A stretch of 64,000 nt of DNA from positions 1 through 64,000 of the forward strand of contig JAUIBK010000008.1 of the NCBI GenBank assembly GCA_030428205.1, read 5' to 3'. The notes beneath the pieces are model-generated. The model was not told the origin of the DNA. It worked only from the letters and a program-made list of their open reading frames with translations, and ran no database searches. The DNA is from a bacterium. Its GTDB lineage: Bacteria > Bdellovibrionota_C > UBA2361 > RFPC01. Each line of letters opens with the position of its first letter. The stretch's first letter is position 1. A program made the position numbers and the translations under genes. Positions 1 through 64,000 of the stretch are shown piece after piece.

Positions 1-654
1 AACCCGGGGCTCGCTCTTTCGCGTCCCTTCTATGACGAGGTGCGCAAGCTCACAAGAGAGCACAATTCATTTCTTATTATTGACTCCATACAAGCCGGTC
101 TCCGCACTCAAGGAGTTTTAAGTATCACCGACTATCCTGAGTTTCTCGACTGCGATCCCCCTGATATGGAGTCTTACTCAAAAGCTCTCAATGCTGGCCA
201 ATACCCTCTCTCTGTACTGGCTATGTCCGAAGAAGTTGCCGATGAGTATGTCCTTGGTACCTACGGCAATACCATGACAGCAAACCCCCGGGCCCTTGAT
301 GTAGGCTCAGCTGTTCTTGAGGGCATCACCGAAGAGCTCACAACAAACGTTCGAGAGAAAGGAAAAGAACTCGTTGAACACTTAACGGCGCTCAAGGACG
401 GGGAGCTCAAAGGGCTCATCACCAAGGTTCAAGGCACTGGGCTTCTTATTTCTGCTTTTCTTCGCGAAGACATCGCAGTCGTTGGCTTCAATGGCGTCGA
501 ACAACAGATGAGACGTTCAGGAGTTAATATCATTCACGGTGGCACCAATGCTTTACGATACACTCCGTGGTTTAAACTTACCACGGAAGAGATAGAGCTT
601 ATCTGCGAGGCGACCAAGCAGTGTATTTTGTCGGCTGCTGCGCTTGCGAAGTAG
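1..654 (+). CDS. Class III (ornithine-type) aminotransferase, 3' part
   Basis: PLP-dependent aminotransferase, C-terminal part only. The reading frame is already open at base 1 (NPGLALSRPFYDEV...), so the start lies outside the window. The visible part has the class III pattern: LIIDSIQAGLRTQG matches the family's D-E-x-Q-x-G-x-G-R-T-G cofactor-binding stretch, and the Lys in YSKALNAGQYP is the expected Schiff-base lysine. Further on come the small-domain segment with YGNTMTANPRALDVG and the end motif GGTNALRYTPWF. In this family the enzyme moves an amino group from ornithine, acetylornithine, 4-aminobutyrate or a similar omega-amine to 2-oxoglutarate. The substrate cannot be read from this fragment. 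Note the unusual S-I-Q where most relatives have E-V-Q. Confidence 0.85.
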   Translation, partial: NPGLALSRPFYDEVRKLTREHNSFLIIDSIQAGLRTQGVLSITDYPEFLDCDPPDMESYSKALNAGQYPLSVLAMSEEVADEYVLGTYGNTMTANPRALDVGSAVLEGITEELTTNVREKGKELVEHLTALKDGELKGLITKVQGTGLLISAFLREDIAVVGFNGVEQQMRRSGVNIIHGGTNALRYTPWFKLTTEEIELICEATKQCILSAAALAK

Positions 655-697
655 GCCTCTCTATTTTTGGTCTAGCGAAGGACATCGCTTAAACAGC

Positions 698-782
698 CAA
701 ATTCTTGAACTTTTTGCTCAGTGGCAATTACCTAGGTGCTGGCCAATTAACTATGCCACTGAGCAAAAAGTTCAAGAATTTG
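698..782. repeat. Family A inverted repeat, copy 1
   Basis: Perfect 29-bp arms at 698-726 and 754-782 separated by 27 bases. The arms carry the core TTCTTGAACTTTTT followed by GCTCAGTGGCA. The same core occurs in the repeats at 14544-14632 and 24178-24508. It sits about 40 bases after the aminotransferase stop codon. The U-rich stem could end transcription, but the length and recurrence point to a dispersed palindromic element. Confidence 0.9.
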
Positions 783-927
783 GTAACGAAAAGAGAGGAA
801 GTGGTCCACATAATTACCTCTCATGCTCCCAGCTTCATCTGCCGATCTTACCTATGCAGGAAACTTAAACGAGAAGGATTTAGCCTACTTACCCTTCTCG
901 TACCCCCTATGAGGGCAATAACTAAGG

Positions 928-1326
928 ATGGTCAATTCCATTAGTGGACTTGGAGTCTCGCAGCTCCAGGAGCCACCAACCAATATACGAGCTCCTCGTG
1001 TAAAGGATCTCCTTCGCTCTGTTGGCTCATCTGATGCCGCAGTAGTTGGAGACCTCAGCTCGACTTCTGGCCTCTATAAGGTCGAAAAGCACCTTGATGA
1101 CTACGAGAAAGGCAAAGGATACCTTTCAAACAACATTGCAAAGGGCCTCAAGAACCTCAAAATTGAATCAGCCACCAACTTAGCAAAAATCGACCCCGGT
1201 GCATTTACAAATTATACTGTACTCCTTGGCACGGTGAATTACAGTCAACGTGCTCGATTTATCCAAGGTGCCGATCAGGGGATTGAAACGGCTATGAAAA
1301 TAAGAAATCTTCACGACATCGCGTAA
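928..1326 (+). CDS. Small hypothetical protein (132 aa)
   Basis: Function not recognised. The predicted soluble protein starts MVNSISGLGVSQLQ, has no signal peptide or membrane segment, and is rich in Ser, Lys and Asn with a helical middle (VEKHLDDYEKGKGYLSNNIAKGLKNLK). Codon use looks like the flanking genes, which is the main reason to accept it. The start ATG at 928 follows AACTAAGG, a Shine-Dalgarno-like stretch lying unusually close. It stands alone between the family A repeat and the two-component pair at 1487. It could be a short cytoplasmic or secreted accessory protein; no assignment is justified. Confidence 0.55.
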   Translation: MVNSISGLGVSQLQEPPTNIRAPRVKDLLRSVGSSDAAVVGDLSSTSGLYKVEKHLDDYEKGKGYLSNNIAKGLKNLKIESATNLAKIDPGAFTNYTVLLGTVNYSQRARFIQGADQGIETAMKIRNLHDIA

Positions 1327-1486
1327 CCCATCACGCCTCTTCAACCTTGCAAAATAAATCAATATTTCTCAGACATTAGATCTCCGTCAAGCCTCATTAT
1401 TGTGTTACTCGCCTCCCATGAACCTCCATAACAAGGATACGGGTTTGTTTTCTTGGTGTTGAGGATTCCTCTATAAGGAACCCAAC

Positions 1487-2221
1487 ATGAAACGCATTTT
1501 GTTGATTGAAGATGATCAAGCACTCGCAACTCTTCTGGCCCACCAATTCACTGAACGTGGTTATGACGTCAACATCGTAAGTGATGGACTTATTGGACTC
1601 CACCACACACAAACAGAATACTACGATCTCATCATCCTCGATCTCTATCTTCCTTCACTCGACGGAATAGAACTCCTTCGACGCTTTCGAAAAGTAAACG
1701 GAGAGACCCCCGTGCTTGTGCTTAGCCGACGGGATGGTGAGGTTGATCGTGTTCTTGGACTCGAGCTCGGCGCAGATGACTACCTTACGAAACCATTTAG
1801 TTCTCGAGAACTCTTTGCTCGAGTGAGTGCTATTCTCCGACGCTCCTCTCATCAAACATTCACATATGCTGAGAATTATACCTCTCTTACATTTGGTCAC
1901 TACCGATTGTCTCGTTCCGAGAGAACTCTCCATCATGGAGCTCAATCAATCGATCTAACTGCAAAAGAATTTGAACTCCTGGCTTTTCTTGCTGAAAGAA
2001 AAGGACGAGTTTTTTCTAAAAGCGAACTTCTGCAATACGTCTGGGGGTACTCATCGACTTCATATGAGCATACAGTAAGCTCTCACATGAACCGCTTACG
2101 TTCTAAGCTAGGGAGCGACGGCAAGGAGATTTTACAGACTGTCTGGGGAGTAGGCTATCGCTTTCACGCTCCTCCATCCCACCATCAAGAAAGTACTGAG
2201 ACCGAGCAGGAAGCAGCATGA
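1487..2221 (+). CDS. OmpR/PhoB-family response regulator
   Basis: Two-component transcription factor of 244 aa. The N-terminal receiver domain (about 1-118) has the acidic pair D9/D10, phospho-acceptor D52 (LIILDLYLP) and conserved K102 (DDYLTKPF). The C-terminal winged-helix domain (about 135-232) shows the OmpR signature LTAKEFELLAFL...SKSELLQYVWGY and the VWGVGYRF hairpin. It overlaps the next gene by four bases (ATGA), so translational coupling with that kinase is expected and the two form a cognate pair. An AGGA-like ribosome site (TATAAGGAACCCAAC) precedes the ATG. Target genes are unknown; the first gene downstream of the pair is the VirB2-like protein at 3627. Confidence 0.93.
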   Translation: MKRILLIEDDQALATLLAHQFTERGYDVNIVSDGLIGLHHTQTEYYDLIILDLYLPSLDGIELLRRFRKVNGETPVLVLSRRDGEVDRVLGLELGADDYLTKPFSSRELFARVSAILRRSSHQTFTYAENYTSLTFGHYRLSRSERTLHHGAQSIDLTAKEFELLAFLAERKGRVFSKSELLQYVWGYSSTSYEHTVSSHMNRLRSKLGSDGKEILQTVWGVGYRFHAPPSHHQESTETEQEAA

Positions 2222-3504
2222 GAGTTTCTTCCCTCACCTGGTCTCGCCTGATCATAACAGGAGTCGTGCTCCACATTGTCATACTCCTTCTCCACGCCTG
2301 GTCAGGAATCCATTTTCTTTCACAGAGCATACGAACCATCGAGCAACAGCAACAACAAGACTTAGCAGCTCTTGTGCTCGATCTGTCTCAGCTTTCCTTT
2401 GATGGAGAACAGTCTGCTCAACGTCTTCTATTGCAAAGTATCGCTCAAAGGCCTGGTATTTCGACAGCACTCCTTCTCAGTGGCACTGGGAAGGTCATTG
2501 AAAGCTCTCATCGCTTAAAGCATTCGGTTCTTTCTGTCCGAGATATTCGACGTTTTTTGTCATCGAATCCTACAGAGTTTCCTGTGTATAGTGACGACCC
2601 CACCAAACTTGTCGGCCAAACACTTTTTTCCGCAGCACCAATTTCTTCACAGGGAAAGGACGGATTTCTCTACCTAACCCTCAACTCTACTCACACAAAT
2701 ACGCTCCTGAAGTCTCTTCAATCCGAGTATATACAACGAACATTCCTCAATGGCCTGCTGCTCCAAGGAGCACTTTTTCTCTTAAGTTGCTGTATTCTCT
2801 TTTACGGATGGAAACGAATGGGGCGGGCGACGACAAATCTTATTGAAAACGTCTCTCACGACATACGTGGTCCTCTCGGGACCGCCCAACTCTACTTAGA
2901 GACCATTCAAGAGGGTCAAGATTCTCTTTCCTCTCACCAACGTAGAGAATACCTTAACGTCGCACTGGAAAAACTCTCTCGGGTAACCTCACATATTGAA
3001 ACCATCTTGGATACTTCCATTACATACCAAGCTCCCCACAAAGAGCTCTTTCATCTTACAGAGCTTTGCCAAGAAGTGGTCACTCGCTTCGCCGATTCAG
3101 CGAAAGAGAAAGAGATCTCTCTCTCACTGATCGCAGAAACAGAAAATGCAGAGGTTCTCGCAGACAAATCTCTTCTCCTTCAAGCCCTATCAAATCTTAT
3201 TGAGAATGCACTCCGATACACACCAGAACACGGGAAAGTTCGTTTAAGTCTCCTCATACGAAATGGTGACTATCTTATCAGTGTCTCTGATACCGGATGT
3301 GGGATAGACGAGAGTGAGAGAGCTCGTATCTTTGAGCGCTTCTACCGTGGTGAGCGTGCAAAAAAACTCTCCAGAACCGGAACAGGAATTGGCCTCTCTT
3401 TGGTCAAACAAGTAGTTGAAGCACATAATTCTCGCATTCACCTGACAAGCTCCCCGGAGTATGGCTCAACGTTCTCATTTTTACTCCCAAAACCTCAGAT
3501 GTGA
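2218..3504 (+). CDS. Sensor histidine kinase, partner of the OmpR-type regulator
   Basis: Membrane sensor kinase of 428 aa. Membrane segments lie at about residues 10-28 and 177-196, enclosing a periplasmic sensor of about 150 residues without a recognised fold. Cytoplasmic part: H-box with H214 (NVSHDIRGPLG), N-box (LSNLIENALRYTP), G1 (VSDTGCGIDE), F-box (IFERFYRGE) and G2 (GTGIGLSLVKQVVEAH). All catalytic motifs look intact. There is little room for a HAMP linker between TM2 and the H-box. Its ATG overlaps the regulator's stop codon by four bases. The stimulus is unknown. Confidence 0.92.
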   Translation: MRVSSLTWSRLIITGVVLHIVILLLHAWSGIHFLSQSIRTIEQQQQQDLAALVLDLSQLSFDGEQSAQRLLLQSIAQRPGISTALLLSGTGKVIESSHRLKHSVLSVRDIRRFLSSNPTEFPVYSDDPTKLVGQTLFSAAPISSQGKDGFLYLTLNSTHTNTLLKSLQSEYIQRTFLNGLLLQGALFLLSCCILFYGWKRMGRATTNLIENVSHDIRGPLGTAQLYLETIQEGQDSLSSHQRREYLNVALEKLSRVTSHIETILDTSITYQAPHKELFHLTELCQEVVTRFADSAKEKEISLSLIAETENAEVLADKSLLLQALSNLIENALRYTPEHGKVRLSLLIRNGDYLISVSDTGCGIDESERARIFERFYRGERAKKLSRTGTGIGLSLVKQVVEAHNSRIHLTSSPEYGSTFSFLLPKPQM

Positions 3505-3626
3505 AAAAGAAACATCAATCTTGTGACATTTCTGTGAAACTCTCCTCTCATACCTTCTTATGAATACGATGGGATAGCTCTTCGTGGGCTATCGGCAAAA
3601 AACTGGTTCATTCTTGAAGGCTTACC

Positions 3627-4049
3627 ATGAAAACCCTTAAAACGTACTACACATCAACCTGTCGCTCCCTCGGAGCATCTCTTACTTCGCCCTCAAACAC
3701 ACAAATACAGTGCTTTCTGGTTCTCTTTGGTGTTTCACTGCTTACCCTTGGAAGTATAGATTTGGCTCTTGCCCAAAGTGGTGGAGGTGGCTTACGAGGC
3801 AGCGATGGTGGACTCATCACGTTTAACGATACCCGTGTGACAAACTCAGTCAATGCAATCCTGACCTATATTGAAGGGAGCTTTGGAGCTCTCATTATGA
3901 TAGCAGCAGGGCTCGGTGCAATCATTAGCTCAGCGTTTGGCCAATATCGCGCTGCACTTGGACTGCTTGTAGTCGCTGTTGGTGCCTTTATTCTGAGGTC
4001 CCTCGTATCAACGTTTTTTAACGATGCAAACATCCTTCAAAATACTTAA
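3627..4049 (+). CDS. Small membrane protein resembling TrbC/VirB2-type pilin
   Basis: 140-aa protein with a long N-region, a hydrophobic signal-like segment (about 28-48, ending LALAQS), a Gly-rich patch (SGGGGLRGSDGG), then two hydrophobic helices (about 84-104 and 108-128) separated by the short polar loop FGQYRAA. Cleaved signal plus two helices with a small loop is the layout of VirB2/TrbC conjugative pilin subunits. No other type IV secretion gene is present in the window, so this is an orphan. It lies 122 bases after the histidine kinase and may belong to its regulon. The family assignment rests on topology only; a generic inner-membrane protein is the alternative. Confidence 0.6.
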   Translation: MKTLKTYYTSTCRSLGASLTSPSNTQIQCFLVLFGVSLLTLGSIDLALAQSGGGGLRGSDGGLITFNDTRVTNSVNAILTYIEGSFGALIMIAAGLGAIISSAFGQYRAALGLLVVAVGAFILRSLVSTFFNDANILQNT

Positions 4050-4060
4050 TCCATCCTACA

Positions 4061-4118
4061 GGGTGCTCCCCTTGAGTACTATCTTCTGGAGAGAAGAAGA
4101 TACGAACAGGGGACGCCC
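4061..4118. terminator. Long hairpin between converging genes
   Basis: The inner stem TATCTTCT (4080-4087) pairs with AGAAGATA (4095-4102). An outer stem pairs the GGGTGCTCCCCT region (4061-4072) with AGGGGACGCCC (4108-4118) with one bulge. No clear U-tract follows. It lies in the convergent gap between the VirB2-like gene and the FlrC-like gene, a likely bidirectional terminator or an isolated palindromic element. Confidence 0.5.
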
Positions 4119-4261
4119 ACTTTAACGAGGGCTCCTGCGAGGGGATCACTCATGAACGAAAGTGACTGATTTCTCAGTAGGATTATTTCAAATCATTTTT
4201 GATGGGCGAGTAACATTAAGTGTGTCACCCCACATGTATAAGAAACGTTCTGGCCGCAGCC

Positions 4262-5659
4262 TTATTCAATATACCCTTGAGCTCGATAATCATTAAGCTT
4301 ATTGCGAAGCGTACGTATACTTATCCCAAGAACTTTAGCCGCTTGGGTTCGATTTTGGTCTGTAGATCTTAACGTTTCAATAATAAGTCTTCGCTCCATC
4401 TCTTGAACAGTGGTTCCCGGGCGAATAACAAGCTCATCATCTTGCTGAGAAGCAGAATGACTCTCTGAAACTACCGTTTTCTCAATCCGTAGCCGAGAGG
4501 AGTCAACATCACCTCCTGTGGTAAGAAGAAAGTCTGTCTCTTTCGGAGATTCCCCCCGAGAAAGGATAGCAGCACGCTCTACTGCATTTTGAAGTTCACG
4601 AACATTTCCTGGCCAAGGATAATTCTCTAATGTCGCTAAGACATCTTGTAGGATCTCTGGAGCATCCTTACCAAGAAACTTTTTCATAAAGTGCTCAACA
4701 AGCAGTCGAACATCACCGTGTCGCTCTCGAAGAGGTGGTAAAGTTACGGGTATAACATTCAAACGGTAGTAGAGGTCCGCTCGAAAGTCTCCTGCCCGTA
4801 CCATCTCTTCCAAATTTCTGTTGGTTGTCGCAACGACACGGACATCAATCGAGATCGGATCTTTTCCTCCTACCCTGTCAACTTCTCTCTCTTGGAGAAC
4901 ACGGAGAAGTTTTGCTTGCAGACCAAGCTCCATTTCAGAGATCTCATCAAGGAGAATAGTGCCTCCTTGTGCGAGTTCAAACTTACCAATCTTTCTCGAT
5001 TGGGCCCCTGTAAATGCACCTTTTTCGTGTCCAAAGAGTTCGCTCTCCAAGAGAGTCTCTGGAAGTGCGGCACAGTTTACAGCAACAAATGATTGGTGCA
5101 CCCGTGGGCTCGCATCATGAATGAGTCGAGCCACAAGCTCCTTACCTGTTCCAGATTCACCTTGTACGAGTACGGTCGCGTCGCTTCGTGCCACAGCCTC
5201 ACAGACTTCAAGCACACGGATCATGAGTGAATCATTCGTAACAATCGGGCGCCCCATGGCACCAGGCTTATCTCGCTTACGTGATTGAGCAACCTCTGGC
5301 GCAACAACACGTTCAACAACACGAACAAGCTCATCCGCAGAAAACGGCTTGGTAATAAAATCAGTGGCACCTGCTTGCATTGCTTCTACCGCCTGATCAA
5401 TAGTGCCATGTGCGGTAATCATGATAAATGGAGTATGAATATCTCGCTTCAAAAGCTCTGCGAGTAACTCAAGACCCGTAAGCTCGGGCATTCGCTGGTC
5501 AGAGACAATGACATCAAAACTCTCTTCCGCAAGAAGTGCGAGCGCAGCAGCACCATCACCAACAACTGTTACTTTATGTCCCGCACGCGAAAGACTCGCT
5601 TTGACCGCTAGCTGCATCTGCGGATCATCATCTGCTACGAGAATCTTCAACTCAGCCAT
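4262..5659 (-). CDS. flrC: FlrC-like sigma-54-dependent response regulator
   Basis: NtrC-class activator of 465 aa: receiver domain (1-120, phospho-acceptor D54 in VIVSDQRMPE, Lys in DFITKPF), AAA+ domain (about 135-370) with Walker A GESGTGKE, the sigma-54 contact loop GAFTGA, Walker B GTILLDEISEM and arginine fingers in the FRADLYYRLNV region, and a Fis-type helix-turn-helix at the C-terminus (NRTQAAKVLGISIRTLRNKL). The ISxRTLRxKL ending is typical of FlrC/FleR, which activates flagellar basal-body and hook genes. It follows the kinase by 12 bases. An upstream in-frame GTG exists, but ATG at 5659 is better spaced from AAGGAG. The flagellar role rests on the FlrA-like/FlrB-like neighbours; PilR- or AtoC-like roles are less likely. 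Confidence 0.8.
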   Translation of the reverse strand: MAELKILVADDDPQMQLAVKASLSRAGHKVTVVGDGAAALALLAEESFDVIVSDQRMPELTGLELLAELLKRDIHTPFIMITAHGTIDQAVEAMQAGATDFITKPFSADELVRVVERVVAPEVAQSRKRDKPGAMGRPIVTNDSLMIRVLEVCEAVARSDATVLVQGESGTGKELVARLIHDASPRVHQSFVAVNCAALPETLLESELFGHEKGAFTGAQSRKIGKFELAQGGTILLDEISEMELGLQAKLLRVLQEREVDRVGGKDPISIDVRVVATTNRNLEEMVRAGDFRADLYYRLNVIPVTLPPLRERHGDVRLLVEHFMKKFLGKDAPEILQDVLATLENYPWPGNVRELQNAVERAAILSRGESPKETDFLLTTGGDVDSSRLRIEKTVVSESHSASQQDDELVIRPGTTVQEMERRLIIETLRSTDQNRTQAAKVLGISIRTLRNKLNDYRAQGYIE

Positions 5660-5671
5660 CACCACCTCTCC

Positions 5672-6559
5672 TTATGTTAAACCTTCTGCACTGTCTTCAT
5701 TCTCTTCGTGGGCTCTCTCTTTTGATGCACCTTTGCGCACACAAGGAAACAGAATTTCTATCTCAGCCCCAGGATGAAAATTATGTATTCTTATCGAGCC
5801 CTTATGCTGCTTTACAATCTGATCAACGACAGCAAGCCCAAGCCCCGTACCTTCATTTTTCGTTGTCACGAACGGCTCAAAAAGGCTCTCTTGAACTTCA
5901 TCAGGAATGCCAGGGCCTTCATCACGAACTTTAAGCACACACCACTTCTCGTTTCCAAGCACAGCACACCGGATATCTCCCTCGCCCCCCATAGCTTGGC
6001 AGGCATTGCGAAAGAGATTGTGAAGCACCTGACGAAGTGCATGAGCATCACCGAGAAGAAATGGGGTTCCTTCCAACCGAGAAACAAAACGAATTCCTGT
6101 GTATGATTTTTCAACCTCTGTTCCTACTTCCTGGCAGAGTGAATAGAGATTTACCGGAGCCATCGTTGGAGGTTTACTTTTTGCAAACTGAAGGATATTG
6201 GTCACAACGTAGTTGAGCGATTCCGCACTCCGACCAATAGCTTCGACCAGCTCCAACTGCTCAGGTGATTTTTCAAGATCATCTCGTAAGAGAGATACAT
6301 AGAGAGTAATGGCTCCAAGTGGATTGCGAATCTCATGCGCTAGTGCAGCAGCAGTCTTCCCGAGTGTTGCAAGCTGTTCTGCTCGTTTTACCTCAAGCTC
6401 TTTTTGAGCAAGTTTTGTTCGCAGATCTGTTGCTTCCTTTCGGAGCGCCTCATAATTAATCTGGAGCTTTTCACTCGTTTCGGTGAACTTGGTAAATGCT
6501 TCTCTGAGCATCTCCGCATCAATTGGCGAATCTTTGGCGAGCTGTTTGACAAGTTGCAT
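5672..6559 (-). CDS. flrB: FlrB-like soluble sensor histidine kinase
   Basis: Cytoplasmic kinase with no membrane segment (295 aa). The N-terminal coiled-coil (about 20-65) leads into the H-box AALAHEIRNPLG with H75, then the N-box (LHNLFRNACQAMGG), G1 (VRDEGPGIPDE), F-box (LFEPFVTTK) and G2 (GTGLGLAVV). The absence of a transmembrane sensor matches FlrB/FleS, which phosphorylates FlrC/FleR in response to cytoplasmic assembly cues. The ATG at 6559 is chosen over one at 6589: it follows GGAGGAGGG by about six bases and comes one base after the upstream stop, while the longer start would overlap that gene by 29 bases. Part of the four-gene minus-strand cluster 8588-4262. Confidence 0.8.
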   Translation of the reverse strand: MQLVKQLAKDSPIDAEMLREAFTKFTETSEKLQINYEALRKEATDLRTKLAQKELEVKRAEQLATLGKTAAALAHEIRNPLGAITLYVSLLRDDLEKSPEQLELVEAIGRSAESLNYVVTNILQFAKSKPPTMAPVNLYSLCQEVGTEVEKSYTGIRFVSRLEGTPFLLGDAHALRQVLHNLFRNACQAMGGEGDIRCAVLGNEKWCVLKVRDEGPGIPDEVQESLFEPFVTTKNEGTGLGLAVVDQIVKQHKGSIRIHNFHPGAEIEILFPCVRKGASKERAHEENEDSAEGLT

Positions 6560-6560
6560 C

Positions 6561-7454
6561 TTAGCCCTCCTCCCCTGCTGATTCGTCACTTGCTAAACTC
6601 TGAGACCAGAAACTCTCTTCTGCAGAGGCACTCAGCAGGGTAAGCCAAGAATCTGATGGAGGATAACGCTTCTCTGCTTCCACTCGAAGCTCTTGCATCT
6701 TTTCCATATCGCCCTCAAAGTGAGCAGCACGAACAAGCGCATAGTCCACCCAACTATCAAGAAACTCATCAGGATACTCTTGCTTTCCTTTCGTCAGCCA
6801 AAATGAGGCTTGCGCGTAGCGCTGTTGTTCAAGCGCAATCTCCGCTAAGTGGCGAATGGCTTCTGGAGTGCGCTCATGACCAAGTGGAATATGCTCAAAG
6901 TGGGCCTGAGCTTTTTCAAGATCACCTAAAAGAATGTGACTCTTTCCTAATCGAAAGTGGATATCTGCTTGTGATGTCTCATCTGATTCAGCGAGTGCCA
7001 AATCGTACTTTTTTGCTGCTGCCCCAAACGAGCCAAGCTGATAAAGGCTTTCTCCCCAGAGAAACCAACCGTGTGAACGGAGTGGGCTCTCTTGCTCAAG
7101 GAGCGAAGTCAACCTTTCAGCATAGAGTGCAGATACTCGATATTTTCCCTCTTGGTACTCAATCATTCCACGCGAGAGAAAAATTCGCGCCTGCTCCGAT
7201 GGTGAAAGTTTGTACTTTCGCAAGACTGCTTCAAAATCTTCAACAGCACGTTGCGCAAGGCCAAGTGCCCAGGCGCTTTTGGCTGCCGCAAGTTGTGCAC
7301 CAGCATTGACACGACGCTTAGGAAGCTTCTCGTATGTAACAAGCGCTTCAAAATGTTCACCAGCCGCCGTTTTGCGTTGCACATCAATGGGATGTTGTGC
7401 CGCAACGTCCCAAACACATGTGAGTAAAAATATGAGGACAATCAGTAATCGCAT
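6561..7454 (-). CDS. Periplasmic TPR-repeat protein in the flagellar regulator cluster
   Basis: 297 aa with a clear signal peptide (RLLIVLIFLLTCVWDVAAQ, cleavage near residue 20) and several tetratricopeptide-like helical repeats from about 55 to 250 (RIFLSRGMIEYQEGKY, WGESLYQLGSFGAAAKKYDLAL, RLGKSHILLGDLEKAQAHF). TPR folds act as protein-binding scaffolds. Its position inside the FlrA/FlrB/FlrC-like cluster, 30 bases after the first gene and one base before the kinase, suggests that it reports on, or assists, envelope assembly of the flagellum. That role is inference; no such component belongs to the classic flrABC operon. Confidence 0.8.
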   Translation of the reverse strand: MRLLIVLIFLLTCVWDVAAQHPIDVQRKTAAGEHFEALVTYEKLPKRRVNAGAQLAAAKSAWALGLAQRAVEDFEAVLRKYKLSPSEQARIFLSRGMIEYQEGKYRVSALYAERLTSLLEQESPLRSHGWFLWGESLYQLGSFGAAAKKYDLALAESDETSQADIHFRLGKSHILLGDLEKAQAHFEHIPLGHERTPEAIRHLAEIALEQQRYAQASFWLTKGKQEYPDEFLDSWVDYALVRAAHFEGDMEKMQELRVEAEKRYPPSDSWLTLLSASAEESFWSQSLASDESAGEEG

Positions 7455-7484
7455 GCCCTACACCTCAGCAAAAAAATAGTCGTT

Positions 7485-8588
7485 TTACAGCTGTGGCCGC
7501 GCAGGCTCTCTCTCTTCTTCTGGTCGCTCTATCCCCTTCTTCTTGATCTTCTCAACAAGCGTTGTTCGATTCAGGTGCAAGAGCTTCGCAGCGGCTTTTT
7601 TATTCCAGTTTGTTTTTGAGAGCGCCATCGTAATGAGCTGAGACTCATAGGCATTGACGAGGTTATTAAAATCGAGACCATCTTCAGGAATCACATGTGG
7701 AGTTTCAACAATCGCACATTCGGATTTCGACTCAAGCACGTAGGGAGGAAGATCTTCGACTGAGATTTCACTTCCGTCAGCGAGAATAGCAAGCCTTCGC
7801 ACGAGGTTTTCTAACTCGCGAACATTACCTTGCCAATTGTAGTTTTCAAGTGCGCGTAGTGCATCTTTCGTTAAAAACATCCCGTGCTTATTGAGCTCTT
7901 CACACTCTTGAGAGAGAAAGTGTTGCGCGAGAAGCGATATATCCCCCTCTCGCTCACGGAGCGCAGGCAACTCAATGGGAACGACCTGAAGTCGATAATA
8001 GAGGTCTTCACGAAAGCGACCTGCTTGAACTTCTTCCCAGAGATCTTTATTCGTTGCAGCAACCACTCTCACGTCAACGGAAAGAGACTTTGTGGAACCA
8101 ACAGGCTCAACAACTTTTTCTTGGAGTACACGGAGAAGTTTGACTTGTAGCTTGGGGCTCATCTCTCCGATCTCATCGAGGAAAATTGTTCCTCCATCGG
8201 CTAGCTGAAAACGACCGATACGATTCGAAGTTGCTCCGGTAAACGCGCCACGCTCATGACCGAAGAGTTCACTTTCAAGGATCTCTTCTGGTATCGCACC
8301 ACAGTTGACTGGAACAAGACGACCTGGCCTATTACTCATACGGTGAAGAGCACGAGCAATCAGTTCCTTTCCTGTTCCACTCTCACCAAGCACAAGAACG
8401 GTAGAATTCGTCTGTGCAACTTTTTCAATCACCGCAAAAACCTTTTGCATTTTACTGCATTGGCTGATGATTCCGGAAAATGAAGTTTGGTGAAGGGCAC
8501 TACGAGAGGACGTACTTCTCGTTGTTGTAGAAAGGTCTGTAGACGATAGAAAACCCGCAGGGAGATCCCCAGCTAACGTTGTTTGCAT
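7485..8588 (-). CDS. flrA: FlrA/FleQ-like sigma-54 activator lacking the N-terminal domain
   Basis: 367-aa AAA+ enhancer-binding protein: a short Ser/Thr-rich N-region (about 1-50) replaces the usual 120-150 residue FleQ/FlrA regulatory domain, then comes the AAA+ core with Walker [15 protein letters not shown] and Walker [12 protein letters not shown], and a C-terminal Fis helix-turn-helix [23 protein letters not shown]. The RTTLVEKI ending is characteristic of FleQ/FlrA, the master regulator of flagellar genes (and c-di-GMP responsive in pseudomonads). The ATG at 8588 is preceded by AAGGAG with good spacing; a longer frame to 8663 lacks that support. First gene of the minus-strand cluster. 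Without the N-domain its control must differ from the paradigm. Confidence 0.78.
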
Positions 8589-9104
8589 CCTTGCTCTCCT
8601 TAGCAATAAAAACCGGACAATCCTTGTAACCGCAAAATACGAACCCAAATCCCCAAAGAGCAATCTGGATACACGCCTGGATGGGACAAAACCGATACTG
8701 ATTAACCTTCTTGAACCAACAGCTCAAAATGAGTCCCAACCAGTGGTGTCACTTTAGTGGCAATTCCCATACCAACCTTGACGTAAGATGTAGGTATTTT
8801 GACAATACGGTTCGCATAAACATCGTTTTATTACTAAGGCACTGAGATGCAAGAACTTTTCACAAGCTTTTTACCGTTTTGATACAAATTGATCCCTCAA
8901 AAAATTGAATAGATGATAAAAAAAGTAGAGATTAACTATTAAGTTTTTTCACCTTTCGGCCGAGAGGTGTGCAATCTTTTCACCTTTCATGGGTGATTTC
9001 CTACTCATCCAACACTTCTCAAACTCAGTTTCCCCCGCGTGTCAGATTCGCTACACTCCCGTCACACTCATTTTTCTTCATTTGTTGCGGAGCGAAATAC
9101 ACTC
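8589..9104. other. Divergent promoter region, FlrA-like gene versus glutamate dehydrogenase
   Basis: About 515 bases without a credible gene, AT-rich in 8880-8945. It must hold promoters for both flanking genes. Visible structure: a near-perfect 20-bp palindrome at 8951-8970 (CACCTTTCGGCCGAGAGGTG) and a 12-bp direct repeat TTTTCACCTTTC at 8946-8957 and 8977-8988, spaced 31 bp, about three helical turns. These could be operator sites. No strong -24/-12 element was recognised. Confidence 0.5.
8951..8970. promoter_or_regulatory. Operator-like palindrome
   Basis: CACCTTTCGGCCGAGAGGTG is a dyad with two symmetric mismatches. It lies in a divergent promoter region and resembles the dyad at 20243-20263 (TTCACCT ... 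AGGTGAA). A shared regulator is possible but unproven. Confidence 0.35.
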
Positions 9105-12100
9105 ATGAACGAGTCAAAGGGCAACCCTTCTTCAATTTATCTCGTCGAAGAAATGCGTGATAGCGCACTCACAGCGCTGCACCAACAATTTGAACAAGAC
9201 GCAGACTCACAGTCTCAATACCTTTCAAAGAGCAAGCTTGCTGACAGACTCTTTGCCAAAGCAGGAAAGGAGTTTTTCCGTCTCAAAACGCTTGATGATC
9301 TCGTTCATATTACCGAAAAGGCATCTTCTCTTCTCGAGACCTTTCACAACAACAAGAAAGAAATCATCGTTGAGCACGAAGTCCTTGAGTCACGTTCTGC
9401 ACTCTATATCGCCATTGGAGATCGCCCGTTTCTGATTAACTCCATCCGTGAATGTCTGATTGATTTTCATCTGACCATCCACGCTTTTCTCCACCCTATT
9501 ATCCTTGAAGACGGACAACGCACCTCTCTTTCCTACATCGAAACAGCCACGGTTCCTCAAGAACAACTCTCTGTCCTCAAGCGCCGCATCGAAGAAACAC
9601 TCCAACACGTCGTACTCTCAACCACCGACTATACCCCAATGCTCGTAAGAGTTGAGACCCTCGCCCGCTTCCTTGACAAGGAACATACGGCCCACAACTA
9701 CCCTGTAGATGAACAGCGTGAAGTCGCTGCATTTCTCCGCTGGCTTGCTGAAGGTGGACTCATTTTTTTAGGGTACGGAGAGTGGAGTCCCAAGCAAGAC
9801 AACTCACTCCCAGCTTTTGAACTTCAAGCAAAACACGGCACACTACGCTCTGACGATGCGCTCTGCGATCAAATCCAGCGAGAGCTTTCCGAGGACATTA
9901 CTCGCCTCATTGACAATAATGATCTCTTTCTCCTCTCAAAACTACGCAGCGTAAGTGTTGTTCAGCGCAAGCACCGCTTCACAAGCATATGCGTCCAAGA
10001 ACTCAATTCTGATGGTTCTCTTAGATCTATTCATACTTTTATTGGTCTCCTTACCTCGCAAGCATTAGTACAAGAGTCTTCCTCTGTTCCTCTTATTCGC
10101 CGCAAAGTCGAGCGCCTTCTACAGTCAGAAGACGTGATCGAACAGTCGCACGACTATAAAAACATGATCAACATTATTGACAGTATGCCTAAGGAAGAGG
10201 CACTGCGACTTGAGCTCGACGATCTCCGACAGATTGTCCACACCATTCTTGATATCCAGAATAAAAATGAAACTCGAGTCTCCGTACGATATGATGTATT
10301 TCAACGTGGAGTTTCTCTCTTAATTGTCATGCCGCGCGATCGATTCAATGCAGATGTACGTCATCGAATTCAAGAGCATATTGAGCAGGTTTTCCGTGTG
10401 GCTCCTGGATCAAGCGAGTACTACCTCGATCTCTCTAATCGTCCACACGCTCGATTCTACTTTCATCTTGCTACCTCTGAGGCAAACACAGTCCCCATTG
10501 ATATTGCACAACTCAAACTTGATATCGTAAAACTCACTCGAGCATGGAAAGACAACCTCGAAGATCACATCCTATCCTCATCCCAATTTAGCAACTCTTC
10601 GGCTATCTGGTATACATATGGAGAGGCCTTCGAGACACAGTATCAAGCAAGTGAAAGCGTTGATGACTGCATCTATGATATTTCTCTTATCGAACAACTC
10701 AATCAGGATGCCCCACTACGAGTTGGCATGCGCGCTGATCACCGCGATGAATCTAAAGCCTTCGTGCTTGTCATCTACAGTCTTGGTCAAGACTATACTA
10801 TTAGTCGCGCATTACCGGTTCTCGAAAATGCAGGTCTTGAGGTAATCAACGAGCGAGCGCACGAGGTCAAGCCGAGCGGGCAATCTCCTGTGTATCTCCA
10901 CCGCTTTCTCGTCCGTCCAAAGTCCGAAACATATATCTCTCAAGAAACATTTGAGAAGTCTATCGCTCCGGGACTCGAACTGATCCTCCTTGGCCAAGCA
11001 CGAAACGATTCACTGAACACTCTCCTTATCACGACTGGGTTACACACCGAAGCAATCTCACTCCTGCGGGCATATTGTGGTTTTCTTTGGCAAGTTTCAA
11101 AGTTTGCCACACGTAGCGCTCTCCTAGATGCTCTTGCTCAATTTCCGTCAGCGGCAAACCAACTGTGGAACATGTTTGAAATTCGGTTCAATCCAGAACT
11201 CCAATCTACCATTAAGTCTCGTGAACAACGATTCGAAGCATCTCTCACACATTTTTATGATAGCCTACGTGACGTAAAAGACATCACTCAAGACCGTATA
11301 CTACGCGCTCTTGGATCACTCCTCGCAAATACCGTACGAACAAATTTTTACACTGACGCTGCCGCCCTAGCACTCAAAATACGATCAAGTGATGTCGATA
11401 TCATGCCACACCCTCGGCCGTACTTTGAAATATATGTGCGCTCTGCCAAAATCGAAGGTGTTCATTTGCGCGCTGGAAAGATTGCTCGTGGGGGCTTACG
11501 CTTCAGTGATCGTCACCAGGATTTTCGAAGTGAAGTCCTCGGTTTGATGAAGACGCAGACGATCAAGAATGCCCTTATCGTTCCTACTGGTGCCAAAGGT
11601 GGCTTTATCGTCAAAAACCTCCCTGAAGATCGCTCTGAGCGCCAAGCCCAAGTAGAGGAAGGTTATAAAGACTTTATTCGAGCGCTCCTTTCGGTAACAG
11701 ACAATCGCATTCAAGATGAGATCACCCCCCCAGAGAGAGTCGTTTGTTACGATAAGCCGGATCCTTATCTCGTTGTTGCAGCCGACAAAGGAACAGCAAC
11801 ATTTAGCGATATTGCTAACCGTATCGCAACAGAAGAATTCTCCTTTTGGCTCCAAGACGCTTTTGCCTCAGGAGGCTCACACGGCTACGACCACAAACTC
11901 TACGGCATTACTGCCCGCGGCGCTTGGGAGTCAGTCCTCGCTCACTTTAACAATATGGGGCTTGACTATGTTGATGGCACGTTTAGCGCCATTGGTATAG
12001 GCGATATGTCAGGTGACGTGTTTGGAAATGGATTGCTACTCAGTGAGCGCGTAAAACTCCTTGCGGCATTTAATCATATGCACATATTTATCGATCCCAA

Positions 12101-13871
12101 TCCAGAGCCTCAAGCCTCTTTCTCCGAACGTCAACGACTTTTCGATCTCCCCCACTCACAGTGGACCGACTACACATCAAATCTCATCAGCCAAGGGGGT
12201 GGCGTTTATGGTCGTTTTGATAAGGAGATACGATTAAGTCCAGAAGCACGCGAAGCACTCTCCGTTCCCGAAGGAACCCCCGAAGTGCTTGATGGCGAGG
12301 GGGTTATTCACCTTATCCTTCAAGCCAAAGCAGATCTTCTTTGGAATGGTGGTATCGGCACCTATGTAAAGTCTAAGATAGAATCTCACGCCGATGTCAA
12401 TGATGGTACGAACGACAGGGTACGGGTCAATGCCGATCAGCTCCGCGTTCGTGTTGTGGGAGAAGGGGGAAACCTGGGTTTCACCCAACTCGCTCGTATT
12501 GAGTTTGCTCGTCGCCGAGGCAACGTCCACACCGATGCCATTGACAACTCAGGTGGAGTCGATCTCTCCGATCATGAAGTAAATCTTAAAATCCTCTTTG
12601 CGAGCCTGATTGATAAGAACAAGCTCTCTCTACCAGAGCGAAACGAACTCCTCAAAGAGATTGCCCCAGATGTTGTTCATGACGTTCTCCAACACAATAA
12701 AAACCACGGCCTTCAGCTCACGGTAGGGGTCCACCGATCAAGAAGAAACATCGAATACTTTCGAACATTACTCCGGGAGCTTGTCCGAAGAGGATATCTG
12801 AACCGTGCCCTCGAGTATCTCCCGGAAGATGAAGAACTTATCGATCGCGCAAACAGAAAGCAGGGACTTTATAAGCCTGAGCTCGCAATCTGTATTGGTG
12901 CCGTAAAGATTTGGGTTTCCGATGAGCTTGTGCGCTCAGCACTCCCTAACGATCCCATGCTTCAGTCCTTTCTCGTTGACTACTTCCCTGAGGAGTTACG
13001 TGAGAAGTACCATAATGAGATTCTTGCTCATCCACTGGCAAAATATATTATCTCTACCCAGGCAACTAACGTCCTGATTGACGCTATTGGTATTACTTTT
13101 GTGCACCGAATGTGCCTGGCACACTCAACAACTCCTATCACGGTCATCAAGTGCGCCCTTGCCGCTGAAGCTATTCTCGGCGCACGGCGACTCCGCTCCT
13201 CCCTCGAACAATTTGATACCTTTAAAGACTATAAAACATATTTGAAGTTTATCGATGAGCTCAACGGAGCACTTCGAGACGTTACATCTTGGTTTATTAG
13301 TTGGCATGAGCACCTCGATCTTGCTGAGATCTGTCGACTCTACCAGGAGCCCTTTGAATCTCTTGCACACAACGCAGAATCAATGCTGACGAGCACGGAT
13401 AAAGAACTCTTCCTCTTGCGTCTTGAAAAATATTCATCGCTCGGGTTGGATGAGAATGCGGCAAAATTTTATGCCCTCTTCCCTCGTGTAACACTCTACC
13501 TTGAAATGCTTTGGGCAGCACGCGAATCCAAACAAACGGAAGAGACTGCTGCTCGTATATACACCTTCTTGCTCGACAAACTTCAGATTGACAGCCTCCT
13601 TGCTCTTGAGCACGCTGTTGAACCTATCGATAAGTGGGAACATGAGCTCCTTTGGGGATCTTTTCGTCGTATTCGACGTAGCGTCTCTCACATTACTCGC
13701 AAGCTTCTTACATCTGGACTCACCGATGAAGTTGAGATTCTTGTTGCACTCCAAGAAAGTGAGAGCTACGAACGTATTCTTCTTATGATCGAAGAGCTCA
13801 AGGAGCGCCCTGCTGGAGTCTCTGCTCTGGCTGTAATGGCTCAACATCTTGCACGTTTTTCTTTAAACTAA
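9105..13871 (+). CDS. gdhB: NAD-specific glutamate dehydrogenase, large (GDH-1600 type)
   Basis: 1588-aa enzyme that deaminates glutamate to 2-oxoglutarate with NAD, a catabolic large-type GDH found in proteobacteria and actinobacteria (called gdhB or gdhZ in different species). Long N-terminal ACT-like/regulatory region (about 1-720), then the catalytic core: KIARGGLRFSDR, TGAKGGFIVK (substrate lysine region), ADKGTATFSDIAN, SGGSHGYDHK, GIGDMSGDVFGNG (nucleotide-binding), NGGIGTYVK, VGEGGNLGFTQLARIEF, and a helical C-terminal region. Length matches the family. The frame opens at GTG 9039 with no ribosome site; ATG 9105, 13 bases after GGAG, is preferred but not certain. It appears to be transcribed alone, with a nitroreductase 16 bases downstream. 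Confidence 0.92.
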   Translation: MNESKGNPSSIYLVEEMRDSALTALHQQFEQDADSQSQYLSKSKLADRLFAKAGKEFFRLKTLDDLVHITEKASSLLETFHNNKKEIIVEHEVLESRSALYIAIGDRPFLINSIRECLIDFHLTIHAFLHPIILEDGQRTSLSYIETATVPQEQLSVLKRRIEETLQHVVLSTTDYTPMLVRVETLARFLDKEHTAHNYPVDEQREVAAFLRWLAEGGLIFLGYGEWSPKQDNSLPAFELQAKHGTLRSDDALCDQIQRELSEDITRLIDNNDLFLLSKLRSVSVVQRKHRFTSICVQELNSDGSLRSIHTFIGLLTSQALVQESSSVPLIRRKVERLLQSEDVIEQSHDYKNMINIIDSMPKEEALRLELDDLRQIVHTILDIQNKNETRVSVRYDVFQRGVSLLIVMPRDRFNADVRHRIQEHIEQVFRVAPGSSEYYLDLSNRPHARFYFHLATSEANTVPIDIAQLKLDIVKLTRAWKDNLEDHILSSSQFSNSSAIWYTYGEAFETQYQASESVDDCIYDISLIEQLNQDAPLRVGMRADHRDESKAFVLVIYSLGQDYTISRALPVLENAGLEVINERAHEVKPSGQSPVYLHRFLVRPKSETYISQETFEKSIAPGLELILLGQARNDSLNTLLITTGLHTEAISLLRAYCGFLWQVSKFATRSALLDALAQFPSAANQLWNMFEIRFNPELQSTIKSREQRFEASLTHFYDSLRDVKDITQDRILRALGSLLANTVRTNFYTDAAALALKIRSSDVDIMPHPRPYFEIYVRSAKIEGVHLRAGKIARGGLRFSDRHQDFRSEVLGLMKTQTIKNALIVPTGAKGGFIVKNLPEDRSERQAQVEEGYKDFIRALLSVTDNRIQDEITPPERVVCYDKPDPYLVVAADKGTATFSDIANRIATEEFSFWLQDAFASGGSHGYDHKLYGITARGAWESVLAHFNNMGLDYVDGTFSAIGIGDMSGDVFGNGLLLSERVKLLAAFNHMHIFIDPNPEPQASFSERQRLFDLPHSQWTDYTSNLISQGGGVYGRFDKEIRLSPEAREALSVPEGTPEVLDGEGVIHLILQAKADLLWNGGIGTYVKSKIESHADVNDGTNDRVRVNADQLRVRVVGEGGNLGFTQLARIEFARRRGNVHTDAIDNSGGVDLSDHEVNLKILFASLIDKNKLSLPERNELLKEIAPDVVHDVLQHNKNHGLQLTVGVHRSRRNIEYFRTLLRELVRRGYLNRALEYLPEDEELIDRANRKQGLYKPELAICIGAVKIWVSDELVRSALPNDPMLQSFLVDYFPEELREKYHNEILAHPLAKYIISTQATNVLIDAIGITFVHRMCLAHSTTPITVIKCALAAEAILGARRLRSSLEQFDTFKDYKTYLKFIDELNGALRDVTSWFISWHEHLDLAEICRLYQEPFESLAHNAESMLTSTDKELFLLRLEKYSSLGLDENAAKFYALFPRVTLYLEMLWAARESKQTEETAARIYTFLLDKLQIDSLLALEHAVEPIDKWEHELLWGSFRRIRRSVSHITRKLLTSGLTDEVEILVALQESESYERILLMIEELKERPAGVSALAVMAQHLARFSLN

Positions 13872-13886
13872 CTTTTTTGGCATGCT

Positions 13887-14489
13887 ATGAACACACTTGA
13901 AGCAATCACACAAAGACGCTCCATTAAGAACTACGATCCAAGCCATCAAATGACGGGAGACGAGATCCACACCCTCCTCTCCCATGCTATGCTTTCTCCA
14001 ACTGCATTTAACATCCAGCATTGGAGATATGTAGTAGTCCAAGACACAGAGTTACGAAAACAAATTCGTGCGGTAGCATGGGATCAAGCACAGGTAACAG
14101 ACGCATCGCTGCTCATTGTTCTTTGCGCAGACATGAAAGCATGGCAGAAAGACCCTGCTCGCTACTGGAGAAACGCCCCCCAGGATGTCCAAAATCTTCT
14201 CCTTCCAGCCATTCAGGGATATTACGATGGAAACGAACAAGTGCAACGTGATGAAGTTCACCGCTCCTGTGGAATTGCTGCCCAGACTCTTATGCTTGCA
14301 GCTAAATCAATGGGGTACGATTCGTGCCCGATGGATGGTTTTGATTTTGATGAAGTTGGGAAACTTATCGAGTTGCCAGAGGATCACCTCATATCTCTCT
14401 TTGTTGCGATTGAAAAAGGAGTTCAAGAGGCATGGCCACGGCCAGGGCAACTTGAGTATGACGAGGTTGTGATCACGGATAGCTTTTAG
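13887..14489 (+). CDS. Nitroreductase-family flavoprotein
   Basis: FMN-dependent NAD(P)H oxidoreductase fold, 200 aa, typical for the family. Visible motifs: the N-terminal RRSIKNYDP (phosphate-binding arginines), LSPTAFNIQHWRYVVV (FMN contact), the middle GIAAQTLMLAAKSMGYDSCPMDGFD and the C-terminal FVAIEKG. Such enzymes reduce nitroaromatics, quinones or enones in the cytosol; the physiological substrate is not visible. It starts 16 bases after the glutamate dehydrogenase stop and may be cotranscribed. It is followed by a family A inverted repeat. Confidence 0.9.
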   Translation: MNTLEAITQRRSIKNYDPSHQMTGDEIHTLLSHAMLSPTAFNIQHWRYVVVQDTELRKQIRAVAWDQAQVTDASLLIVLCADMKAWQKDPARYWRNAPQDVQNLLLPAIQGYYDGNEQVQRDEVHRSCGIAAQTLMLAAKSMGYDSCPMDGFDFDEVGKLIELPEDHLISLFVAIEKGVQEAWPRPGQLEYDEVVITDSF

Positions 14490-14543
14490 AAGTCTTCTAT
14501 CAACAGAGGTGCGAAAAAATCGAGCGAACTCTCATTTCCGTTT

Positions 14544-14632
14544 CCATTTCCTTGAACTTTTTTCTCCGTGACATAGCCCTTTGGTGTGGCAGCAAGATTC
14601 TTCGCCACGGAGAAAAAAGTTCAAGGAAATGG
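14544..14632. repeat. Family A inverted repeat, copy 2
   Basis: Perfect 27-bp arms at 14544-14570 and 14606-14632 (CCATTTCCTTGAAC... and its complement) with a 35-base loop containing CCCTTTGGTG. It lies between converging genes (nitroreductase and lipoprotein). The arms are nearly identical to those of copy 3 at 24178-24508. Confidence 0.92.
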
Positions 14633-14691
14633 TTGTTCAAATAGAACCTGCCAATATACCCCACAGACAGTGGGCTTCGCCTGTTCTCATC

Positions 14692-15099
14692 CTACCTGTT
14701 TACACAGGCGAGTCCACCTGGGAGTCGAATGTCCTTACAACCCCATTTCTTTCGCTCCTGCTTCGTGCACTTTCGCTCACTCGGATGAAACCCTGGAGGG
14801 CAAGTTTCTTTTTTGGGTTTTTTATGAGGTTTCGAATGTTTCTTTTTCTTTCTCCGAGCTTCTTCAAGCCGACGACGCTCAGCTTCGAGCCTTTGTCTCT
14901 CAGATTCAAGACGACGACGTTCTTCTCTGGCACGTCTTCGCTCATATGAGTCGTGATAATGGTCACGATCACGATAGTGGTATGAGTCATCGTAGCGGTA
15001 AGGATCGTTATATCCAGTTCCTGGTGTATACGGGTAGTTCGTGTTTGTACAACCGGCAACAAGAAGCAAGGAGATCATTAGAAGCAATACTTTATTCAC
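14692..15099 (-). CDS. Small lipoprotein with charged coiled-coil
   Basis: 135 aa. The lipobox LLLVAGC near residue 17 predicts lipidation and outer-membrane or periplasmic location. A Tyr/Asp/His/Arg-rich segment follows, then a highly charged single helix (RRRAREERRRLESERQRLE and on to EEARRKKKK), and a C-terminal Cys-containing piece (CPPGFHPSERKC, WGCKD, GLACV). A GTG start at 15099 is preferred: GGGAGG lies just upstream and it gives a compact signal peptide, while the longer ATG frame would place the hydrophobic segment internally. Function unknown; the helix suggests binding to the cell wall or a partner protein. Confidence 0.75.
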   Translation of the reverse strand: MNKVLLLMISLLLVAGCTNTNYPYTPGTGYNDPYRYDDSYHYRDRDHYHDSYERRRAREERRRLESERQRLEAERRRLEEARRKKKKHSKPHKKPKKETCPPGFHPSERKCTKQERKKWGCKDIRLPGGLACVNR

Positions 15100-15203
15100 T
15101 GGTTCCTCCCAGAATAAAACAACGAACATTATGTGAGCATATCTCAAAGACGAAAGGAAGAGAAAAAAGGTTTACCCAAAAATGAGAGATATGGCCTTCT
15201 CGC

Positions 15204-15557
15204 TCAATTGTCCGACCACACAGCATATTCATTTCCATTAGGATCCGAGAAATGAAAACGTCTTCCGCCGGGAAAAGAAAAGGTCGCTCGAACAATGTTC
15301 CCACCAGCAGCCTCGACTTTTGCTTGAGTATCTTCTAGGGCATTACTGTAGAAGACAATCAGCGCACTTCCTGATTCAGTGGAACATACCCTGTCAGAGA
15401 GAAAAAAACCTCCATCGACGCCCTGATCGGAGAAGGCTACATACTCTGGTCCATAATCTTCAAAATCCCACCCAAAGACGGCACGAAAGAACTCTTTCGT
15501 TTTGGTGAGATCCTTTGAGGGAAATTCAATATAGTTTATTTTTTCGTGAACATTCAT
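15204..15557 (-). CDS. VOC (glyoxalase/bleomycin-resistance) family protein
   Basis: 117-aa single-domain protein with the paired beta-alpha-beta-beta-beta pattern of the vicinal oxygen chelate superfamily: INYIEFPSKDLTKTKEFFRAVFGWDFEDYG at the start and FHFSDPNGNEYAVW at the end, the latter typical of the second metal/substrate half. Members act as glyoxalases, dioxygenases or drug-binding proteins, so the substrate is open. Start ATG 15557 follows AAAGGAGCT with good spacing; the frame extends further upstream without a ribosome site. Single gene. Confidence 0.85.
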   Translation of the reverse strand: MNVHEKINYIEFPSKDLTKTKEFFRAVFGWDFEDYGPEYVAFSDQGVDGGFFLSDRVCSTESGSALIVFYSNALEDTQAKVEAAGGNIVRATFSFPGGRRFHFSDPNGNEYAVWSDN

Positions 15558-15606
15558 GAATAGCTCCTTTTGGTAGAGTTTTACCAGAAGGAGCCTCAAT
15601 CAGAAA

Positions 15607-16443
15607 TCAAAATTCGACTCGATTACAACCATTGGCAATGGTAAGAGAGGTTTTTCCTTGAAAGAGAAGAACTCGTCCCTGACTATCAACAGCCTCGACG
15701 GTAATGTTTGAACCAAAGGCACATCCAGATTTCGTAGCACGAGCAGTTGTCCCGCGCCCATTACTTGCACCGGTATTTTGCAGTGCTTGACCGTTTACAA
15801 AGACTGTCGCTGAGTAAGGGTTAAGGAGTACAACAAGATTTCCGTCCTTCTCGGAAGCTGGTTTCCAGAGAAACTCACTGACAGGGCCTCCAGTAATGGG
15901 AGCAACACTATCTTCAAGTGCGGCGTAACAGCTGAGCACACTATCGGACTGGCACTCATTCCCCGATTTGGTTTTTGCTGCTCCTGCGATAAGAAGTTCT
16001 TCAGAGAGGCTTTGTTTGGTCGAAACGTTAATAAGAGTACCAACAGTTCCCTGCCCTGCCCCTATGTTAACGGTACACCCATCTTGAGATGGGTAAAAAA
16101 TGGCACTTCCAAGATTATCTTTGAGCACACTCTCTGCGAGTGTGCGTTGAAATGGCGAGAGGTCATTGGAGAGCCCAACAAGCTTTACGAGCTGCGGGCC
16201 ATTTTCTCGTTCAATGACGACTGAGTTTGAACCAGCGACTTGAGAAACGACAACAATTTCTCCTTCATCTTCAGAGATAGGATTCTTTGTCTCTCCATTA
16301 TGAACCGTTCCACACTCTGTGGTGTACGTCCTACCATTGGAATCAGAGGACGGCTCATTACTCTCTTCGGTGGTTGATTTGGTACAACCGGTAAAGAGTC
16401 CTAAAATCGAAAGACAACTTAGAGTAAGAATAACCTTTTTCAT
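15607..16443 (-). CDS. Lipoprotein with a possible SNase-like domain
   Basis: 278 aa. The signal peptide ends in the lipobox LFTGC (Cys20), followed by a Ser/Glu/Asn-rich linker. The middle (about 62-155) has the rhythm of a staphylococcal-nuclease-like fold (VVIERENGPQLVKLVGLSNDLSPFQ ... FYPSQDGCTVNIG ... LSEELLIAGAA), but the expected catalytic Arg/Glu pattern is not clear, so any such domain is probably non-catalytic. The C-terminal part resembles an Ig-like beta domain (NPYSATVFVNGQAL). Six or more cysteines suggest periplasmic disulfides. Function unknown. Divergent from the receiver gene at 16680. Confidence 0.75.
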   Translation of the reverse strand: MKKVILTLSCLSILGLFTGCTKSTTEESNEPSSDSNGRTYTTECGTVHNGETKNPISEDEGEIVVVSQVAGSNSVVIERENGPQLVKLVGLSNDLSPFQRTLAESVLKDNLGSAIFYPSQDGCTVNIGAGQGTVGTLINVSTKQSLSEELLIAGAAKTKSGNECQSDSVLSCYAALEDSVAPITGGPVSEFLWKPASEKDGNLVVLLNPYSATVFVNGQALQNTGASNGRGTTARATKSGCAFGSNITVEAVDSQGRVLLFQGKTSLTIANGCNRVEF

Positions 16444-16679
16444 ATCAACCTGTTACAATGTAAACCTGTGGGATAGACACACTACCTCTCTCTTCCCAAA
16501 ACACTACTCCCACCACTATTATGCAAGAGTTTTTCGTCTAGGTTGCATACAATCTAGTCGCACAATAAATGCGCTTTTGTACTTGTTTAAGAATCCATTC
16601 CCTGTCACCCTTTCCTTTACCCTTAGTGGGTTCAAAGGTTCCATCCCACCAATCAGGTGGCTCAAAATCCGGAGGTTAT

Positions 16680-17051
16680 ATGGCAGAGGTTGAAGTAGGC
16701 AGCAAGAATCTGCACGTCGGCATCTTTGATGACGAGTCCGCAGTTCGAAACATTTTTCGACAGGCGCTTGAGCTCTCAGGGCACACAACCTGGGAATCGG
16801 AGCGCGCAAATGTGACACGGGGACACCATCTTCTCGATTCGCTCGACGTTGTGATTATCGATGTAGACATGCCTGGCGATAGTCATGATCTTGCTCGCTA
16901 CTTCAAAGAAAAGGGGACCCCGGTAATCCGGTGTAGTAGTCACGAAGAAAGCGCTATTCCTGAGGATGCTCGAGGCGATCGACACCTCTTGAAGCCTGTT
17001 CGTCTCAAGACTCTACAAGAAACTGTCGCCGCAGTAGCTAGGAAGCGCTAA
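16680..17051 (+). CDS. Single-domain receiver protein (divergent CheY-like)
   Basis: 123-aa stand-alone receiver: FDDES supplies the acidic pair, VVIIDVDMPG the phospho-acceptor Asp, and HLLKPVR the conserved Lys, so phosphorylation is plausible. No output domain is present; such proteins act by protein contact (motor, phosphorelay shuttle). The ATG at 16680 is directly preceded by GGAGGTT. It ends ahead of the strong hairpin at 17076. Nearby soluble kinases could be partners, but nothing in the sequence links them. Confidence 0.82.
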   Translation: MAEVEVGSKNLHVGIFDDESAVRNIFRQALELSGHTTWESERANVTRGHHLLDSLDVVIIDVDMPGDSHDLARYFKEKGTPVIRCSSHEESAIPEDARGDRHLLKPVRLKTLQETVAAVARKR

Positions 17052-17075
17052 GGTTCTTCCTACGCTGATGCACAA

Positions 17076-17111
17076 GCGGCCTCTCTCTCCATTGAGGATG
17101 AGAGAGGCCGC
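17076..17111 (+). terminator. Strong hairpin after the receiver gene
   Basis: GCGGCCTCTCTC (17076-17087) pairs perfectly with GAGAGAGGCCGC (17100-17111), with a 12-base loop. No immediate U-run follows. It lies 24 bases after the stop codon at 17051 and between converging genes. Confidence 0.65.
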
Positions 17112-17181
17112 CTGAAAGGCCCCTGGCTGCTTTGAGTTTTTTATTGAATCCACTAAGCTCCCTCTCCCCTGAGACTGGGCT

Positions 17182-17472
17182 TCACTCAGACTTTTCACAA
17201 GAGCCACAACGAGGACATGGAACTGATTTCATAAACGATCCAAAGGATCCTCCAAGCCAGAGGTACAATTGCAAGAGCGGCGCACCAAGAAGGACGAAAA
17301 AAATGAAACCAACCAGGAAAGAGCCCTGAGTTGTTCCAATGAAATGTGACCCAAGGATTATGAATAAACTTGAACCAAGCACGAGAAACCACTGAAAGAG
17401 ACTGAGCTCTGTAAGAGGACGAACTCTTTGGATTGTTCCCTGCCCTTTACACCACGAACACGTTCTATTCAT
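17182..17472 (-). CDS. Small two-helix membrane protein with terminal Cys pairs
   Basis: 96 aa. The N-terminal CSWCKGQG is like half of a DnaJ-type zinc ribbon. Two hydrophobic helices follow (about 24-45 and 50-73), and the C-terminus has CPRCGSC. With both ends on the same side of the membrane, the Cys pairs could form one metal site, an arrangement seen in small zinc-ribbon membrane proteins. Function unknown. The start lies beside the 14-bp palindrome ATACTACGTAGTAT (17471-17484), and no clear ribosome site is visible, which lowers confidence. Confidence 0.6.
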   Translation of the reverse strand: MNRTCSWCKGQGTIQRVRPLTELSLFQWFLVLGSSLFIILGSHFIGTTQGSFLVGFIFFVLLGAPLLQLYLWLGGSFGSFMKSVPCPRCGSCEKSE

Positions 17473-17518
17473 ACTACGTAGTATACGACGAAAATCTCAA
17501 ATCGAGTAGCTTGAACCA

Positions 17519-17763
17519 TACTCCCCGCACATGAAATTCCCGGTTCAATGGGCACTAAGGATGGGGAGTATCCCCCAGCCTACTGCGCCCTTCCTACACT
17601 AAGGCTACGTAGCTCCATAGTAGCAGGCTCGTCCTCCGTAGCTTTAGCGAAGGAGGGAGACAACACATACCTCCCGCCAGAAAGCGATTCGTCCCATTCA
17701 GGGCCTTTCACAAGAAGTGCCTCTGCTTGTTGAAGTCAGGCATTTTCATTTGCGAGAGGTATA
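17519..17763 (+). mobile_element. Family C MITE-like element, copy 1
   Basis: 245-bp element with TATA-type ends: the left end TACTCCCCGCACATGAAATT and the right end (complement) TATACCTCTCGCAAATG form imperfect terminal inverted repeats of about 25 bp. The interior shares long stretches with the element at 38552-38724 in the other orientation (CACATACCTCCCGCCAGA, CAGGGCCTTT, AAGAAGTGCCT, TTGAAGTCAG, CATTTTCATTTGCG). This copy is about 70 bp longer through an internal segment at roughly 17580-17665. It ends 10 bp from the aspartoacylase-like stop codon. No transposase is encoded, so it would be non-autonomous. Confidence 0.82.
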
Positions 17764-17772
17764 GATCTGATA

Positions 17773-18759
17773 CTAAGCTGCTTCTCGAACGAGAAAGAAT
17801 CCGTCATCACCCTGATTCTGATAGAGTGGCAGAAATATGCGACAAGCCTCTGGGGCACAGATCACGTCACCATGATCATTTGCAATCTCTTCTCCTGAAT
17901 CGATTTCTTGGAAATTGGCATACCCAGGAAGCATTTTAAAGTGTGAATTATCCCTTACTGCATGACGGTAAAAGATCTCAAATTCACGGGGAAGACGCTG
18001 AGTCTGTCTCTGGAGCATATTGTAGTAAAAATCTACCTTCTCAGAGACTTCATCCGTAAGGCACCCACAATCAAAAAGGCTTAGGAAAATTCCAGCTTCA
18101 TGATTGAGAATAGTCGAATTTGCACGGTGCTGTCCTCCTTCAATGACGTATGAAAGAAAACCACGCGAGGTCATGTAATGCAGAAGGGTTCCGTGAATAG
18201 CAGACAGCCCCGTTACTGTTGGCACTGGAATGAGATCAACCATTTTTCGGCCAACTTCAAGAGCAACAGCCGCCTGTCCATTTTCAATAGGGGGACAGAA
18301 GTGTGCATCCTCACCATAGGGCTCAAAGTCGAGTATGAACCCGAAAGGAAGTGACTGGCTTGAGGTTGAGTGTAAATCAAGAAAATAGATAGGACCACGT
18401 GCTTGCCTTGCTATCTGCTCTATCATGCAAAATAGCTCATATCGCTCATGAGCTTCATGTGAATCAGTCGGGACTCGTTTTCCTTCAACAAGTGCCTGAA
18501 CAACATCTTCAGTCCAACACCTATTGAAATCTTGGTCGATAAACCGCTCGCCTACCTCCAGCGCACCGAGATTTCCAGCAAGAGCATAGAAGTCTCCTCG
18601 AAAAAAAGGTTGAGTTTCCTGGAGTAAGGAAAGAATTTTCCGAGATGCAAAGATTCCTGCAGGCTCGTTTCCGTGCATCCCCCCCATGACAATGAGTGTT
18701 GGGCCTGGTTCTTGTCCAGAAAAGTGCCCAACAAGTCTTTCAATTTTGCCTAATTCCAT
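17773..18759 (-). CDS. Succinylglutamate desuccinylase/aspartoacylase-family hydrolase
   Basis: 328-aa zinc-dependent amidohydrolase of the AstE/AspA family (M14-like carboxypeptidase fold). Zinc ligands H29 and E32 lie in GGMHGNEPAG and the third His in FLDLHSTSS; NLGALEVGERFIDQDFNR carries the Asn-Arg substrate contact; EGGQH near residue 230 matches the catalytic-Glu region. The substrate may be an N-acyl amino acid, but no arginine-catabolism genes are nearby, so AstE itself is doubtful. The ATG at 18759 starts at the conserved domain; the frame extends about 50 bases further without support. A MITE-like element abuts its 3' end. Confidence 0.85.
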   Translation of the reverse strand: MELGKIERLVGHFSGQEPGPTLIVMGGMHGNEPAGIFASRKILSLLQETQPFFRGDFYALAGNLGALEVGERFIDQDFNRCWTEDVVQALVEGKRVPTDSHEAHERYELFCMIEQIARQARGPIYFLDLHSTSSQSLPFGFILDFEPYGEDAHFCPPIENGQAAVALEVGRKMVDLIPVPTVTGLSAIHGTLLHYMTSRGFLSYVIEGGQHRANSTILNHEAGIFLSLFDCGCLTDEVSEKVDFYYNMLQRQTQRLPREFEIFYRHAVRDNSHFKMLPGYANFQEIDSGEEIANDHGDVICAPEACRIFLPLYQNQGDDGFFLVREAA

Positions 18760-19100
18760 ACGTACTACCCACCGCAAACAACCGGTATGAGAGAGAAGCA
18801 ACCACCACACTCTTTACAACACATCACTCTGCACAACGCCCAAAGGCGAAAAATACAGAGATGGACATTGTAAAAGAAAAGCCCAATCTAAGAGATTCTG
18901 ATATGATTCTCACTCGGGCATTCGGAAAAGTCCGAAGAACTCCAATAAGTTGTGGGAAGGAACCTCATACACATACCCCCAACCGGGGTTGTCAGTTCAC
19001 TAACCGACTCCACTCTTGCTAATTTAGCGAATTAAGCGCTTCTAATCAAAGGGGGAGCACGAAAAAGAGAGGTACTCTCGATTAAAAAAATGTTCTGTTT
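18760..19100. other. Intergenic region between the hydrolase and the kinase
   Basis: About 340 bases with no credible gene or clear structural element. It holds the promoter for the minus-strand hydrolase and the 3' flank of the minus-strand kinase. Confidence 0.5.
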
Positions 19101-20192
19101 TCAATACGCTATCCGGAGTGAATCCCCAATCTTATCACGCAGTTCAAGAAATCTCTCAACAAGCGCAAACTGCGCTCGAGCACGTTGGAGATTTTGCCCA
19201 GGTTGATGGGTCTTGAAGTACTTATCTCCAGCAAGATAGTCAGTTAAGAAGCGTAGACCTATCGTAAGCGTAATGACTGAAGGTGCCACGGGTAAGAGCT
19301 CAAGCTCTGCCTCCGACAAGCTCCCTCTCATTCCATGGAGAAAGCCTTTGGTAAGCGCCTCTAGCCGCTCCTCACTAACACACATCCCATCAGCATCATC
19401 CTCATCAACCGTCGGACATGCAGTACGAAGAAGATCCCCATAGTCGTAAAGTGGAGAGCCTGCCATACAGGTATCAAGATCAACGAGACAAAGCGCATTA
19501 CCTGTCTCCTCAGAAAAAAGAATATTATTCAACTTAGTATCGTTGTGAGAAACGCGACAAGGGATACGCCCTTCTTCAAGTGCTCGAACAACCGTTGCTC
19601 CAAGCTCTCTATGCCCAATCGCAAAATCAACTTGCTCGATACACCCATTCTTTCTGTCACAAACATCCTCCTCAAGCACCTTTACAAACTGTTCATAACG
19701 CTTAGGTGTGTGATGAAAGAATGGAATGGTGTCTTCAATAGTAGCTGGATCAATGTCTCCTACATAGTTGAGAAATCTGCCAATAATAGCCCCTGCTTCA
19801 AAGCCTACGTGAGGTGAGACACACTCATCAAATGCGGTAGTGCCATCAATAAAGAGAAAGGTTCGCCAGTAGTGATTCTTTTCATCACTGAGATACGAAT
19901 CGCCACTTTTAGTTGGAATCACAGTGAGCGTTTTATCTCTGGTGCCTTGCTCTCGAATCTTTTTTCTCACGTGCTCGGTGATCGTAACAATATTCCTCAT
20001 AAGCACCGGAATGTCTTGAAAGACATAGCCATTCATCTTTTGATGGAGATACCTTACAGTTCCTGCACTCTGCTTCCAGGAACTCACAAAGGTGTCGTGA
20101 ATATGGCCTCGCACGAGTGGCTCAACGCCAAGCAGGTCGCCGGGTATATCAAATGAAGAAAAAATTTGTGTTTTGCTCTCTGAGGGTGTCAT
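19101..20192 (-). CDS. APH/choline-kinase-fold phosphotransferase (NahK-like)
   Basis: 363-aa small-molecule kinase. The catalytic loop HNDTKLNNILF (D218 base, Asn metal ligand) and metal-binding LVDLDTCMAGSPLYDYGDLLR (D238/D240) are intact; the N-lobe is present with QKMNGYVFQD. The motif spelling is closest to N-acetylhexosamine 1-kinase-type members, which make sugar 1-phosphates, but aminoglycoside, choline and homoserine kinases share the fold. Resistance should not be assumed. Single minus-strand gene; the divergent gene starts at 20336 across the dyad at 20243. Confidence 0.8.
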   Translation of the reverse strand: MTPSESKTQIFSSFDIPGDLLGVEPLVRGHIHDTFVSSWKQSAGTVRYLHQKMNGYVFQDIPVLMRNIVTITEHVRKKIREQGTRDKTLTVIPTKSGDSYLSDEKNHYWRTFLFIDGTTAFDECVSPHVGFEAGAIIGRFLNYVGDIDPATIEDTIPFFHHTPKRYEQFVKVLEEDVCDRKNGCIEQVDFAIGHRELGATVVRALEEGRIPCRVSHNDTKLNNILFSEETGNALCLVDLDTCMAGSPLYDYGDLLRTACPTVDEDDADGMCVSEERLEALTKGFLHGMRGSLSEAELELLPVAPSVITLTIGLRFLTDYLAGDKYFKTHQPGQNLQRARAQFALVERFLELRDKIGDSLRIAY

Positions 20193-20242
20193 AGGTAGGC
20201 ATTAGAATAGTCATTACAGTCGAAATATCAACTAGTTAAAAC

Positions 20243-20263
20243 TTCACCTCTGGCAGAGGTGAA
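20243..20263. promoter_or_regulatory. Perfect 9-bp dyad in a divergent promoter region
   Basis: TTCACCTCT-GGC-AGAGGTGAA is a perfect inverted repeat midway between the divergent kinase (19101-20192) and the DUF2007-like gene. It has the size and place of a repressor operator and resembles the dyad at 8951-8970. Confidence 0.45.
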
Positions 20264-20335
20264 AATCTCAGGCCTATACTCGCCAAGTTATTTCTCTGTC
20301 GCTCCTTAAGCACAGATTTGATACAAGGATTCTCT

Positions 20336-20584
20336 ATGGAACAATTCCTCGTTATACAGACAGTCACAGATCAAAATCTAGCAAATTTGAGCTGTGGAGC
20401 GCTTGAAGAAGCGGCTATCCCTGTAATGCTTGAGCATGTGACCATATCCGAAGGTGAACAGAGTGCATCCGGCTTTCGCATCCTTGTCCCTTCTCATCAT
20501 ACCCAAACAGCCCTCGGACTCCTCGGCCGACTCGCACACTCTCAAGATGTGGGCGCGAACTCTGCTACCAGCTCATATATGTAG
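20336..20584 (+). CDS. DUF2007-like small protein
   Basis: 82 aa. The pattern LVIQTVTDQNLANLSCGALEEAAIPVMLEH ... FRILVPSHHTQTALGLL matches the small ferredoxin-like alpha/beta fold of DUF2007 ('putative signal transducing protein'), in which a short protein or domain compares or binds a ligand by its beta sheet. The function of the family is not established. ATG 20336 follows AAGGA with good spacing. A family B palindrome lies about 65 bases downstream. Confidence 0.72.
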   Translation: MEQFLVIQTVTDQNLANLSCGALEEAAIPVMLEHVTISEGEQSASGFRILVPSHHTQTALGLLGRLAHSQDVGANSATSSYM

Positions 20585-20650
20585 CTTCCCAGCCCACCCC
20601 AAGGTAGAGAGCGAGAGCATCTCTCTCTGTAGATGACCCTTATGATAACA

Positions 20651-20708
20651 ATAACGCGAAGAGCGCGAAGCTCATCTTTCTTCGCGCTCTTCGCGTCCTT
20701 CGCGTTAT
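20651..20708. repeat. Family B GCGAAGNNC hairpin, copy 1
   Basis: Left arm ATAACGCGAAG plus AGCGCGAAG; right arm CTTCGCGCT, CTTCGCGTC and CTTCGCGTTAT. Each arm is built of 9-bp units; the left has one unit fewer than the right. The following 45 or so bases (AAATTTCAAC...AGATCTGCA...AGATTACCC) also match the flank of copy 2 at 24362-24411, so the element extends beyond the hairpin. Confidence 0.85.
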
Positions 20709-20856
20709 AAAATTTCAACCATAAGATCTGCAAACTCTATTTAGAGATTACCCTTAGGTTAGCGGTCAAGCGCAAGCCCAGAGGGATATTAAGAAAATAC
20801 CTCATTCTAATAATTTCTTAGAATAAGAAAGAAAAGGCTGATAATATAAAGGCGTC

Positions 20857-23800
20857 ATGAATCTTGCGCCAAAGTATCCAGCTGATTCCTTTGAGAAGCT
20901 CATCACTACCATCTCAACGGAATTCATCAACCTCCCTTTAAGAGAGATTGATAGAGGTATTCAGCGCGCGCTCGAACTCATCGGCTCATATGCAGGAGTC
21001 GACAGAAGCTATATCCTTCGCAACTCTCCAGACGGCTCAAAACTTACCATGATTCATGAGTGGAGAAGCCAAGGGATACCATCAGCCAAAGATTTTTACT
21101 CTAAGTATCCAACCTCTCACTTTCTCACTCTGAGTGAACAATCAAACCATAATGGAATTATTGCTTTTTCAAAGCTCTCCGAACTCCCTGATAGTGCCAA
21201 TGGTCTCAAAGCGACGTTACTTGAGCGAGGTGTCTCCTCTTTTGTCGCTGTACCGCTCCGTTGGCATAATCATCTCTTTGGATTTGTTGGTTTTGCCACT
21301 CTCAAACGAGAAAAGGGTTGGAAAGAAGAGGACATTGCTCTCCTTGAGCTTGCTGCGCAAATGTTTGTCAATGCGCTGCAGCGCAAACGCACCGAGAGAG
21401 CTCTTCGAGAAAGTGATATACGATACCGAACTCTTGTAGAAAGCCTCGGTGAGGGGCTTCTTTTCTGCGATCCGGAAGATACCGTCATTCATATCAATCG
21501 CCGTTTTTCAGAAATGACCGGTTTTAGCCACGAGGAGATGTACGGAAAATCTGTTTTTGATTTCTTTGTACCAACTACAGAATCTGACTATTTTCGTACA
21601 AAAACACAGAGGAGGCTTGAGGGGATCACAGAATCCTACACTATTGAATTAAAGCGTAAGTCAGGCGAGCATTTTTGGGCTGAAATCACGGCTAGCCCCA
21701 TTCGTAATGATGATGGGCAAATCATCGGAACGCTTGGTGCTGTGACAGATATTACAGAACGCAGAAGCACAGACGAAGCTCTCCGTACAAGTGAAGAAAA
21801 ATACCGAACCCTCTTAGAAACAAGTCACGACATTATCTGGTCAATGGACACGAAGGGGTGCTGGACCTATATTAATAAAGCTGTAGAAGACATTCTCGGG
21901 TATAACACCGAGGATTTTCTTGGCCAGCCGTTTACTGCTTCACAGTCTCAATATCACGCACAGAAAGACCTCAAAGTCTTTCAGAAGATTCTTCAAGGGG
22001 AAAAAGTAACTCATTACGAAACTGAGTTTCTTAAAAATGATGGTACGCCTGTTATTCTCACTGTCAATGCTGGCCCATCCTATAACAATGATGGCGATAT
22101 CACGGGCATCACCGGCACGGCTTCAGATATAACGGATCAGTATCGTGCAGCTGAAGCACTCCGCCAACAAAAAGAGTTTCTCCGTGAAGTCATTGATGCA
22201 AATCCTAATCTTATTTTCGCAAAAGATAAAAGCGGTCGCTTTACGCTCGTGAATCAAGCGCTTGCTGAAGTCTACGGAGAGCCTGTAGATCATATTCTCG
22301 GCCGAACAGTTGAAGATTTTTATGAGCCAGAACAAGCCCTGAATTTTACCCTCCAAGATCAGGCAGCTCTTCGCCCGGGGAGCGATCCAGTGATCACGGA
22401 GCAACGCATCCGTATCCCAAATTCAGATACCTATCGCTGGTATCAAATTATCAAAAAGCCACTACTGTCTCCAGACGGCCTCCCAGATCAAGTGCTCGGT
22501 GTTGGGATAGACCTCTCCAACCGAAAACGCTCGGAAGAAGCACTCAAAGCTATCGTAGAAGGAACTGCCTCCTCAACCGCCGAAGATTTTTTTCGCTCAC
22601 TTGTACGACACCTTGCACTTGCTCTTAATACAAGATACGCCTTTCTAGGTATCTATACCGATACTAACAAAACTCAAATTCGAACATTGGCCAATTGGAG
22701 GCTCTCTCAGTATACCGACGATGTTACCTACGACATAGCTGGCACAGCTTCTGAGAAAGTTCTTGATGAAGGCTTCTACCGCATAGAAAAAGGTGCATTA
22801 ACCGAGTTTCCGGACTCGCCCCTTATTCAAGAAGACCATATTGAGAGTTTTATGGGCACAGCTATTCGGTCACCAAATGGTGAAACTCGTGGTGTGCTTG
22901 TTGTTCTTGATACTGAGCCTCTCGAATACTGGCCAAGCGCTCGTTATATCCTCAATATTTTTGCAGAACGCGTCTCCGCTGAAATCGTTCGCATGGAATC
23001 CGAGAGAGAGTCTATCGCGCTCCAACGACAACTCATTCAGGCACAAAAAATGGAAGCAATTGGTCAACTTGCTGCTGGCCTTGCGCACGATCTCAACAAC
23101 GCTCTCGGAGCTGTTGTGGGGCATCTGCAACTCATTCAGCTCTCTCAATCACTTACAACTGACACGGAGAAGTCGCTCAACGTAGCGCTCAATGGATGCG
23201 AGCGAGCCACCTCTCTCGTGGAACAACTTCTCGGCTTCTCTCGTCAAGGCAAATATCAGCCAGAGAAGATAGATCTCCGCAGTGCTATCAAAGAGTCTAT
23301 TGATTTTCTTGCTCATGTTGTGCGAGACGGAGTTGAAGTTATTTTTAAAGACTACTCAGAACCTGTCTATATCCAAGCTGATTCAAATCAGTTACAGCAA
23401 GCACTCACAAATCTCATCCTCAATGCGAATCATGCCATTGAACAGAAAGGGAGCATCTCGTTCACTCTCTCTACTGAACAGGTGCAGTTTCCTGAACGCC
23501 TGAATCCCAATGCTACTCCTGGTGAATACGTTACACTCACCGTACAAGACTCCGGAAGTGGTATTGCGGCTGATTCTCTTGATAAGATTTTTGAGCCTTT
23601 TTTCACGACAAAGGAGAACGGTGAAGGCACAGGTCTTGGCTTGTCCATGATCTACGGTATGATGCAAAATCATGGGGGATGGATTACAGCACATTCAGAA
23701 CTCGGCCACGGCTCTGAATTCACCCTCTTTTTTCCTGTCAGCACCGCTCATGAGCCAACGAAATCAAACGATCGTCCAGAAGATAAGTCAGAACGCCCTC

Positions 23801-24168
23801 TTATTCTTGTCATTGACGATGAGCCATTTCTCGTTGATCTGAGTGTAACCTTTCTAGCGCGAAGTAACTTTCGTGCAAGAGGATTCCATTCTAGCGCTGA
23901 GGCTGTTGAGTGGTTTCGCAAACATGCCAAAGAGGTTTCACTTGTGATACTCGATATGAAAATGCCTCACATGGACGGACTCCATTGCTTTGAAGCTCTA
24001 CAACAGATCGATCCAAATGTGAAAGTCGCTATCCTCTCAGGCTACATCCAGGACTACTCTGCTCAACAGGTCCTCGAAAGAGGCGCTCTACGATTTTTCC
24101 AAAAGCCTCTACGTTATCCAGAGCTCATCGAGTGGGTACGAGAGACTGTTACCCGGGACGATACCTAG
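20857..24168 (+). CDS. Hybrid histidine kinase: GAF-PAS-PAS-PAS-GAF-HisKA-HATPase-REC
   Basis: 1103-aa soluble multi-sensor kinase with no membrane segment. Order: GAF (about 25-180), PAS1 (about 190-305), PAS2 (about 315-430), PAS3 (about 440-555), a second GAF-like domain (about 565-705), a HisKA-like four-helix domain with [16 protein letters not shown] (His near 745), HATPase (N-box [17 protein letters not shown]1 [13 protein letters not shown]2 GTGLGLSMI) and a C-terminal receiver (about 975-1095; [25 protein letters not shown]). The HDLNN H-box is the form used by NtrB-like and phosphorelay hybrids. Inputs are probably cytoplasmic small molecules or redox state. No partner regulator adjoins it; the receiver may feed a phosphotransferase elsewhere. 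Confidence 0.92.
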
Positions 24169-24177
24169 GTTTCGTTG

Positions 24178-24508
24178 CCATTTTCTTGAACTTTTTTCTC
24201 CGTGGCATTGTCCTTTGGCATGAAGTTTTACCAAGATCTACGAGTAAGCTGGAGAACTAGTGAAGAAGAGCAAAACCCAAAAGGGGATGTATGTGACACA
24301 CAGGGGCTCTGCCCTAGATTGAAGCTTCCTTTTCTGGATCTCAGCCTTCACCTGAACAAAATTTTAACGCGAAGAGCGCGAAGTACGCGAAGATCCCACT
24401 TCGCGTTAAAAAATTTCACCCGTGATATCTGCACCTTCTCTGAGATTACCCCTTATCCGTAGATCTGGGCTCAAACTTCACCACGGAGAAAAAAGTTCAA
24501 GAAAATGG
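24178..24508. repeat. Family A inverted repeat, copy 3, with a nested family B element
   Basis: Perfect 28-bp arms at 24178-24205 and 24481-24508, nearly identical to copy 2, but 275 bases apart instead of 27-35. The spacer starts with CCTTTGG, as in the loop of copy 2, and holds a complete family B hairpin at 24362-24411. The simplest reading is an insertion of about 240 bp into the loop of an A element. It fills the convergent gap between the hybrid kinase and the Hda-like gene. Confidence 0.88.
24362..24411. repeat. Family B GCGAAGNNC hairpin, copy 2 (nested)
   Basis: 13-bp perfect arms TTTTAACGCGAAG (24362-24374) and CTTCGCGTTAAAA (24399-24411). The left side carries two more 9-bp units (AGCGCGAAG, TACGCGAAG) with no partners on the right. 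The downstream flank matches copy 1. Confidence 0.82.
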
Positions 24509-24550
24509 TTGTTCACTTCTCATCGGTATACTTCACCAGCATTCCCAAGC

Positions 24551-25252
24551 TCACAAAGCATCAGAGAGAAGTGGGAACTTTGCAGACTTTCCTAAGAGAC
24601 GCGACAAGTGCCCGAGTCTATCTACATAGCGAACAATTGACATGATATCTCGACCTACTCGACGAGAGAGATACTGAATCTTCTTCGGGCTAAGGTAGAA
24701 GCCTCGTTGCTTTGCAATCTGAGTAATAAGATCTGGAATCTCTGATTCAAGTGGTGCAGAGATTTCAAACTCAATTCCCGATAGCATTCGAGAAGCAACA
24801 TGCTCATCATAACGGAAAGCCGTCTTCTCACTATCAAGAAGAAAGAGAAGTTTCCCTTGAGAAAGGCGACATGCTTCAACAAGCGCAACAAAAGGGCCTG
24901 AGTCACCTGGCCGAAGTGCTTCAAGATAGAGGTCGGCGTCATCTATCAGTACAATGCGACCTTGGTGCTTATCAAATGCGAGTGTTAGCTCTTCAATTTT
25001 TTCCGAGAGCGCCCCGCCCTCAACGAGTACCGGGTAGCGCCCTTGTTCCTGAAGAAAATCACAGAGATACAAGGAGAAATGTGTTTTACCACTCTGAGGA
25101 GCTCCTCGAAGAACCGCTAATTGAAACGATGGCGAGCTCATGACGTTAGCAAGATGATCTGAAGCTTCTTTCACGCCAGAATGAAGTACAAAGTTATCAC
25201 TTCGATAACCGAGGCGCGTGGCCATAGGTAATGAAAGTTGATGATGAGTCAT
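24551..25252 (-). CDS. Hda/DnaA-like AAA+ ATPase
   Basis: 233 aa. Replication-initiation-type AAA+ protein without a DNA-binding domain: Walker A GAPQSGKTH, Walker B RIVLIDDADLY, a sensor region LFLLDSEK and a C-terminal lid with the typical helical bundle (LITQIAKQRGFYLSPKKIQYLSRRVGRDIMSIVRYVDRL). Length and architecture match Hda, which with the DNA clamp stimulates ATP hydrolysis by DnaA, or a DnaA-loader-type paralogue. It follows murA with only two bases between stop and ATG, so the two are cotranscribed. A clamp-binding motif near the N-terminus is possible (HHQLSLPMA). Confidence 0.8.
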   Translation of the reverse strand: MTHHQLSLPMATRLGYRSDNFVLHSGVKEASDHLANVMSSPSFQLAVLRGAPQSGKTHFSLYLCDFLQEQGRYPVLVEGGALSEKIEELTLAFDKHQGRIVLIDDADLYLEALRPGDSGPFVALVEACRLSQGKLLFLLDSEKTAFRYDEHVASRMLSGIEFEISAPLESEIPDLITQIAKQRGFYLSPKKIQYLSRRVGRDIMSIVRYVDRLGHLSRLLGKSAKFPLLSDAL

Positions 25253-25254
25253 CA

Positions 25255-26544
25255 CTAGCAACCACTAAACATAAAATCTTCAGCATCAGTTACTTTTTTA
25301 CCAACTCGAGCACCAAGAGCACGGAGCTTCTGCTCAAGATCTGCATAACCTCGGCGGAGGTGTTGAGGCTCAGCAATCTGCGTTAATCCCTCAGCCGCAA
25401 GCCCAGCAATACACAAAGCTGCACCAGCACGAATATCTCGAGCTTCTACAAACGCTCCACTGAGCTTAGGAACACCTGTAATGTGAGCCGTTCGGCCTTC
25501 GACCGAGATCTGCGCCCCCATACGAGCGAGCTCTGAAACGTGGGAGAAACGCCCTTCAAACACTTGCTCTGAAATACTACTTTTCCCATCGATAACGGTG
25601 GTAGCAGCCATGAGAAGCGCCTGGATATCAGTAGCAAAGTCTGGAAACGGCCCTGTGGAAGCGTCCACAGGATGAAGACTCGAAGAGTCAATAATAGTGA
25701 TCCCATCAGCCTCATTTCTCACTTTCACACCCATCTGAGAGATAAGATCAAGAAACGCTCCGAGATGTACTGGATCAAAACCACGAATCCTTGCAGTCCC
25801 TCTGGTTGCGATAACAGCGAGAATATAGGTGGCCGCTTCAATACGATCACCAATCAGGTGAAAATCACATCCATGCAGTGACTCTTTTCCATGAACAACA
25901 ATCGTTGACTGCCCAGCGCCCTCAATTTCCGCACCGATTGCCACAAGGAATTCAGCAAGAGCAATAACTTCTGGCTCACGCGCAGCGCCACGAATAACTG
26001 TACGACCGGGAGTACGAGCTGCTGCCATAAGCACTTGGTGCGTAGCTCCAACAGAAGGAAAGCGAAAATCGATCTCTGCAGGACGTAAGCCTTGTGGCGC
26101 TGAAGCCATGACAACACCGTGCTTGACATTAATATCAGCTCCCATTTGCGCAAGAGCTTCAAGATGTATATCAACCGGGCGAGCACCGATAACATCTCCC
26201 CCAGGAAGTGCTACTCGAGCAGCTCCTCCTCGAGCAAGGAGAGGTCCAAGCACCCAAAAGGAAGCACGCAGCGCTTTTACGAGACTATAACTCGCTTCGG
26301 TTGCAACTAATCGTGGAGTTTGAATACGTAAGGTGTTTCTCGAAAGTTCCACAGTACTGCCAAAATGTTCAAGCAGATGAATCGAGAGATGTACATCAGT
26401 AAGGTTTGGAACGTTTCGCAAGACCACCTCTTCCCCAGTAAGGAGAGAGGCAAGCATAATGGGAAGAGCAGCATTTTTAGCTCCTGAGACAAAAACCTCA
26501 CCGGATAAGGGTTTTCCTCCGTGAATCTCAATAATTTCTGACAT
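25255..26544 (-). CDS. murA: MurA, UDP-GlcNAc 1-carboxyvinyltransferase, Cys-to-Asp active site
   Basis: 429-aa enolpyruvyl transferase that starts peptidoglycan synthesis by moving enolpyruvate from PEP to UDP-GlcNAc in the cytosol. The EPSP-synthase fold is intact: SGAKNAALP with the essential Lys (K23), RASFWVLGPLLARGG, GARPVDIH, FPSVGATH, GDRIEAATY, PFPDFATDIQ, FEGRFSHV, and the C-terminal RGYADLEQKL. The loop normally reading PGGCxIGARP is PGGDVIGARP here: the residue equivalent to E. coli Cys115 is Asp117. That substitution is known from mycobacterial and chlamydial MurA and removes the fosfomycin target. ATG 26544 begins at the conserved MSEIIEIHGG; the longer frame adds an unrelated leader. 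Confidence 0.95.
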   Translation of the reverse strand: MSEIIEIHGGKPLSGEVFVSGAKNAALPIMLASLLTGEEVVLRNVPNLTDVHLSIHLLEHFGSTVELSRNTLRIQTPRLVATEASYSLVKALRASFWVLGPLLARGGAARVALPGGDVIGARPVDIHLEALAQMGADINVKHGVVMASAPQGLRPAEIDFRFPSVGATHQVLMAAARTPGRTVIRGAAREPEVIALAEFLVAIGAEIEGAGQSTIVVHGKESLHGCDFHLIGDRIEAATYILAVIATRGTARIRGFDPVHLGAFLDLISQMGVKVRNEADGITIIDSSSLHPVDASTGPFPDFATDIQALLMAATTVIDGKSSISEQVFEGRFSHVSELARMGAQISVEGRTAHITGVPKLSGAFVEARDIRAGAALCIAGLAAEGLTQIAEPQHLRRGYADLEQKLRALGARVGKKVTDAEDFMFSGC

Positions 26545-26652
26545 AGGAAATGAAGTACTACAAGAAACAGAAGACAATTCAGTACGTGAGGGATAGAGTA
26601 GCGGTTCCAGGAATGAAACGCAAAACATTTAAGATTATAGGAGGTTAGAGTC

Positions 26653-27405
26653 CTACTTCTTTCGAGCTCGTTCTCGCTCTCGACGCCTAGCTTGGCGAGT
26701 CCTCCCAAGACGAGTAGTTCCACGTGCGCGCTCTATCGATTCATCAATAAGAGCCTCGAGAAACCCTGCAGGACCTCCTTCTGACAACTTCTTTGCCGCT
26801 CTTGTTCCCTCGGACACGTTGAGACTGAGTTGATCTATCTGGAGAACCGCTTCTAGATCCGGTTCGTTTCCACTCATCACTTGCGCTTCAATACCCTTAA
26901 TGTACTTCGAGAGGAGGTTGAGAGAATCGAGAACCATACCAGCTAATGCTCTGTTTCTGTTTGGAGAGTCTAGAATCTCTTTATCAATAGAGATTCCGCG
27001 AGAGGCATGGAGAAGAACTTCATCAATTCGATCTGGAGCAAAAGGGGGGACAAGATATCCACGAGCACCTGAACGAATCACACGATAAATATTCTCGGCC
27101 GATGGTTGTGTTGAAACACCGATCAGGAAGATATTTTTCACATTATTTGTGACATCCTCAATGAATTCCACCTCACTCATCGAGCTTTCCTCTGGTGGCT
27201 CACTATCAAAGAAAACAAAAGTGTATTCGTTCTCGCGGAGTTCTTCTGCTGCCGAAGCATACGAGTTTCGAGAAACAATGTTTCCAAACCCAAGAGTATT
27301 TAATGCATGTCGCAGTGGGGCTGAGACACTCCCCTTTGAGCAAGCCACAAGCACGTTAAACTTGTGTCTACTAGTTTGAATGTCGACTAAGAATTCTTGT
27401 TCCAT
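26653..27405 (-). CDS. Degenerate receiver-domain protein
   Basis: 250 aa. The first about 125 residues have a receiver-like alternation (KFNVLVACSKG ... YTFVFFDSEPP ... NIFLIGVST ... GARGYLVPPFAPDRIDEVL), keeping one Asp (FFDSEP) but lacking the N-terminal acidic pair (VACSKG) and the conserved Lys (Pro in LVPPF). It is therefore a pseudo-receiver that probably cannot be phosphorylated in the usual way. The C-terminal half is helical and ends in a strongly basic tail (TRQARRRERERARKK) that might bind nucleic acid or membrane. It lies between a glycosyltransferase gene and murA on the same strand. Confidence 0.7.
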   Translation of the reverse strand: MEQEFLVDIQTSRHKFNVLVACSKGSVSAPLRHALNTLGFGNIVSRNSYASAAEELRENEYTFVFFDSEPPEESSMSEVEFIEDVTNNVKNIFLIGVSTQPSAENIYRVIRSGARGYLVPPFAPDRIDEVLLHASRGISIDKEILDSPNRNRALAGMVLDSLNLLSKYIKGIEAQVMSGNEPDLEAVLQIDQLSLNVSEGTRAAKKLSEGGPAGFLEALIDESIERARGTTRLGRTRQARRRERERARKK

Positions 27406-27470
27406 AACGAATGGCTGAGAATAGCATGTTCTCCCGCCGCTGCAAGAGAGGAGAATAGTGGCACACAACA

Positions 27471-28769
27471 CTATACAATTGGAGGAACCGTAGAACCTTC
27501 TACTAAGAGCTCAGAGATAACCAACTCAGAGTGGCGAAAAGTATCCTCGCATGAGAGAGGTTCGAGGTGCTTCGCCAGCACACGAGCTTCGTCTATCCGC
27601 CCATGATTGAGCAAGAACCGGATGGCAGCCAACTTTATGAGAGCATACTGTGGATACTGCTCAATACAACGACTAAGGAGACGAAATCCAGACTCAATTT
27701 GCATCTCCATATCGTAGCGACAGCAAGCATAGACTAGGCTATAGGTAAGATGTGCAGGTAATTCTTCATTTAAATCGTATGCGATACTTGCTGATTTAAG
27801 TGCCGTCAGTAGTGCATGACGTGAAAGATCTGTGTCGAGTTTTTTTAACTTCGCCGACAGGACCGTAAAATTATTCATCCAGCCAAAAAACCTAGAGGGT
27901 GACTTTGTACGAGTAAGATTCTCTAACACCGAAAGAATGCTCTGTGCTCGTGCTTGTGGTGTATGTGCCCGGAGCACTTCATCTCTTCCAGCTTTTCCTA
28001 TTGCCCGGGCTTCATCGGTATGTTCGAGAAAATAGCGGATTTTTTCTGCAGCTTCTTGCACGTTATTTTTTTCATAGGTAACGAGATGCTTTCCATCTTC
28101 AAAGAGCTCAAAGAGTCCATTCCTAGAACGTTCTGTGAGCAACATGGCGCCACTCATCATCGCTTCAAACACACGGAAATTGAGATCGCCTTTTACAGTT
28201 TGATTGATAACAATCTCACCAAAAGGAAAGATTTCCCAAAACTTGCCCGTCTTGCAAAGCAGAGGAACTTCGTTTTTAAGCGCTTCAAAAAACTCTACCC
28301 GTTCTGGATTGAGATCCGAGTTGAGCGTACCAACAAAAACAGCCCCAAATTCTTTGTTCGTACAAGGCTCTATGGCACATGAAGCAAAGAGAGGGAGCCA
28401 CTCAATCGGCACAGGAGATGACTTGGTAAGCTCTCTCACATAATCTTTTTGTGCAACAAAGACGTGATCAAAGACTTGGCAAAGATTTCCGTGCAAATGG
28501 CCGTGATGGTGTGTATCGACAGAGTAAAACGCAATCGGGATGTTCGTCTCTGCGAGCCCTTCAACCACAATCGGAGCACTATTATCGAGTACGAGGATAC
28601 GGTCTGGCGCTTTGCCTTCCATCCCCTCTTTGATAATTGAATCAAGGTGAATAAGTGGAACTTCGAGTGGAATATCGAGATGTTTATTCAAGCCACAGGT
28701 AACAACTTCATGCCCAGCTTGGCGAAACTCCTCAACAAACCAATCTTGATTCAGGACTAATATCCGCAT
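27471..28769 (-). CDS. GT-B glycosyltransferase with C-terminal helical repeats
   Basis: 432 aa. N-terminal Rossmann half (MRILVLNQDWFVEEFRQAGHEVV ... IAFYSVDTHHHGHLHGN) and C-terminal nucleotide-sugar half with KGDLNFRVFEAMMSGAMLLTE, the pattern of CgeB-like family-1 transferases in which a carboxylate (E in FEAMMSG) contacts the donor. About 130 C-terminal residues (from 300) look like TPR-type helices. It starts 28 bases after the giant transferase, so the two are likely one operon. Acceptor unknown; a surface protein such as flagellin is a reasonable guess. Confidence 0.8.
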   Translation of the reverse strand: MRILVLNQDWFVEEFRQAGHEVVTCGLNKHLDIPLEVPLIHLDSIIKEGMEGKAPDRILVLDNSAPIVVEGLAETNIPIAFYSVDTHHHGHLHGNLCQVFDHVFVAQKDYVRELTKSSPVPIEWLPLFASCAIEPCTNKEFGAVFVGTLNSDLNPERVEFFEALKNEVPLLCKTGKFWEIFPFGEIVINQTVKGDLNFRVFEAMMSGAMLLTERSRNGLFELFEDGKHLVTYEKNNVQEAAEKIRYFLEHTDEARAIGKAGRDEVLRAHTPQARAQSILSVLENLTRTKSPSRFFGWMNNFTVLSAKLKKLDTDLSRHALLTALKSASIAYDLNEELPAHLTYSLVYACCRYDMEMQIESGFRLLSRCIEQYPQYALIKLAAIRFLLNHGRIDEARVLAKHLEPLSCEDTFRHSELVISELLVEGSTVPPIV

Positions 28770-28797
28770 AACACCAATGACACGCGCGAACCATCTC

Positions 28798-31700
28798 CTA
28801 TGGAGTTTGCGGCTGCGATGTTCCTTCGTACATCTTTTCTTGTATTAACTTTTGCAATTCTTTCGCATTCTCATTATCTGGTTGAAAGATGGTAATTTTG
28901 TCGACTTCGTGTCGAGCCTCTTCCAATTTTCCTTGTGCAAAGAGACATCCAGCTAAGGAGTATACAAAATCAAGATCTGCAGGATGTAGTTCAAGGTAAC
29001 TCTCAAGTGACTCACGAACTTCATCAAGCTTATGAAGATGATACCCAAGCTGCACCGTTCCAAGAAGTGCCCTTGTATTTTCTGGGTTCGTCTCCAGAGC
29101 CTTACGAAAATACGTCCACGCCGAATCGTACTTTGTTTCTTGTGTTTCACAAACCCCAATTCCAGCAAGCGCAACATCGTACTCAGGATCTATGCTGAGT
29201 GCCTGCTCAAAGCACGCTCTTGCATGCTGCCACTCATCACGACTCGCGGCTATCGCTCCGATACCACAAATAGCCCGTGGGTTGCCGGAATCAACATATT
29301 GCTCAAAGATACCAATCGCTTCTTCCATATGATCGGTAAGAGCGAGCGCTTCAGCACGTAGAATAGAAGCCTTTTCGAATTGTCCATTCACACAGGAGCC
29401 ACTTGCAAGAACTTCATCACAAGCCTCAAGAAGCGCCTGATAATCACGCCGACGTTTCATCTCCTCTAACTCAACAAGCTTTGCGTCCATACTATCGAAT
29501 GGGCGAGCTCTCTGAGCCACAACCTGATCAATCGCCTCGGTAACGATATCAGCGTGGAGCCCCCCAGACTTTTCCTCAACAGGCTGAAGCTGAGGAGCTG
29601 GAGAAGATGACGTGGCACCTTTCCTTCTTGTGAGCAGATCATCTATAGCACTATTGATAGATTCTTCTGCTGTACGCGACTCGACAGACATTGATGGCTG
29701 AGGTTGCTTTGCAATCTCTTCTTCAATCTTCAGTAAGAGCTCAGCTGCCCCTTGGTGAGTTGAGTCTTGCGCTTGAATAGCTTCTACAACACTCTTTGCT
29801 TCACTCCACTTCTCGAGACGAAAGAGACACCCTGCATGACAAAACTGCATATCGAGGTTCTCAGGATTCTTCTCAAGATAGACGGTCAGCACACGCTCTA
29901 AGTCATGAAAACGTCCAAGCACATAGGAGCAATCAAGAAGCTGTAAGATCGCCACGATCTGATACGGATCTCGCTCAAGAGCTCGCACAAAGAGGTCATA
30001 CGCTTCAGCGTGTCCAGAGCGCATCATGAAGCTCATACCAAGACCAGCAAGAATACGCGAATCTTCAGGATCCAACTCATATGCCTTTTGAAAATACTGC
30101 TCAGCAAGTGTTCCGTTTTCAGCTGCCATTGCTACCGCCCCACGCGCACGGTACACTCGTGGATGATTCGGACACACAGCATCAGCCTGATCAAGGAGCT
30201 GGATAGCTTTCTCAAACTCTCGTTCGCGTGCAGCATTTTCACCTTGCTCTAAGAGCTCAGTAAATTCAGAATCATCTTGTACTCTTGGACTCATGCTCTC
30301 CGAAGCAGCAACTTCTACAGCTGGCGCGACACTCGTCGTAGCACTCCGACCGACAACCTGCTCGTAGAGTGAAACAGTTCTCTCTGTAGCTTTCTCCCAT
30401 GTGAACTGAGCAACATGTTCTTTAAATCCAGGTCGAGCAGGAGAGTAGTAAGCTGCTAAGATTGCATTGTGTAGCGATGACTCATCACCAGGCTGGCAAT
30501 AGAAAGCAAAATCACCAAGATAGTTCTTCGCTGTGCCATTATCTGCAGCAACAACGTTACACCCGTGATACGCGGCTTCCATTGAAACTAAACCGGGAAG
30601 TTCATACCAGCTTGGAAGTGCGTGCACCTTTGCTGCTGCATAGGCGCTCGCAAGCATCTCAGCCGAAACCCTCTCAAGGATGATGGTTTGTCCTTTTCGT
30701 TTAAAATTTCGAATAGCTTGATCATACTGTGGTTGATACGAAAAACCACCGCTCGCTAGCACAACCGGCATCTCGAGGTCTTCCATCGCCTTCATCAGCA
30801 TAAGCTGATTCTTGCGTGATTCAAAACGTCCAACACAGAAGACAAAGTCTTTTACGCCATACTCTGAAACAAAAAGATCTGGTGTCGCAGATTGTCCAAA
30901 GTCATATCCGACAGGAATAACTTCAATTGGAGCACAACCAGCGTACGTTGATGCAATAACTTGCTTTTCGTTTTCTCCATTGGCAAAGAGGCAGGCAGCA
31001 TTTTGCGAGACCCATCCATTTTGAAACGGCTCACATCCAGGCACCGAGGTCGGATTGACCCAGTGTTGCGCATACCAGTTACGGTCTTGCCCCCCCTCGA
31101 CATATCCAACAAGCGTGGAAGCAGCTTGAAGCGACTGGTTGTGAAATGTTGGAATGTCCTCACACAGAGTCGTCACGACAAACGGAGTTCCGGCATCTTT
31201 TGCTCGCCGCCCTGCTTGCTCAAGAAACGCTGGCATAGCAAAGTTGATGAGGTGAACGATATCATAATTTCTCGGGTCCTCTTTCATCTCAAGATCAAGA
31301 ACACTCTCAATCCCACGCGAGTTGAGCCCTTCACGTAATTTCTCAATCACAACGGTATCACCACCACGTTGTGTGAGCATATTGCCTCTGTTTTGTATGA
31401 GGACTCTCATTCCATTTGTACTCTTCATTGTTTTCACCTTTGTACTCTCATCAGCTCGCATCTCGGATGTGTATGAGATGGTGGCATGATGTTTTTGGTA
31501 AATTTGTGTAAGTTTGGCTGCAATAGCTGACCAGCTATTTTCTCGACAGTATCGTGTAACATTCTCTTTGAGAGCCGCTTGCAGCTCGGGCGTACTCAGT
31601 AAGAGAGAAAGTGAACTCGAAATATCAAACCCTGAAGTGACGTGCCACACGGCATCACCAAACGCTTGAAAAGGAGGAGCAAGAGAGGTCAGCACCATTG

Positions 31701-33666
31701 CCCCAGCACCGACCGCAAGCGAACATGCTCCTGAGGCCTCATAGTGCTGCGAACGGTAATTCATCACAACCGCATCTGCCGCCTGAAGGTATCGTGTAAC
31801 TTCATCTTGCGATACAAAGCGGTCGAGAAAGACGATTTCATTCTCAAGACCAATTCGCTGCGCAAGTTCTTTGAGCTTTGTTTGATATTCTAAAGCACTC
31901 GGATCTGCCTCGTTTGGCTTGCCTACGACATACCCCTTTGCTGCAATGCCCTGAGAGCGAAGAGCCGCAACCCCTTCGATCATCCCTTCTATACCTTTGT
32001 GTGGCTGCACAAAGCCAAAGCTTACAATCGCTTTTTCATCTACGTGCATACCAAGTTCAGCACGAAGCTCTGCTCGTTGCTGCTCGGAAAGAATGGGCTT
32101 AACGTCAACACCGTGTGCTATCGCCGAAACTTTCTCACCAGAAACACCGTGTGAGATAACTTCAAGTCTTACCTCTGGAGAGTGCACAAGCACTTCATCG
32201 GCTACATCAAAGAGCGCTTTGGCTGACTCTCGGTGAGTAAAAATGCTGTGAAGTTGCACAATGACTTTTCCCCCACGGGAACGAAAACGTGCAAGTGCAT
32301 CAATAAACGAAGCTCGAGAAAACTCTTCTGTATTATGGATATTGAGGTGAAGCACCTCTACCTGTGCTGCTTGAAGTGCCTGCTCAAAGCTCTGCCATGA
32401 ATCACTTCCTTTCTTCCAACAACGGTATACGAATGACTCATCAAGCTCTCGGTTTGCTTCTGGTGTGTCTTCAGCAAAAATGGCGAAAGAGTCCTGTGGA
32501 AGTTCACTCACAAGGTACTTCGCATAAGTTGCAAGTCCACACGACTGATTCCACGTCGTAAAGAAACCTATCTTTTGTTGCTTCTCCTCCCTTGGGTGAG
32601 CAAAGCGCTCGGCAAGGTCAATCACACTCTTTGCGACTCTTTCCCAGTTATAATACGGTCGCTGTTGCGCGAGCGCATTGCGTGACATCTCTTTTAGTCG
32701 CTCAGGATTGCTCAACAGCTGATCAAGTGCTCGAGTGAGCGCATCTTCTGTTACTTCAGTCAGCACAACTCCTGTTTCATCTTGAATAACCCCTTCTTTG
32801 AGCCCTCCAACATCAAAGGTCACTACGGGGCACCCCGTGGTTTGTGCTTCGATTGAGGTCAGCGGGAATGGATCAAACCAGATAGAAGGAACAACACAGA
32901 TACCAGCTGTACGAAAGGCTTCAGAGATTACTGTCTGAGGCTGTTTCCCGTGAAAAGTGAGATCTGGAATACGCTTCTGCAAGTCTTCGGGATCAATATA
33001 CCTATCTCTTCCCCACAGATCTGCACTTCCATACACATCAAGGAGGAGATCAGGGTATTTTTGTTTCAGTGCACAAAACGCATGGATAAGAAAGTGTACT
33101 CCTTTATCTTGTACAAGCGCTCCAGCAAAGACGAGCCGACGAAAATTCCGCCCTTCTGGCTGCCCTTCTTGAAAGATAGCGTGGTCTACACCATTTTTAA
33201 TCGTAGTAACTTTCTCAGGCGGAGCTCCAGCATCAAGGTATACTTGGCGTTGAGCTTCAGAGACACAGATAACTTGATCAAGGTGTTGGCAGAGCACAAC
33301 GGGGTTAATACCCGTGTCATTCGCACTCCGATCGTGGCAAATAAGCATTCTGCTCTTACACAGCGGGTCGCCTTCACTCTCAAAGATGGCTTGAGAGCGA
33401 CCAGAAGAGATAAGGTGATATGCACCTTCTTCTCTTGCACGTTGTAATACACCACGCACATCATACCGTGCGCCAAGATCCCAATACTCAACTCCGTCTA
33501 TCGTTCCTTCCAGCTCATCTGCAATCTGAGCCGCTACGATGACCCTTTTGCCCTGCTCAACGAGATAACGCGCCAGGAAGCGTGTCGCCATTTCGGCACC
33601 AGCATTAACTCCTCGTATATCGAAGGAGTGATCTTTGTGGACGATCAAATAATTAATATCTTTCAT
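28798..33666 (-). CDS. Giant protein with three GT-B glycosyltransferase modules and a TPR tail
   Basis: 1622 aa, cytoplasmic. Module 1 (about 1-355) ends with VFAGALVQDKGVHFLIHAF and the donor-site pattern DPFPLTSIEAQTTGCPVV. Module 2 (about 365-735) begins IGFFTTWNQSCGLATYAKYL and has SFGFVQPHKGIEGMIEGVA and YEASGACSLAVGAGAMVL. Module 3 (about 755-1115) begins MRVLIQNRGNMLTQRGGD and has VFCVGRFESRKNQ and YELPGLVSMEAAYHGCNVV. A Pro/Ser/Glu-rich linker leads to two TPR arrays (about 1160-1320 and 1420-1610). Modules 1 and 3 keep the E-x7-E-like donor site; module 2 is more divergent. One chain may build a trisaccharide while the TPRs hold the protein acceptor, as in TPR-bearing O-glycosyltransferases (inference). 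Confidence 0.88.
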   Translation of the reverse strand: MKDINYLIVHKDHSFDIRGVNAGAEMATRFLARYLVEQGKRVIVAAQIADELEGTIDGVEYWDLGARYDVRGVLQRAREEGAYHLISSGRSQAIFESEGDPLCKSRMLICHDRSANDTGINPVVLCQHLDQVICVSEAQRQVYLDAGAPPEKVTTIKNGVDHAIFQEGQPEGRNFRRLVFAGALVQDKGVHFLIHAFCALKQKYPDLLLDVYGSADLWGRDRYIDPEDLQKRIPDLTFHGKQPQTVISEAFRTAGICVVPSIWFDPFPLTSIEAQTTGCPVVTFDVGGLKEGVIQDETGVVLTEVTEDALTRALDQLLSNPERLKEMSRNALAQQRPYYNWERVAKSVIDLAERFAHPREEKQQKIGFFTTWNQSCGLATYAKYLVSELPQDSFAIFAEDTPEANRELDESFVYRCWKKGSDSWQSFEQALQAAQVEVLHLNIHNTEEFSRASFIDALARFRSRGGKVIVQLHSIFTHRESAKALFDVADEVLVHSPEVRLEVISHGVSGEKVSAIAHGVDVKPILSEQQRAELRAELGMHVDEKAIVSFGFVQPHKGIEGMIEGVAALRSQGIAAKGYVVGKPNEADPSALEYQTKLKELAQRIGLENEIVFLDRFVSQDEVTRYLQAADAVVMNYRSQHYEASGACSLAVGAGAMVLTSLAPPFQAFGDAVWHVTSGFDISSSLSLLLSTPELQAALKENVTRYCRENSWSAIAAKLTQIYQKHHATISYTSEMRADESTKVKTMKSTNGMRVLIQNRGNMLTQRGGDTVVIEKLREGLNSRGIESVLDLEMKEDPRNYDIVHLINFAMPAFLEQAGRRAKDAGTPFVVTTLCEDIPTFHNQSLQAASTLVGYVEGGQDRNWYAQHWVNPTSVPGCEPFQNGWVSQNAACLFANGENEKQVIASTYAGCAPIEVIPVGYDFGQSATPDLFVSEYGVKDFVFCVGRFESRKNQLMLMKAMEDLEMPVVLASGGFSYQPQYDQAIRNFKRKGQTIILERVSAEMLASAYAAAKVHALPSWYELPGLVSMEAAYHGCNVVAADNGTAKNYLGDFAFYCQPGDESSLHNAILAAYYSPARPGFKEHVAQFTWEKATERTVSLYEQVVGRSATTSVAPAVEVAASESMSPRVQDDSEFTELLEQGENAAREREFEKAIQLLDQADAVCPNHPRVYRARGAVAMAAENGTLAEQYFQKAYELDPEDSRILAGLGMSFMMRSGHAEAYDLFVRALERDPYQIVAILQLLDCSYVLGRFHDLERVLTVYLEKNPENLDMQFCHAGCLFRLEKWSEAKSVVEAIQAQDSTHQGAAELLLKIEEEIAKQPQPSMSVESRTAEESINSAIDDLLTRRKGATSSSPAPQLQPVEEKSGGLHADIVTEAIDQVVAQRARPFDSMDAKLVELEEMKRRRDYQALLEACDEVLASGSCVNGQFEKASILRAEALALTDHMEEAIGIFEQYVDSGNPRAICGIGAIAASRDEWQHARACFEQALSIDPEYDVALAGIGVCETQETKYDSAWTYFRKALETNPENTRALLGTVQLGYHLHKLDEVRESLESYLELHPADLDFVYSLAGCLFAQGKLEEARHEVDKITIFQPDNENAKELQKLIQEKMYEGTSQPQTP

Positions 33667-33892
33667 CTTTTTATTAATCCTGGGCTCCTCATATCCTTTT
33701 GAGAGGGTCCATAAAAATTTTCACAACCATGTAATTTGCAAGAGGCGTGCTCAGGTAGGCCAAATAGTTAAGAAGCTGATTTAACTTGAGATAAGATGGA
33801 TTTGGTCAATTCTGTGGAAAAATCGGTGCCAAGATTCTGACAGTTGTCATTTAGAAGACCCCTCAGATCTCAGCTGAGATAGAGAAAAAAAA

Positions 33893-33969
33893 TACATAAC
33901 GCGAAGTACGCGAGGGACGCGAAGTCGTCTTTCCCCTCTTCGCGTCCCTCGCGTACTTCGCGTTATGTA
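33893..33969. repeat. Family B GCGAAGNNC hairpin, copy 3, overlapping the btuC stop
   Basis: Perfect 32-bp arms at 33893-33924 and 33938-33969 with a 13-base loop: TACATAAC, then GCGAAGTAC, GCGAGGGAC, GCGAAG and the complement. The btuC stop codon (33963-33965 on the minus strand) lies inside the right arm, so the element supplies the end of that gene. It could serve as the operon's terminator hairpin. Confidence 0.92.
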
Positions 33970-34940
33970 CTCTTCCTCGGCCCCGACAACAAAACCCAAA
34001 CAAAAAACGGCCCGCCAAGTAAAGAGGTAATCACACCAACAGGAATCTCATACGGAGCAATAAGGGTACGTGACAAGAGATCACACGCCACAAGAAATCC
34101 TCCACCGAACAAAAGGAGTGCAGGAAGAAGCGCACCGTGGCGAGCTCCCGCAAGCAAGCGGCAGATATGTGGAACGATTATCCCAATGAACCCGATAGGA
34201 CCACACACAGAAACAATCACGCCGATCATCACAGAGATAACAATAAGAAAGCGGCGCTTTTCTTGAACAATGTTTACCCCTCTTGCACCGGCGAGTTCGT
34301 CGCCAAAACTGAGAAGATCAAGCTCATGTCTTTTCAAGAGCGCATACAAGAACGCTCCCCCAACGAAGCAAGCAACAAGCACCGCCTGTGAAAAACCTAC
34401 GACATCAAAACTTCCCATAATCCAGCGCAACGTACGGAGTACGGCTGAAAAATCACTGATATATTGAAGAAAGAGTATCAAGCTCCCCAGAAACAGATTA
34501 AGGACGACACCAACTAAAAGAAGCCCATTTCCAGAAAGCAGCGATCGGTTATAGGAAGCAACGAGCAAAAGAGAGAGGGTCACCCCCACCCCAAGTAACG
34601 AGCCAAAGAGCGCTCCCCAGAGGAGACTAGAAGAAACTATGAGGCCAATATGAAGTGCAATAGCTTGCCCTAATGCCGCACCACTAGAGATACCAAGCGT
34701 ATAAGGCGAAGCAAGTACGTTACGAAAGAGAGACTGAAAGACAGCACCTCCAAGTGACAATCCAGCTCCGACACAAAACGCTAAACACACACGGGGAAAG
34801 CGAAGTTCCCAAAAAATCTTTCCCTCCGGTGTACTCTGAGCAATATCAGTGAGAGCACTCAGGGAAATTGTCGTTGCGCCGAAGAAGAGACTTACAAGAA
34901 GAACGAGCAGAAAGACAGCAAAGAGAAAGAGGCTCTTCAT
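33963..34940 (-). CDS. btuC: BtuC-like cobalamin ABC permease
   Basis: 325-aa FecCD/BtuC-family inner-membrane permease with about ten hydrophobic helices. Family motifs: LRFPRVCLAFCVGAGLSLGGAVFQSLFRN near the N-terminus, SPYTLGISSGAALG, ELAGARGVNI (the coupling helix contacting the ATPase) and GPIGFIGIIVPHICRLLAGARH, DLLSRTL and PVGVITSLLGGPFFVWVL. It forms the channel dimer of the B12 importer. It overlaps btuD by four bases and ends inside a palindromic element. Siderophore permeases share the fold; the upstream cobalamin riboswitch settles the substrate. Confidence 0.92.
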   Translation of the reverse strand: MKSLFLFAVFLLVLLVSLFFGATTISLSALTDIAQSTPEGKIFWELRFPRVCLAFCVGAGLSLGGAVFQSLFRNVLASPYTLGISSGAALGQAIALHIGLIVSSSLLWGALFGSLLGVGVTLSLLLVASYNRSLLSGNGLLLVGVVLNLFLGSLILFLQYISDFSAVLRTLRWIMGSFDVVGFSQAVLVACFVGGAFLYALLKRHELDLLSFGDELAGARGVNIVQEKRRFLIVISVMIGVIVSVCGPIGFIGIIVPHICRLLAGARHGALLPALLLFGGGFLVACDLLSRTLIAPYEIPVGVITSLLGGPFFVWVLLSGPRKST

Positions 34941-35722
34941 CGTTCCCCCATGCTCGGGTAAAGCAGCGCTCCTGAGTCATCTGGCAGGGGAAGCTTAGTA
35001 AAATCGACCTCAAAGAGCGATTCTAAACACTCAGGTTTTGAGAACTCACTAACCGTTCCATCAAAAAAGAGGGAGGAATTTTTTAATGCAAGCACCCTCT
35101 CAAATTCACGTGTAGCAAAGGTGAGATCGTGGGTAACAACCAGCATTGTAAATGACTTCATCTCTTGTAACTTGCGAAGAAGGCTTACCACATCACAGAG
35201 GTGCTTTGGATCAAGAAAGCTTGTCGGCTCATCAAGAAGTAATATAGAGGGGTTATTGACTAGCGCACTTGCAATAAGAGCTCGCTGCCTTTGTCCTGCG
35301 CTTAGTTCAGCAAGAGGGACTTGAAGTAATGAGGTAAGATCTGTGTACTCGACAGCTCTTTGAATTTCACGACGGTCTTCTTGGGAGAGAGACGACAGTG
35401 GAGAGAGGCAAGCATAGCGACTCACTTCAAGGAGATCTTGGACACGAAAGTCAAACGGCACGTGAATTCCTTGAGGAACGTACCCAACTTCCTGCGCTTG
35501 CTTGCGTGGGTCACTTAAAAGTTCACCACGGTAGAGAATCCTTCCTCTTTGAGGAGAGAGGATTCCGAGCAAGCACCTTAGGAGAGTTGTTTTTCCTGCC
35601 CCATTGGGACCGACAAGCGATACGTGCTCACCTTCTTGAAGAGCGAACGAAACATCTTCAAGAATGGGCGTATGTCCATAAGCAAAGGAGAGGTTTGAAC
35701 ACTCAAAAACAGAAGATCCCAT
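34937..35722 (-). CDS. btuD: BtuD-like cobalamin ABC transporter ATPase
   Basis: 261-aa ATP-binding subunit. Walker A GPNGAGKTT (about 38-46), Q-loop YVPQG, ABC signature LSAGQRQR, Walker B ILLLDEPTSFLD and H-loop VVTHDL are all intact. Residues between the Q-loop and signature (SRYACLSPLSSLSQEDRREI) match the iron/B12 uptake class. The gene is packed against btuF (next base) and btuC (four-base overlap), consistent with one polycistronic message under riboswitch control. Confidence 0.92.
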   Translation of the reverse strand: MGSSVFECSNLSFAYGHTPILEDVSFALQEGEHVSLVGPNGAGKTTLLRCLLGILSPQRGRILYRGELLSDPRKQAQEVGYVPQGIHVPFDFRVQDLLEVSRYACLSPLSSLSQEDRREIQRAVEYTDLTSLLQVPLAELSAGQRQRALIASALVNNPSILLLDEPTSFLDPKHLCDVVSLLRKLQEMKSFTMLVVTHDLTFATREFERVLALKNSSLFFDGTVSEFSKPECLESLFEVDFTKLPLPDDSGALLYPSMGER

Positions 35723-36634
35723 TTATCCTCCTATTGAAAAATCAAGATGAGGATAAAGCACCTGAGCAAGAAGACGTTGCGCTTTGACAAACCGTGGCCC
35801 TGGAACATGAAAAGATGCATCTTGAAGATAGAAAACATTCTCTTCTCTTACCGCTCGTAGCTCAGAGAATGCTTGCCACTTCTGAAGAAACTCTTTGCGT
35901 GAATAGGCTGGCGCAGAGGGATCGGCAATTTGCACAATAATATCAGGATCAAGTTGTAAAAGCCCTTCGGTTGAGAGTCCTTGGAGACTGGTCGTTTGCT
36001 CGTGATAAATATTCGTTGCATGCACTCGAGCCAAGAGATCACTAAAAAAACCATCACGGCCTGAAATATACAAGGTACGCAAAGTCCCGGGGTCATCTCC
36101 AAGCAGGATCAGAGCCTTACGAACTCTCTTGTCCTCGCCAAGTGAGTTCCCCACAAACTGGGTCAAAGCCTCACTTTGCGACTGAAGCGTTTTGCGCTGT
36201 ATAGCAGCTTGCTTGGCTACTCCACACCGAGCACCTACAAGAGTGAAAGACTTCAAGATACCATCAATACCTCGGTGCTCTATAGCGTGTACGGAGATAC
36301 CCAGTCGCGTCAGTTTTTCATAGGCCACCTTATGTTCTTGTAACAAAAAAACATCTGTTGGCCGTAAGGCGAGTACCTGTTCATAGTTTGGATCGATATA
36401 TCCGCCAACACTTTTGACACTATGATTTGCCTCAAAGGGCATATCATAGCGACTAACTCCAACCAGATTCTGAGCCAGTCCAAGAGAGACAATCACCTCA
36501 GATATACTTGGTGCAAGGGAAACGATACGGGGACAGACATCACACAGGGCGAGAGAATTCCCACTTAGGACGAAAAATACACAGACAAGTAGTTGTCTGT
36601 GTATTTTTCGTCCTAAGTGGTTACCACTGAACAC
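35723..36634 (-). CDS. btuF: BtuF-like periplasmic cobalamin-binding protein
   Basis: 303 aa. Signal-like hydrophobic segment (LLVCVFFVLSGNSLAL), then a helical-backbone type III substrate-binding fold: RIVSLAPSISEVIVSLGLAQNLVGVSRYD, GGYIDPNYEQVLALRPTDVFL, LSTEGLLQLDPDIIV and the C-terminal VPGPRFVKAQRLLAQVLYP. It delivers B12 to BtuCD in the periplasm. The GTG start at 36634 follows TAGGAG, which overlaps the btuB stop; no better start is visible. Bases 36561-36620, encoding residues about 5-25, are a perfect 28-bp-arm palindrome, so the signal peptide is written almost wholly by a hairpin. See the separate entry. Confidence 0.9.
   Translation of the reverse strand: MFSGNHLGRKIHRQLLVCVFFVLSGNSLALCDVCPRIVSLAPSISEVIVSLGLAQNLVGVSRYDMPFEANHSVKSVGGYIDPNYEQVLALRPTDVFLLQEHKVAYEKLTRLGISVHAIEHRGIDGILKSFTLVGARCGVAKQAAIQRKTLQSQSEALTQFVGNSLGEDKRVRKALILLGDDPGTLRTLYISGRDGFFSDLLARVHATNIYHEQTTSLQGLSTEGLLQLDPDIIVQIADPSAPAYSRKEFLQKWQAFSELRAVREENVFYLQDASFHVPGPRFVKAQRLLAQVLYPHLDFSIGG
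36561..36620. repeat. Perfect palindrome over the btuF signal-peptide codons (family E)
   Basis: Arms CCACTTAGGACGAAAAATAC plus ACAGACAA (36561-36588) and the exact complement (36593-36620) with a 4-base loop. The length is 60 bp, a multiple of three. In the mRNA it would form a 28-bp stem starting about 14 bases into btuF. It may be an inserted palindromic element or a translation/attenuation control structure between btuB and btuF. No second copy was seen in the window. Confidence 0.9.
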
Positions 36635-36646
36635 CCTGCGATTCTC

Positions 36647-38740
36647 CTATATGTTTACTTTGACACCACCGTACGCGGCCACACCAGCTGTTCCATAGCC
36701 AAACACCTCTTGATACTCCTTATCAAAGAGGTTCTCAACACGCGCAAAGAGTGAGATCTCATCAGAAACTTGATACGAACCAAGGAGATCCACAAGGGTA
36801 TAGCCAGAGAGCTCCACTCGCTCAGCTGGAAATGTGTTGAAGTTTTGATCATCACGATCCCCAACGTACCTGACACGAGCTTGCACAGAGGCCCTCGCAT
36901 CGAGGAAGGTATAATGAAGAGAAGACGAGACTTGCGACCGGGCACGGCGTAGAAGGTCGTCACCTGTCGACTTATCTTCTGTATCAAGAAGCGTAAAATC
37001 AATAGAGAGATCAAGCCCCTCAACAAGATTCGCTCTTGCAAAAAACTCAAAACCCTCGATTTCAGCTTCGTTGATATTCTCAAAAAGAAACGTTCCAGAG
37101 TTAAACGTTACCAACTGGTCGATGTCATTTCTAAAGTATGTTCCTCCAACCGTAACAGCATCACCAAAGAGCGTCTGCTCGATTCCAAGCTCCCAACTCG
37201 TACTCTCTTCTGCTTCAAGCATCGGATTCCCAAAACTGGAATAAAGCTGAAAGAGCGATGGAGACTTGTAGCCTGTACTGACTGTACCAAGAAACCGAGT
37301 CCCAGTTTCAGCAATGGTGACTACTGGAGCGACTCGAAAGGTAACTTCGCTATCAGTTCGAGAGTGATCGTCCACGCGAACACCAAACGAACTTGCAAGC
37401 CACTCAGTGGCCTCTACAAAAAGGTCTGCATAATATCCATTTGTTCTGGCATCAGTTGGGCCAAAATTGGAACTATAGGGACCAAAAGCTCCATCAGAGG
37501 AAAAATTACTGCTGGCCTTTTCCTGTTCAGTCTCTATCCCAAAAACGAGCCTTGAGGATTCTGTAGGATGAATGACATTCTTAAGATCCCACTTAATAAG
37601 TTTGCCACGGTATTGGCTACGCTGCGTATCAAGAGGATGCGCTGCGTCAGGATCGTTATCATCATTAAACTTATGATTCGTAAGAGAAACTCCGTAAACT
37701 TGCTTTAATGCACCATCAAAGAGATCAAGAGCGGCTTCCGTTCGAAAGAACGTTTCACGAGTGTCAAGGAGCCGATTCGGATCATCTCCTCCAACACCTC
37801 CATCATTATCGATATCAGCCTTGGAGTCGTTGTGGCGAAAAACAACATTAAGATCAAGCTCGTTGAGAGGATGTATCCCCCCTTGAAAAGAGAACGAAGT
37901 TCGCTCGTACTCATCGTCTTCGCTATTGCCATCTTCTTCCGCTGCGGCCGAAAAACTACCAGAGTCTTCACGTGATACTCCAAAAGAAAACTCTCCTCCC
38001 TCTGCACCTGAGCGCACCTCTGCACTCTCTACAAAAGTCTCAAAAGATCCACCTTCAACAGAGACACCGATCTCAGTCTGAGGCGTACCTTTTTTTGTGG
38101 TAATATGTATGACCCCACCAATAGCATCCGAGCCGTAGAGTGTGCTCTGAGAACCACGTAAGATCTCGACCTGTTCAATGTTCTCTAAGCTCATATTGGC
38201 AAAATTAAAGAAGCGAGCATTAGAGCCGGGATTATTGATCTCGATTCCATCGAGTACGACCAGGGTATGCTCAGAGTTTGCACCACGCAGAAACACAGAG
38301 GCATTTCCTCCTCTTCCACCTGATTGCACCACGTCAACACCTGGCACATCTCGCAAGAGATCCAGAAGATAAACTTTTTGTGAGCGCTCAATGTCTTCAG
38401 CGGTAATAACTGTTACAGAACTACCAACTTTCTCGGCGGGAGTCTCAAAGTGGTGCGCAGAGACGACTACTTTACGAGTATTCTCATCAGATGTTGCTCG
38501 TGATTCAGCAGAAGTTGTCATAGGAAAAACGCAGCACAGAGAGGCTGCTGTTATACCTCCCGCAAATGAAAATGCCGCTGACTTCAATAAGCATAGGCAC
38601 TTCTTGTGGAAAGGCCCTGATCGGGCCTTATCGCTATCTGGCGGGAGGTATGTGCCGTCCCTCTGGGGGATACTCCCCGCCCTCGGCGCTCGTTGAACCG
38701 GAAATTTCAAGTGCGGGGAGTATAGATAGAGCTTTTTCAT
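36647..38740 (-). CDS. btuB: BtuB-like TonB-dependent outer-membrane cobalamin receptor
   Basis: 697 aa. Plug domain with TonB-box-like TRKVVVSAHH, then VGSSVTVITAEDIERSQ, LLRDVPGVDVVQSGG, VFLRGANSEHTLVVLDGIEINNPG and LYGSDAIGGVIHITTKKG, followed by a 22-strand-type barrel ending in LFARVENLFDKEYQE and a terminal beta strand. The upstream cobalamin riboswitch and btuFDC downstream identify the ligand. The ATG at 38740 has an excellent AAGGAG. Codons 7-63 are an in-frame element (38552-38724): without it the leader reads MKKLYL + TAASLCCVFPMTTSA, a normal signal peptide. A TTG within the element could also start a shorter leader (KSAAFSFAGGITAASLCC...). Confidence 0.94.
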   Translation of the reverse strand: MKKLYLYSPHLKFPVQRAPRAGSIPQRDGTYLPPDSDKARSGPFHKKCLCLLKSAAFSFAGGITAASLCCVFPMTTSAESRATSDENTRKVVVSAHHFETPAEKVGSSVTVITAEDIERSQKVYLLDLLRDVPGVDVVQSGGRGGNASVFLRGANSEHTLVVLDGIEINNPGSNARFFNFANMSLENIEQVEILRGSQSTLYGSDAIGGVIHITTKKGTPQTEIGVSVEGGSFETFVESAEVRSGAEGGEFSFGVSREDSGSFSAAAEEDGNSEDDEYERTSFSFQGGIHPLNELDLNVVFRHNDSKADIDNDGGVGGDDPNRLLDTRETFFRTEAALDLFDGALKQVYGVSLTNHKFNDDNDPDAAHPLDTQRSQYRGKLIKWDLKNVIHPTESSRLVFGIETEQEKASSNFSSDGAFGPYSSNFGPTDARTNGYYADLFVEATEWLASSFGVRVDDHSRTDSEVTFRVAPVVTIAETGTRFLGTVSTGYKSPSLFQLYSSFGNPMLEAEESTSWELGIEQTLFGDAVTVGGTYFRNDIDQLVTFNSGTFLFENINEAEIEGFEFFARANLVEGLDLSIDFTLLDTEDKSTGDDLLRRARSQVSSSLHYTFLDARASVQARVRYVGDRDDQNFNTFPAERVELSGYTLVDLLGSYQVSDEISLFARVENLFDKEYQEVFGYGTAGVAAYGGVKVNI
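38552..38724 (-). mobile_element. Family C MITE-like element, copy 2, in frame within btuB
   Basis: 173-bp TATA-ended element, inverted relative to the copy at 17519-17763. Its ends TATACCTCCCGCAAATG and (complement) TATACTCCCCGCACTTG form imperfect terminal inverted repeats. Assuming duplication of a TA target, 171 bp (57 codons) were added to btuB without a frameshift or stop. The encoded segment includes YLPPDSDKARSGPF, close to YLPPESDSSHSGPF encoded by copy 1 in the same orientation. Confidence 0.88.
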
Positions 38741-38817
38741 TTGCTCTCCTTTGGAATGTTAAGAAAGGTATCAAATATACAGTTACTCTGATCCACGAGA
38801 GTAAGAGGCAAAAAGAT

Positions 38818-38985
38818 ACAGATAGGTCTTCTGACTTAGAGCAGAACTGAACATCTGACCTTCCCAAGAGTACATAAGGTCTCAGTGGTCGTTTAAAGAT
38901 GCTCCCGAAAACTCATCACAGCGGCGGGCCCGTAGCGGATTTTCACCGCACTTCCCTTGAATCTGTACAGTGTTTGAGTATCAAA
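38818..38985 (-). promoter_or_regulatory. Cobalamin (AdoCbl-type) riboswitch
   Basis: On the minus strand the leader shows the conserved order GGGAAGTGCGGTGAAAATCC, ACGGGCCCGCCGCTGTGA, a CCACTGAG box, TGGGAAGG and the closing AAGTCAGAAGACC. This is the core of the B12 riboswitch, including the B12 box (GCCGCTGTGA-like). It ends about 80 bases before the btuB ATG; that gap holds a small hairpin (TTACTCT ... AGAGTAA) that could act in the expression platform. Binding of adenosylcobalamin is expected to switch off the btuB-F-D-C operon. Confidence 0.95.
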
Positions 38986-39012
38986 AGGGGGACGATGGTG
39001 TCAATAAGAGGA

Positions 39013-40851
39013 TTATGTAGATTGCAGTAAGCGTATTGCAAGTTGCGGCAAGAAGTTCGCTTGAGAGAGCACAGCAGCACCCGCTTGCTGAAGAATCTGG
39101 TCTTTCACTAGGGCAGCCGTTTCACCAGCCACATCAACGTCCTTAATTCGACTTTCTGCCGCTGCATAATTTTCTACCGTAGAGCCTAAGGTATTCAGAG
39201 CAGAGCTCAGACGACTTTGTACAGAACCTATTCCAGAGAGTTCTTCGCTAATTCGTAAGAGGACTCCGTCTAATGTACCAAGCGCTTCGAGTGCTCCCTC
39301 TTCTGTGGAGAGATCAAGCAAATCAATCGTATTACTGTCTTGCCCTAATCCTAAATGCACACTCCCTCCTACAATACCATCCATACCGATCACATCAAAA
39401 AGCCCATCTCCATCAAAATCACCAAGTGTATATGACGCAGGGATGCTCGCTAATGTTGAAGTGACACCAGAAGGGTTGAGCGAATCTCCATTACTAAAGA
39501 ACACGCTCACATCCCTACCTAAGCCAAGAAGATCGAGGTGCCCATCTATATTCACATCAGCAAACTCAAGCTTGGATAGAGAATGATCAAAGGTGATAGT
39601 ATCAGCAACTGAGAACTTTCCCGAATCATAGCTATACTGCGTCGCTGTGCTTCCTGTGTAGGTAAAGACATCGTCCTTTCCGTCTCCATTTATATCTCCT
39701 ATTCCTACACCACCAATGCTACCAGCAATCTTGGACTCTGAGGCAAATGAACGATCTCCATTACTACGGAAGGCAAATGCAGAAAGTTGATCGGCAACGA
39801 TATCGTCGATACCATCACCATCAAAGTCTCCAACAACAACCTCTTGCGCAGCATTGACACTTAAGTTTGCAATATCACCCATGCTAAGTGTCCCATCTCC
39901 ATTTCCGAAGATAGCCGCAAGAGTATTTGTGATAGAAGATCTGGCAATAGCGAGATCGTTTTTTCCATCTCCATCGAAATCTCCAACCTTTATATCTTCA
40001 ATAGATTCAAGAGCAGCACCGAGAGAACTATGCGTCACGGTGAACGTTCCATCCCCATCCGCTGTAGCGACAACAATATCACCGGAATCATCACCAGTAA
40101 TTATATCGGCTAAGCCATCACCGTCCATATCTGCAACGGCAAGTGCAGTGGCCGTATCAGATTTCCCCATAGAAAAAGCGGTAGATGCCGCCCCAAACGT
40201 CCCATCACCATCACCAAGTCGTACACGAATATTACCACTCTCAAGATAGAGCACATCGAGGTTACCATCTCCATCAACATCGCCGTGCTCAACGTCGTTG
40301 GAACCTGTCCCTGAAAATGAGCTATAAAAATCAAACTCTCCACTTCCAACGGTGCGCGATAAGCTTGAACCAAGAGAAAACCCAACCGTTCCATTATCAC
40401 CAATCCCAGCTTGAATATTAAGCCTTCCAAATCCCGCCCCTAAAAGACCGAGCCCATTAAAAGAAGTGCTTTCTACAATACGGTTGTATTCCTGAGAAAG
40501 CGCTTGTGCTTCTTCGTTAATTGATTCACGTTGTGAACTCGAAAGTGATCCATTTGAGGCACTCTCGGCGAGCTCCTTGAGTCGATGAGCAATATCAGTA
40601 AGCTGCCCCACTCCACCTTCGGCGATATTAAGTAGGCTGATCCCATCGTTTGTATTTCGAATAGCTTGTTGAAAAATTCGTTGATTCGCTCGAAGCGAAG
40701 AGGATATAGCAAGACCAGCGGCATCGTCGCTTGCCCGGTTAATTCGCATACCGGTGCTCAGTCGCTCAAAACTGCGCGACAATCGATCTTGAGTTTTTGT
40801 CAGCTCGCGTTGAACGCCAAGCGCGATCACCGACGAGCTAAAACTAACCAC
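39013..40851 (-). CDS. fliC: Flagellin with an inserted seven-bladed FG-GAP/VCBS propeller
   Basis: 612 aa. Residues 1-165 are a canonical flagellin D0/D1 region (LTKTQDRLSRSFERLSTG, INRASDDAAGLAISSSLRAN, TNDGISLLNIAEGG, EYNRIVESTSFNG) and 520-612 the C-terminal D1/D0 (IGSVQSRLSSALNTL, AAESRIKDVDVAGETAALVK, ILQQAGAAVLSQAN). Between them (about 185-500) lie seven calcium-loop repeats of the form DxDxDGxxD at about residues 191, 241, 291, 342, 386, 432 and 478, spaced 44-51, as in integrin-type FG-GAP beta-propellers. The sixth loop is altered (DVNIDGHLD). The propeller would project from the filament surface. GTG start. No signal peptide, as expected for type III export. Confidence 0.95.
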   Translation of the reverse strand: MVSFSSSVIALGVQRELTKTQDRLSRSFERLSTGMRINRASDDAAGLAISSSLRANQRIFQQAIRNTNDGISLLNIAEGGVGQLTDIAHRLKELAESASNGSLSSSQRESINEEAQALSQEYNRIVESTSFNGLGLLGAGFGRLNIQAGIGDNGTVGFSLGSSLSRTVGSGEFDFYSSFSGTGSNDVEHGDVDGDGNLDVLYLESGNIRVRLGDGDGTFGAASTAFSMGKSDTATALAVADMDGDGLADIITGDDSGDIVVATADGDGTFTVTHSSLGAALESIEDIKVGDFDGDGKNDLAIARSSITNTLAAIFGNGDGTLSMGDIANLSVNAAQEVVVGDFDGDGIDDIVADQLSAFAFRSNGDRSFASESKIAGSIGGVGIGDINGDGKDDVFTYTGSTATQYSYDSGKFSVADTITFDHSLSKLEFADVNIDGHLDLLGLGRDVSVFFSNGDSLNPSGVTSTLASIPASYTLGDFDGDGLFDVIGMDGIVGGSVHLGLGQDSNTIDLLDLSTEEGALEALGTLDGVLLRISEELSGIGSVQSRLSSALNTLGSTVENYAAAESRIKDVDVAGETAALVKDQILQQAGAAVLSQANFLPQLAIRLLQST

Positions 40852-40944
40852 AACATGTACATCTCTTACTGCAATACAACTTTAGGCCACACCAAAACGA
40901 ACACGCATATACGCACGACCCGAAAAGGTATTGGCCATCTCAAA

Positions 40945-40973
40945 ATATCGACAATAACCTCCTGAATACTTTA
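40945..40973 (-). promoter_or_regulatory. Candidate sigma-28 promoter of the flagellin gene
   Basis: The minus strand reads TAAAGTAT, 13 bases, then GTCGATAT, compared with the sigma-28 consensus TAAAGTTT-N11-GCCGATAA. The boxes are good but the spacer is two bases long. It lies about 95 bases upstream of the flagellin start. Confidence 0.4.
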
Positions 40974-41196
40974 CCTCTATCTAGTCAGATCCAGTTTGAA
41001 CTCCTTGCCCTCGACAAGGTTTCTCAGCGAGCAGCCTAACCAACTGAAATTACAGTATAGGCCTGAGATCGGTTACATCTCTAGACGTACTGCTGGCACG
41101 TATCTTGCTGCATTCTCAAATAATTCTTTCTTAGTATGGGGAAACAGGGAAAAAACCAGATGCCTCGGGGGGCTGACGAACTATTTGGGGGTAACG

Positions 41197-41721
41197 ATGA
41201 ACAAGGGTTCCGTTCCAAGTCAATTTCAATCAAATCGTAATCAATCAGAGCGTGGTGCTGCCACTATTGAATACGCACTCAAATGCCTGCTTATTATTCT
41301 AGCAGCACTCGGTGCGGTTCATAACCTAGGGGGTACCACACACCAGCTTTTTAACCACTACGCATACACAATCAACAATGCGACTTCTAGTGGTGGGCAA
41401 GAGTTTGTACAGTTCAGCCCACCCTCTGGTCCTGGACTTGGAGCCAATAGCTTTGGGGCAGGAGATACTGGTCGCCCTGGCGATTCTCGCCCAAGCAGTG
41501 GAGGTTCCTCGAGCCCTTCCGCATTAGGTGGTGGCACTGAGGGAGTTGGAGAAATTGATGAACAAACAGCACCAGGAGATCTAGGCGGAGAAGAAAACGC
41601 CTTTCGAGGGAATTCAGACGATTCAGGATCCTCCAACAGCAACGCAAATGATGATGGTCGCGACGAAGCTGATAGCTCTCCTGACGAAGGTTCAGCTATG
41701 GGACCTCAAAGTAACGGCTAG
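41197..41721 (+). CDS. Flp/Tad-type pseudopilin with a long acidic tail
   Basis: 174 aa. The class III prepilin pattern is visible: ERG|AATIEYALK, with Gly20 as the cleavage site and Glu at +5, followed by a hydrophobic helix (CLLIILAALGAVHNLG). After about residue 60 the protein becomes a Gly/Ser/Asp/Glu-rich low-complexity tail, unlike true Flp pilins of 50-70 aa, so a minor or capping pilin is more likely. ATG 41197 follows TTGGGGG; a much longer frame from 40996 has no pilin-like leader and lacks support. It converges on the vWA gene. Confidence 0.75.
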   Translation: MNKGSVPSQFQSNRNQSERGAATIEYALKCLLIILAALGAVHNLGGTTHQLFNHYAYTINNATSSGGQEFVQFSPPSGPGLGANSFGAGDTGRPGDSRPSSGGSSSPSALGGGTEGVGEIDEQTAPGDLGGEENAFRGNSDDSGSSNSNANDDGRDEADSSPDEGSAMGPQSNG

Positions 41722-41894
41722 ACTTCATGCGATAAACGCGGGTAACTCAAAAGAGAAGCTCCTCCCATAAACATCCTCCTCTTCCATGAAGATCTGTTTG
41801 AGTAGGGATGCGAATGATGTTGTTTCTTGTTTCAAGCAACGTAACAAACTTCGTACGAGAAGGAAGAAGTGAAAATACCTGAGAAAGAACGACC

Positions 41895-43328
41895 TTATAG
41901 TACCCCCGAACAATCCATATCAATCGTCATCACTCCTTCAACAAGGGCTTGGTTCTCAGCTCGAATCTCTAAAGCACGTTGCTTTCCTTGAGCAATCTTC
42001 TTTCTTACTTTCTTTCGTATAGTACGCCGCTTCTGTTTTGTGAGGCGCATTCCTTGTTTTTTGGCACTTAGCCGCGCCTTTCTTATTCTGGCTCTCTTCA
42101 TTGCCTTTCCGTGAAGCTCAACGGTATAAAACGCGATCTCCAGGAGACGGTCAGTATGGCTAATGTATGAATCAAGAATATGCGAGCTATCAATCTGGAT
42201 ACATTCTACTTCTGAATCACAAACAGTAACGAACTGCGGAAGCCTCCAACTATCTATCCACCCCAGGTTTTGCTCTTCACGAGCCTCAAAAAGAATGAGA
42301 TCAAGCTCAGCTTTCGAAATTTGAGGATGATTGAATTGCCGAATACGTTGAACGAGATGAATAATTTGATCCTCCTGAACCTTTACTCCCTGGTCGAGTC
42401 GAGTAAGATCAAGAGTTTGATCAACCATTTCACACGCTATTCCGCTACAATCGGGAAATCCATCTTGATCTTCATCGATAGGGGTAAACACGCACTGTCC
42501 TTCAACACACCGGTCCTCGGTACATTCATCTTGGTCATTACATACGATCTCATGCGCAATATCTTGGAAGACTCCTGTGAGATCTTCTGTACCGAATCGA
42601 AAATAGGTACTGAGAGGACGCGAAGCGATCTCCTCTCGCATAAAGGCAACCCCCTCTTCGTAACATTCAAGTGGATCCGTGGTGTTTTCTCCATAATGGA
42701 TTGCATAAATCTCTGTTCCAAGAGATCGAGCTTCTGAAGCCTTCGCTGAAGCGAACTCTTTGGCCAAAGCACAATCACACGGCGTATCGCTACAATTTGC
42801 TATCGTCCAACCAGGAAGGTTTTGTTCTCCGTCACCGAGTAACATAAGGATATGTCGCTTGTTGGGATCGCCGTTGGTGTTAAATTCATCTTGTGCCACG
42901 GCAATTCCTTGCGCCATGCTCGTCCCACCATTTCCAAACTCAGGAAGATGGTGGGGACTATCAATAACTTGTCTCAGATATTCGTAATCATACGTTAGGG
43001 TGGTGAGCATTTCCGCATGCTTGTAAGACACTCCTAACCACTCATACTCATTATCATAGGTATCCTCAGCATAATTACTTGCATGAAAACTATTATATCT
43101 TCCAAGTGCAACTTTCGGTGCAGCAGACGTAGCTTCAAAAAACTCTAAAAGTGCTCGAGCGGCATTCTTTTCATTTTGAATATCTTCAACCTCCATACTG
43201 CCAGTAAGGTCAAACATAATAACAATCTCGACGTTGCTCGCACCAAGGCACATCTGCCCATGTTGAGCAATGCTGGTCTGAGCCAAGAAGAGACATACTG
43301 ATATGAGAAAAACACTTAAGTACTTCAT
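41895..43328 (-). CDS. Secreted von Willebrand factor A domain protein
   Basis: 477 aa. Signal peptide (KYLSVFLISVCLFLAQTSIAQ). vWA domain about 30-270 with metal-site motif DLTGSM (D40), the second ligand in GNGGTSMAQ and LMLLGDGEQN; some Cys pairs (CSDTPCDC). Then an EGF-like/calcium-loop piece CNDQDECTEDRC...DEDQDGFPDC and a helical, highly basic C-terminus (about 395-460, RARIRKARLSAKKQG, KQKRRTIRKKVRKK). vWA domains bind proteins through the metal site. It is the last gene of the minus-strand TadE/TadG/pilin set, so it may be a pilus-associated adhesin. Confidence 0.88.
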   Translation of the reverse strand: MKYLSVFLISVCLFLAQTSIAQHGQMCLGASNVEIVIMFDLTGSMEVEDIQNEKNAARALLEFFEATSAAPKVALGRYNSFHASNYAEDTYDNEYEWLGVSYKHAEMLTTLTYDYEYLRQVIDSPHHLPEFGNGGTSMAQGIAVAQDEFNTNGDPNKRHILMLLGDGEQNLPGWTIANCSDTPCDCALAKEFASAKASEARSLGTEIYAIHYGENTTDPLECYEEGVAFMREEIASRPLSTYFRFGTEDLTGVFQDIAHEIVCNDQDECTEDRCVEGQCVFTPIDEDQDGFPDCSGIACEMVDQTLDLTRLDQGVKVQEDQIIHLVQRIRQFNHPQISKAELDLILFEAREEQNLGWIDSWRLPQFVTVCDSEVECIQIDSSHILDSYISHTDRLLEIAFYTVELHGKAMKRARIRKARLSAKKQGMRLTKQKRRTIRKKVRKKIAQGKQRALEIRAENQALVEGVMTIDMDCSGVL

Positions 43329-43372
43329 ACTCCTACTCCTGCAACAACACGCGAGTGAGATTCGTGTTCATC

Positions 43373-43396
43373 TATATTATGTAAATATTTTACAGA
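43373..43396. promoter_or_regulatory. AT-rich dyad upstream of the vWA gene
   Basis: TATATTATGTAAATATTTTACAGA lies 45 bases upstream of the vWA start. The TGTAAA...TTTACA dyad recurs almost unchanged at 50452-50476 and in looser form at 46756-46770. This suggests a binding site for one regulator of the pilus locus, with low certainty. Confidence 0.35.
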
Positions 43397-43421
43397 TAGG
43401 TGCTCTAAGCAAGTCACGCTT

Positions 43422-43670
43422 TCAAAGGCACTCGATACTCCCCCCAAAGCCAAGGCCTTCCCCTCCGGCATTACACGGCAGCGCTGCGCCAGTCACAGAA
43501 GAGGTGAGATCGGGAGAGACAACCCCTATCGACTGAGTTGCTCGAGTACCAGCGGCAAACCTCATCGCCTCAGAAGCGAAGAGGGCTACAACAAGAAGTG
43601 CGGCAACACAAATGGCATACTCTGTCATGGAAACACCAACTTCAGATTTCAGTTTCTTTTCTCTGCTCAT
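43422..43670 (-). CDS. Short Flp/TadE-type pseudopilin
   Basis: 82 aa. EVG|VSMTEYAICVAALLVVALFASEA: Gly12 precedes the cleavage site and Glu lies at +5, followed by a hydrophobic helix. The mature part is short with a Cys pair (PCNAGGEGLGFGGSIEC). The size and layout fit a Flp-like pilin or a minor pseudopilin processed by a TadV/CpaA-type peptidase. Its ATG overlaps the TadG-like stop by four bases. Confidence 0.8.
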   Translation of the reverse strand: MSREKKLKSEVGVSMTEYAICVAALLVVALFASEAMRFAAGTRATQSIGVVSPDLTSSVTGAALPCNAGGEGLGFGGSIECL

Positions 43671-45736
43671 AAGACAACCTCAGCCTGAATAAATCTTTCA
43701 TGAAAGATCCGGTCTGCCAGCGATGAAATCGATGGAGCAGTTCCCGTTAAGAGAGCTTCCCAATATCTTTGAAAACATGCTCCAGAAAGCGACGGGCCAC
43801 CACAGCCAGGAAAAGCGCTTGAAGGTTGAATGACATATACCTTGTTGTCAGTCACATCTGTTCGAAACGCCTGGTTGAAATTTTGTTCGACCAGTGGATC
43901 TGCATCAGCATCACTTGTAGGGAGAAATACCAACGTAATCTCTCTGTCGAGCATCGTATCAACCACCGCTCCAAGAGCCGCTATCTCCTGGGCACTCTCG
44001 AGGCGTTTTGAAGTAACGAGTAAAACCCCACTATTTCTTAACTCTGCAGGGAAAAGCGCTCGTTGAGCCGGGACAGGCTGCGTACCAAAACCAGTTTGAA
44101 CAGGATTAGGGCCCATAAGATTTCCAGGATACGTATACGGTTGCAGAGAACCGTCGAGCTCCCCGGATACGTACCGGAGAAACGTATGGAGATCTCCGCG
44201 GTATGTTGGATCATTTCCGGTAGTGGCATCAGAATCATCTGGATCAAACCCCTTGTTACAGCTGAAGGAAGAACCAGACACATCATACGGGCACGATTCA
44301 AACGTACCGAGCACACGTACCGTTTCTTGTGCCGTCATTCCCTGAGTGAGCTCAGCACCCGCAACGAAGCTTTGCGCGCGAGCTCCTCCTCCTCCAGTAT
44401 AGTCAGGCGCTACACTATCTCTCGCTAGAAAAAACCCATCTTGTTGGGGCTCAAACGAGGCCTGATCTGGGTGATTCACGGCAGCATCTTCAACAGTAAA
44501 GATCATATCGTTCGGATTAGGATCTGAAAAATACGCATGCCAAGTATCAGCATGCTGCATCATGGTAATTCGACTATGGATGGCATCCCTTCGATCATAG
44601 CCAACAGTACAATTCTCAAATGGACAGAGATATCCACCAGCGTTATCTACTGGAAGCTTGTCAGCACCAGGCAGAAGTGGATTAAACGCGGAAGGCTTTA
44701 CGTTCATCGCCGGAATACGGAAAAATGGCGCAGCTAAATCTTCACCGTACCCGACGAGCTGTACGGGAGGGTTCGGATCGACGCTCCCCGAGGTAGGATA
44801 ACTATAAGGGGCATTATATGGAGGAATAAGGAGCACCTGTGTTCGTTTTCGATACATCTCCAATCGAGTCAATCGAGCAACAACTGACTCAAGAAAAGTA
44901 TTTCGGACAGCAAGATAGGGATTCATAATATGCGTGAGCATCTCTCGACTATCTACGCTTCCGGGTCCAAGCGCGGGAAGTTGTGGAATAGTCCCCCAGC
45001 TACCAGTTTGTGCACCTTGAGCAAAGCGAAATGGCACGTTGGTTGTCAGATCGAATGGATCGAAGGCAAAATCTTCAGAGAAACGAAAACGCTCATCAGC
45101 TGCTTCCCATTTCACACGGAGCTCTGGAGCTATTCCTACAATCAACCCATCAAACGCCTCATTGGGTGGAAAGAAGCGATAAACAGCTTTTCCAAGCACA
45201 TTATGATCGTCTGTTACAAAACCATCGACATCAAGTCGCACCTCGCATGCCATGTATTGATTATGCTCTGCTTGGCTCCAAAAGCTTGCATTCGGATAAT
45301 AATCATCAAGCGCTGTGTCTTCTAGATTCCCCCCGACCTTACAGTTCGGGCAGGTTGGAAAATTGAGAATCAGGCTACTAACGTTTTCGTTATTACTATC
45401 GAGAAATGGGGCTGAGTTGGGATCGGTAGGATCCGATTCAACCGAAGGCACTATCACTCGCAACTGGCTGATAGTGACTTTTCCAGGGATACTTTGCTCT
45501 TGCAAGGCACGTTGCGCAATCTGCTCAAGGGCATTGGGCACAATCGGCATAGTATCTAATCCAGCTCGGCATACCTGAATCGCTATGCGATCGGCAATCA
45601 CGCGAGCTTGCTTTGATTGTAGTACATCAAAAACTAGAGCAAGGATGATGAAGGTAAGTGATGCAACAAAGACTCCTCCCAGAATCAGCACGACTCCCTG
45701 CTCTTGCTTGGCACGGCAACAATACTTTTTTCTCAT
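43667..45736 (-). CDS. TadG-like pilus assembly protein
   Basis: 689 aa. N-terminal QGVVLILGGVFVASLTFIILALVFDV is the membrane anchor typical of TadG (Tad_N-like). The rest is a large periplasmic region with many Pro/Asn/Asp and at least ten Cys. Its end (GVLLVTSKRLESAQEIAALG, REITLVFLPTSDAD) has an alpha/beta pattern that could be a degenerate vWA fold, as in TadG C-termini. ATG 45736 follows GGGAGG with good spacing and is preferred over a longer frame to 45805. Translationally coupled to the pilin gene. TadG proteins help anchor or extrude the Tad pilus. Confidence 0.75.
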   Translation of the reverse strand: MRKKYCCRAKQEQGVVLILGGVFVASLTFIILALVFDVLQSKQARVIADRIAIQVCRAGLDTMPIVPNALEQIAQRALQEQSIPGKVTISQLRVIVPSVESDPTDPNSAPFLDSNNENVSSLILNFPTCPNCKVGGNLEDTALDDYYPNASFWSQAEHNQYMACEVRLDVDGFVTDDHNVLGKAVYRFFPPNEAFDGLIVGIAPELRVKWEAADERFRFSEDFAFDPFDLTTNVPFRFAQGAQTGSWGTIPQLPALGPGSVDSREMLTHIMNPYLAVRNTFLESVVARLTRLEMYRKRTQVLLIPPYNAPYSYPTSGSVDPNPPVQLVGYGEDLAAPFFRIPAMNVKPSAFNPLLPGADKLPVDNAGGYLCPFENCTVGYDRRDAIHSRITMMQHADTWHAYFSDPNPNDMIFTVEDAAVNHPDQASFEPQQDGFFLARDSVAPDYTGGGGARAQSFVAGAELTQGMTAQETVRVLGTFESCPYDVSGSSFSCNKGFDPDDSDATTGNDPTYRGDLHTFLRYVSGELDGSLQPYTYPGNLMGPNPVQTGFGTQPVPAQRALFPAELRNSGVLLVTSKRLESAQEIAALGAVVDTMLDREITLVFLPTSDADADPLVEQNFNQAFRTDVTDNKVYVIQPSSAFPGCGGPSLSGACFQRYWEALLTGTAPSISSLADRIFHERFIQAEVVL

Positions 45737-45752
45737 GCCACAAACCTCCCCA

Positions 45753-46502
45753 CTATCCGATAAAAAAAGATTTTCGTTTGATAACAAGTAACGAATTTGC
45801 CCCATCTCCAGCTACCATGCGTAAGAGACTCAAGAATGGGTTCAACAGTGTATTACTCGGCCGATACTCGCATTCAACACCTACAAACTGACGGCTATAG
45901 GTTGGAGAACCTATCATCCCTGCCGAGCTATCAAGATACGGAAAGGGATCAATGTTTTTACACGCAAGACATCCTGCTCCATCTGCATCATTTGGATTAC
46001 ACGGGTAACGAACACTTGAACCAAGACTCTGCTTCATTGATTGATGTGCGTACACAAGCGCGTAGGTATAATGCGCTGGAAGATCCACATGATCATCGAT
46101 CAGAAAGGTGTCATCGGCAACATCATCATAGTAGCTCGGCACTTCTCCTTCGAGTCCAGGGGATGCGAGCAACGCTGTCAATCTACCACTTGGAACTGCG
46201 CCAAAATGCCAATCCTGAATATCCGAGAGCACCTCTGATCCGATACGTTCAGTTTGTCCGCGGGTAAGAGCTAAGCGAGAGCTTGTCACGGCCTGAGAAA
46301 GGCTCGTACGTGCATTTATCGTGGTGGTGATAAAGAGGATAAAAAAGAGGAGCGCAAGAAGAAGTGGAAGAAAGATGGCCACTTCAACCATTACAGAGCC
46401 AATTTCATTCTTCTTATCCGCAGCAAAAGGATATCGGCTCAACCTTACATGAAGGAATCCGCTTTCAAAAAAATGCTGAAACAACTGAAACGCAAAAAAC
46501 AC
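45753..46502 (-). CDS. TadE-like pseudopilin
   Basis: 249 aa. NEIG|SVMVEVAIFLPLLLALLFFILFITTTINAR is the class III prepilin pattern (cleavage after Gly, Glu at +5) of TadE minor pseudopilins. The periplasmic remainder has three Cys-containing turns (YPCNPND, GCLACKN, GVECEYR). The GTG start at 46502 lacks a ribosome site; a later start near residue 23 is possible. First gene of the minus-strand set TadE, TadG, pilin, vWA; overlapping reading on to the TadG-like start at 45736 leaves 16 bases. Confidence 0.75.
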   Translation of the reverse strand: MFFAFQLFQHFFESGFLHVRLSRYPFAADKKNEIGSVMVEVAIFLPLLLALLFFILFITTTINARTSLSQAVTSSRLALTRGQTERIGSEVLSDIQDWHFGAVPSGRLTALLASPGLEGEVPSYYDDVADDTFLIDDHVDLPAHYTYALVYAHQSMKQSLGSSVRYPCNPNDADGAGCLACKNIDPFPYLDSSAGMIGSPTYSRQFVGVECEYRPSNTLLNPFLSLLRMVAGDGANSLLVIKRKSFFIG

Positions 46503-46881
46503 AATGAACCACCTATCATAAAACGTACTGTGTAAATGTCTTCCCTTCTGGACTGCCTGCTTCAGCTAAAGTGCAATTTCTATGCTCATCTCGTTTTCCT
46601 TATTATGGGTAAAAGTGTGATTTTGGTGCTTTTCGGCAGCATGAAAATTTTATCTAACATCCTGATAATACAAGCTATTTGCTCTAAGCGGCCGTTATCT
46701 CAAGCTTTTTTTGTCTTTTTTTTACAATTACATAATGAGTCACATTTTAAAAAAGTGTAATTATTTTACATGGCATGAAGATTGCTCATAACACCACTAT
46801 AGAGGCATGCGAGAGGATTCTTCTCGTAGTTTTTCAAGGGTTGTCTCTTTCTTGGAGTGAGCAGGTTACTGGGAGTTATTT
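46503..46881. other. Divergent promoter region of the pilus/FG-GAP locus
   Basis: About 380 bases, AT-rich, with T-runs near 46706-46723 and the dyad TGTAATTATTTTACA at 46756-46770 some 110 bases ahead of the FG-GAP gene. It must carry promoters for both the minus-strand TadE set and the plus-strand FG-GAP set. No gene is credible here. Confidence 0.5.
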
Positions 46882-48912
46882 ATGAAAGGTTATACAAAAC
46901 GAATCGCACTATCTCTTCTTTGCGCTCTTTTACCTTATACTGGGTTTGCCGATGACGAGCTTCAATATGAATTTGAATTTGAACTTCAGAATCCGGAGTA
47001 TAGCTCAGGAACAACTCGAACGGTGATTGCTGGAGATACCTTTATCTCAAACATTCCACATCACGATGGAGATTCTATTGCAGAAGGCGGCATCGCTTTG
47101 AGAACTCCAAACAATCAAATACTTCTCGAACCGCATGAGTCTCTCATCTCAACAAGATACGGTCAAATTATTACTCTCGGCAACGACCATGATGGTGATG
47201 GCATACGAGAGCTTCTTGTCACGGCGCCCTCTCTTCTAATTTCTCCAAATGGAGGTCAGTGTGGAGACGGGCAAAGCGTTTGTGGTGCTGTCTTTGCCTT
47301 TAACATAGACGAAGTCCTGACATCAACAACACAGATGCCACCACCTGTTTACACCCTTCTTTCCACTCAAGGAACAGACTTTGGTGAGGTTCTCCAATAC
47401 GTAAACCAAAATGGGAAGGAGCTTCTTGCTGTTAGCTCTCCTAGCTCGGATACGGTGGAGCTCTTCGATCTCGATCAAGTCGATCCTTTAACGAATGCAC
47501 CTCTTCGGGTCAGTACCGCTGAAGGTTGCGAAGGAAGTGATTTTGGAAGAGCTCTTAACCTCATTGGGGATCTCAATGGCGACGGCTACCAGGAGTTGGG
47601 TATTGGAGCTCCTTCAGCATATGGAGATGGAGCATGTAATACCAACGGAGCAGCTCATCTTATGGAGATTTCGCAAGGGACGCTTGAACCACTACAACAC
47701 GGAATTCTTCTTCATGATGACGAAGTAAATGAAGAGTCATTTGGAAGTGCCATCTCAGCAGCAGGACCAAATCGCATAGCTGTCGCGAGTAGGCTCTATG
47801 GAGAGGGATTTAATAATCCCAATATGGGACGTGTCACTGTCTTTGAACGACAATCAGATCAAACATTCGAGATCCTCCAGACACTTGTCCCAACTGACCT
47901 ATTTGACAATATGAACTTTGCTTTTTCGCGCCTAGGAACTTCTCTTCAGTATCTTGAAGGGAGTAGTGGTGAACAATTTCTTCATATCGGCGGCGATGGA
48001 AATGCTGTCGGTCAAGAAGGAGAACAAGGGATAAACAATGGCTCTCTTTTGGTCGTACGCCTTGAAGATCAATCACTACCACAAAAAGCAATGCTCTATG
48101 AGGTTGGCCACTACGACAGAATAAAATACGGTCAATCCTCTCAAATCGAGAACCTTGACCTTATCCCTAACGCACAACTTGTAGCCACCTTTGCGCCACA
48201 ATTGGACAATGAGAGTGAGGGGATTGGGTACATGAGAGCTCATTCTGTGGCAACAAGTACTCCAACGCTACTTGCTCCTGCTTACGGAGGGCGTGGCACA
48301 GGTACTCCATGCTTTTTCTACGAAAATGCCTCTGGACCAATAGGCGGTGGTGAAAACATTATCAATCCTTCTGTTACCACAGCAATCCCAGCTCCAGTCA
48401 TAGGACAGCCGTGGGAACTCAACTTTGTGACTATCGGAGGAGATCCATACCCTGAATCAGAGCTTGAGATAGAGATTCGCCCCTCTGTACTAACTCTTTG
48501 GTCAGATACATTGCTCGAAGACTCTGTTCCTATAACACCTGGGAATAGGTGTGCGTGGCACATAAGTCTTCAAGAAGCCGTGCAACAGGAGCAGTTTGCG
48601 TTTAATAATGTGATTGCGGATGCTCCCATACCGATCGGTGATGGGACACATGTCCAGACGACACTGACTCCCTTCTCTGACCGATGGCAGATCATTCCAG
48701 AGTCACTCAATGGCAAACCTACAAATGGACAACAGTACTACGTTCAATCTCTTATAACGTACAACCTCTGCACCCAGCACCAAACTGAGGGATACACCAT
48801 CTGTGTTAATACCGGATATAAGTCTCTCACTGAAGCAGTCGCTGTCCAAATAGGTGAAGTAGATGCCGGAATGGGTATCCCAACTCAAAACCCAATTGGA
48901 GGACAGCCATGA
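46882..48912 (+). CDS. Secreted FG-GAP repeat protein
   Basis: 676 aa. Signal peptide (RIALSLLCALLPYTGFA). Integrin-alpha-like FG-GAP repeats: YGQIITLGNDHDGDGIRELLVTAP, FGRALNLIGDLNGDGYQELGIGAP, FGSAISAAGPNRIAVAS and weaker copies near LGTSLQYLEG; together these suggest a propeller over about 60-480. The C-terminal about 190 residues form a separate beta-rich domain with Cys. No membrane anchor is evident, so it is secreted or held by partners. Divergent from the TadE/TadG genes and followed by two small pilus-type genes. Its propeller type is the same as that in the flagellin. Confidence 0.82.
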   Translation: MKGYTKRIALSLLCALLPYTGFADDELQYEFEFELQNPEYSSGTTRTVIAGDTFISNIPHHDGDSIAEGGIALRTPNNQILLEPHESLISTRYGQIITLGNDHDGDGIRELLVTAPSLLISPNGGQCGDGQSVCGAVFAFNIDEVLTSTTQMPPPVYTLLSTQGTDFGEVLQYVNQNGKELLAVSSPSSDTVELFDLDQVDPLTNAPLRVSTAEGCEGSDFGRALNLIGDLNGDGYQELGIGAPSAYGDGACNTNGAAHLMEISQGTLEPLQHGILLHDDEVNEESFGSAISAAGPNRIAVASRLYGEGFNNPNMGRVTVFERQSDQTFEILQTLVPTDLFDNMNFAFSRLGTSLQYLEGSSGEQFLHIGGDGNAVGQEGEQGINNGSLLVVRLEDQSLPQKAMLYEVGHYDRIKYGQSSQIENLDLIPNAQLVATFAPQLDNESEGIGYMRAHSVATSTPTLLAPAYGGRGTGTPCFFYENASGPIGGGENIINPSVTTAIPAPVIGQPWELNFVTIGGDPYPESELEIEIRPSVLTLWSDTLLEDSVPITPGNRCAWHISLQEAVQQEQFAFNNVIADAPIPIGDGTHVQTTLTPFSDRWQIIPESLNGKPTNGQQYYVQSLITYNLCTQHQTEGYTICVNTGYKSLTEAVAVQIGEVDAGMGIPTQNPIGGQP

Positions 48913-48965
48913 GAAAGTTTACAACCACATACACCCCCCCATACCTAAACACCCGCACAGCTCTT

Positions 48966-48992
48966 TGTGGAGTCACATTACGTGACTCCACA
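48966..48992 (+). terminator. Hairpin between the FG-GAP gene and the next gene
   Basis: TGTGGAGTCAC (48966-48976) pairs perfectly with GTGACTCCACA (48982-48992) with a 5-base loop. It lies 54 bases past the FG-GAP stop and 46 bases before the start at 49038. No U-run; it may attenuate downstream expression. Confidence 0.5.
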
Positions 48993-49037
48993 GGGGGCAC
49001 CCCTTTACAAACTTCTCATTCTCTTCAAGGTGATACG

Positions 49038-49589
49038 ATGGATAAAACTACCAACATACTCTCGTTTTTCTTTTTCTCACTCTTGTGTGCCTGTAGTCTA
49101 ATGTTCACAAGCACAGCACATGCGGACGTTGAAGGCGACCCGGTATACCTTTCTGTAACCGCAAAAGTCAGTGAAGGTAGACTACAGCAGGTTTCTATCC
49201 TCGATTCGAACTTGCACAACTCGCAAGCTCTACAGTGGTTTCAAGAAAATATCAGTCAAGAACTCGGAAACCATATCACAATGAGATTCTTAGCTGCCCC
49301 CCTTCTCAACCACTCTCCAAACGAGATTCCTGTCAATCTCCAACTCCGAGATACACTTGTTGTTGGTCTTTTCAATAAAGGAAATCTAACTGCGACAGCC
49401 ATAAATATGAATAAAGTTTCAGGTTTTGGCTCGGGACAGGCTTACGAGCAACAACCAGGAAATGGGGAAGTAGGAAACCCAGGTCAAGTTGGATTTGAAA
49501 ATCAAGTCCCAGAGAAAACTCGAGTCACCCCTCAGTGGAGTGCTACTCAACCGACAAGAAAAGGGTCAGATCTCACTGAACTATATTAA
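49038..49589 (+). CDS. Exported hypothetical protein of the pilus locus
   Basis: 183 aa. Signal peptide (ILSFFFFSLLCACSLMFTSTAHA, cleavage before DVEG). The mature part has beta-strand character up to about 120 (VYLSVTAKVSEGRLQQVSI, VPVNLQL-like region, RDTLVVGLF), then a Gly/Gln/Asn-rich tail. No family recognised. ATG 49038 follows AAGGTG and starts at the signal peptide; an ATG at 48909 overlapping the FG-GAP stop would bury the signal 43 residues in. It precedes a TadE-like gene by 9 bases, so it probably acts with it. Confidence 0.7.
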   Translation: MDKTTNILSFFFFSLLCACSLMFTSTAHADVEGDPVYLSVTAKVSEGRLQQVSILDSNLHNSQALQWFQENISQELGNHITMRFLAAPLLNHSPNEIPVNLQLRDTLVVGLFNKGNLTATAINMNKVSGFGSGQAYEQQPGNGEVGNPGQVGFENQVPEKTRVTPQWSATQPTRKGSDLTELY

Positions 49590-49598
49590 GGAGGCAGT

Positions 49599-50183
49599 AT
49601 GAAACAACAGAAGAACATAGGGGGAACACACAAGAGAGAGAGAGGGAGTGTCTCTGCTGAGCTCGCCCTCTTTCTTGCGGCAATTATCATCCCTGCAGTT
49701 CAATTCCTCTCAAATGGAGCACTCATTAATTTTATGAACGAGGTCCCTCAAAAGGAATCTTCAGCAATGATGGCAGCCCACTCAACTCCTTTAACTATAG
49801 AGATTGATTTTAATCTCCTAAGCGTGCCACAACCACAATCTTTCTTACTTAACAATGTCAATGGTGTTACCCCTGAGCAGGAGCTAGCGCGTCTTGGGGC
49901 GATTGCATTGGGCAATAACGACCCGGCACAAAGTTCACGCTGCTTTGCATTTATTGAAATTCTCAATGTTCAGAATCCACCGCCTCCATATCCGTATTAT
50001 TTAACACACACGTATGAAAATGCTGTCTGTGACAATGCATCAATTCCTGAATGCGACAATAAAGCCATAGAGCTCTTTGAAAGAGTCCCCTCTCCCACTT
50101 ACGGTGTATATCTCTGTAGCTGGACCACTGCCCAATCACTTCCCGCCGATCCCATCGTAAGCAAAGTGCTCATCGAGCTCTAG
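49599..50183 (+). CDS. TadE-like minor pseudopilin
   Basis: 194 aa. RERG|SVSAELALFLAAIIIPAVQFLSNGALINF: class III prepilin site with Glu at +5 and a hydrophobic helix. The periplasmic part has two Cys pairs (SSRCFAF, AVCDNASIPECDN, YLCSW). AAGGAGGCAGT gives a strong ribosome site. It ends the plus-strand set started by the FG-GAP gene. Together with 41197, 43422 and 45753 this makes four proteins in the locus sharing the G|xxxxE processing site. Confidence 0.75.
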   Translation: MKQQKNIGGTHKRERGSVSAELALFLAAIIIPAVQFLSNGALINFMNEVPQKESSAMMAAHSTPLTIEIDFNLLSVPQPQSFLLNNVNGVTPEQELARLGAIALGNNDPAQSSRCFAFIEILNVQNPPPPYPYYLTHTYENAVCDNASIPECDNKAIELFERVPSPTYGVYLCSWTTAQSLPADPIVSKVLIEL

Positions 50184-50203
50184 TAAATCGTTCTTAAAAA
50201 TTT

Positions 50204-50261
50204 CTAACACGAAGAGCGCGAAGATCATCTTTCTTCGCGCTCTTCGCGTACTTCGCGTTAG
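50204..50261. repeat. Family B GCGAAGNNC hairpin, copy 4
   Basis: Left CTAACACGAAG + AGCGCGAAG; right CTTCGCGCT + CTTCGCGTA + CTTCGCGTTAG. Nearly the same stem and loop (ATCATCTTT) as copy 1 at 20651. It lies 20 bases after a TadE-like stop, in a convergent gap. Confidence 0.88.
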
Positions 50262-50337
50262 ATTTATCCAAGTGCGTTTCGACAGAAAATATAGAGGGAT
50301 TGTAAACGAATTTTGAGAATTCTGAGTGAAAAATAAA

Positions 50338-50362
50338 GGGACGAGAGTGGGGCTCTCGTCCC
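50338..50362. terminator. Convergent terminator hairpin
   Basis: GGGACGAGAG (50338-50347) and CTCTCGTCCC (50353-50362) form a 10-bp stem with a 5-base loop, preceded by A-rich and followed by GGGGGTTTT sequence. It serves the convergent gap between 50183 and 50622. The rest of this gap holds a second small hairpin (AGGTGCAA ... TTGCACCT, about 50412-50439) and an AT-rich dyad. Confidence 0.6.
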
Positions 50363-50451
50363 AGGGGGTTTTCAGGGTGTTGTGGATTGGGACTTATTCA
50401 GTCTTTACACAAGGTGCAAAAGAAAACCCCTTGCACCTCGCATATTCTATA

Positions 50452-50476
50452 TATATTATGTAAAATATTTACAAGA
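50452..50476. promoter_or_regulatory. AT-rich dyad, second copy
   Basis: TATATTATGTAAAATATTTACAAGA, nearly identical to 43373-43396. Here it lies between converging genes, so a promoter role is less obvious. Confidence 0.3.
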
Positions 50477-50621
50477 GGTATCATAGCCAATAAATCTTTT
50501 TTTATTTTTTTTGAGCTTCATCCCATTGGGAAACGAGGTGAAATATCAGCAGAAATGAAAGAAATGGTGAAAATTCGCTCGTCGAGCGGCTGAGCGAGAG
50601 CGAAAAAGGCCCTCATTGGCG

Positions 50622-51425
50622 CTACTCAGGCAGTTGATCCGTTACGCTATAGGCTGTCACCGAAACCCTCGCCCCAGCTTCTTTCTCTGGAGAAGGGGTC
50701 ATATCCTGATCGTGCTGAGCGAGAAAGTGGCGTACTTTTTTGTGAAACAAGGTCCCTTCTCGTAGGAGCCACTTACGTATCTTAGGAAGATCTTTCACGA
50801 AAATATTATCAAAATCCGTTCGAAGGTGAAGGTGGGGGACAGCATCATCACGCTCTGTATTATCATGCACTGTATCTATGAGTGACTGCATGTCTGCACC
50901 AAGTTGACGGTACCCTTCCTCTGGATTCCCTTTGAGCATCTGAAAACCGGCCACAAGCCTTAACCCCCTTGGCGACTCCTTTACAGCCCCAGTTCTTTTT
51001 AACTCACGTAAGATTGCAGCTGGGTTTGGATCGAGTGAAACCGTCTGAACAAGGTGCCAAAAATCGCTCCCCTCCCCATCAAACGAAAGGACACGCGGCT
51101 TACCAGCAGAAGTGGTGAACTCCTCTCCCTCTCTCCAGAGTCCAATGACTCGACGAATAAAGTTCTTATCCGTCGTCAAATCTCCACCACTCTCTCTAAT
51201 TCGCCCCACTTCCAAGCGGTGGACCCCTGTCATAATCGAAATACGGCTCGTATTGACTTTAGAGCTGGCCCTGGTGAGTTCGGCCTCAGCTGCTTGCACA
51301 AGGACGACTTTAAGGGATTCAATGAGGTCTTGTAGGGCAAGTCCATTACGTAGGCAAAACGCTGCAATCGGTCGAAGCATCTGACGTAAACAGTGTACCC
51401 GTAAAGCCTCTAAACTTGGTGCCAT
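50622..51425 (-). CDS. DUF6502-like protein
   Basis: 267 aa, soluble, helical. The N-terminus (LRQMLRPIAAFCLRNGLALQDLIESLKVVLVQAAE) followed by SRISIMTGVHRLEVGRIRE, a helix-turn-helix-like stretch, and SSFWHLVQTVSLDPNPAAILRELKRTGAV-type text resemble the DUF6502 family of proteobacterial proteins, which may be transcriptional regulators. The C-terminal about 110 residues carry a His-containing region (PHLHLRTDFDNIF). Single minus-strand gene, divergent from 51747. The assignment is by recalled pattern and is moderate. Confidence 0.65.
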   Translation of the reverse strand: MAPSLEALRVHCLRQMLRPIAAFCLRNGLALQDLIESLKVVLVQAAEAELTRASSKVNTSRISIMTGVHRLEVGRIRESGGDLTTDKNFIRRVIGLWREGEEFTTSAGKPRVLSFDGEGSDFWHLVQTVSLDPNPAAILRELKRTGAVKESPRGLRLVAGFQMLKGNPEEGYRQLGADMQSLIDTVHDNTERDDAVPHLHLRTDFDNIFVKDLPKIRKWLLREGTLFHKKVRHFLAQHDQDMTPSPEKEAGARVSVTAYSVTDQLPE

Positions 51426-51746
51426 GCTAATAGATTTCCTTCATCAAACAGACTAGCCTTTCATACAATGTTTGTTTTCAGTCTCTCTTAGGATACATTT
51501 TCACTCAAAAAGGATGTAAATTTATAACAAATACTAACTGTGAATCGCCTATGCGACAAGATATCTTTAGTCTTGGACGTACTTTTTTTACAAACCCAGA
51601 CTTTCCAGCCTAAGTTACTGATACAACCGTACTTCTACGAATTTTTCTTAGAAAATTCCCCCTCGATTTACAACACACTCAGACATGAACGACGAATAAC
51701 ACCCTAAAGAGGTATAGGGGCTTTAGATAATGTATTTGGAGATGGC
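51426..51746. other. Divergent promoter region
   Basis: About 320 AT-rich bases between the DUF6502-like gene and the coiled-coil membrane protein. Small hairpins only (GAATTTT ... AAAATTC near 51640; CTAAAG ... CTTTAG just before the downstream start). No gene is credible. Confidence 0.45.
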
Positions 51747-52385
51747 ATGTATACAAGCAAAGGCAGTGTTGCCCTATATCTTGAAAAAGAATTCCACCAA
51801 CTTCAACGCTCTCTGAAGCAAAAGCTTCACCAACTTTTTAGAGCGTTTCCACCAAAGACTCAGAACCGGGCTCAATCGGTTGCTTCACCAGAGGTATCTG
51901 TTGATGATACCCTTATTCGAAGGCCCATTGTGAAACGTAAGCCTTTAAGAAAAAAAATTCCAGTTCGCGAGTTTGCCATACTCGTTTTTGCTGTATGGCT
52001 AGGAGTGCTGACTATCACATCTATCTCAGCAATCCACCAATCAAATGAGAGCCGCACACTACTAGAAGAACAATTGGTGCTACAAGAAGAGGCCTTGCCT
52101 CCCATGGTAAGCTCTCACGACAAGAGACTCTCTCCCACTATCAATATCATCTTACACTACGGCAAGCGCCTCGAATCAGATATCCAGTCATTGCGATATC
52201 AACAGCTTGCGCTCATGTCTTATTTAGCTTCGGAAAAGCTTCAAGGTGAGTCAAAGCAAAAAAGGCTCCAAGAGTACGAAGACTACCGCACAAAAGCTGA
52301 CAATCTCGATAAATCGCTTAAGGCAAACGAAGCTCACTTCAAAGAGGCTCTCAAGCAACTACAACTTTCGCTCAATACTCCTTAG
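51747..52385 (+). CDS. Single-pass membrane protein with periplasmic coiled-coil
   Basis: 212 aa. A basic cytoplasmic N-region of about 75 residues (RRPIVKRKPLRKKIPVRE), one membrane helix (FAILVFAVWLGVLTITSISAI, about 76-96), then a periplasmic helix-rich region with coiled-coil stretches (about 100-120 and 140-205). The layout is like division- or envelope-scaffold proteins, but no family is recognised. GGAG lies just before the ATG. It converges on sppA with 11 bases between stops. Confidence 0.75.
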   Translation: MYTSKGSVALYLEKEFHQLQRSLKQKLHQLFRAFPPKTQNRAQSVASPEVSVDDTLIRRPIVKRKPLRKKIPVREFAILVFAVWLGVLTITSISAIHQSNESRTLLEEQLVLQEEALPPMVSSHDKRLSPTINIILHYGKRLESDIQSLRYQQLALMSYLASEKLQGESKQKRLQEYEDYRTKADNLDKSLKANEAHFKEALKQLQLSLNTP

Positions 52386-52396
52386 CGCCTAGGGGG

Positions 52397-53293
52397 CTAT
52401 TGCATGACATACATCAGTTCAGTATTTTTTTGAAACATCTTCGGCAGAGATGTTACAGCACCAAGGAGCTCTTTGAGCTCTTCGTATTTATCTTCTTCAA
52501 AGAGGATATTGGGAACTTCATCATCTCCTAAAGGCTTACCAGCTAAAGCATACACTTCACGAGCCGCATCAAAGATATCACCATAGCCATCGACGAGTCC
52601 GTACTCAACAGCTTGCGAACCGAGAATAACTCTCCCATCAGCAAACGTTTTGACTTTTTCAAGCTCAAGCCCACGCCCCTCGGAGACAGCCGTAATAAAG
52701 GCATCGTGCGCGACCTGTACGGTACTTTGGAGAAAGTCGGTATCTTTTTTACTGACGGGCCGAAAAGCATTTCCAACGTCTTTGAGGTCACCGCTTTTCA
52801 CGGTCAACATTTCAAAGCCAACTTTACTTGTGATGGCGCTCACATTTGGAATCTGTAAGATAACACCGATAGAGCCTGTCATGGTCCCCGGCTGACACAA
52901 CACTTTACTCGCCCCAAGAGAAACATAAAGCCCACCGGAAGCGGCGACAGTTCCCATAGCTGCAACAATAGGCTTCTTTTCTTTGAGCCGTCTCACTGCG
53001 TCATAGATTGCCTGTGAGGGACCGACTGCACCACCAGGAGAATCAACATCAAGAATAATCCCTGTAATCTTATCATCTTCGACGTGCTTATGAAGCTCTC
53101 GAAGAATCTCCTCATCATCTTGAATCATCCCTTTGACTTCAACAATGGCAACACCTGTCTTCTTTGCGCTCTCTGCTACAGAACTCAGTTGCTGTGTTGA
53201 AGCAATAAGACCACCGATGAGCATCGGAATAGCAATGAGGATAACGACGACGACCGTCAAAAACTTTGCCAGCCAGATAAAATATTCTTTCAT
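52397..53293 (-). CDS. sppA: SppA-type signal peptide peptidase
   Basis: 298 aa, short (half-size) SppA. N-terminal membrane anchor (about 8-30), then a ClpP/crotonase-like serine protease fold: DVDSPGGAV (oxyanion region), VAASGGLYVS with nucleophile S119, GTMTGSIGV, and KSGDLKDVGNAFRP with general base K171. This Ser/Lys pair is that of short bacterial SppA, which clears cleaved signal peptides from the membrane. ATG 53293 follows AAGGAAC and gives the anchor at the N-terminus; a longer frame from 53344 adds an unneeded leader. It follows the HemJ/CopD-like gene by 22 bases. Confidence 0.92.
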   Translation of the reverse strand: MKEYFIWLAKFLTVVVVILIAIPMLIGGLIASTQQLSSVAESAKKTGVAIVEVKGMIQDDEEILRELHKHVEDDKITGIILDVDSPGGAVGPSQAIYDAVRRLKEKKPIVAAMGTVAASGGLYVSLGASKVLCQPGTMTGSIGVILQIPNVSAITSKVGFEMLTVKSGDLKDVGNAFRPVSKKDTDFLQSTVQVAHDAFITAVSEGRGLELEKVKTFADGRVILGSQAVEYGLVDGYGDIFDAAREVYALAGKPLGDDEVPNILFEEDKYEELKELLGAVTSLPKMFQKNTELMYVMQ

Positions 53294-53315
53294 AGTGTTC
53301 CTTGAAAAAATCCAA

Positions 53316-53738
53316 TTAACGAGAGAGGATCGTAAGAAAAACAATAATCAACGCAAGCGCACTCACACCTCCGTGATACATCCCTAAACGCTTCGCGCGA
53401 ACCTCTCCTTCTTCATGAAAACGCCGAAGCTCTAAGCCTACAAGACCCGTAAGAAGAAAGAGGACAAGGACTGCGGTAAGTTTTGCATGAAACCACCCCT
53501 GCTGCATATAGAAAGCCATTCCTCGGTACGCAATCAACTGGTAAAGACCCGACACAAGAACAAGGGAAGCTCCAGGGATCACAAAGCCATACCAAGAGCG
53601 ATTTATTGGCCTCATCAATGTTTCCTTATCACTCGATTGAGCAACTGCCTTGAGAGAAACAGTGAGGGTAAGCAGTGGTCCAATCCAAAAAAGAAGACCT
53701 GTAACATGTACTGCGAGAGAAATAGCTACGAGACTCAT
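53316..53738 (-). CDS. Four-helix membrane protein of the HemJ/CopD type
   Basis: 140 aa with four hydrophobic helices (about 3-30, 50-70, 82-103, 118-138). Conserved-looking charged residues sit inside or near helices: H11 in SLAVHVTGLLFWIG, R47 near NRSWYGFVIPG, HAKL in the third helix and H122 in YHGGVSA. This layout is shared by HemJ (protoporphyrinogen IX oxidase) and CopD-like heme/copper membrane proteins. No heme-biosynthesis gene is nearby, so the reaction stays open. Likely cotranscribed with sppA. Confidence 0.65.
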   Translation of the reverse strand: MSLVAISLAVHVTGLLFWIGPLLTLTVSLKAVAQSSDKETLMRPINRSWYGFVIPGASLVLVSGLYQLIAYRGMAFYMQQGWFHAKLTAVLVLFLLTGLVGLELRRFHEEGEVRAKRLGMYHGGVSALALIIVFLTILSR

Positions 53739-53927
53739 TCTTAAACAACTCCCTGAAATTACTCAAAATCATTTGAGATAGAGAAACATTTCTCGAGCGA
53801 GACCACAACAGATGGCTTCATGGCGAGTTAACTCCCAAAAATTGCTCTCTTTTTTTCGAATTTATGCCGATAAAGAAATGAAGAAAGGCAATTCGCTCGA
53901 CAACTGTCAGCGGACAAGAGGCGCATC

Positions 53928-55493
53928 ATGCATACGGCACTTATTCCAAGTGGGGGTTCTTCCCAATCACTCCTTATTGCTCAACAACCGGGCACAGGCA
54001 CCAGCTCGCACACACCGCCTACGTTTCAACCCGGAGAACAACTCGAAGCAAGAGTAACTACGAATGCCGATGGTCAACGTGGCATTGTTATGAAGGGAAA
54101 CTTCTACTCCACCAACCTGCCACCCGATGTGAGCGATGGCCAAGTTCTTAAACTCATCGTCCAACAAAGCGGACCTCCCATAGTTCTGCAAAGAGTCTCT
54201 CCCGCAAATGAGCACGGCCCACTTATTAAGTCTTTCTTACAAAATATTCTAAACGCTACTACACCCGAGGTAAAACTGAGCGACTTAGGAAAACTGTCAT
54301 CACTTGGCGCGCTTCCGCTTCCGCAACTGCTCTCGAGTAGCTCCTCCCCCTCCTCTCCTCAATTACAACAAAACGGGTTTGTAAAAGCGCTCGGTCAACT
54401 CCTTGAGAACGAACTGCTCCTGACGCAAGAAAAACTACAGAGCCCCAACAAGTTAAGTGCATTTCTTACCCGCTTTGTTGAAGGAAACTCGCTTGAAACT
54501 CTTCGCCAAGCAAAAGAATCTCTCGAAGTGCTGGCTCAAAGCAAAGAGTCTCCTCCCCCACCAACTCATCTCCCAAACACCCTACAGAAGGGCATTGCCG
54601 AGCTCCTCCAGGCTCTTACACCAAACTCGAACGGCCAAGTGCCCCTCCCTACACTGCAATCAGTGGGTTTGACGCTCACACTACAGCTAAGTTCATTAGC
54701 ACAAGAGCAAGGCTTTCCTCAGCTCTCTGAGCAACTCGCTCTCTTAGGTACAAGACATGCCTCCCTTGAGTCACCAAGCAACGTGGTCACAAACACTCTC
54801 AAAGCCTTTCAGCAACTTTTTCAGCACCTGGGAACACATGGAACCGGCAGTAGCTCACCAAATGCACTTTCACTTGCCGGGGAGCTCGATGTACTCCTTC
54901 AGACAGCAAAAGATCTCCCCACTCTTCGTCAGTCACTCGAGCGGTTTCTTCAGCATCTAAGCACACAAGACAGCTCACAAGCCGCAAAGAGTCTGCCGAG
55001 CGATCGACTCAAGCAAGTCCAAAAAGCAATGCAAAGTGTCGACCAATTTCTACAGGGCCAAGAAGCTCTCAAGCAAATGAACCCACTTATGAACGCATTG
55101 GGAGAACCTGTATTTATTCTTTTGCCCGCACTCATGCAGGGGCTTATTCAAAACTGGGAAATGAGCATTTCTCCCCAACAGGTCGATCCAGATGAAGCAG
55201 GCAAGGAGCGAGGCAAGAGAGAATCTTATGAGCGTGTACATATTTACGCTGAACTTCCAGCCATAGGCGCGGTTCAAATCGATATCGCCCACCGCACCCA
55301 AGAAGTACTCTTAAGTCTTACCTTTACCAATGAAGATGTAACTGAATTTGTCGACTCCTACCTTCCCCAACTCGAACGACAACTTGTTTCTTCTGGATAT
55401 ACAAAAGCTCAGCTTATTACCCGAACTGGCACACCACAACGGACACAACCGGAGTGGTGTGAAGTACTACGGTCGAAAGAGGTAGTAGCGTAG
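53928..55493 (+). CDS. fliK: FliK-like flagellar hook-length control protein
   Basis: 521 aa, Gln/Ser/Pro/Leu-rich, no signal peptide. The long N-terminal and middle region is low in hydrophobic core and repeat-like, as in molecular-ruler proteins. The C-terminal about 90 residues (IYAELPAIGAVQIDIAHRTQEVLLSLTFTNEDVTEFVDSYLPQLERQLVSSGYTKAQL) match the Flg_hook domain that switches the export gate's substrate specificity. Length is within the FliK range. Flanking genes are not flagellar, but flagellin and the flr-type cluster are in the same window. A family D repeat starts 11 bases after the stop. Confidence 0.75.
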   Translation: MHTALIPSGGSSQSLLIAQQPGTGTSSHTPPTFQPGEQLEARVTTNADGQRGIVMKGNFYSTNLPPDVSDGQVLKLIVQQSGPPIVLQRVSPANEHGPLIKSFLQNILNATTPEVKLSDLGKLSSLGALPLPQLLSSSSSPSSPQLQQNGFVKALGQLLENELLLTQEKLQSPNKLSAFLTRFVEGNSLETLRQAKESLEVLAQSKESPPPPTHLPNTLQKGIAELLQALTPNSNGQVPLPTLQSVGLTLTLQLSSLAQEQGFPQLSEQLALLGTRHASLESPSNVVTNTLKAFQQLFQHLGTHGTGSSSPNALSLAGELDVLLQTAKDLPTLRQSLERFLQHLSTQDSSQAAKSLPSDRLKQVQKAMQSVDQFLQGQEALKQMNPLMNALGEPVFILLPALMQGLIQNWEMSISPQQVDPDEAGKERGKRESYERVHIYAELPAIGAVQIDIAHRTQEVLLSLTFTNEDVTEFVDSYLPQLERQLVSSGYTKAQLITRTGTPQRTQPEWCEVLRSKEVVA

Positions 55494-55503
55494 CACAAGC
55501 ATC

Positions 55504-55740
55504 TATACTCAGTGACCACAGGTTTGTCGAAGAAAAACTCACTGAGTATATCAGCTGCGCAGCAGCTGCGAGGCGTCCTCGGGGACGCCGCACGGGAAAT
55601 ATGATGCGCAAGCATCGTATTTCCCTGGGGAAGACAAATATACCCCGTAGAGTAAGACGCGTGAAAGCGATCAGCTTTCACACCACGGTACGCGGCGAAT
55701 ATATCTAGAGAGTACGACAAACCTAAGGTTACGGGGTATA
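55504..55740 (+). mobile_element. Family D TATA-ended multi-hairpin element, copy 1
   Basis: 237 bp. The ends TATACTCAGTGACCACAGG and (complement) TATACCCCGTAACCTTAGG, each followed by TTTGTCG, make 26-bp imperfect terminal inverted repeats (21 of 26 match). Inside is a chain of short hairpins: CTCAGTGA...TCACTGAG, CAGCTGCGCAGCAGCTGCG, GCGTCCTCGGGGACGC, GGAAATATGATGC...GCATCGTATTTCC and GCGTGAAAGC...GCTTTCACACC. The first 155 bp are nearly identical to copy 2. No transposase. Confidence 0.9.
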
Positions 55741-55766
55741 TACATTCTTTAAGGAGCAGTATTGAG

Positions 55767-56288
55767 ATGGCTTTTGAAACAATAACAGCGCACATTCCTG
55801 AAACAGCCAAAGACCTAAAACTTAATCTCACGAGTCTGGCTCGTCAGAATGACCTATCTGATGAACAGCTCAATGGAGCTCTCTATGTTGCTGCTCTTAC
55901 GTGTAAGCACGATGAACTCATTGCTCTTATGCACGCAGAGGTGAAAGAGAGTCTTTCTCCTGAGTACCTCAGCGCAGTCGAGACGGCAGCTGCTCTTATG
56001 GGCATGAACAACGTGTTTTACCGTTTTCGCCATATGGTTGAAAATGACACCTACTCGACGTTACCGGCTGGGTTACGCATGAATGGTTTGCGCTCACACG
56101 GTATTGCTCAAAAGGATTTCGAGCTCTTTTCACTTGTTGCTTCTGCAATCACTGGTTGTGGAATGTGTATTGTTTCTCACGAGCGTGCCTTGAAAGAGGC
56201 TGGAATGACAGAGGCGGAGATTCAGACTGCTGTTCGTGTTGCAGCCATTGTGCATGGATTAGCCGTTGCTTTGAGTGTCCCTCAGTAG
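55767..56288 (+). CDS. ahpD: AhpD-type alkylhydroperoxidase
   Basis: 173 aa, the usual AhpD length. Carboxymuconolactone-decarboxylase fold with active site E119 region (FELFSLVASAITGCGMCIVSHERAL): C131 and C134 form the redox pair, H138 the proton relay. AhpD reduces peroxides directly or recycles AhpC. No ahpC is adjacent; a family D element ends 26 bases upstream and might have separated it from an earlier neighbour. AAGGAG gives a good ribosome site. The 3' end abuts, in convergent orientation, the small exported protein at 56289 with no spare base. Confidence 0.88.
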   Translation: MAFETITAHIPETAKDLKLNLTSLARQNDLSDEQLNGALYVAALTCKHDELIALMHAEVKESLSPEYLSAVETAAALMGMNNVFYRFRHMVENDTYSTLPAGLRMNGLRSHGIAQKDFELFSLVASAITGCGMCIVSHERALKEAGMTEAEIQTAVRVAAIVHGLAVALSVPQ

Positions 56289-56642
56289 TTACCAGCTGAG
56301 AATGAGCTCAATTCCAGCACCAGCTTTTTTTGATATTTTTGAAACACCTCCCCTTACCCTAAATTCAGAATCCTTCACAGCATCGCCGGTGCGGATGAGA
56401 TCGTAGCCGTAACGAGTAATGTGTAGCGGTGACTGTGCCTCATCAGTAATGAGCTCTGCGTCTCTACGAGGATCGTCGTCACGTAAAGAGAGTGATAGTT
56501 TTTTATATTTAAGATTATTTCGTAGTGCAAAACTACGAGCTTCCTGTGCTGTCGAAGTGAGCTCGAGTGGATACGCATCACTTGCCAGAGCTGAAACTGG
56601 GAGAAAGGCCAATATGGCGCATAGAATGGTGAGCATTTTCAT
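56289..56642 (-). CDS. Small exported hypothetical protein
   Basis: 117 aa with a signal peptide (MLTILCAILAFLPVSALA, cleavage before SDAY). The mature part is about 97 residues, charged (DDDPRRDAE), mostly predicted beta with no Cys. Family not recognised. AGGGAACACT precedes the ATG. It converges directly on ahpD. Confidence 0.7.
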   Translation of the reverse strand: MKMLTILCAILAFLPVSALASDAYPLELTSTAQEARSFALRNNLKYKKLSLSLRDDDPRRDAELITDEAQSPLHITRYGYDLIRTGDAVKDSEFRVRGGVSKISKKAGAGIELILSW

Positions 56643-56769
56643 AGTGTTCCCTGCTATCCTGCTTTTCTTCGCAGAGTTGAGAACGTCAGGAAGAGTGGAA
56701 TGCTCAATAAATCGTGGCGGTTTTCTCGGGACAAAATCTTAGTTTTGTGACTTAGGTCACAATCCCTCC

Positions 56770-56840
56770 CTCTTGCTCTAAGCAGTCTCAAACGCAGGCA
56801 CTAAGCCTTTGCAGAATACTCTGGATCTCTAGAGCAAGAG
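56770..56840. terminator. Inverted repeat downstream of bioD
   Basis: CTCTTGCTCTA (56770-56780) and TAGAGCAAGAG (56830-56840) are perfect complements, 49 bases apart, just beyond the bioD stop. It may end the biotin transcript; the long loop makes this uncertain. Confidence 0.4.
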
Positions 56841-56858
56841 CAAGAAGGAGGGGCGGGG

Positions 56859-57473
56859 TTAAAGTATCTCCCTCAGGATGTTGGCGTACATTCGAATTGA
56901 CTTTGGGGTGAGCTCTTCATCGGTTGCAATTCGCCCTAACATGCGAACCCCACTCATCTGTAGAATAATACTCTCCGTTGACTGATTTGGATCTCCGAGA
57001 AAGATGATGCCGTGAACAGGAATCTTTCGGGCTTTGAGTGCTTCGAGAGAAAGGAGAGTGTGGTTGATTGATCCGAGATAGTGGTGTGAGACAAAGATAA
57101 CAGGAAAATCGACCTGTTTGATGAGATCTATAATAGTTTCTTTCTTATTGAGTGGAACGAGAACGCCGCCCGCCCCTTCAACAATGAGCTTATTTCTTGT
57201 TGCAGGAATAATAAACTTATCAAGTGAGATTTCGACATTGTCAAGTGCGGCAGCAGCATGTGGAGACATTGGCTCCTGCAAGGCGTACGTTTCTGGGTGG
57301 AACTCAGAGTGGGTATTCGTGATGAGACGGGAAACGAGCTCTCGATCAAGTGAGTCGAGGTTTCCAGCTTGAACAGGTTTCCAGTAGTCAGCTTGTAGGG
57401 CTTCTGTAAGAACGGCAGAAACAATAGTTTTCCCTACTTCCGTACCATTGCCTGTAACAAAAAAACCATCCAT
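56859..57473 (-). CDS. bioD: BioD, dethiobiotin synthetase
   Basis: 204 aa. ATP-dependent carboxylation and ring closure of 7,8-diaminopelargonic acid to dethiobiotin, cytosolic. P-loop GNGTEVGKT (K15), substrate Lys in WKPVQAG, EGAGGVLVPL and the C-terminal nucleotide region. Slightly short for the family (about 220) but complete in its motifs. Its ATG lies four bases after the bioF stop. Last gene of the KAS-bioB-bioF-bioD run. Confidence 0.92.
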   Translation of the reverse strand: MDGFFVTGNGTEVGKTIVSAVLTEALQADYWKPVQAGNLDSLDRELVSRLITNTHSEFHPETYALQEPMSPHAAAALDNVEISLDKFIIPATRNKLIVEGAGGVLVPLNKKETIIDLIKQVDFPVIFVSHHYLGSINHTLLSLEALKARKIPVHGIIFLGDPNQSTESIILQMSGVRMLGRIATDEELTPKSIRMYANILREIL

Positions 57474-57477
57474 AGGT

Positions 57478-58632
57478 TTAACTTTTCCTCATAAGTACTT
57501 GTTGTAGTGTGTCGAGTAGCCCATCGATCTGATCTTGGGTATTAAAAGCATGGAGACAGATACGTATTCGCTCCTGACCTTCTCGTACCGTTGGTGCAAG
57601 CACAGCTCTACAATCAAAACCGCTCTCTTGCAGTATATTACTTACTCTTTTTACGTGATCATTGCCAGGGATCACAATGTGTTGAATGGGCCCTAAATGA
57701 GTAGAGCAAGGAAGCCCCAACTCTTGTGAGCGAGTGCCGAAGTATTGAGCGAGTGCAAAGAGGAGGTCTCGTTCCTTTGAGAGATCAGCTACAGCGCTCA
57801 TTGCAATATGAATAGCGAGCACTTGAGAGGGTGGACATGCAGTGCTGTAGATAAACGATCTGGCAAAATTCGTGAGGTATTGTGTGAGGGTTGTCGAGCC
57901 AACAACGGCTGCTCCGTGTGTTCCAAGCGCTTTTCCAAAGGTGTGCACTCGCGCAAAAACTTCGCTTTCAAGCCCAAGCTCAACTACCTTTCCTTGCCCT
58001 TGGGGAGCAAAAAGCCCCGTTGAGTGGGCTTCGTCAACGATGAGTGCCGCGCTGTGTTTACGTGCGAGTTGAGAGAGTTCTTCGAGAGGAGCAAAATCTC
58101 CATCCATTGAGAACAGGGCTTCCGTAATGATAGCAAGATTTCCATGAGGGCCGGTCGTGATCCGCTTGAGTTTTTGTGAGAGTGACTCAAGATTGTTATG
58201 AGCAAAGGAGTAGTGGCGGCACCTTGAGAGTCTTAGCCCGTCTCGAAGAGATGCGTGGATATGCTCATCGTAAAACGCAGTGTCGTGTCTTGAGAGGATG
58301 CTCGAAAGGAGTCCAGTATTTGCTGCGTATCCGGATTGAAACAAGAGGGCGCTTGGTGCCTGAAAGAATTCGGCCAGTTTTGATTCAAGATGCTCAGTAA
58401 GAGAGGAGTTGCCGGTGAGAAGCCTCGAGCCAGTGGAACCCAGGCCGCAGCGTGTTTGATTGAAGGAGTCAATCAGCGCTGCTTTGAGTGTTTCTGAGCG
58501 GGCAAGTCCGAGGTAGTCGTTTGAACTAAAATCGACTCTAGAAGTTGTAGTTGAAAGGGTACGTAAGCTTCCATTGCGCGTTCGGGAGTCAAGCCGTATT
58601 TGTAATGCCCGCTCTAGGGCCGAGTCGCTCAT
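57478..58632 (-). CDS. bioF: BioF, 8-amino-7-oxononanoate synthase
   Basis: 384-aa PLP enzyme of the alpha-oxoamine synthase family, condensing pimeloyl-ACP/CoA with alanine. Motifs: SSNDYLGLA, GCGSTGSRLLTG-type loop (GLGSTGSRLLTGN), DEHIHASLRDG, VDEAHSTGLF (D200, H203) and the PLP lysine K234 in HTFGKALGTHGAAV. ATG 58632 lies eight bases after the bioB stop without a clear ribosome site, so translational coupling is likely; an upstream frame to 58665 would overlap bioB. Confidence 0.92.
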   Translation of the reverse strand: MSDSALERALQIRLDSRTRNGSLRTLSTTTSRVDFSSNDYLGLARSETLKAALIDSFNQTRCGLGSTGSRLLTGNSSLTEHLESKLAEFFQAPSALLFQSGYAANTGLLSSILSRHDTAFYDEHIHASLRDGLRLSRCRHYSFAHNNLESLSQKLKRITTGPHGNLAIITEALFSMDGDFAPLEELSQLARKHSAALIVDEAHSTGLFAPQGQGKVVELGLESEVFARVHTFGKALGTHGAAVVGSTTLTQYLTNFARSFIYSTACPPSQVLAIHIAMSAVADLSKERDLLFALAQYFGTRSQELGLPCSTHLGPIQHIVIPGNDHVKRVSNILQESGFDCRAVLAPTVREGQERIRICLHAFNTQDQIDGLLDTLQQVLMRKS

Positions 58633-58640
58633 AGGAGAAT

Positions 58641-59660
58641 TTAAGCATTTGCCTGTTTCTTGCACGGCTCTGTTTGAGTTCCCTCGTAGGCAACTTGAGG
58701 GTGTATGCCAAGTTGTTCGAAAAATTGAGCATCCTCATCGAGCGTTGGATTCGCCGTGGTCAGGAGTTTTTCACCAGCAAAGATAGAATTTGCTCCCGCA
58801 AGAAACGCGAGAGCTTGTGCTTCTTTGTTCAGGGACATGCGGCCAGCAGCAAGGCGGACCATAGAAGTCGGCATGAGGATACGTGCTGTTGCAATAGCGC
58901 GGATAAAATCCCAGCTTGATACAGGAGCGTTTTCTTCGAGCGGTGTGCCTTCGATGGGGACAAGGGTGTTGATTGGGACAGACTCAGGATGAGGGTTGAG
59001 CGTGGCTAGTTGGTGTAACATGCCTGCTCGATCGCTCTCTGATTCACCAAGGCCTAAGATGCCACCACAACAAATGGTAACGCCTGCTTGTCGGATATTT
59101 TTAAGTGTTTCAATTCGATCTTGGAAGGTTCGTGTTGTGCAGATGGAATCGTAGAATTCTTCTGATGTGTCGATGTTATGATTATAAGCATAGAGCCCGG
59201 CGTCTTTGAGTTTTCGTGCTTGCTCTTCTGTGACCATACCAAGAGTGCAGCATACCTCGAGATCCATATCCGAGACTTCTTTGACCATCTCAAGTACACG
59301 TTCAAAGGCACGGTTATCACGCACTTCGCGCCACGCTGCGCCCATGCAAAAACGGGTTGCACCACCTGCTTTTGCTCGCCGAGCAGCTTCAACGACTTGT
59401 TCTTTCGCAAGAAGAGGCTCGACTTCTAAATCGGTTTCATTATGTACCGATTGAGAGCAGTATGAGCAGTCTTCTGAGCATCCACCAGTTTTAATTGAGA
59501 GCAGAGAACACACTTGCACCTTTGAGGGATCATGGTGTTTTGCATGTACCTGAGCTGCCGTATGTACGAGAGGAAGAAAAGGACTTGAGAGGATAGATGC
59601 TACTTCATCGTTCGTCCAGTCAAAGCGAATTGCGCCATTAGCATATTGTTCAAGTGTCAT
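58641..59660 (-). CDS. bioB: BioB, biotin synthase
   Basis: 339-aa radical SAM enzyme inserting sulfur into dethiobiotin. The cluster motif [13 protein letters not shown] (C61, C65, C68) binds the 4Fe-4S cluster; further Cys in LEVCCTLGM and [12 protein letters not shown] and R in MVRLAAGR fit the 2Fe-2S site. [12 protein letters not shown] is the typical central strand. ATG 59660 follows AGGGGGCACT closely; a frame to 59714 would overlap the upstream KAS gene. Complete length. Confidence 0.95.
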
Positions 59661-59710
59661 AGTGCCCCCTACCTTTAAGCGTGACAGTATAGTGGAGAAG
59701 CTCTTGGCCA

Positions 59711-60877
59711 TCAATTGGCAATAGCGGGATGAGAGAGAACAACCGAGCAGGTGATGCCCCCAAAGCCTGCACTGTTGATAAGAATATGAGATGGAGGAGC
59801 GGTCAGTTTTTGTTCTTTGATCCTGGTGGGATAGGGAAATTGAGGGATGTTATCTGAGAACATTTCTAACGCTGTGCCTATGGAAAGTGCGCCAGACGCA
59901 CCAAGAGTGTGACCAACGAGCCATTTATTTGAAAAAAGAAAAGGAGCGGAGTCTTCGCCAAAGAGGTCGTAGATTGCCCGAATCTCTGCGTCATCTCCTT
60001 GTTTGGTGCCGGGAGCGTGCATCATAATGGCCCCTATGTCTGTTGGCGTAAGATCAGAGTCTTGCAAGGCGGCTTGCATCGCTTGGATCACCCCTTCGCT
60101 AGTGAGGCGGACACTACTTTTTCCAGAAGAATTCACTGTGGCAAATCCACATCCTGAGATGGTAGCAAGTGGTGGAGATAGTGCTTGAGACTCTTTCTCA
60201 ATGAGCATAAGCGCAGCGCCTTCACCGAGAGTAAATGTGTTACGCTCCTCTATGGCGAGAGGGCGACAAGGAAACGGGGATGAGGTATCACCGCTATAGA
60301 TACCAAGTGAGCGCATCATCTCAAGCGTAAAGTCTGTAAGCGGAGCTTCGGTTCCCCCAACAAGAGCCTGTTCAACCATGTTAGAACGAAGCCACGCAAG
60401 AGCATTGCCGACGCTCAAGAGTGAGGTGCTACATGTCATAGAGCAACTAAGAGCAGTACCTTGGAGTTGTAAGTGTCTTAAGATCGAAGAGGAGAGATTC
60501 CCAAGTGTTGTTGTAGGTGAAGTCGTTGGCAAGAGACGTTTCTGCTGTGCAAACGCACCGAGTGCGTTCTCAAAAGTGTGCGTTGCTCCACGAGAAGAGC
60601 CCACGGAAACAAGAGTTGTGCGATTGAGTTGATCATTTTGAAGACTTTGAAGCTGTGTGGCTGCCGCTACTGCATAGAGCGATGCGGGATCCAGGCGCGA
60701 GTAGTCTGTGGTATTATTTACAAGGTTGGTTACTTTATCCTGACTGCCTTGTGAAAGGGTATAGCAGGGAAGGTCGTGAAGGATCTGCACGGAGCTAGCG
60801 CTTGGTGCTTGAGGCGCGCAGGAAGCCCCAGCTGCGCTTAAAGCAGTAAACGAGGTAACGACATACCTGTCTAACAT
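59711..60877 (-). CDS. Beta-ketoacyl-ACP synthase (FabF-like) heading the biotin cluster
   Basis: 388-aa condensing enzyme with an intact Cys-His-His triad: nucleophile in [22 protein letters not shown] and [15 protein letters not shown]. It is more divergent than housekeeping FabF and begins the gene run KAS-bioB-bioF-bioD, so it may build the pimelate moiety of biotin or act in a dedicated acyl route (inference); bioC, bioH, bioA and bioZ are not in the window. ATG 60877 follows TAGGAG. A family D repeat lies about 90 bases upstream. Confidence 0.85.
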
Positions 60878-60968
60878 AGAACTCCTACCCAATTCCCTGT
60901 TCTCTCTTATCGACTGAATTGTGGCATAGGAGGAGATGCCACATCAAGGAGCAGCTCGTCTTGTGGTA

Positions 60969-61204
60969 TATACCCCGTAACCTCAGGTTTGTCGTGCTCT
61001 CGGAGTATGGTGCAGCGTATCGTGGTGTGAAAGCTTGTCGCTTTCACGCGTATTTCCCTACGGGGTATATTTGTCTTCCCCAGGGAAATACGATGCTTTC
61101 GCATCATATTTCCCGTGCGGCGTCCCCGAGGACGCCTCGCAGCTGCTGCGCAGCTGATATACTCAGTGAGTTTTTCTTCGACAAACCTGTGGTCACTGAG
61201 TATA
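60969..61204 (-). mobile_element. Family D TATA-ended multi-hairpin element, copy 2
   Basis: 236-bp inverted copy of 55504-55740, with the same hairpin chain; about 155 bp are nearly identical and the remainder diverges (about 20 differences). The two copies face each other across 5.2 kb carrying ahpD, a small gene and the biotin cluster. This copy starts about 18 bases beyond the glycosyltransferase stop and lies upstream of the KAS gene, so it may also touch that gene's promoter. Confidence 0.9.
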
Positions 61205-61221
61205 TTCGGGCAAGCCGAGAG

Positions 61222-62940
61222 CTAGAGATTCAATTCTCTCTCATAGGAGGTAGCAAAGAGCTCCATTGTCGTTTGTGCTTCATCGGTAAGCCCTTGTTCG
61301 GAATACTTTTCAACGAGAAGGGCAAGTGTCGGAGAGAATTGAGGAGTTGTCTCACGACATTTTTCAAGCGATGAAAGTTCTTGTGTTTGACCGAGTTGTT
61401 CCCAGTTCTCTGGGGCTTGGTTCAGGAGCTTCGCTGCAGAAGGAAAGATGTTCTCTGGGAGTACAAAGCTGTGACCCCCTTCAACACGCACGGGATGAAA
61501 AGGATCTTCGTCTTGGATCTGTTTTAAGAGAAGGGCAATATGTGCGTTCACATAATTTTTGAGGGAAACGTAGTAGTTCACGGCCTCTTCTATATTCCAA
61601 GAAGGAAGAGAAGCTTCTGCCGACATGTTTTTAATGCGCCACCCTTTTGCAAGAAGAACAAGTCCGAGCTCTTTGATGAAAAACTCTAGGTTTTGAAACT
61701 TAAAAAGCTCTTGATTCTCTAGGAGAGCTGTTCTTCTGATGGTGACACATGGAAAGATTCTGTGGGCCCCGAAGAAGACTTCAGGAGTTGCTTCTCCGCT
61801 TGCTCCATGACCGAGTGAACAAAGAGCTCCAAAGTGATTCTCTTCAAAATCCTCTATGCATGCCTCAGCAAAATTTGGAGTTAGTGTAACCCCAGGTGCG
61901 AAGAATGTGAGAAAAGGACTTGCTGCCGCATGAGCAGCGCTGAGGTAAGGTGTTTGGTGTGTTAACTCGGTGTGTGAGAGTAAAAGAGACGGAAAGGATG
62001 ATAGGGCTTGTTGTAAGAACTCTTTGCTTTTTGCACCTCCAACAAGGAGCACCTCGAAGTCTTGCATGTTTTGTTGGGAGAGCGCCTCAAGGGTGGATGA
62101 GAGCGTAGTGAAAGTGGTAGTTGTCCCAATCTCGATTGCAAAGGTGAAGCTAGAATGAGTAGGAAAAGTTTCTCTCTCGTACTTTGTGCAGACTTCTTTC
62201 ATTTCAGCAAAGATGGGTTCCCAGTCTCCACCAGTTTTACATTCGTCATAGATCGGATAGATTGAGAGTGTTTTCTCTGACCGTTGAGTGAATGGAACGT
62301 GTTGTGCTACGCGGAGCCAAAGATCGAGATCCATAGCGTAATGAAGGTTCTCATCAATAAAATTTCCGTCAGTTCTTCGAGCAAGATGGAGTACTTCACG
62401 ACGGAAAAAAAGTGATGGCTGTGATGGGCTTGAATGCGAAATCCAATACTTTAAGAAGTCAAACCAGCACCGCTCATTATTTGGTACGCGAATACCTGGC
62501 GTTCCATTTTCGTCAACAACTTGGCAGGCTCCCATGAGCACAGGATGTTGCTTGAGCAATGGGATGATTTCAGTGAAGACACCTTCAGGGTAAGAATCAT
62601 CAGAGTTAAGCCATGCGATAATGTCGCCGGTTGCTTTACGAAAGCCTTTATTTAAAGCGTGTGATTGTCCACGATCAGGCTCTGATGTCCAAATCAGATG
62701 GTCATAAGACTCAAGGACTTGGGTAGTGTTATCTTTTGATCCTCCATCAACAATAATATGTTCGATGTTGTCGTATCCTTGAGCAAGTACGGACTCGATA
62801 TTTCGCTTAAGATATTGGCCGTGGTTGTAGCTCACCGTGATGATAGAAATCTTAGGATTCTCCGGGAGGGTTCCCAAGTTTAGAGGCGGTGTCGTTGGAT
62901 CGAGCATCTGGTTGAGAGCCTTTGGTGGTTTAAGAGTCAC
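61222..62940 (-). CDS. Family 2 glycosyltransferase (tandem GT-A)
   Basis: 572 aa. The first GT-A domain (about 28-260) is complete: ISIITVSYNHGQYLKRNIESVLAQ, EHIIVDGGSKDNT, ALNKGFRKATGDIIAWLNSDD (metal-binding D-D), MDLDLWLRVAQH. A second GT-A-like segment (about 260-440; FEVLLVGGAKSKE ... SAAHAAASPFLTFFAPGV) lacks a clear DxD and may be a degenerate transferase. The C-terminal about 100 residues are helical. GTG 62940 follows GGGGGACT. It lies 18 bases after the partial transferase, probably in one operon building a surface glycan. Confidence 0.85.
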   Translation of the reverse strand: MTLKPPKALNQMLDPTTPPLNLGTLPENPKISIITVSYNHGQYLKRNIESVLAQGYDNIEHIIVDGGSKDNTTQVLESYDHLIWTSEPDRGQSHALNKGFRKATGDIIAWLNSDDSYPEGVFTEIIPLLKQHPVLMGACQVVDENGTPGIRVPNNERCWFDFLKYWISHSSPSQPSLFFRREVLHLARRTDGNFIDENLHYAMDLDLWLRVAQHVPFTQRSEKTLSIYPIYDECKTGGDWEPIFAEMKEVCTKYERETFPTHSSFTFAIEIGTTTTFTTLSSTLEALSQQNMQDFEVLLVGGAKSKEFLQQALSSFPSLLLSHTELTHQTPYLSAAHAAASPFLTFFAPGVTLTPNFAEACIEDFEENHFGALCSLGHGASGEATPEVFFGAHRIFPCVTIRRTALLENQELFKFQNLEFFIKELGLVLLAKGWRIKNMSAEASLPSWNIEEAVNYYVSLKNYVNAHIALLLKQIQDEDPFHPVRVEGGHSFVLPENIFPSAAKLLNQAPENWEQLGQTQELSSLEKCRETTPQFSPTLALLVEKYSEQGLTDEAQTTMELFATSYERELNL

Positions 62941-62958
62941 TCTGAGTCCCCCTTCCCA

Positions 62959-64000
62959 TTATGCTTGTAGTTGCGTGACGTGAGATTCATTCTTGTTATC
63001 AATATAAGCGTAATATCCATCGTACGTATCCCGAATTGAGCTGAGAATATTCTTTGCATGTTCGTTTGTAGGATCCTTACGAAGAATGAGGTAAGCAAGA
63101 TGAGCGGCGCGCTGAAGTGATCCCCGTAAAGTATACACTGATGAGAGTCCCATAAGCCCAATAATGTTGTTTTGATCAAGTGTGAGAATATCTTCAAATG
63201 TTTCTGCTGCTGATTCAACCTGTTTTCGTGTAAGACAATCTTGGCCCCATGCAATAAGACAATCAATCAACTCTGCATCACTGAGGGGCTCCGATAACAT
63301 AGCTGACTCTAGTTTCTTGCTCCGAGACTCCTGCTCGAGTGGGAGGGGGCCAAATGACTCGTATTCTTTTGATTCTTGTGTGGTGATCTGCCCCCAGGAA
63401 GAATCATTAGGATGTATCTCGTTATAGAGTCGCACCTCATCAAAGTGCTCTCGATTCGCTACGGCTTGCGCTTCATCAACATCTTTGATGTGCCACTGGT
63501 GGAGGAGTAGGCCAGGGTGAAGCCAAATATAGTGCTTTCCTAGTGCTTCAAGCCGTGTCGAGAGATCGCTATCTTCTGAGCCCCACAGAGTATACGACTC
63601 GTTAAAACCACCAACAGTGTGAAACATTTTTCGTTCAATAACTTGAAAACCACCGTGCCCGTAGTTTTCAAATAGTCTGCCTTGTGATGACAGTTCTGCG
63701 TATGATGCATGAGTGATTTGATCAGGATACTTTTGGATCGGAGGGAGCTTCTTGCACTGTGCAAGGTAGAAACTTGTCTCACCAAATGATGCTCGATACA
63801 TCTCCCAACATGCGAGCAGTTGTGGGGAGAAAATCATGTCAGCATCAGTAAAAATAAGCCACTTTGTGGTTGCGTGTCTCGCGCCAATATTGAGTGCCCT
63901 TGATCGAGACCACGGTTCTCTTGTGTGGGACTCAATGAGTGTTGCTCCGAACTCTGAACATACAGAACGGATCTTCGCGAGTGAATCTGTGTGTGAGCCG
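62959..64000 (-). CDS. Family 2 glycosyltransferase with TPR-like tail, 5' end outside the window
   Basis: The reading frame remains open to the window edge (SRALNIGARHATTKWLIFTDADMIFSPQLL upstream of the first internal Met), so the start is missing. IFTDADMIF is the metal-binding DxD; FHTVGGFNESYTLWGSEDSDLSTRLEALGK matches the galactosyltransferase C-terminal motif (GxEDxDL). The last about 100 residues (ETFEDILTLDQNNIIGLMGLSSVYTLRGS, AYLILRKDPTNEHAKNIL) are TPR-like. Transferases with TPR tails occur three times in this window, which suggests one modification system (inference). Confidence 0.85.
   Translation of the reverse strand, partial: GSHTDSLAKIRSVCSEFGATLIESHTREPWSRSRALNIGARHATTKWLIFTDADMIFSPQLLACWEMYRASFGETSFYLAQCKKLPPIQKYPDQITHASYAELSSQGRLFENYGHGGFQVIERKMFHTVGGFNESYTLWGSEDSDLSTRLEALGKHYIWLHPGLLLHQWHIKDVDEAQAVANREHFDEVRLYNEIHPNDSSWGQITTQESKEYESFGPLPLEQESRSKKLESAMLSEPLSDAELIDCLIAWGQDCLTRKQVESAAETFEDILTLDQNNIIGLMGLSSVYTLRGSLQRAAHLAYLILRKDPTNEHAKNILSSIRDTYDGYYAYIDNKNESHVTQLQA

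Follow-up and report, generated by a model that had tools for sequence, protein, structure and literature searches.

Foreign domains in flagellins are known mainly from proteolytic flagellins. FG-GAP was absent from the ten commonest inserted domains of a flagellin survey that lists 61 domains in all and may include it among the others (PMC5595980), and a 2020 review gave 14–15 flagellin paralogues as the highest known number (PMC7175107). Among seven-bladed propellers, integrins carry calcium ligands in 3–4 blades, and in bacterial integrin-type/FG-GAP propellers the calcium motif was reported in all seven (PMC3192720). Our literature search, which covered few subscription papers, returned no published description of FG-GAP/VCBS propellers in flagellins, so that the propeller-flagellin family described here is, as far as we found, previously undescribed.

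The propeller flagellin gene

The window, a 64,000-nucleotide stretch of bacterial DNA, carries on its minus strand (39013–40851) one open frame of 612 amino acids with a GTG start and no internal stop. Residues 1–165 (40357–40851) form the N-terminal flagellin D0/D1 region, with a Flagellin_N match (PF00669, residues 5–137, 1.8e-35, 122.4 bits against a cut-off of 26.6), modelled helices at residues 9–38, 45–99 and 105–129, and a D1 hairpin at 145–161. Residues 512–612 (39016–39318) form the C-terminal D1/D0 region, with a Flagellin_C match (PF00700, residues 527–609, 1.4e-19, 70.6 bits against a cut-off of 23) and modelled helices at 517–538, 542–571 and 576–611. Both ends were matched by solved flagellins. 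The best flagellin model scored 206.6 bits and the model of the hook-associated protein FlgL 70.8 bits, below its cut-off of 127.2, which identifies the protein as a flagellin and not FlgL.

The region between the two ends, approximately residues 168–505 (39337–40350), was matched by FG-GAP_3 in six stretches (5.5e-38, 129.8 bits against a cut-off of 26.9) and also by FG-GAP (1.1e-15); the Pfam scan of this protein returned no peptidase family. A loop-pattern scan located seven DxDxDG..D-type calcium loops, spaced by 50, 50, 51, 44, 46 and 46 residues: DVDGDGNLD (residues 191–199, 40255–40281), DMDGDGLAD (241–249, 40105–40131), DFDGDGKND (291–299, 39955–39981), DFDGDGIDD (342–350, 39802–39828), DINGDGKDD (386–394, 39670–39696), DVNIDGHLD (432–440, 39532–39558) and DFDGDGLFD (478–486, 39394–39420). 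When this region was shuffled 2000 times, the loop count averaged 0.38 and did not exceed 4. The Pfam matches and loop positions bear out an earlier sequence-only reading of this DNA, which had described canonical flagellin ends around seven DxDxDG loops at a spacing of 44–51 residues, and the flagellin-plus-propeller architecture of the gene is near certain.

That reading had proposed structure prediction of residues 1–612 as a check. In the full-chain AlphaFold2 model the flagellin helices and the D1 hairpin were present, together with blades of four strands at pLDDT of about 90; its overall confidence was lower (mean 72.8, pTM 0.56), with the ends and their placement poorly determined, and its alignment had 20 rows, the prediction alignments taking in window and related-locus sequences only. 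The excised domain (residues 160–520) was predicted at pTM 0.80 with seven blades and 27 of the 28 strands. Seven blades between D0/D1 helices were thus recovered, apart from the fourth, closing strand of blade 7, which did not resolve in the models. A segment at the N-terminal side of the propeller, VGSGEF (40333–40350), is similar to the GDGTF turn found just before strand 4 in the remaining blades, and a GxGxF motif occupies this position ahead of loop 1 in 74 of 86 relatives; because of this resemblance and recurrence, we propose that the segment leads into the closing strand and that blade 7 is closed in velcro fashion by an N-terminal strand. In such a topology the chain would enter and exit the propeller at the calcium end, at the 3–4 loop of blade 7, and therefore the calcium face should sit on D1, with the opposite face towards the medium.

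The same reading had called the domain a complete seven-bladed integrin-type propeller. A seven-bladed calcium-loop propeller in the exposed position stands, and the strict integrin type does not: both parts of the FG...GAP cage motif were found in only 1 of the 595 blades of the family, and the window protein has the DxDxDG calcium loop in the 1–2 loop of 7/7 blades, where integrins have calcium ligands in 3–4 blades. By these sequence features the propeller is of the FG-GAP_3/VCBS type and not strictly of the integrin type. Foldseek searches against the PDB returned mostly FG-GAP-like propellers as best matches, including UmbA4, a subunit of KICSTOR, the GlcNAc-binding lectins PVL/PAL, the Agrocybe lectin and CRTAC1, with integrin alpha chains lower down; BBSome subunits were also among the matches.

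The genes around the flagellin gene were also annotated. Directly downstream of it lies a cobalamin riboswitch (RF00174, 80.4 bits, 38804–38981, minus strand), preceded by a TTGACA-N16-GATACT site (39004–38977) and followed by a gene for a BtuB-like TonB receptor (36647–38740, minus strand) and likely B12 ABC transporter genes (33963–36634, minus strand). The riboswitch and the genes after it probably form a transcription unit separate from the flagellin gene. Upstream of the flagellin gene, 41895–46502 (minus strand) encodes a secreted vWA-domain-like protein and TadE/TadG-type pilus-like genes; NCBIfam gave no match for two large genes in this interval.

Relatives across the class

In the source genome (3.76 Mb, 92% complete) Flagellin_N has 19 matches, which include six seven-loop propeller flagellins, the window gene being one of them, and several plain flagellins. 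Flagellins were found in 42 of the 46 species genomes covered for the class, with up to 36 Flagellin_N matches per genome, counts that can include FlgL and fragments; the maximum of 36 was that of genome G002. From 17 genomes we obtained 86 homologues that share the flagellin-plus-propeller architecture and are 595–660 amino acids long. Exactly seven loops were present in 80 of them, and the calcium aspartates were conserved at 96–100% in every blade. G002 contains at least 17 open frames that match at the size of a propeller flagellin, several of them in tandem on one contig, and six further genomes have about ten such matches each. The search of flagellins for FG-GAP/VCBS domains between the ends, suggested by the sequence-only reading, thus yielded 86 homologues in the class and one case elsewhere (L062, below); the class-wide multigene family itself had gone unrecognised in that reading and was found here.

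In a tree of flagellin ends, all 86 homologues and three other sequences formed one group (local support 0.67 for the whole of it) to the exclusion of the plain flagellins, and because they share this group, a single origin of propeller flagellins within the class is likely. A scan of genome contigs returned mostly free FG-GAP proteins and one useful flagellin, L062 (7959–10613, plus strand), an 885-amino-acid protein of a Rhodospirillaceae MAG in which about 250 residues of different sequence break up the FG-GAP_3 repeats. Its ends fall elsewhere in the tree, which marks it as an independent case. No full propeller flagellin was found among 399 genomes of the phylum of the Rhodospirillaceae MAG, 99 of that of Binatia and 96 of that of Nannocystis; scoring was confined to the 3 to 13 best candidates of each genome, so that rare cases may be missed in those phyla. 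The viral contigs gave no propeller flagellin, and no plasmid record covered 80% of the L062 protein.

Flagellins with other exposed domains were seen as well. One flagellin of the source genome (L019, 4551–6494, minus strand) carries PD40 repeats, and together with two further loci it represents flagellins from two families of the class that have a PD40/WD40-like propeller in the same exposed position. In flagellins of 455–481 amino acids from seven loci, the exposed domain has only one or two loops of the calcium type and may be a reduced domain or a different, small one. A 1059-amino-acid open frame on contig C38 of the source genome matches Flagellin_N in part and lacks Flagellin_C.

An RpoB tree placed the lineage weakly (80/65) beside Binatia and Myxococcota; in this tree Nannocystis and a betaproteobacterium stood on a very long branch, probably through a wrong frame or extra sequence in those rows. 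The RpoB gene of the source genome (C62:205372-209727, a matched model region of 4356 bases) lies in an open frame of 1531 amino acids, and because this frame is unusually long, it suggests a lineage-specific insertion.

Variation, expression and export

We examined how variation is distributed over the family. Mean column entropy was 1.48 in the N-terminal end, 2.43 in the propeller and 1.76 in the C-terminal end. Within the propeller, loops 1–2 and 3–4 had mean entropies of 1.33 and 1.57 and no indels, and loops 2–3 and 4–1 were the most variable (3.15 and 3.26) and contained indels. The calcium end of the propeller is nearly invariant and the opposite face is hypervariable; from the topology proposed above, this hypervariable face would point outwards. 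Some pairs of same-genome paralogues shared 90–96% identity in the N-terminal end and about 90% in the C-terminal end versus 31–34% in the propeller, with a sharp step in identity at residues ~160–175 and ~505–515. Overall, the propellers of same-genome paralogues were 33% identical, compared with a class background of 31% between species. In many pairs fourfold sites were close to saturation, in the ends as well as in the propellers. Given this saturation, the divergence of the propellers is not well accounted for by cassette swapping alone; most of it, and most of the sharp step, is explained by old duplications followed by strong purifying selection on the ends, with some local gene conversion. 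In one G002 pair the first 25 codons were identical.

The source genome encodes flagellar FlhA (858.8 bits, above cut-off), clustered with FliA (TIGR02479, 249.7 bits) and neighbouring flagellar genes. A sigma-28-like motif at a single spacing of 17 was found in 13 of 84 upstream regions of propeller flagellins, against 0.31 expected by shuffling, and the propeller-flagellin genes appear from these motifs to be sigma-28 linked. Upstream of the window gene, TAAAG-N18-CGATAT (40945–40973, minus strand) is a putative site of this kind with a spacing one base longer than that of the family.

Translation signals differed between the two kinds of flagellin. ATG starts were used by 33/33 plain flagellins versus 38/84 propeller flagellins (Fisher 1.6e-9), the median Shine-Dalgarno pairing was −8.50 versus −5.85 kcal/mol (p 0.001; −2.8 in shuffled sequences), and pooled ENC was 53.2 versus 57.8, that is, codon bias was lower in propeller flagellins. 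Because the start sites were assigned by rule and the relatives compared are phylogenetically non-independent, this contrast is only suggestive of weak translation of the propeller flagellins. The window protein is probably a minor subunit of the filament, since the plain flagellins in the genome show the better signals in three indirect measures, ATG use, Shine-Dalgarno pairing and codon bias. The sequence-only reading had placed an adhesin or ligand-binding site on each of thousands of subunits, and the part concerning subunit number is probably wrong; ligand binding as such is retained below as the likeliest function.

All 46 genomes of the class contain FlhA/SctV homologues (on contigs C73 and C31 in the source genome), usually of three types: a flagellar type, a non-flagellar type in a small SctR/SctU-like cluster, and a non-flagellar type beside protein-kinase-like genes. 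Even the four genomes that lack a flagellin match have such homologues.

Filament function and comparison with known systems

Our overall reading, which we hold to be somewhat better than an even bet, is that the filament consists of plain flagellin decorated with propeller flagellins, minor subunits that depend on calcium and bind ligands. The D0/D1 ends would leave the cell through the flagellar type III apparatus and become part of the polymerised filament. By homology and prediction, the central 340 residues are a seven-bladed propeller of the FG-GAP_3/VCBS type, each blade of which has a calcium-type loop. Kept unfolded by the low calcium of the cytosol, the chain would cross the export channel, and the propeller would fold outside the cell as calcium fills its seven sites. 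RTX proteins are the model for folding triggered by calcium after export, and by analogy with them we infer the same order of events here; calcium dependence itself, which the sequence-only reading had supposed for a stable filament, is a reasonable supposition. With the calcium face on D1 and the hypervariable face towards the medium, the outward face may bind a ligand, and about ten to at least 17 paralogues per genome, with conserved ends and diverged outer faces, would present many adhesin- or lectin-like binding heads on one filament. More tentatively, and with somewhat less than even confidence, we suggest a filament-borne recognition repertoire in which about ten to tens of calcium-folded propeller flagellins per genome, differing in their outer faces, would let one flagellum recognise many surfaces or partners, some members of the class adding PD40 as a second propeller type.

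Hypervariability can also come from escape from phages or grazers. The strongest rival, which we regard as unlikely though worth serious weight, is an evasion surface, in which a stable scaffold presents an outer face that has no particular ligand and changes so as to elude predators, recognition by a host or phages that bind flagella. Conserved ends and variation concentrated on one face would fit it, and the variable regions of known flagellins have been accounted for in the same way (PMC7018530). However, a seven-site calcium propeller that persists throughout the class, with many paralogues in each genome, has more order than evasion alone needs, and evasion should act first on the abundant plain flagellins, yet these are short (~260–330 amino acids). 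A mechanical role, with propellers packing on the filament surface and altering its stiffness or thickness in viscous or particulate media, seems improbable. Outer-domain contacts are known to modulate motility in viscous media (PMC8931119), but packing surfaces should be conserved among the paralogues of one filament, and the propellers are hardly more alike within a genome than between species. It is still harder to credit that the proteins are exported but not polymerised, as secreted adhesive or matrix proteins whose flagellin ends serve only as export signals: the Vibrio vulnificus flagellin homologues FlaE/FlaF do not build filaments and are linked to biofilm (PMC8306008; PMC6692518), but here both D0/D1 ends are strongly conserved relative to the propeller, as polymerisation requires. 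An assembly artefact joining a flagellin gene with an FG-GAP gene, the misassembly that the sequence-only reading had named as a possible refutation, has no supporting evidence that we found and is ruled out, because the gene is a single open frame and the same full-length architecture recurs in many independent assemblies.

The large families of propeller flagellins across the class suggest that flagella can serve as display platforms for diversified binding domains. Two open questions become testable with them: why multiple flagellins persist in many bacteria, and how a large folded outer domain passes through the export channel, for which calcium-triggered folding outside the cell is a candidate answer.

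Compared with known systems, the propeller shares with bacterial integrin-type/FG-GAP propellers the seven blades, the calcium loop in the 1–2 loop, the glycine in the 3–4 loop and calcium in all seven blades, and differs in lacking the cage motif and in its attached flagellin ends, flagella not being mentioned for those propellers (PMC3192720). The PVL-type fungal lectins (Psathyrella velutina lectin, 2bwr/4up4; Agrocybe lectin, 4tqm) have the same FG-GAP-like fold (Foldseek probability 1.00, E ~1e-10), but they are soluble proteins with known GlcNAc sites and 16–20% identity; the comparison with them concerns the fold. The multi-flagellin magnetococci MO-1 and MC-1 likewise have a greatly expanded set of flagellin genes, many of them arranged in tandem (PMC7175107), with 14–15 paralogues in contrast to the up to 36 Flagellin_N matches of G002, some of which are possibly FlgL or fragments. 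Flagellinolysin and other proteolytic flagellins (FliA(H) of Clostridium haemolyticum, PMC5595980) also carry, in their variable region, a foreign folded domain with a function of its own that the filament displays; there the domain is a gluzincin metallopeptidase, whereas here it is a calcium propeller carried by many diverging paralogues per genome.
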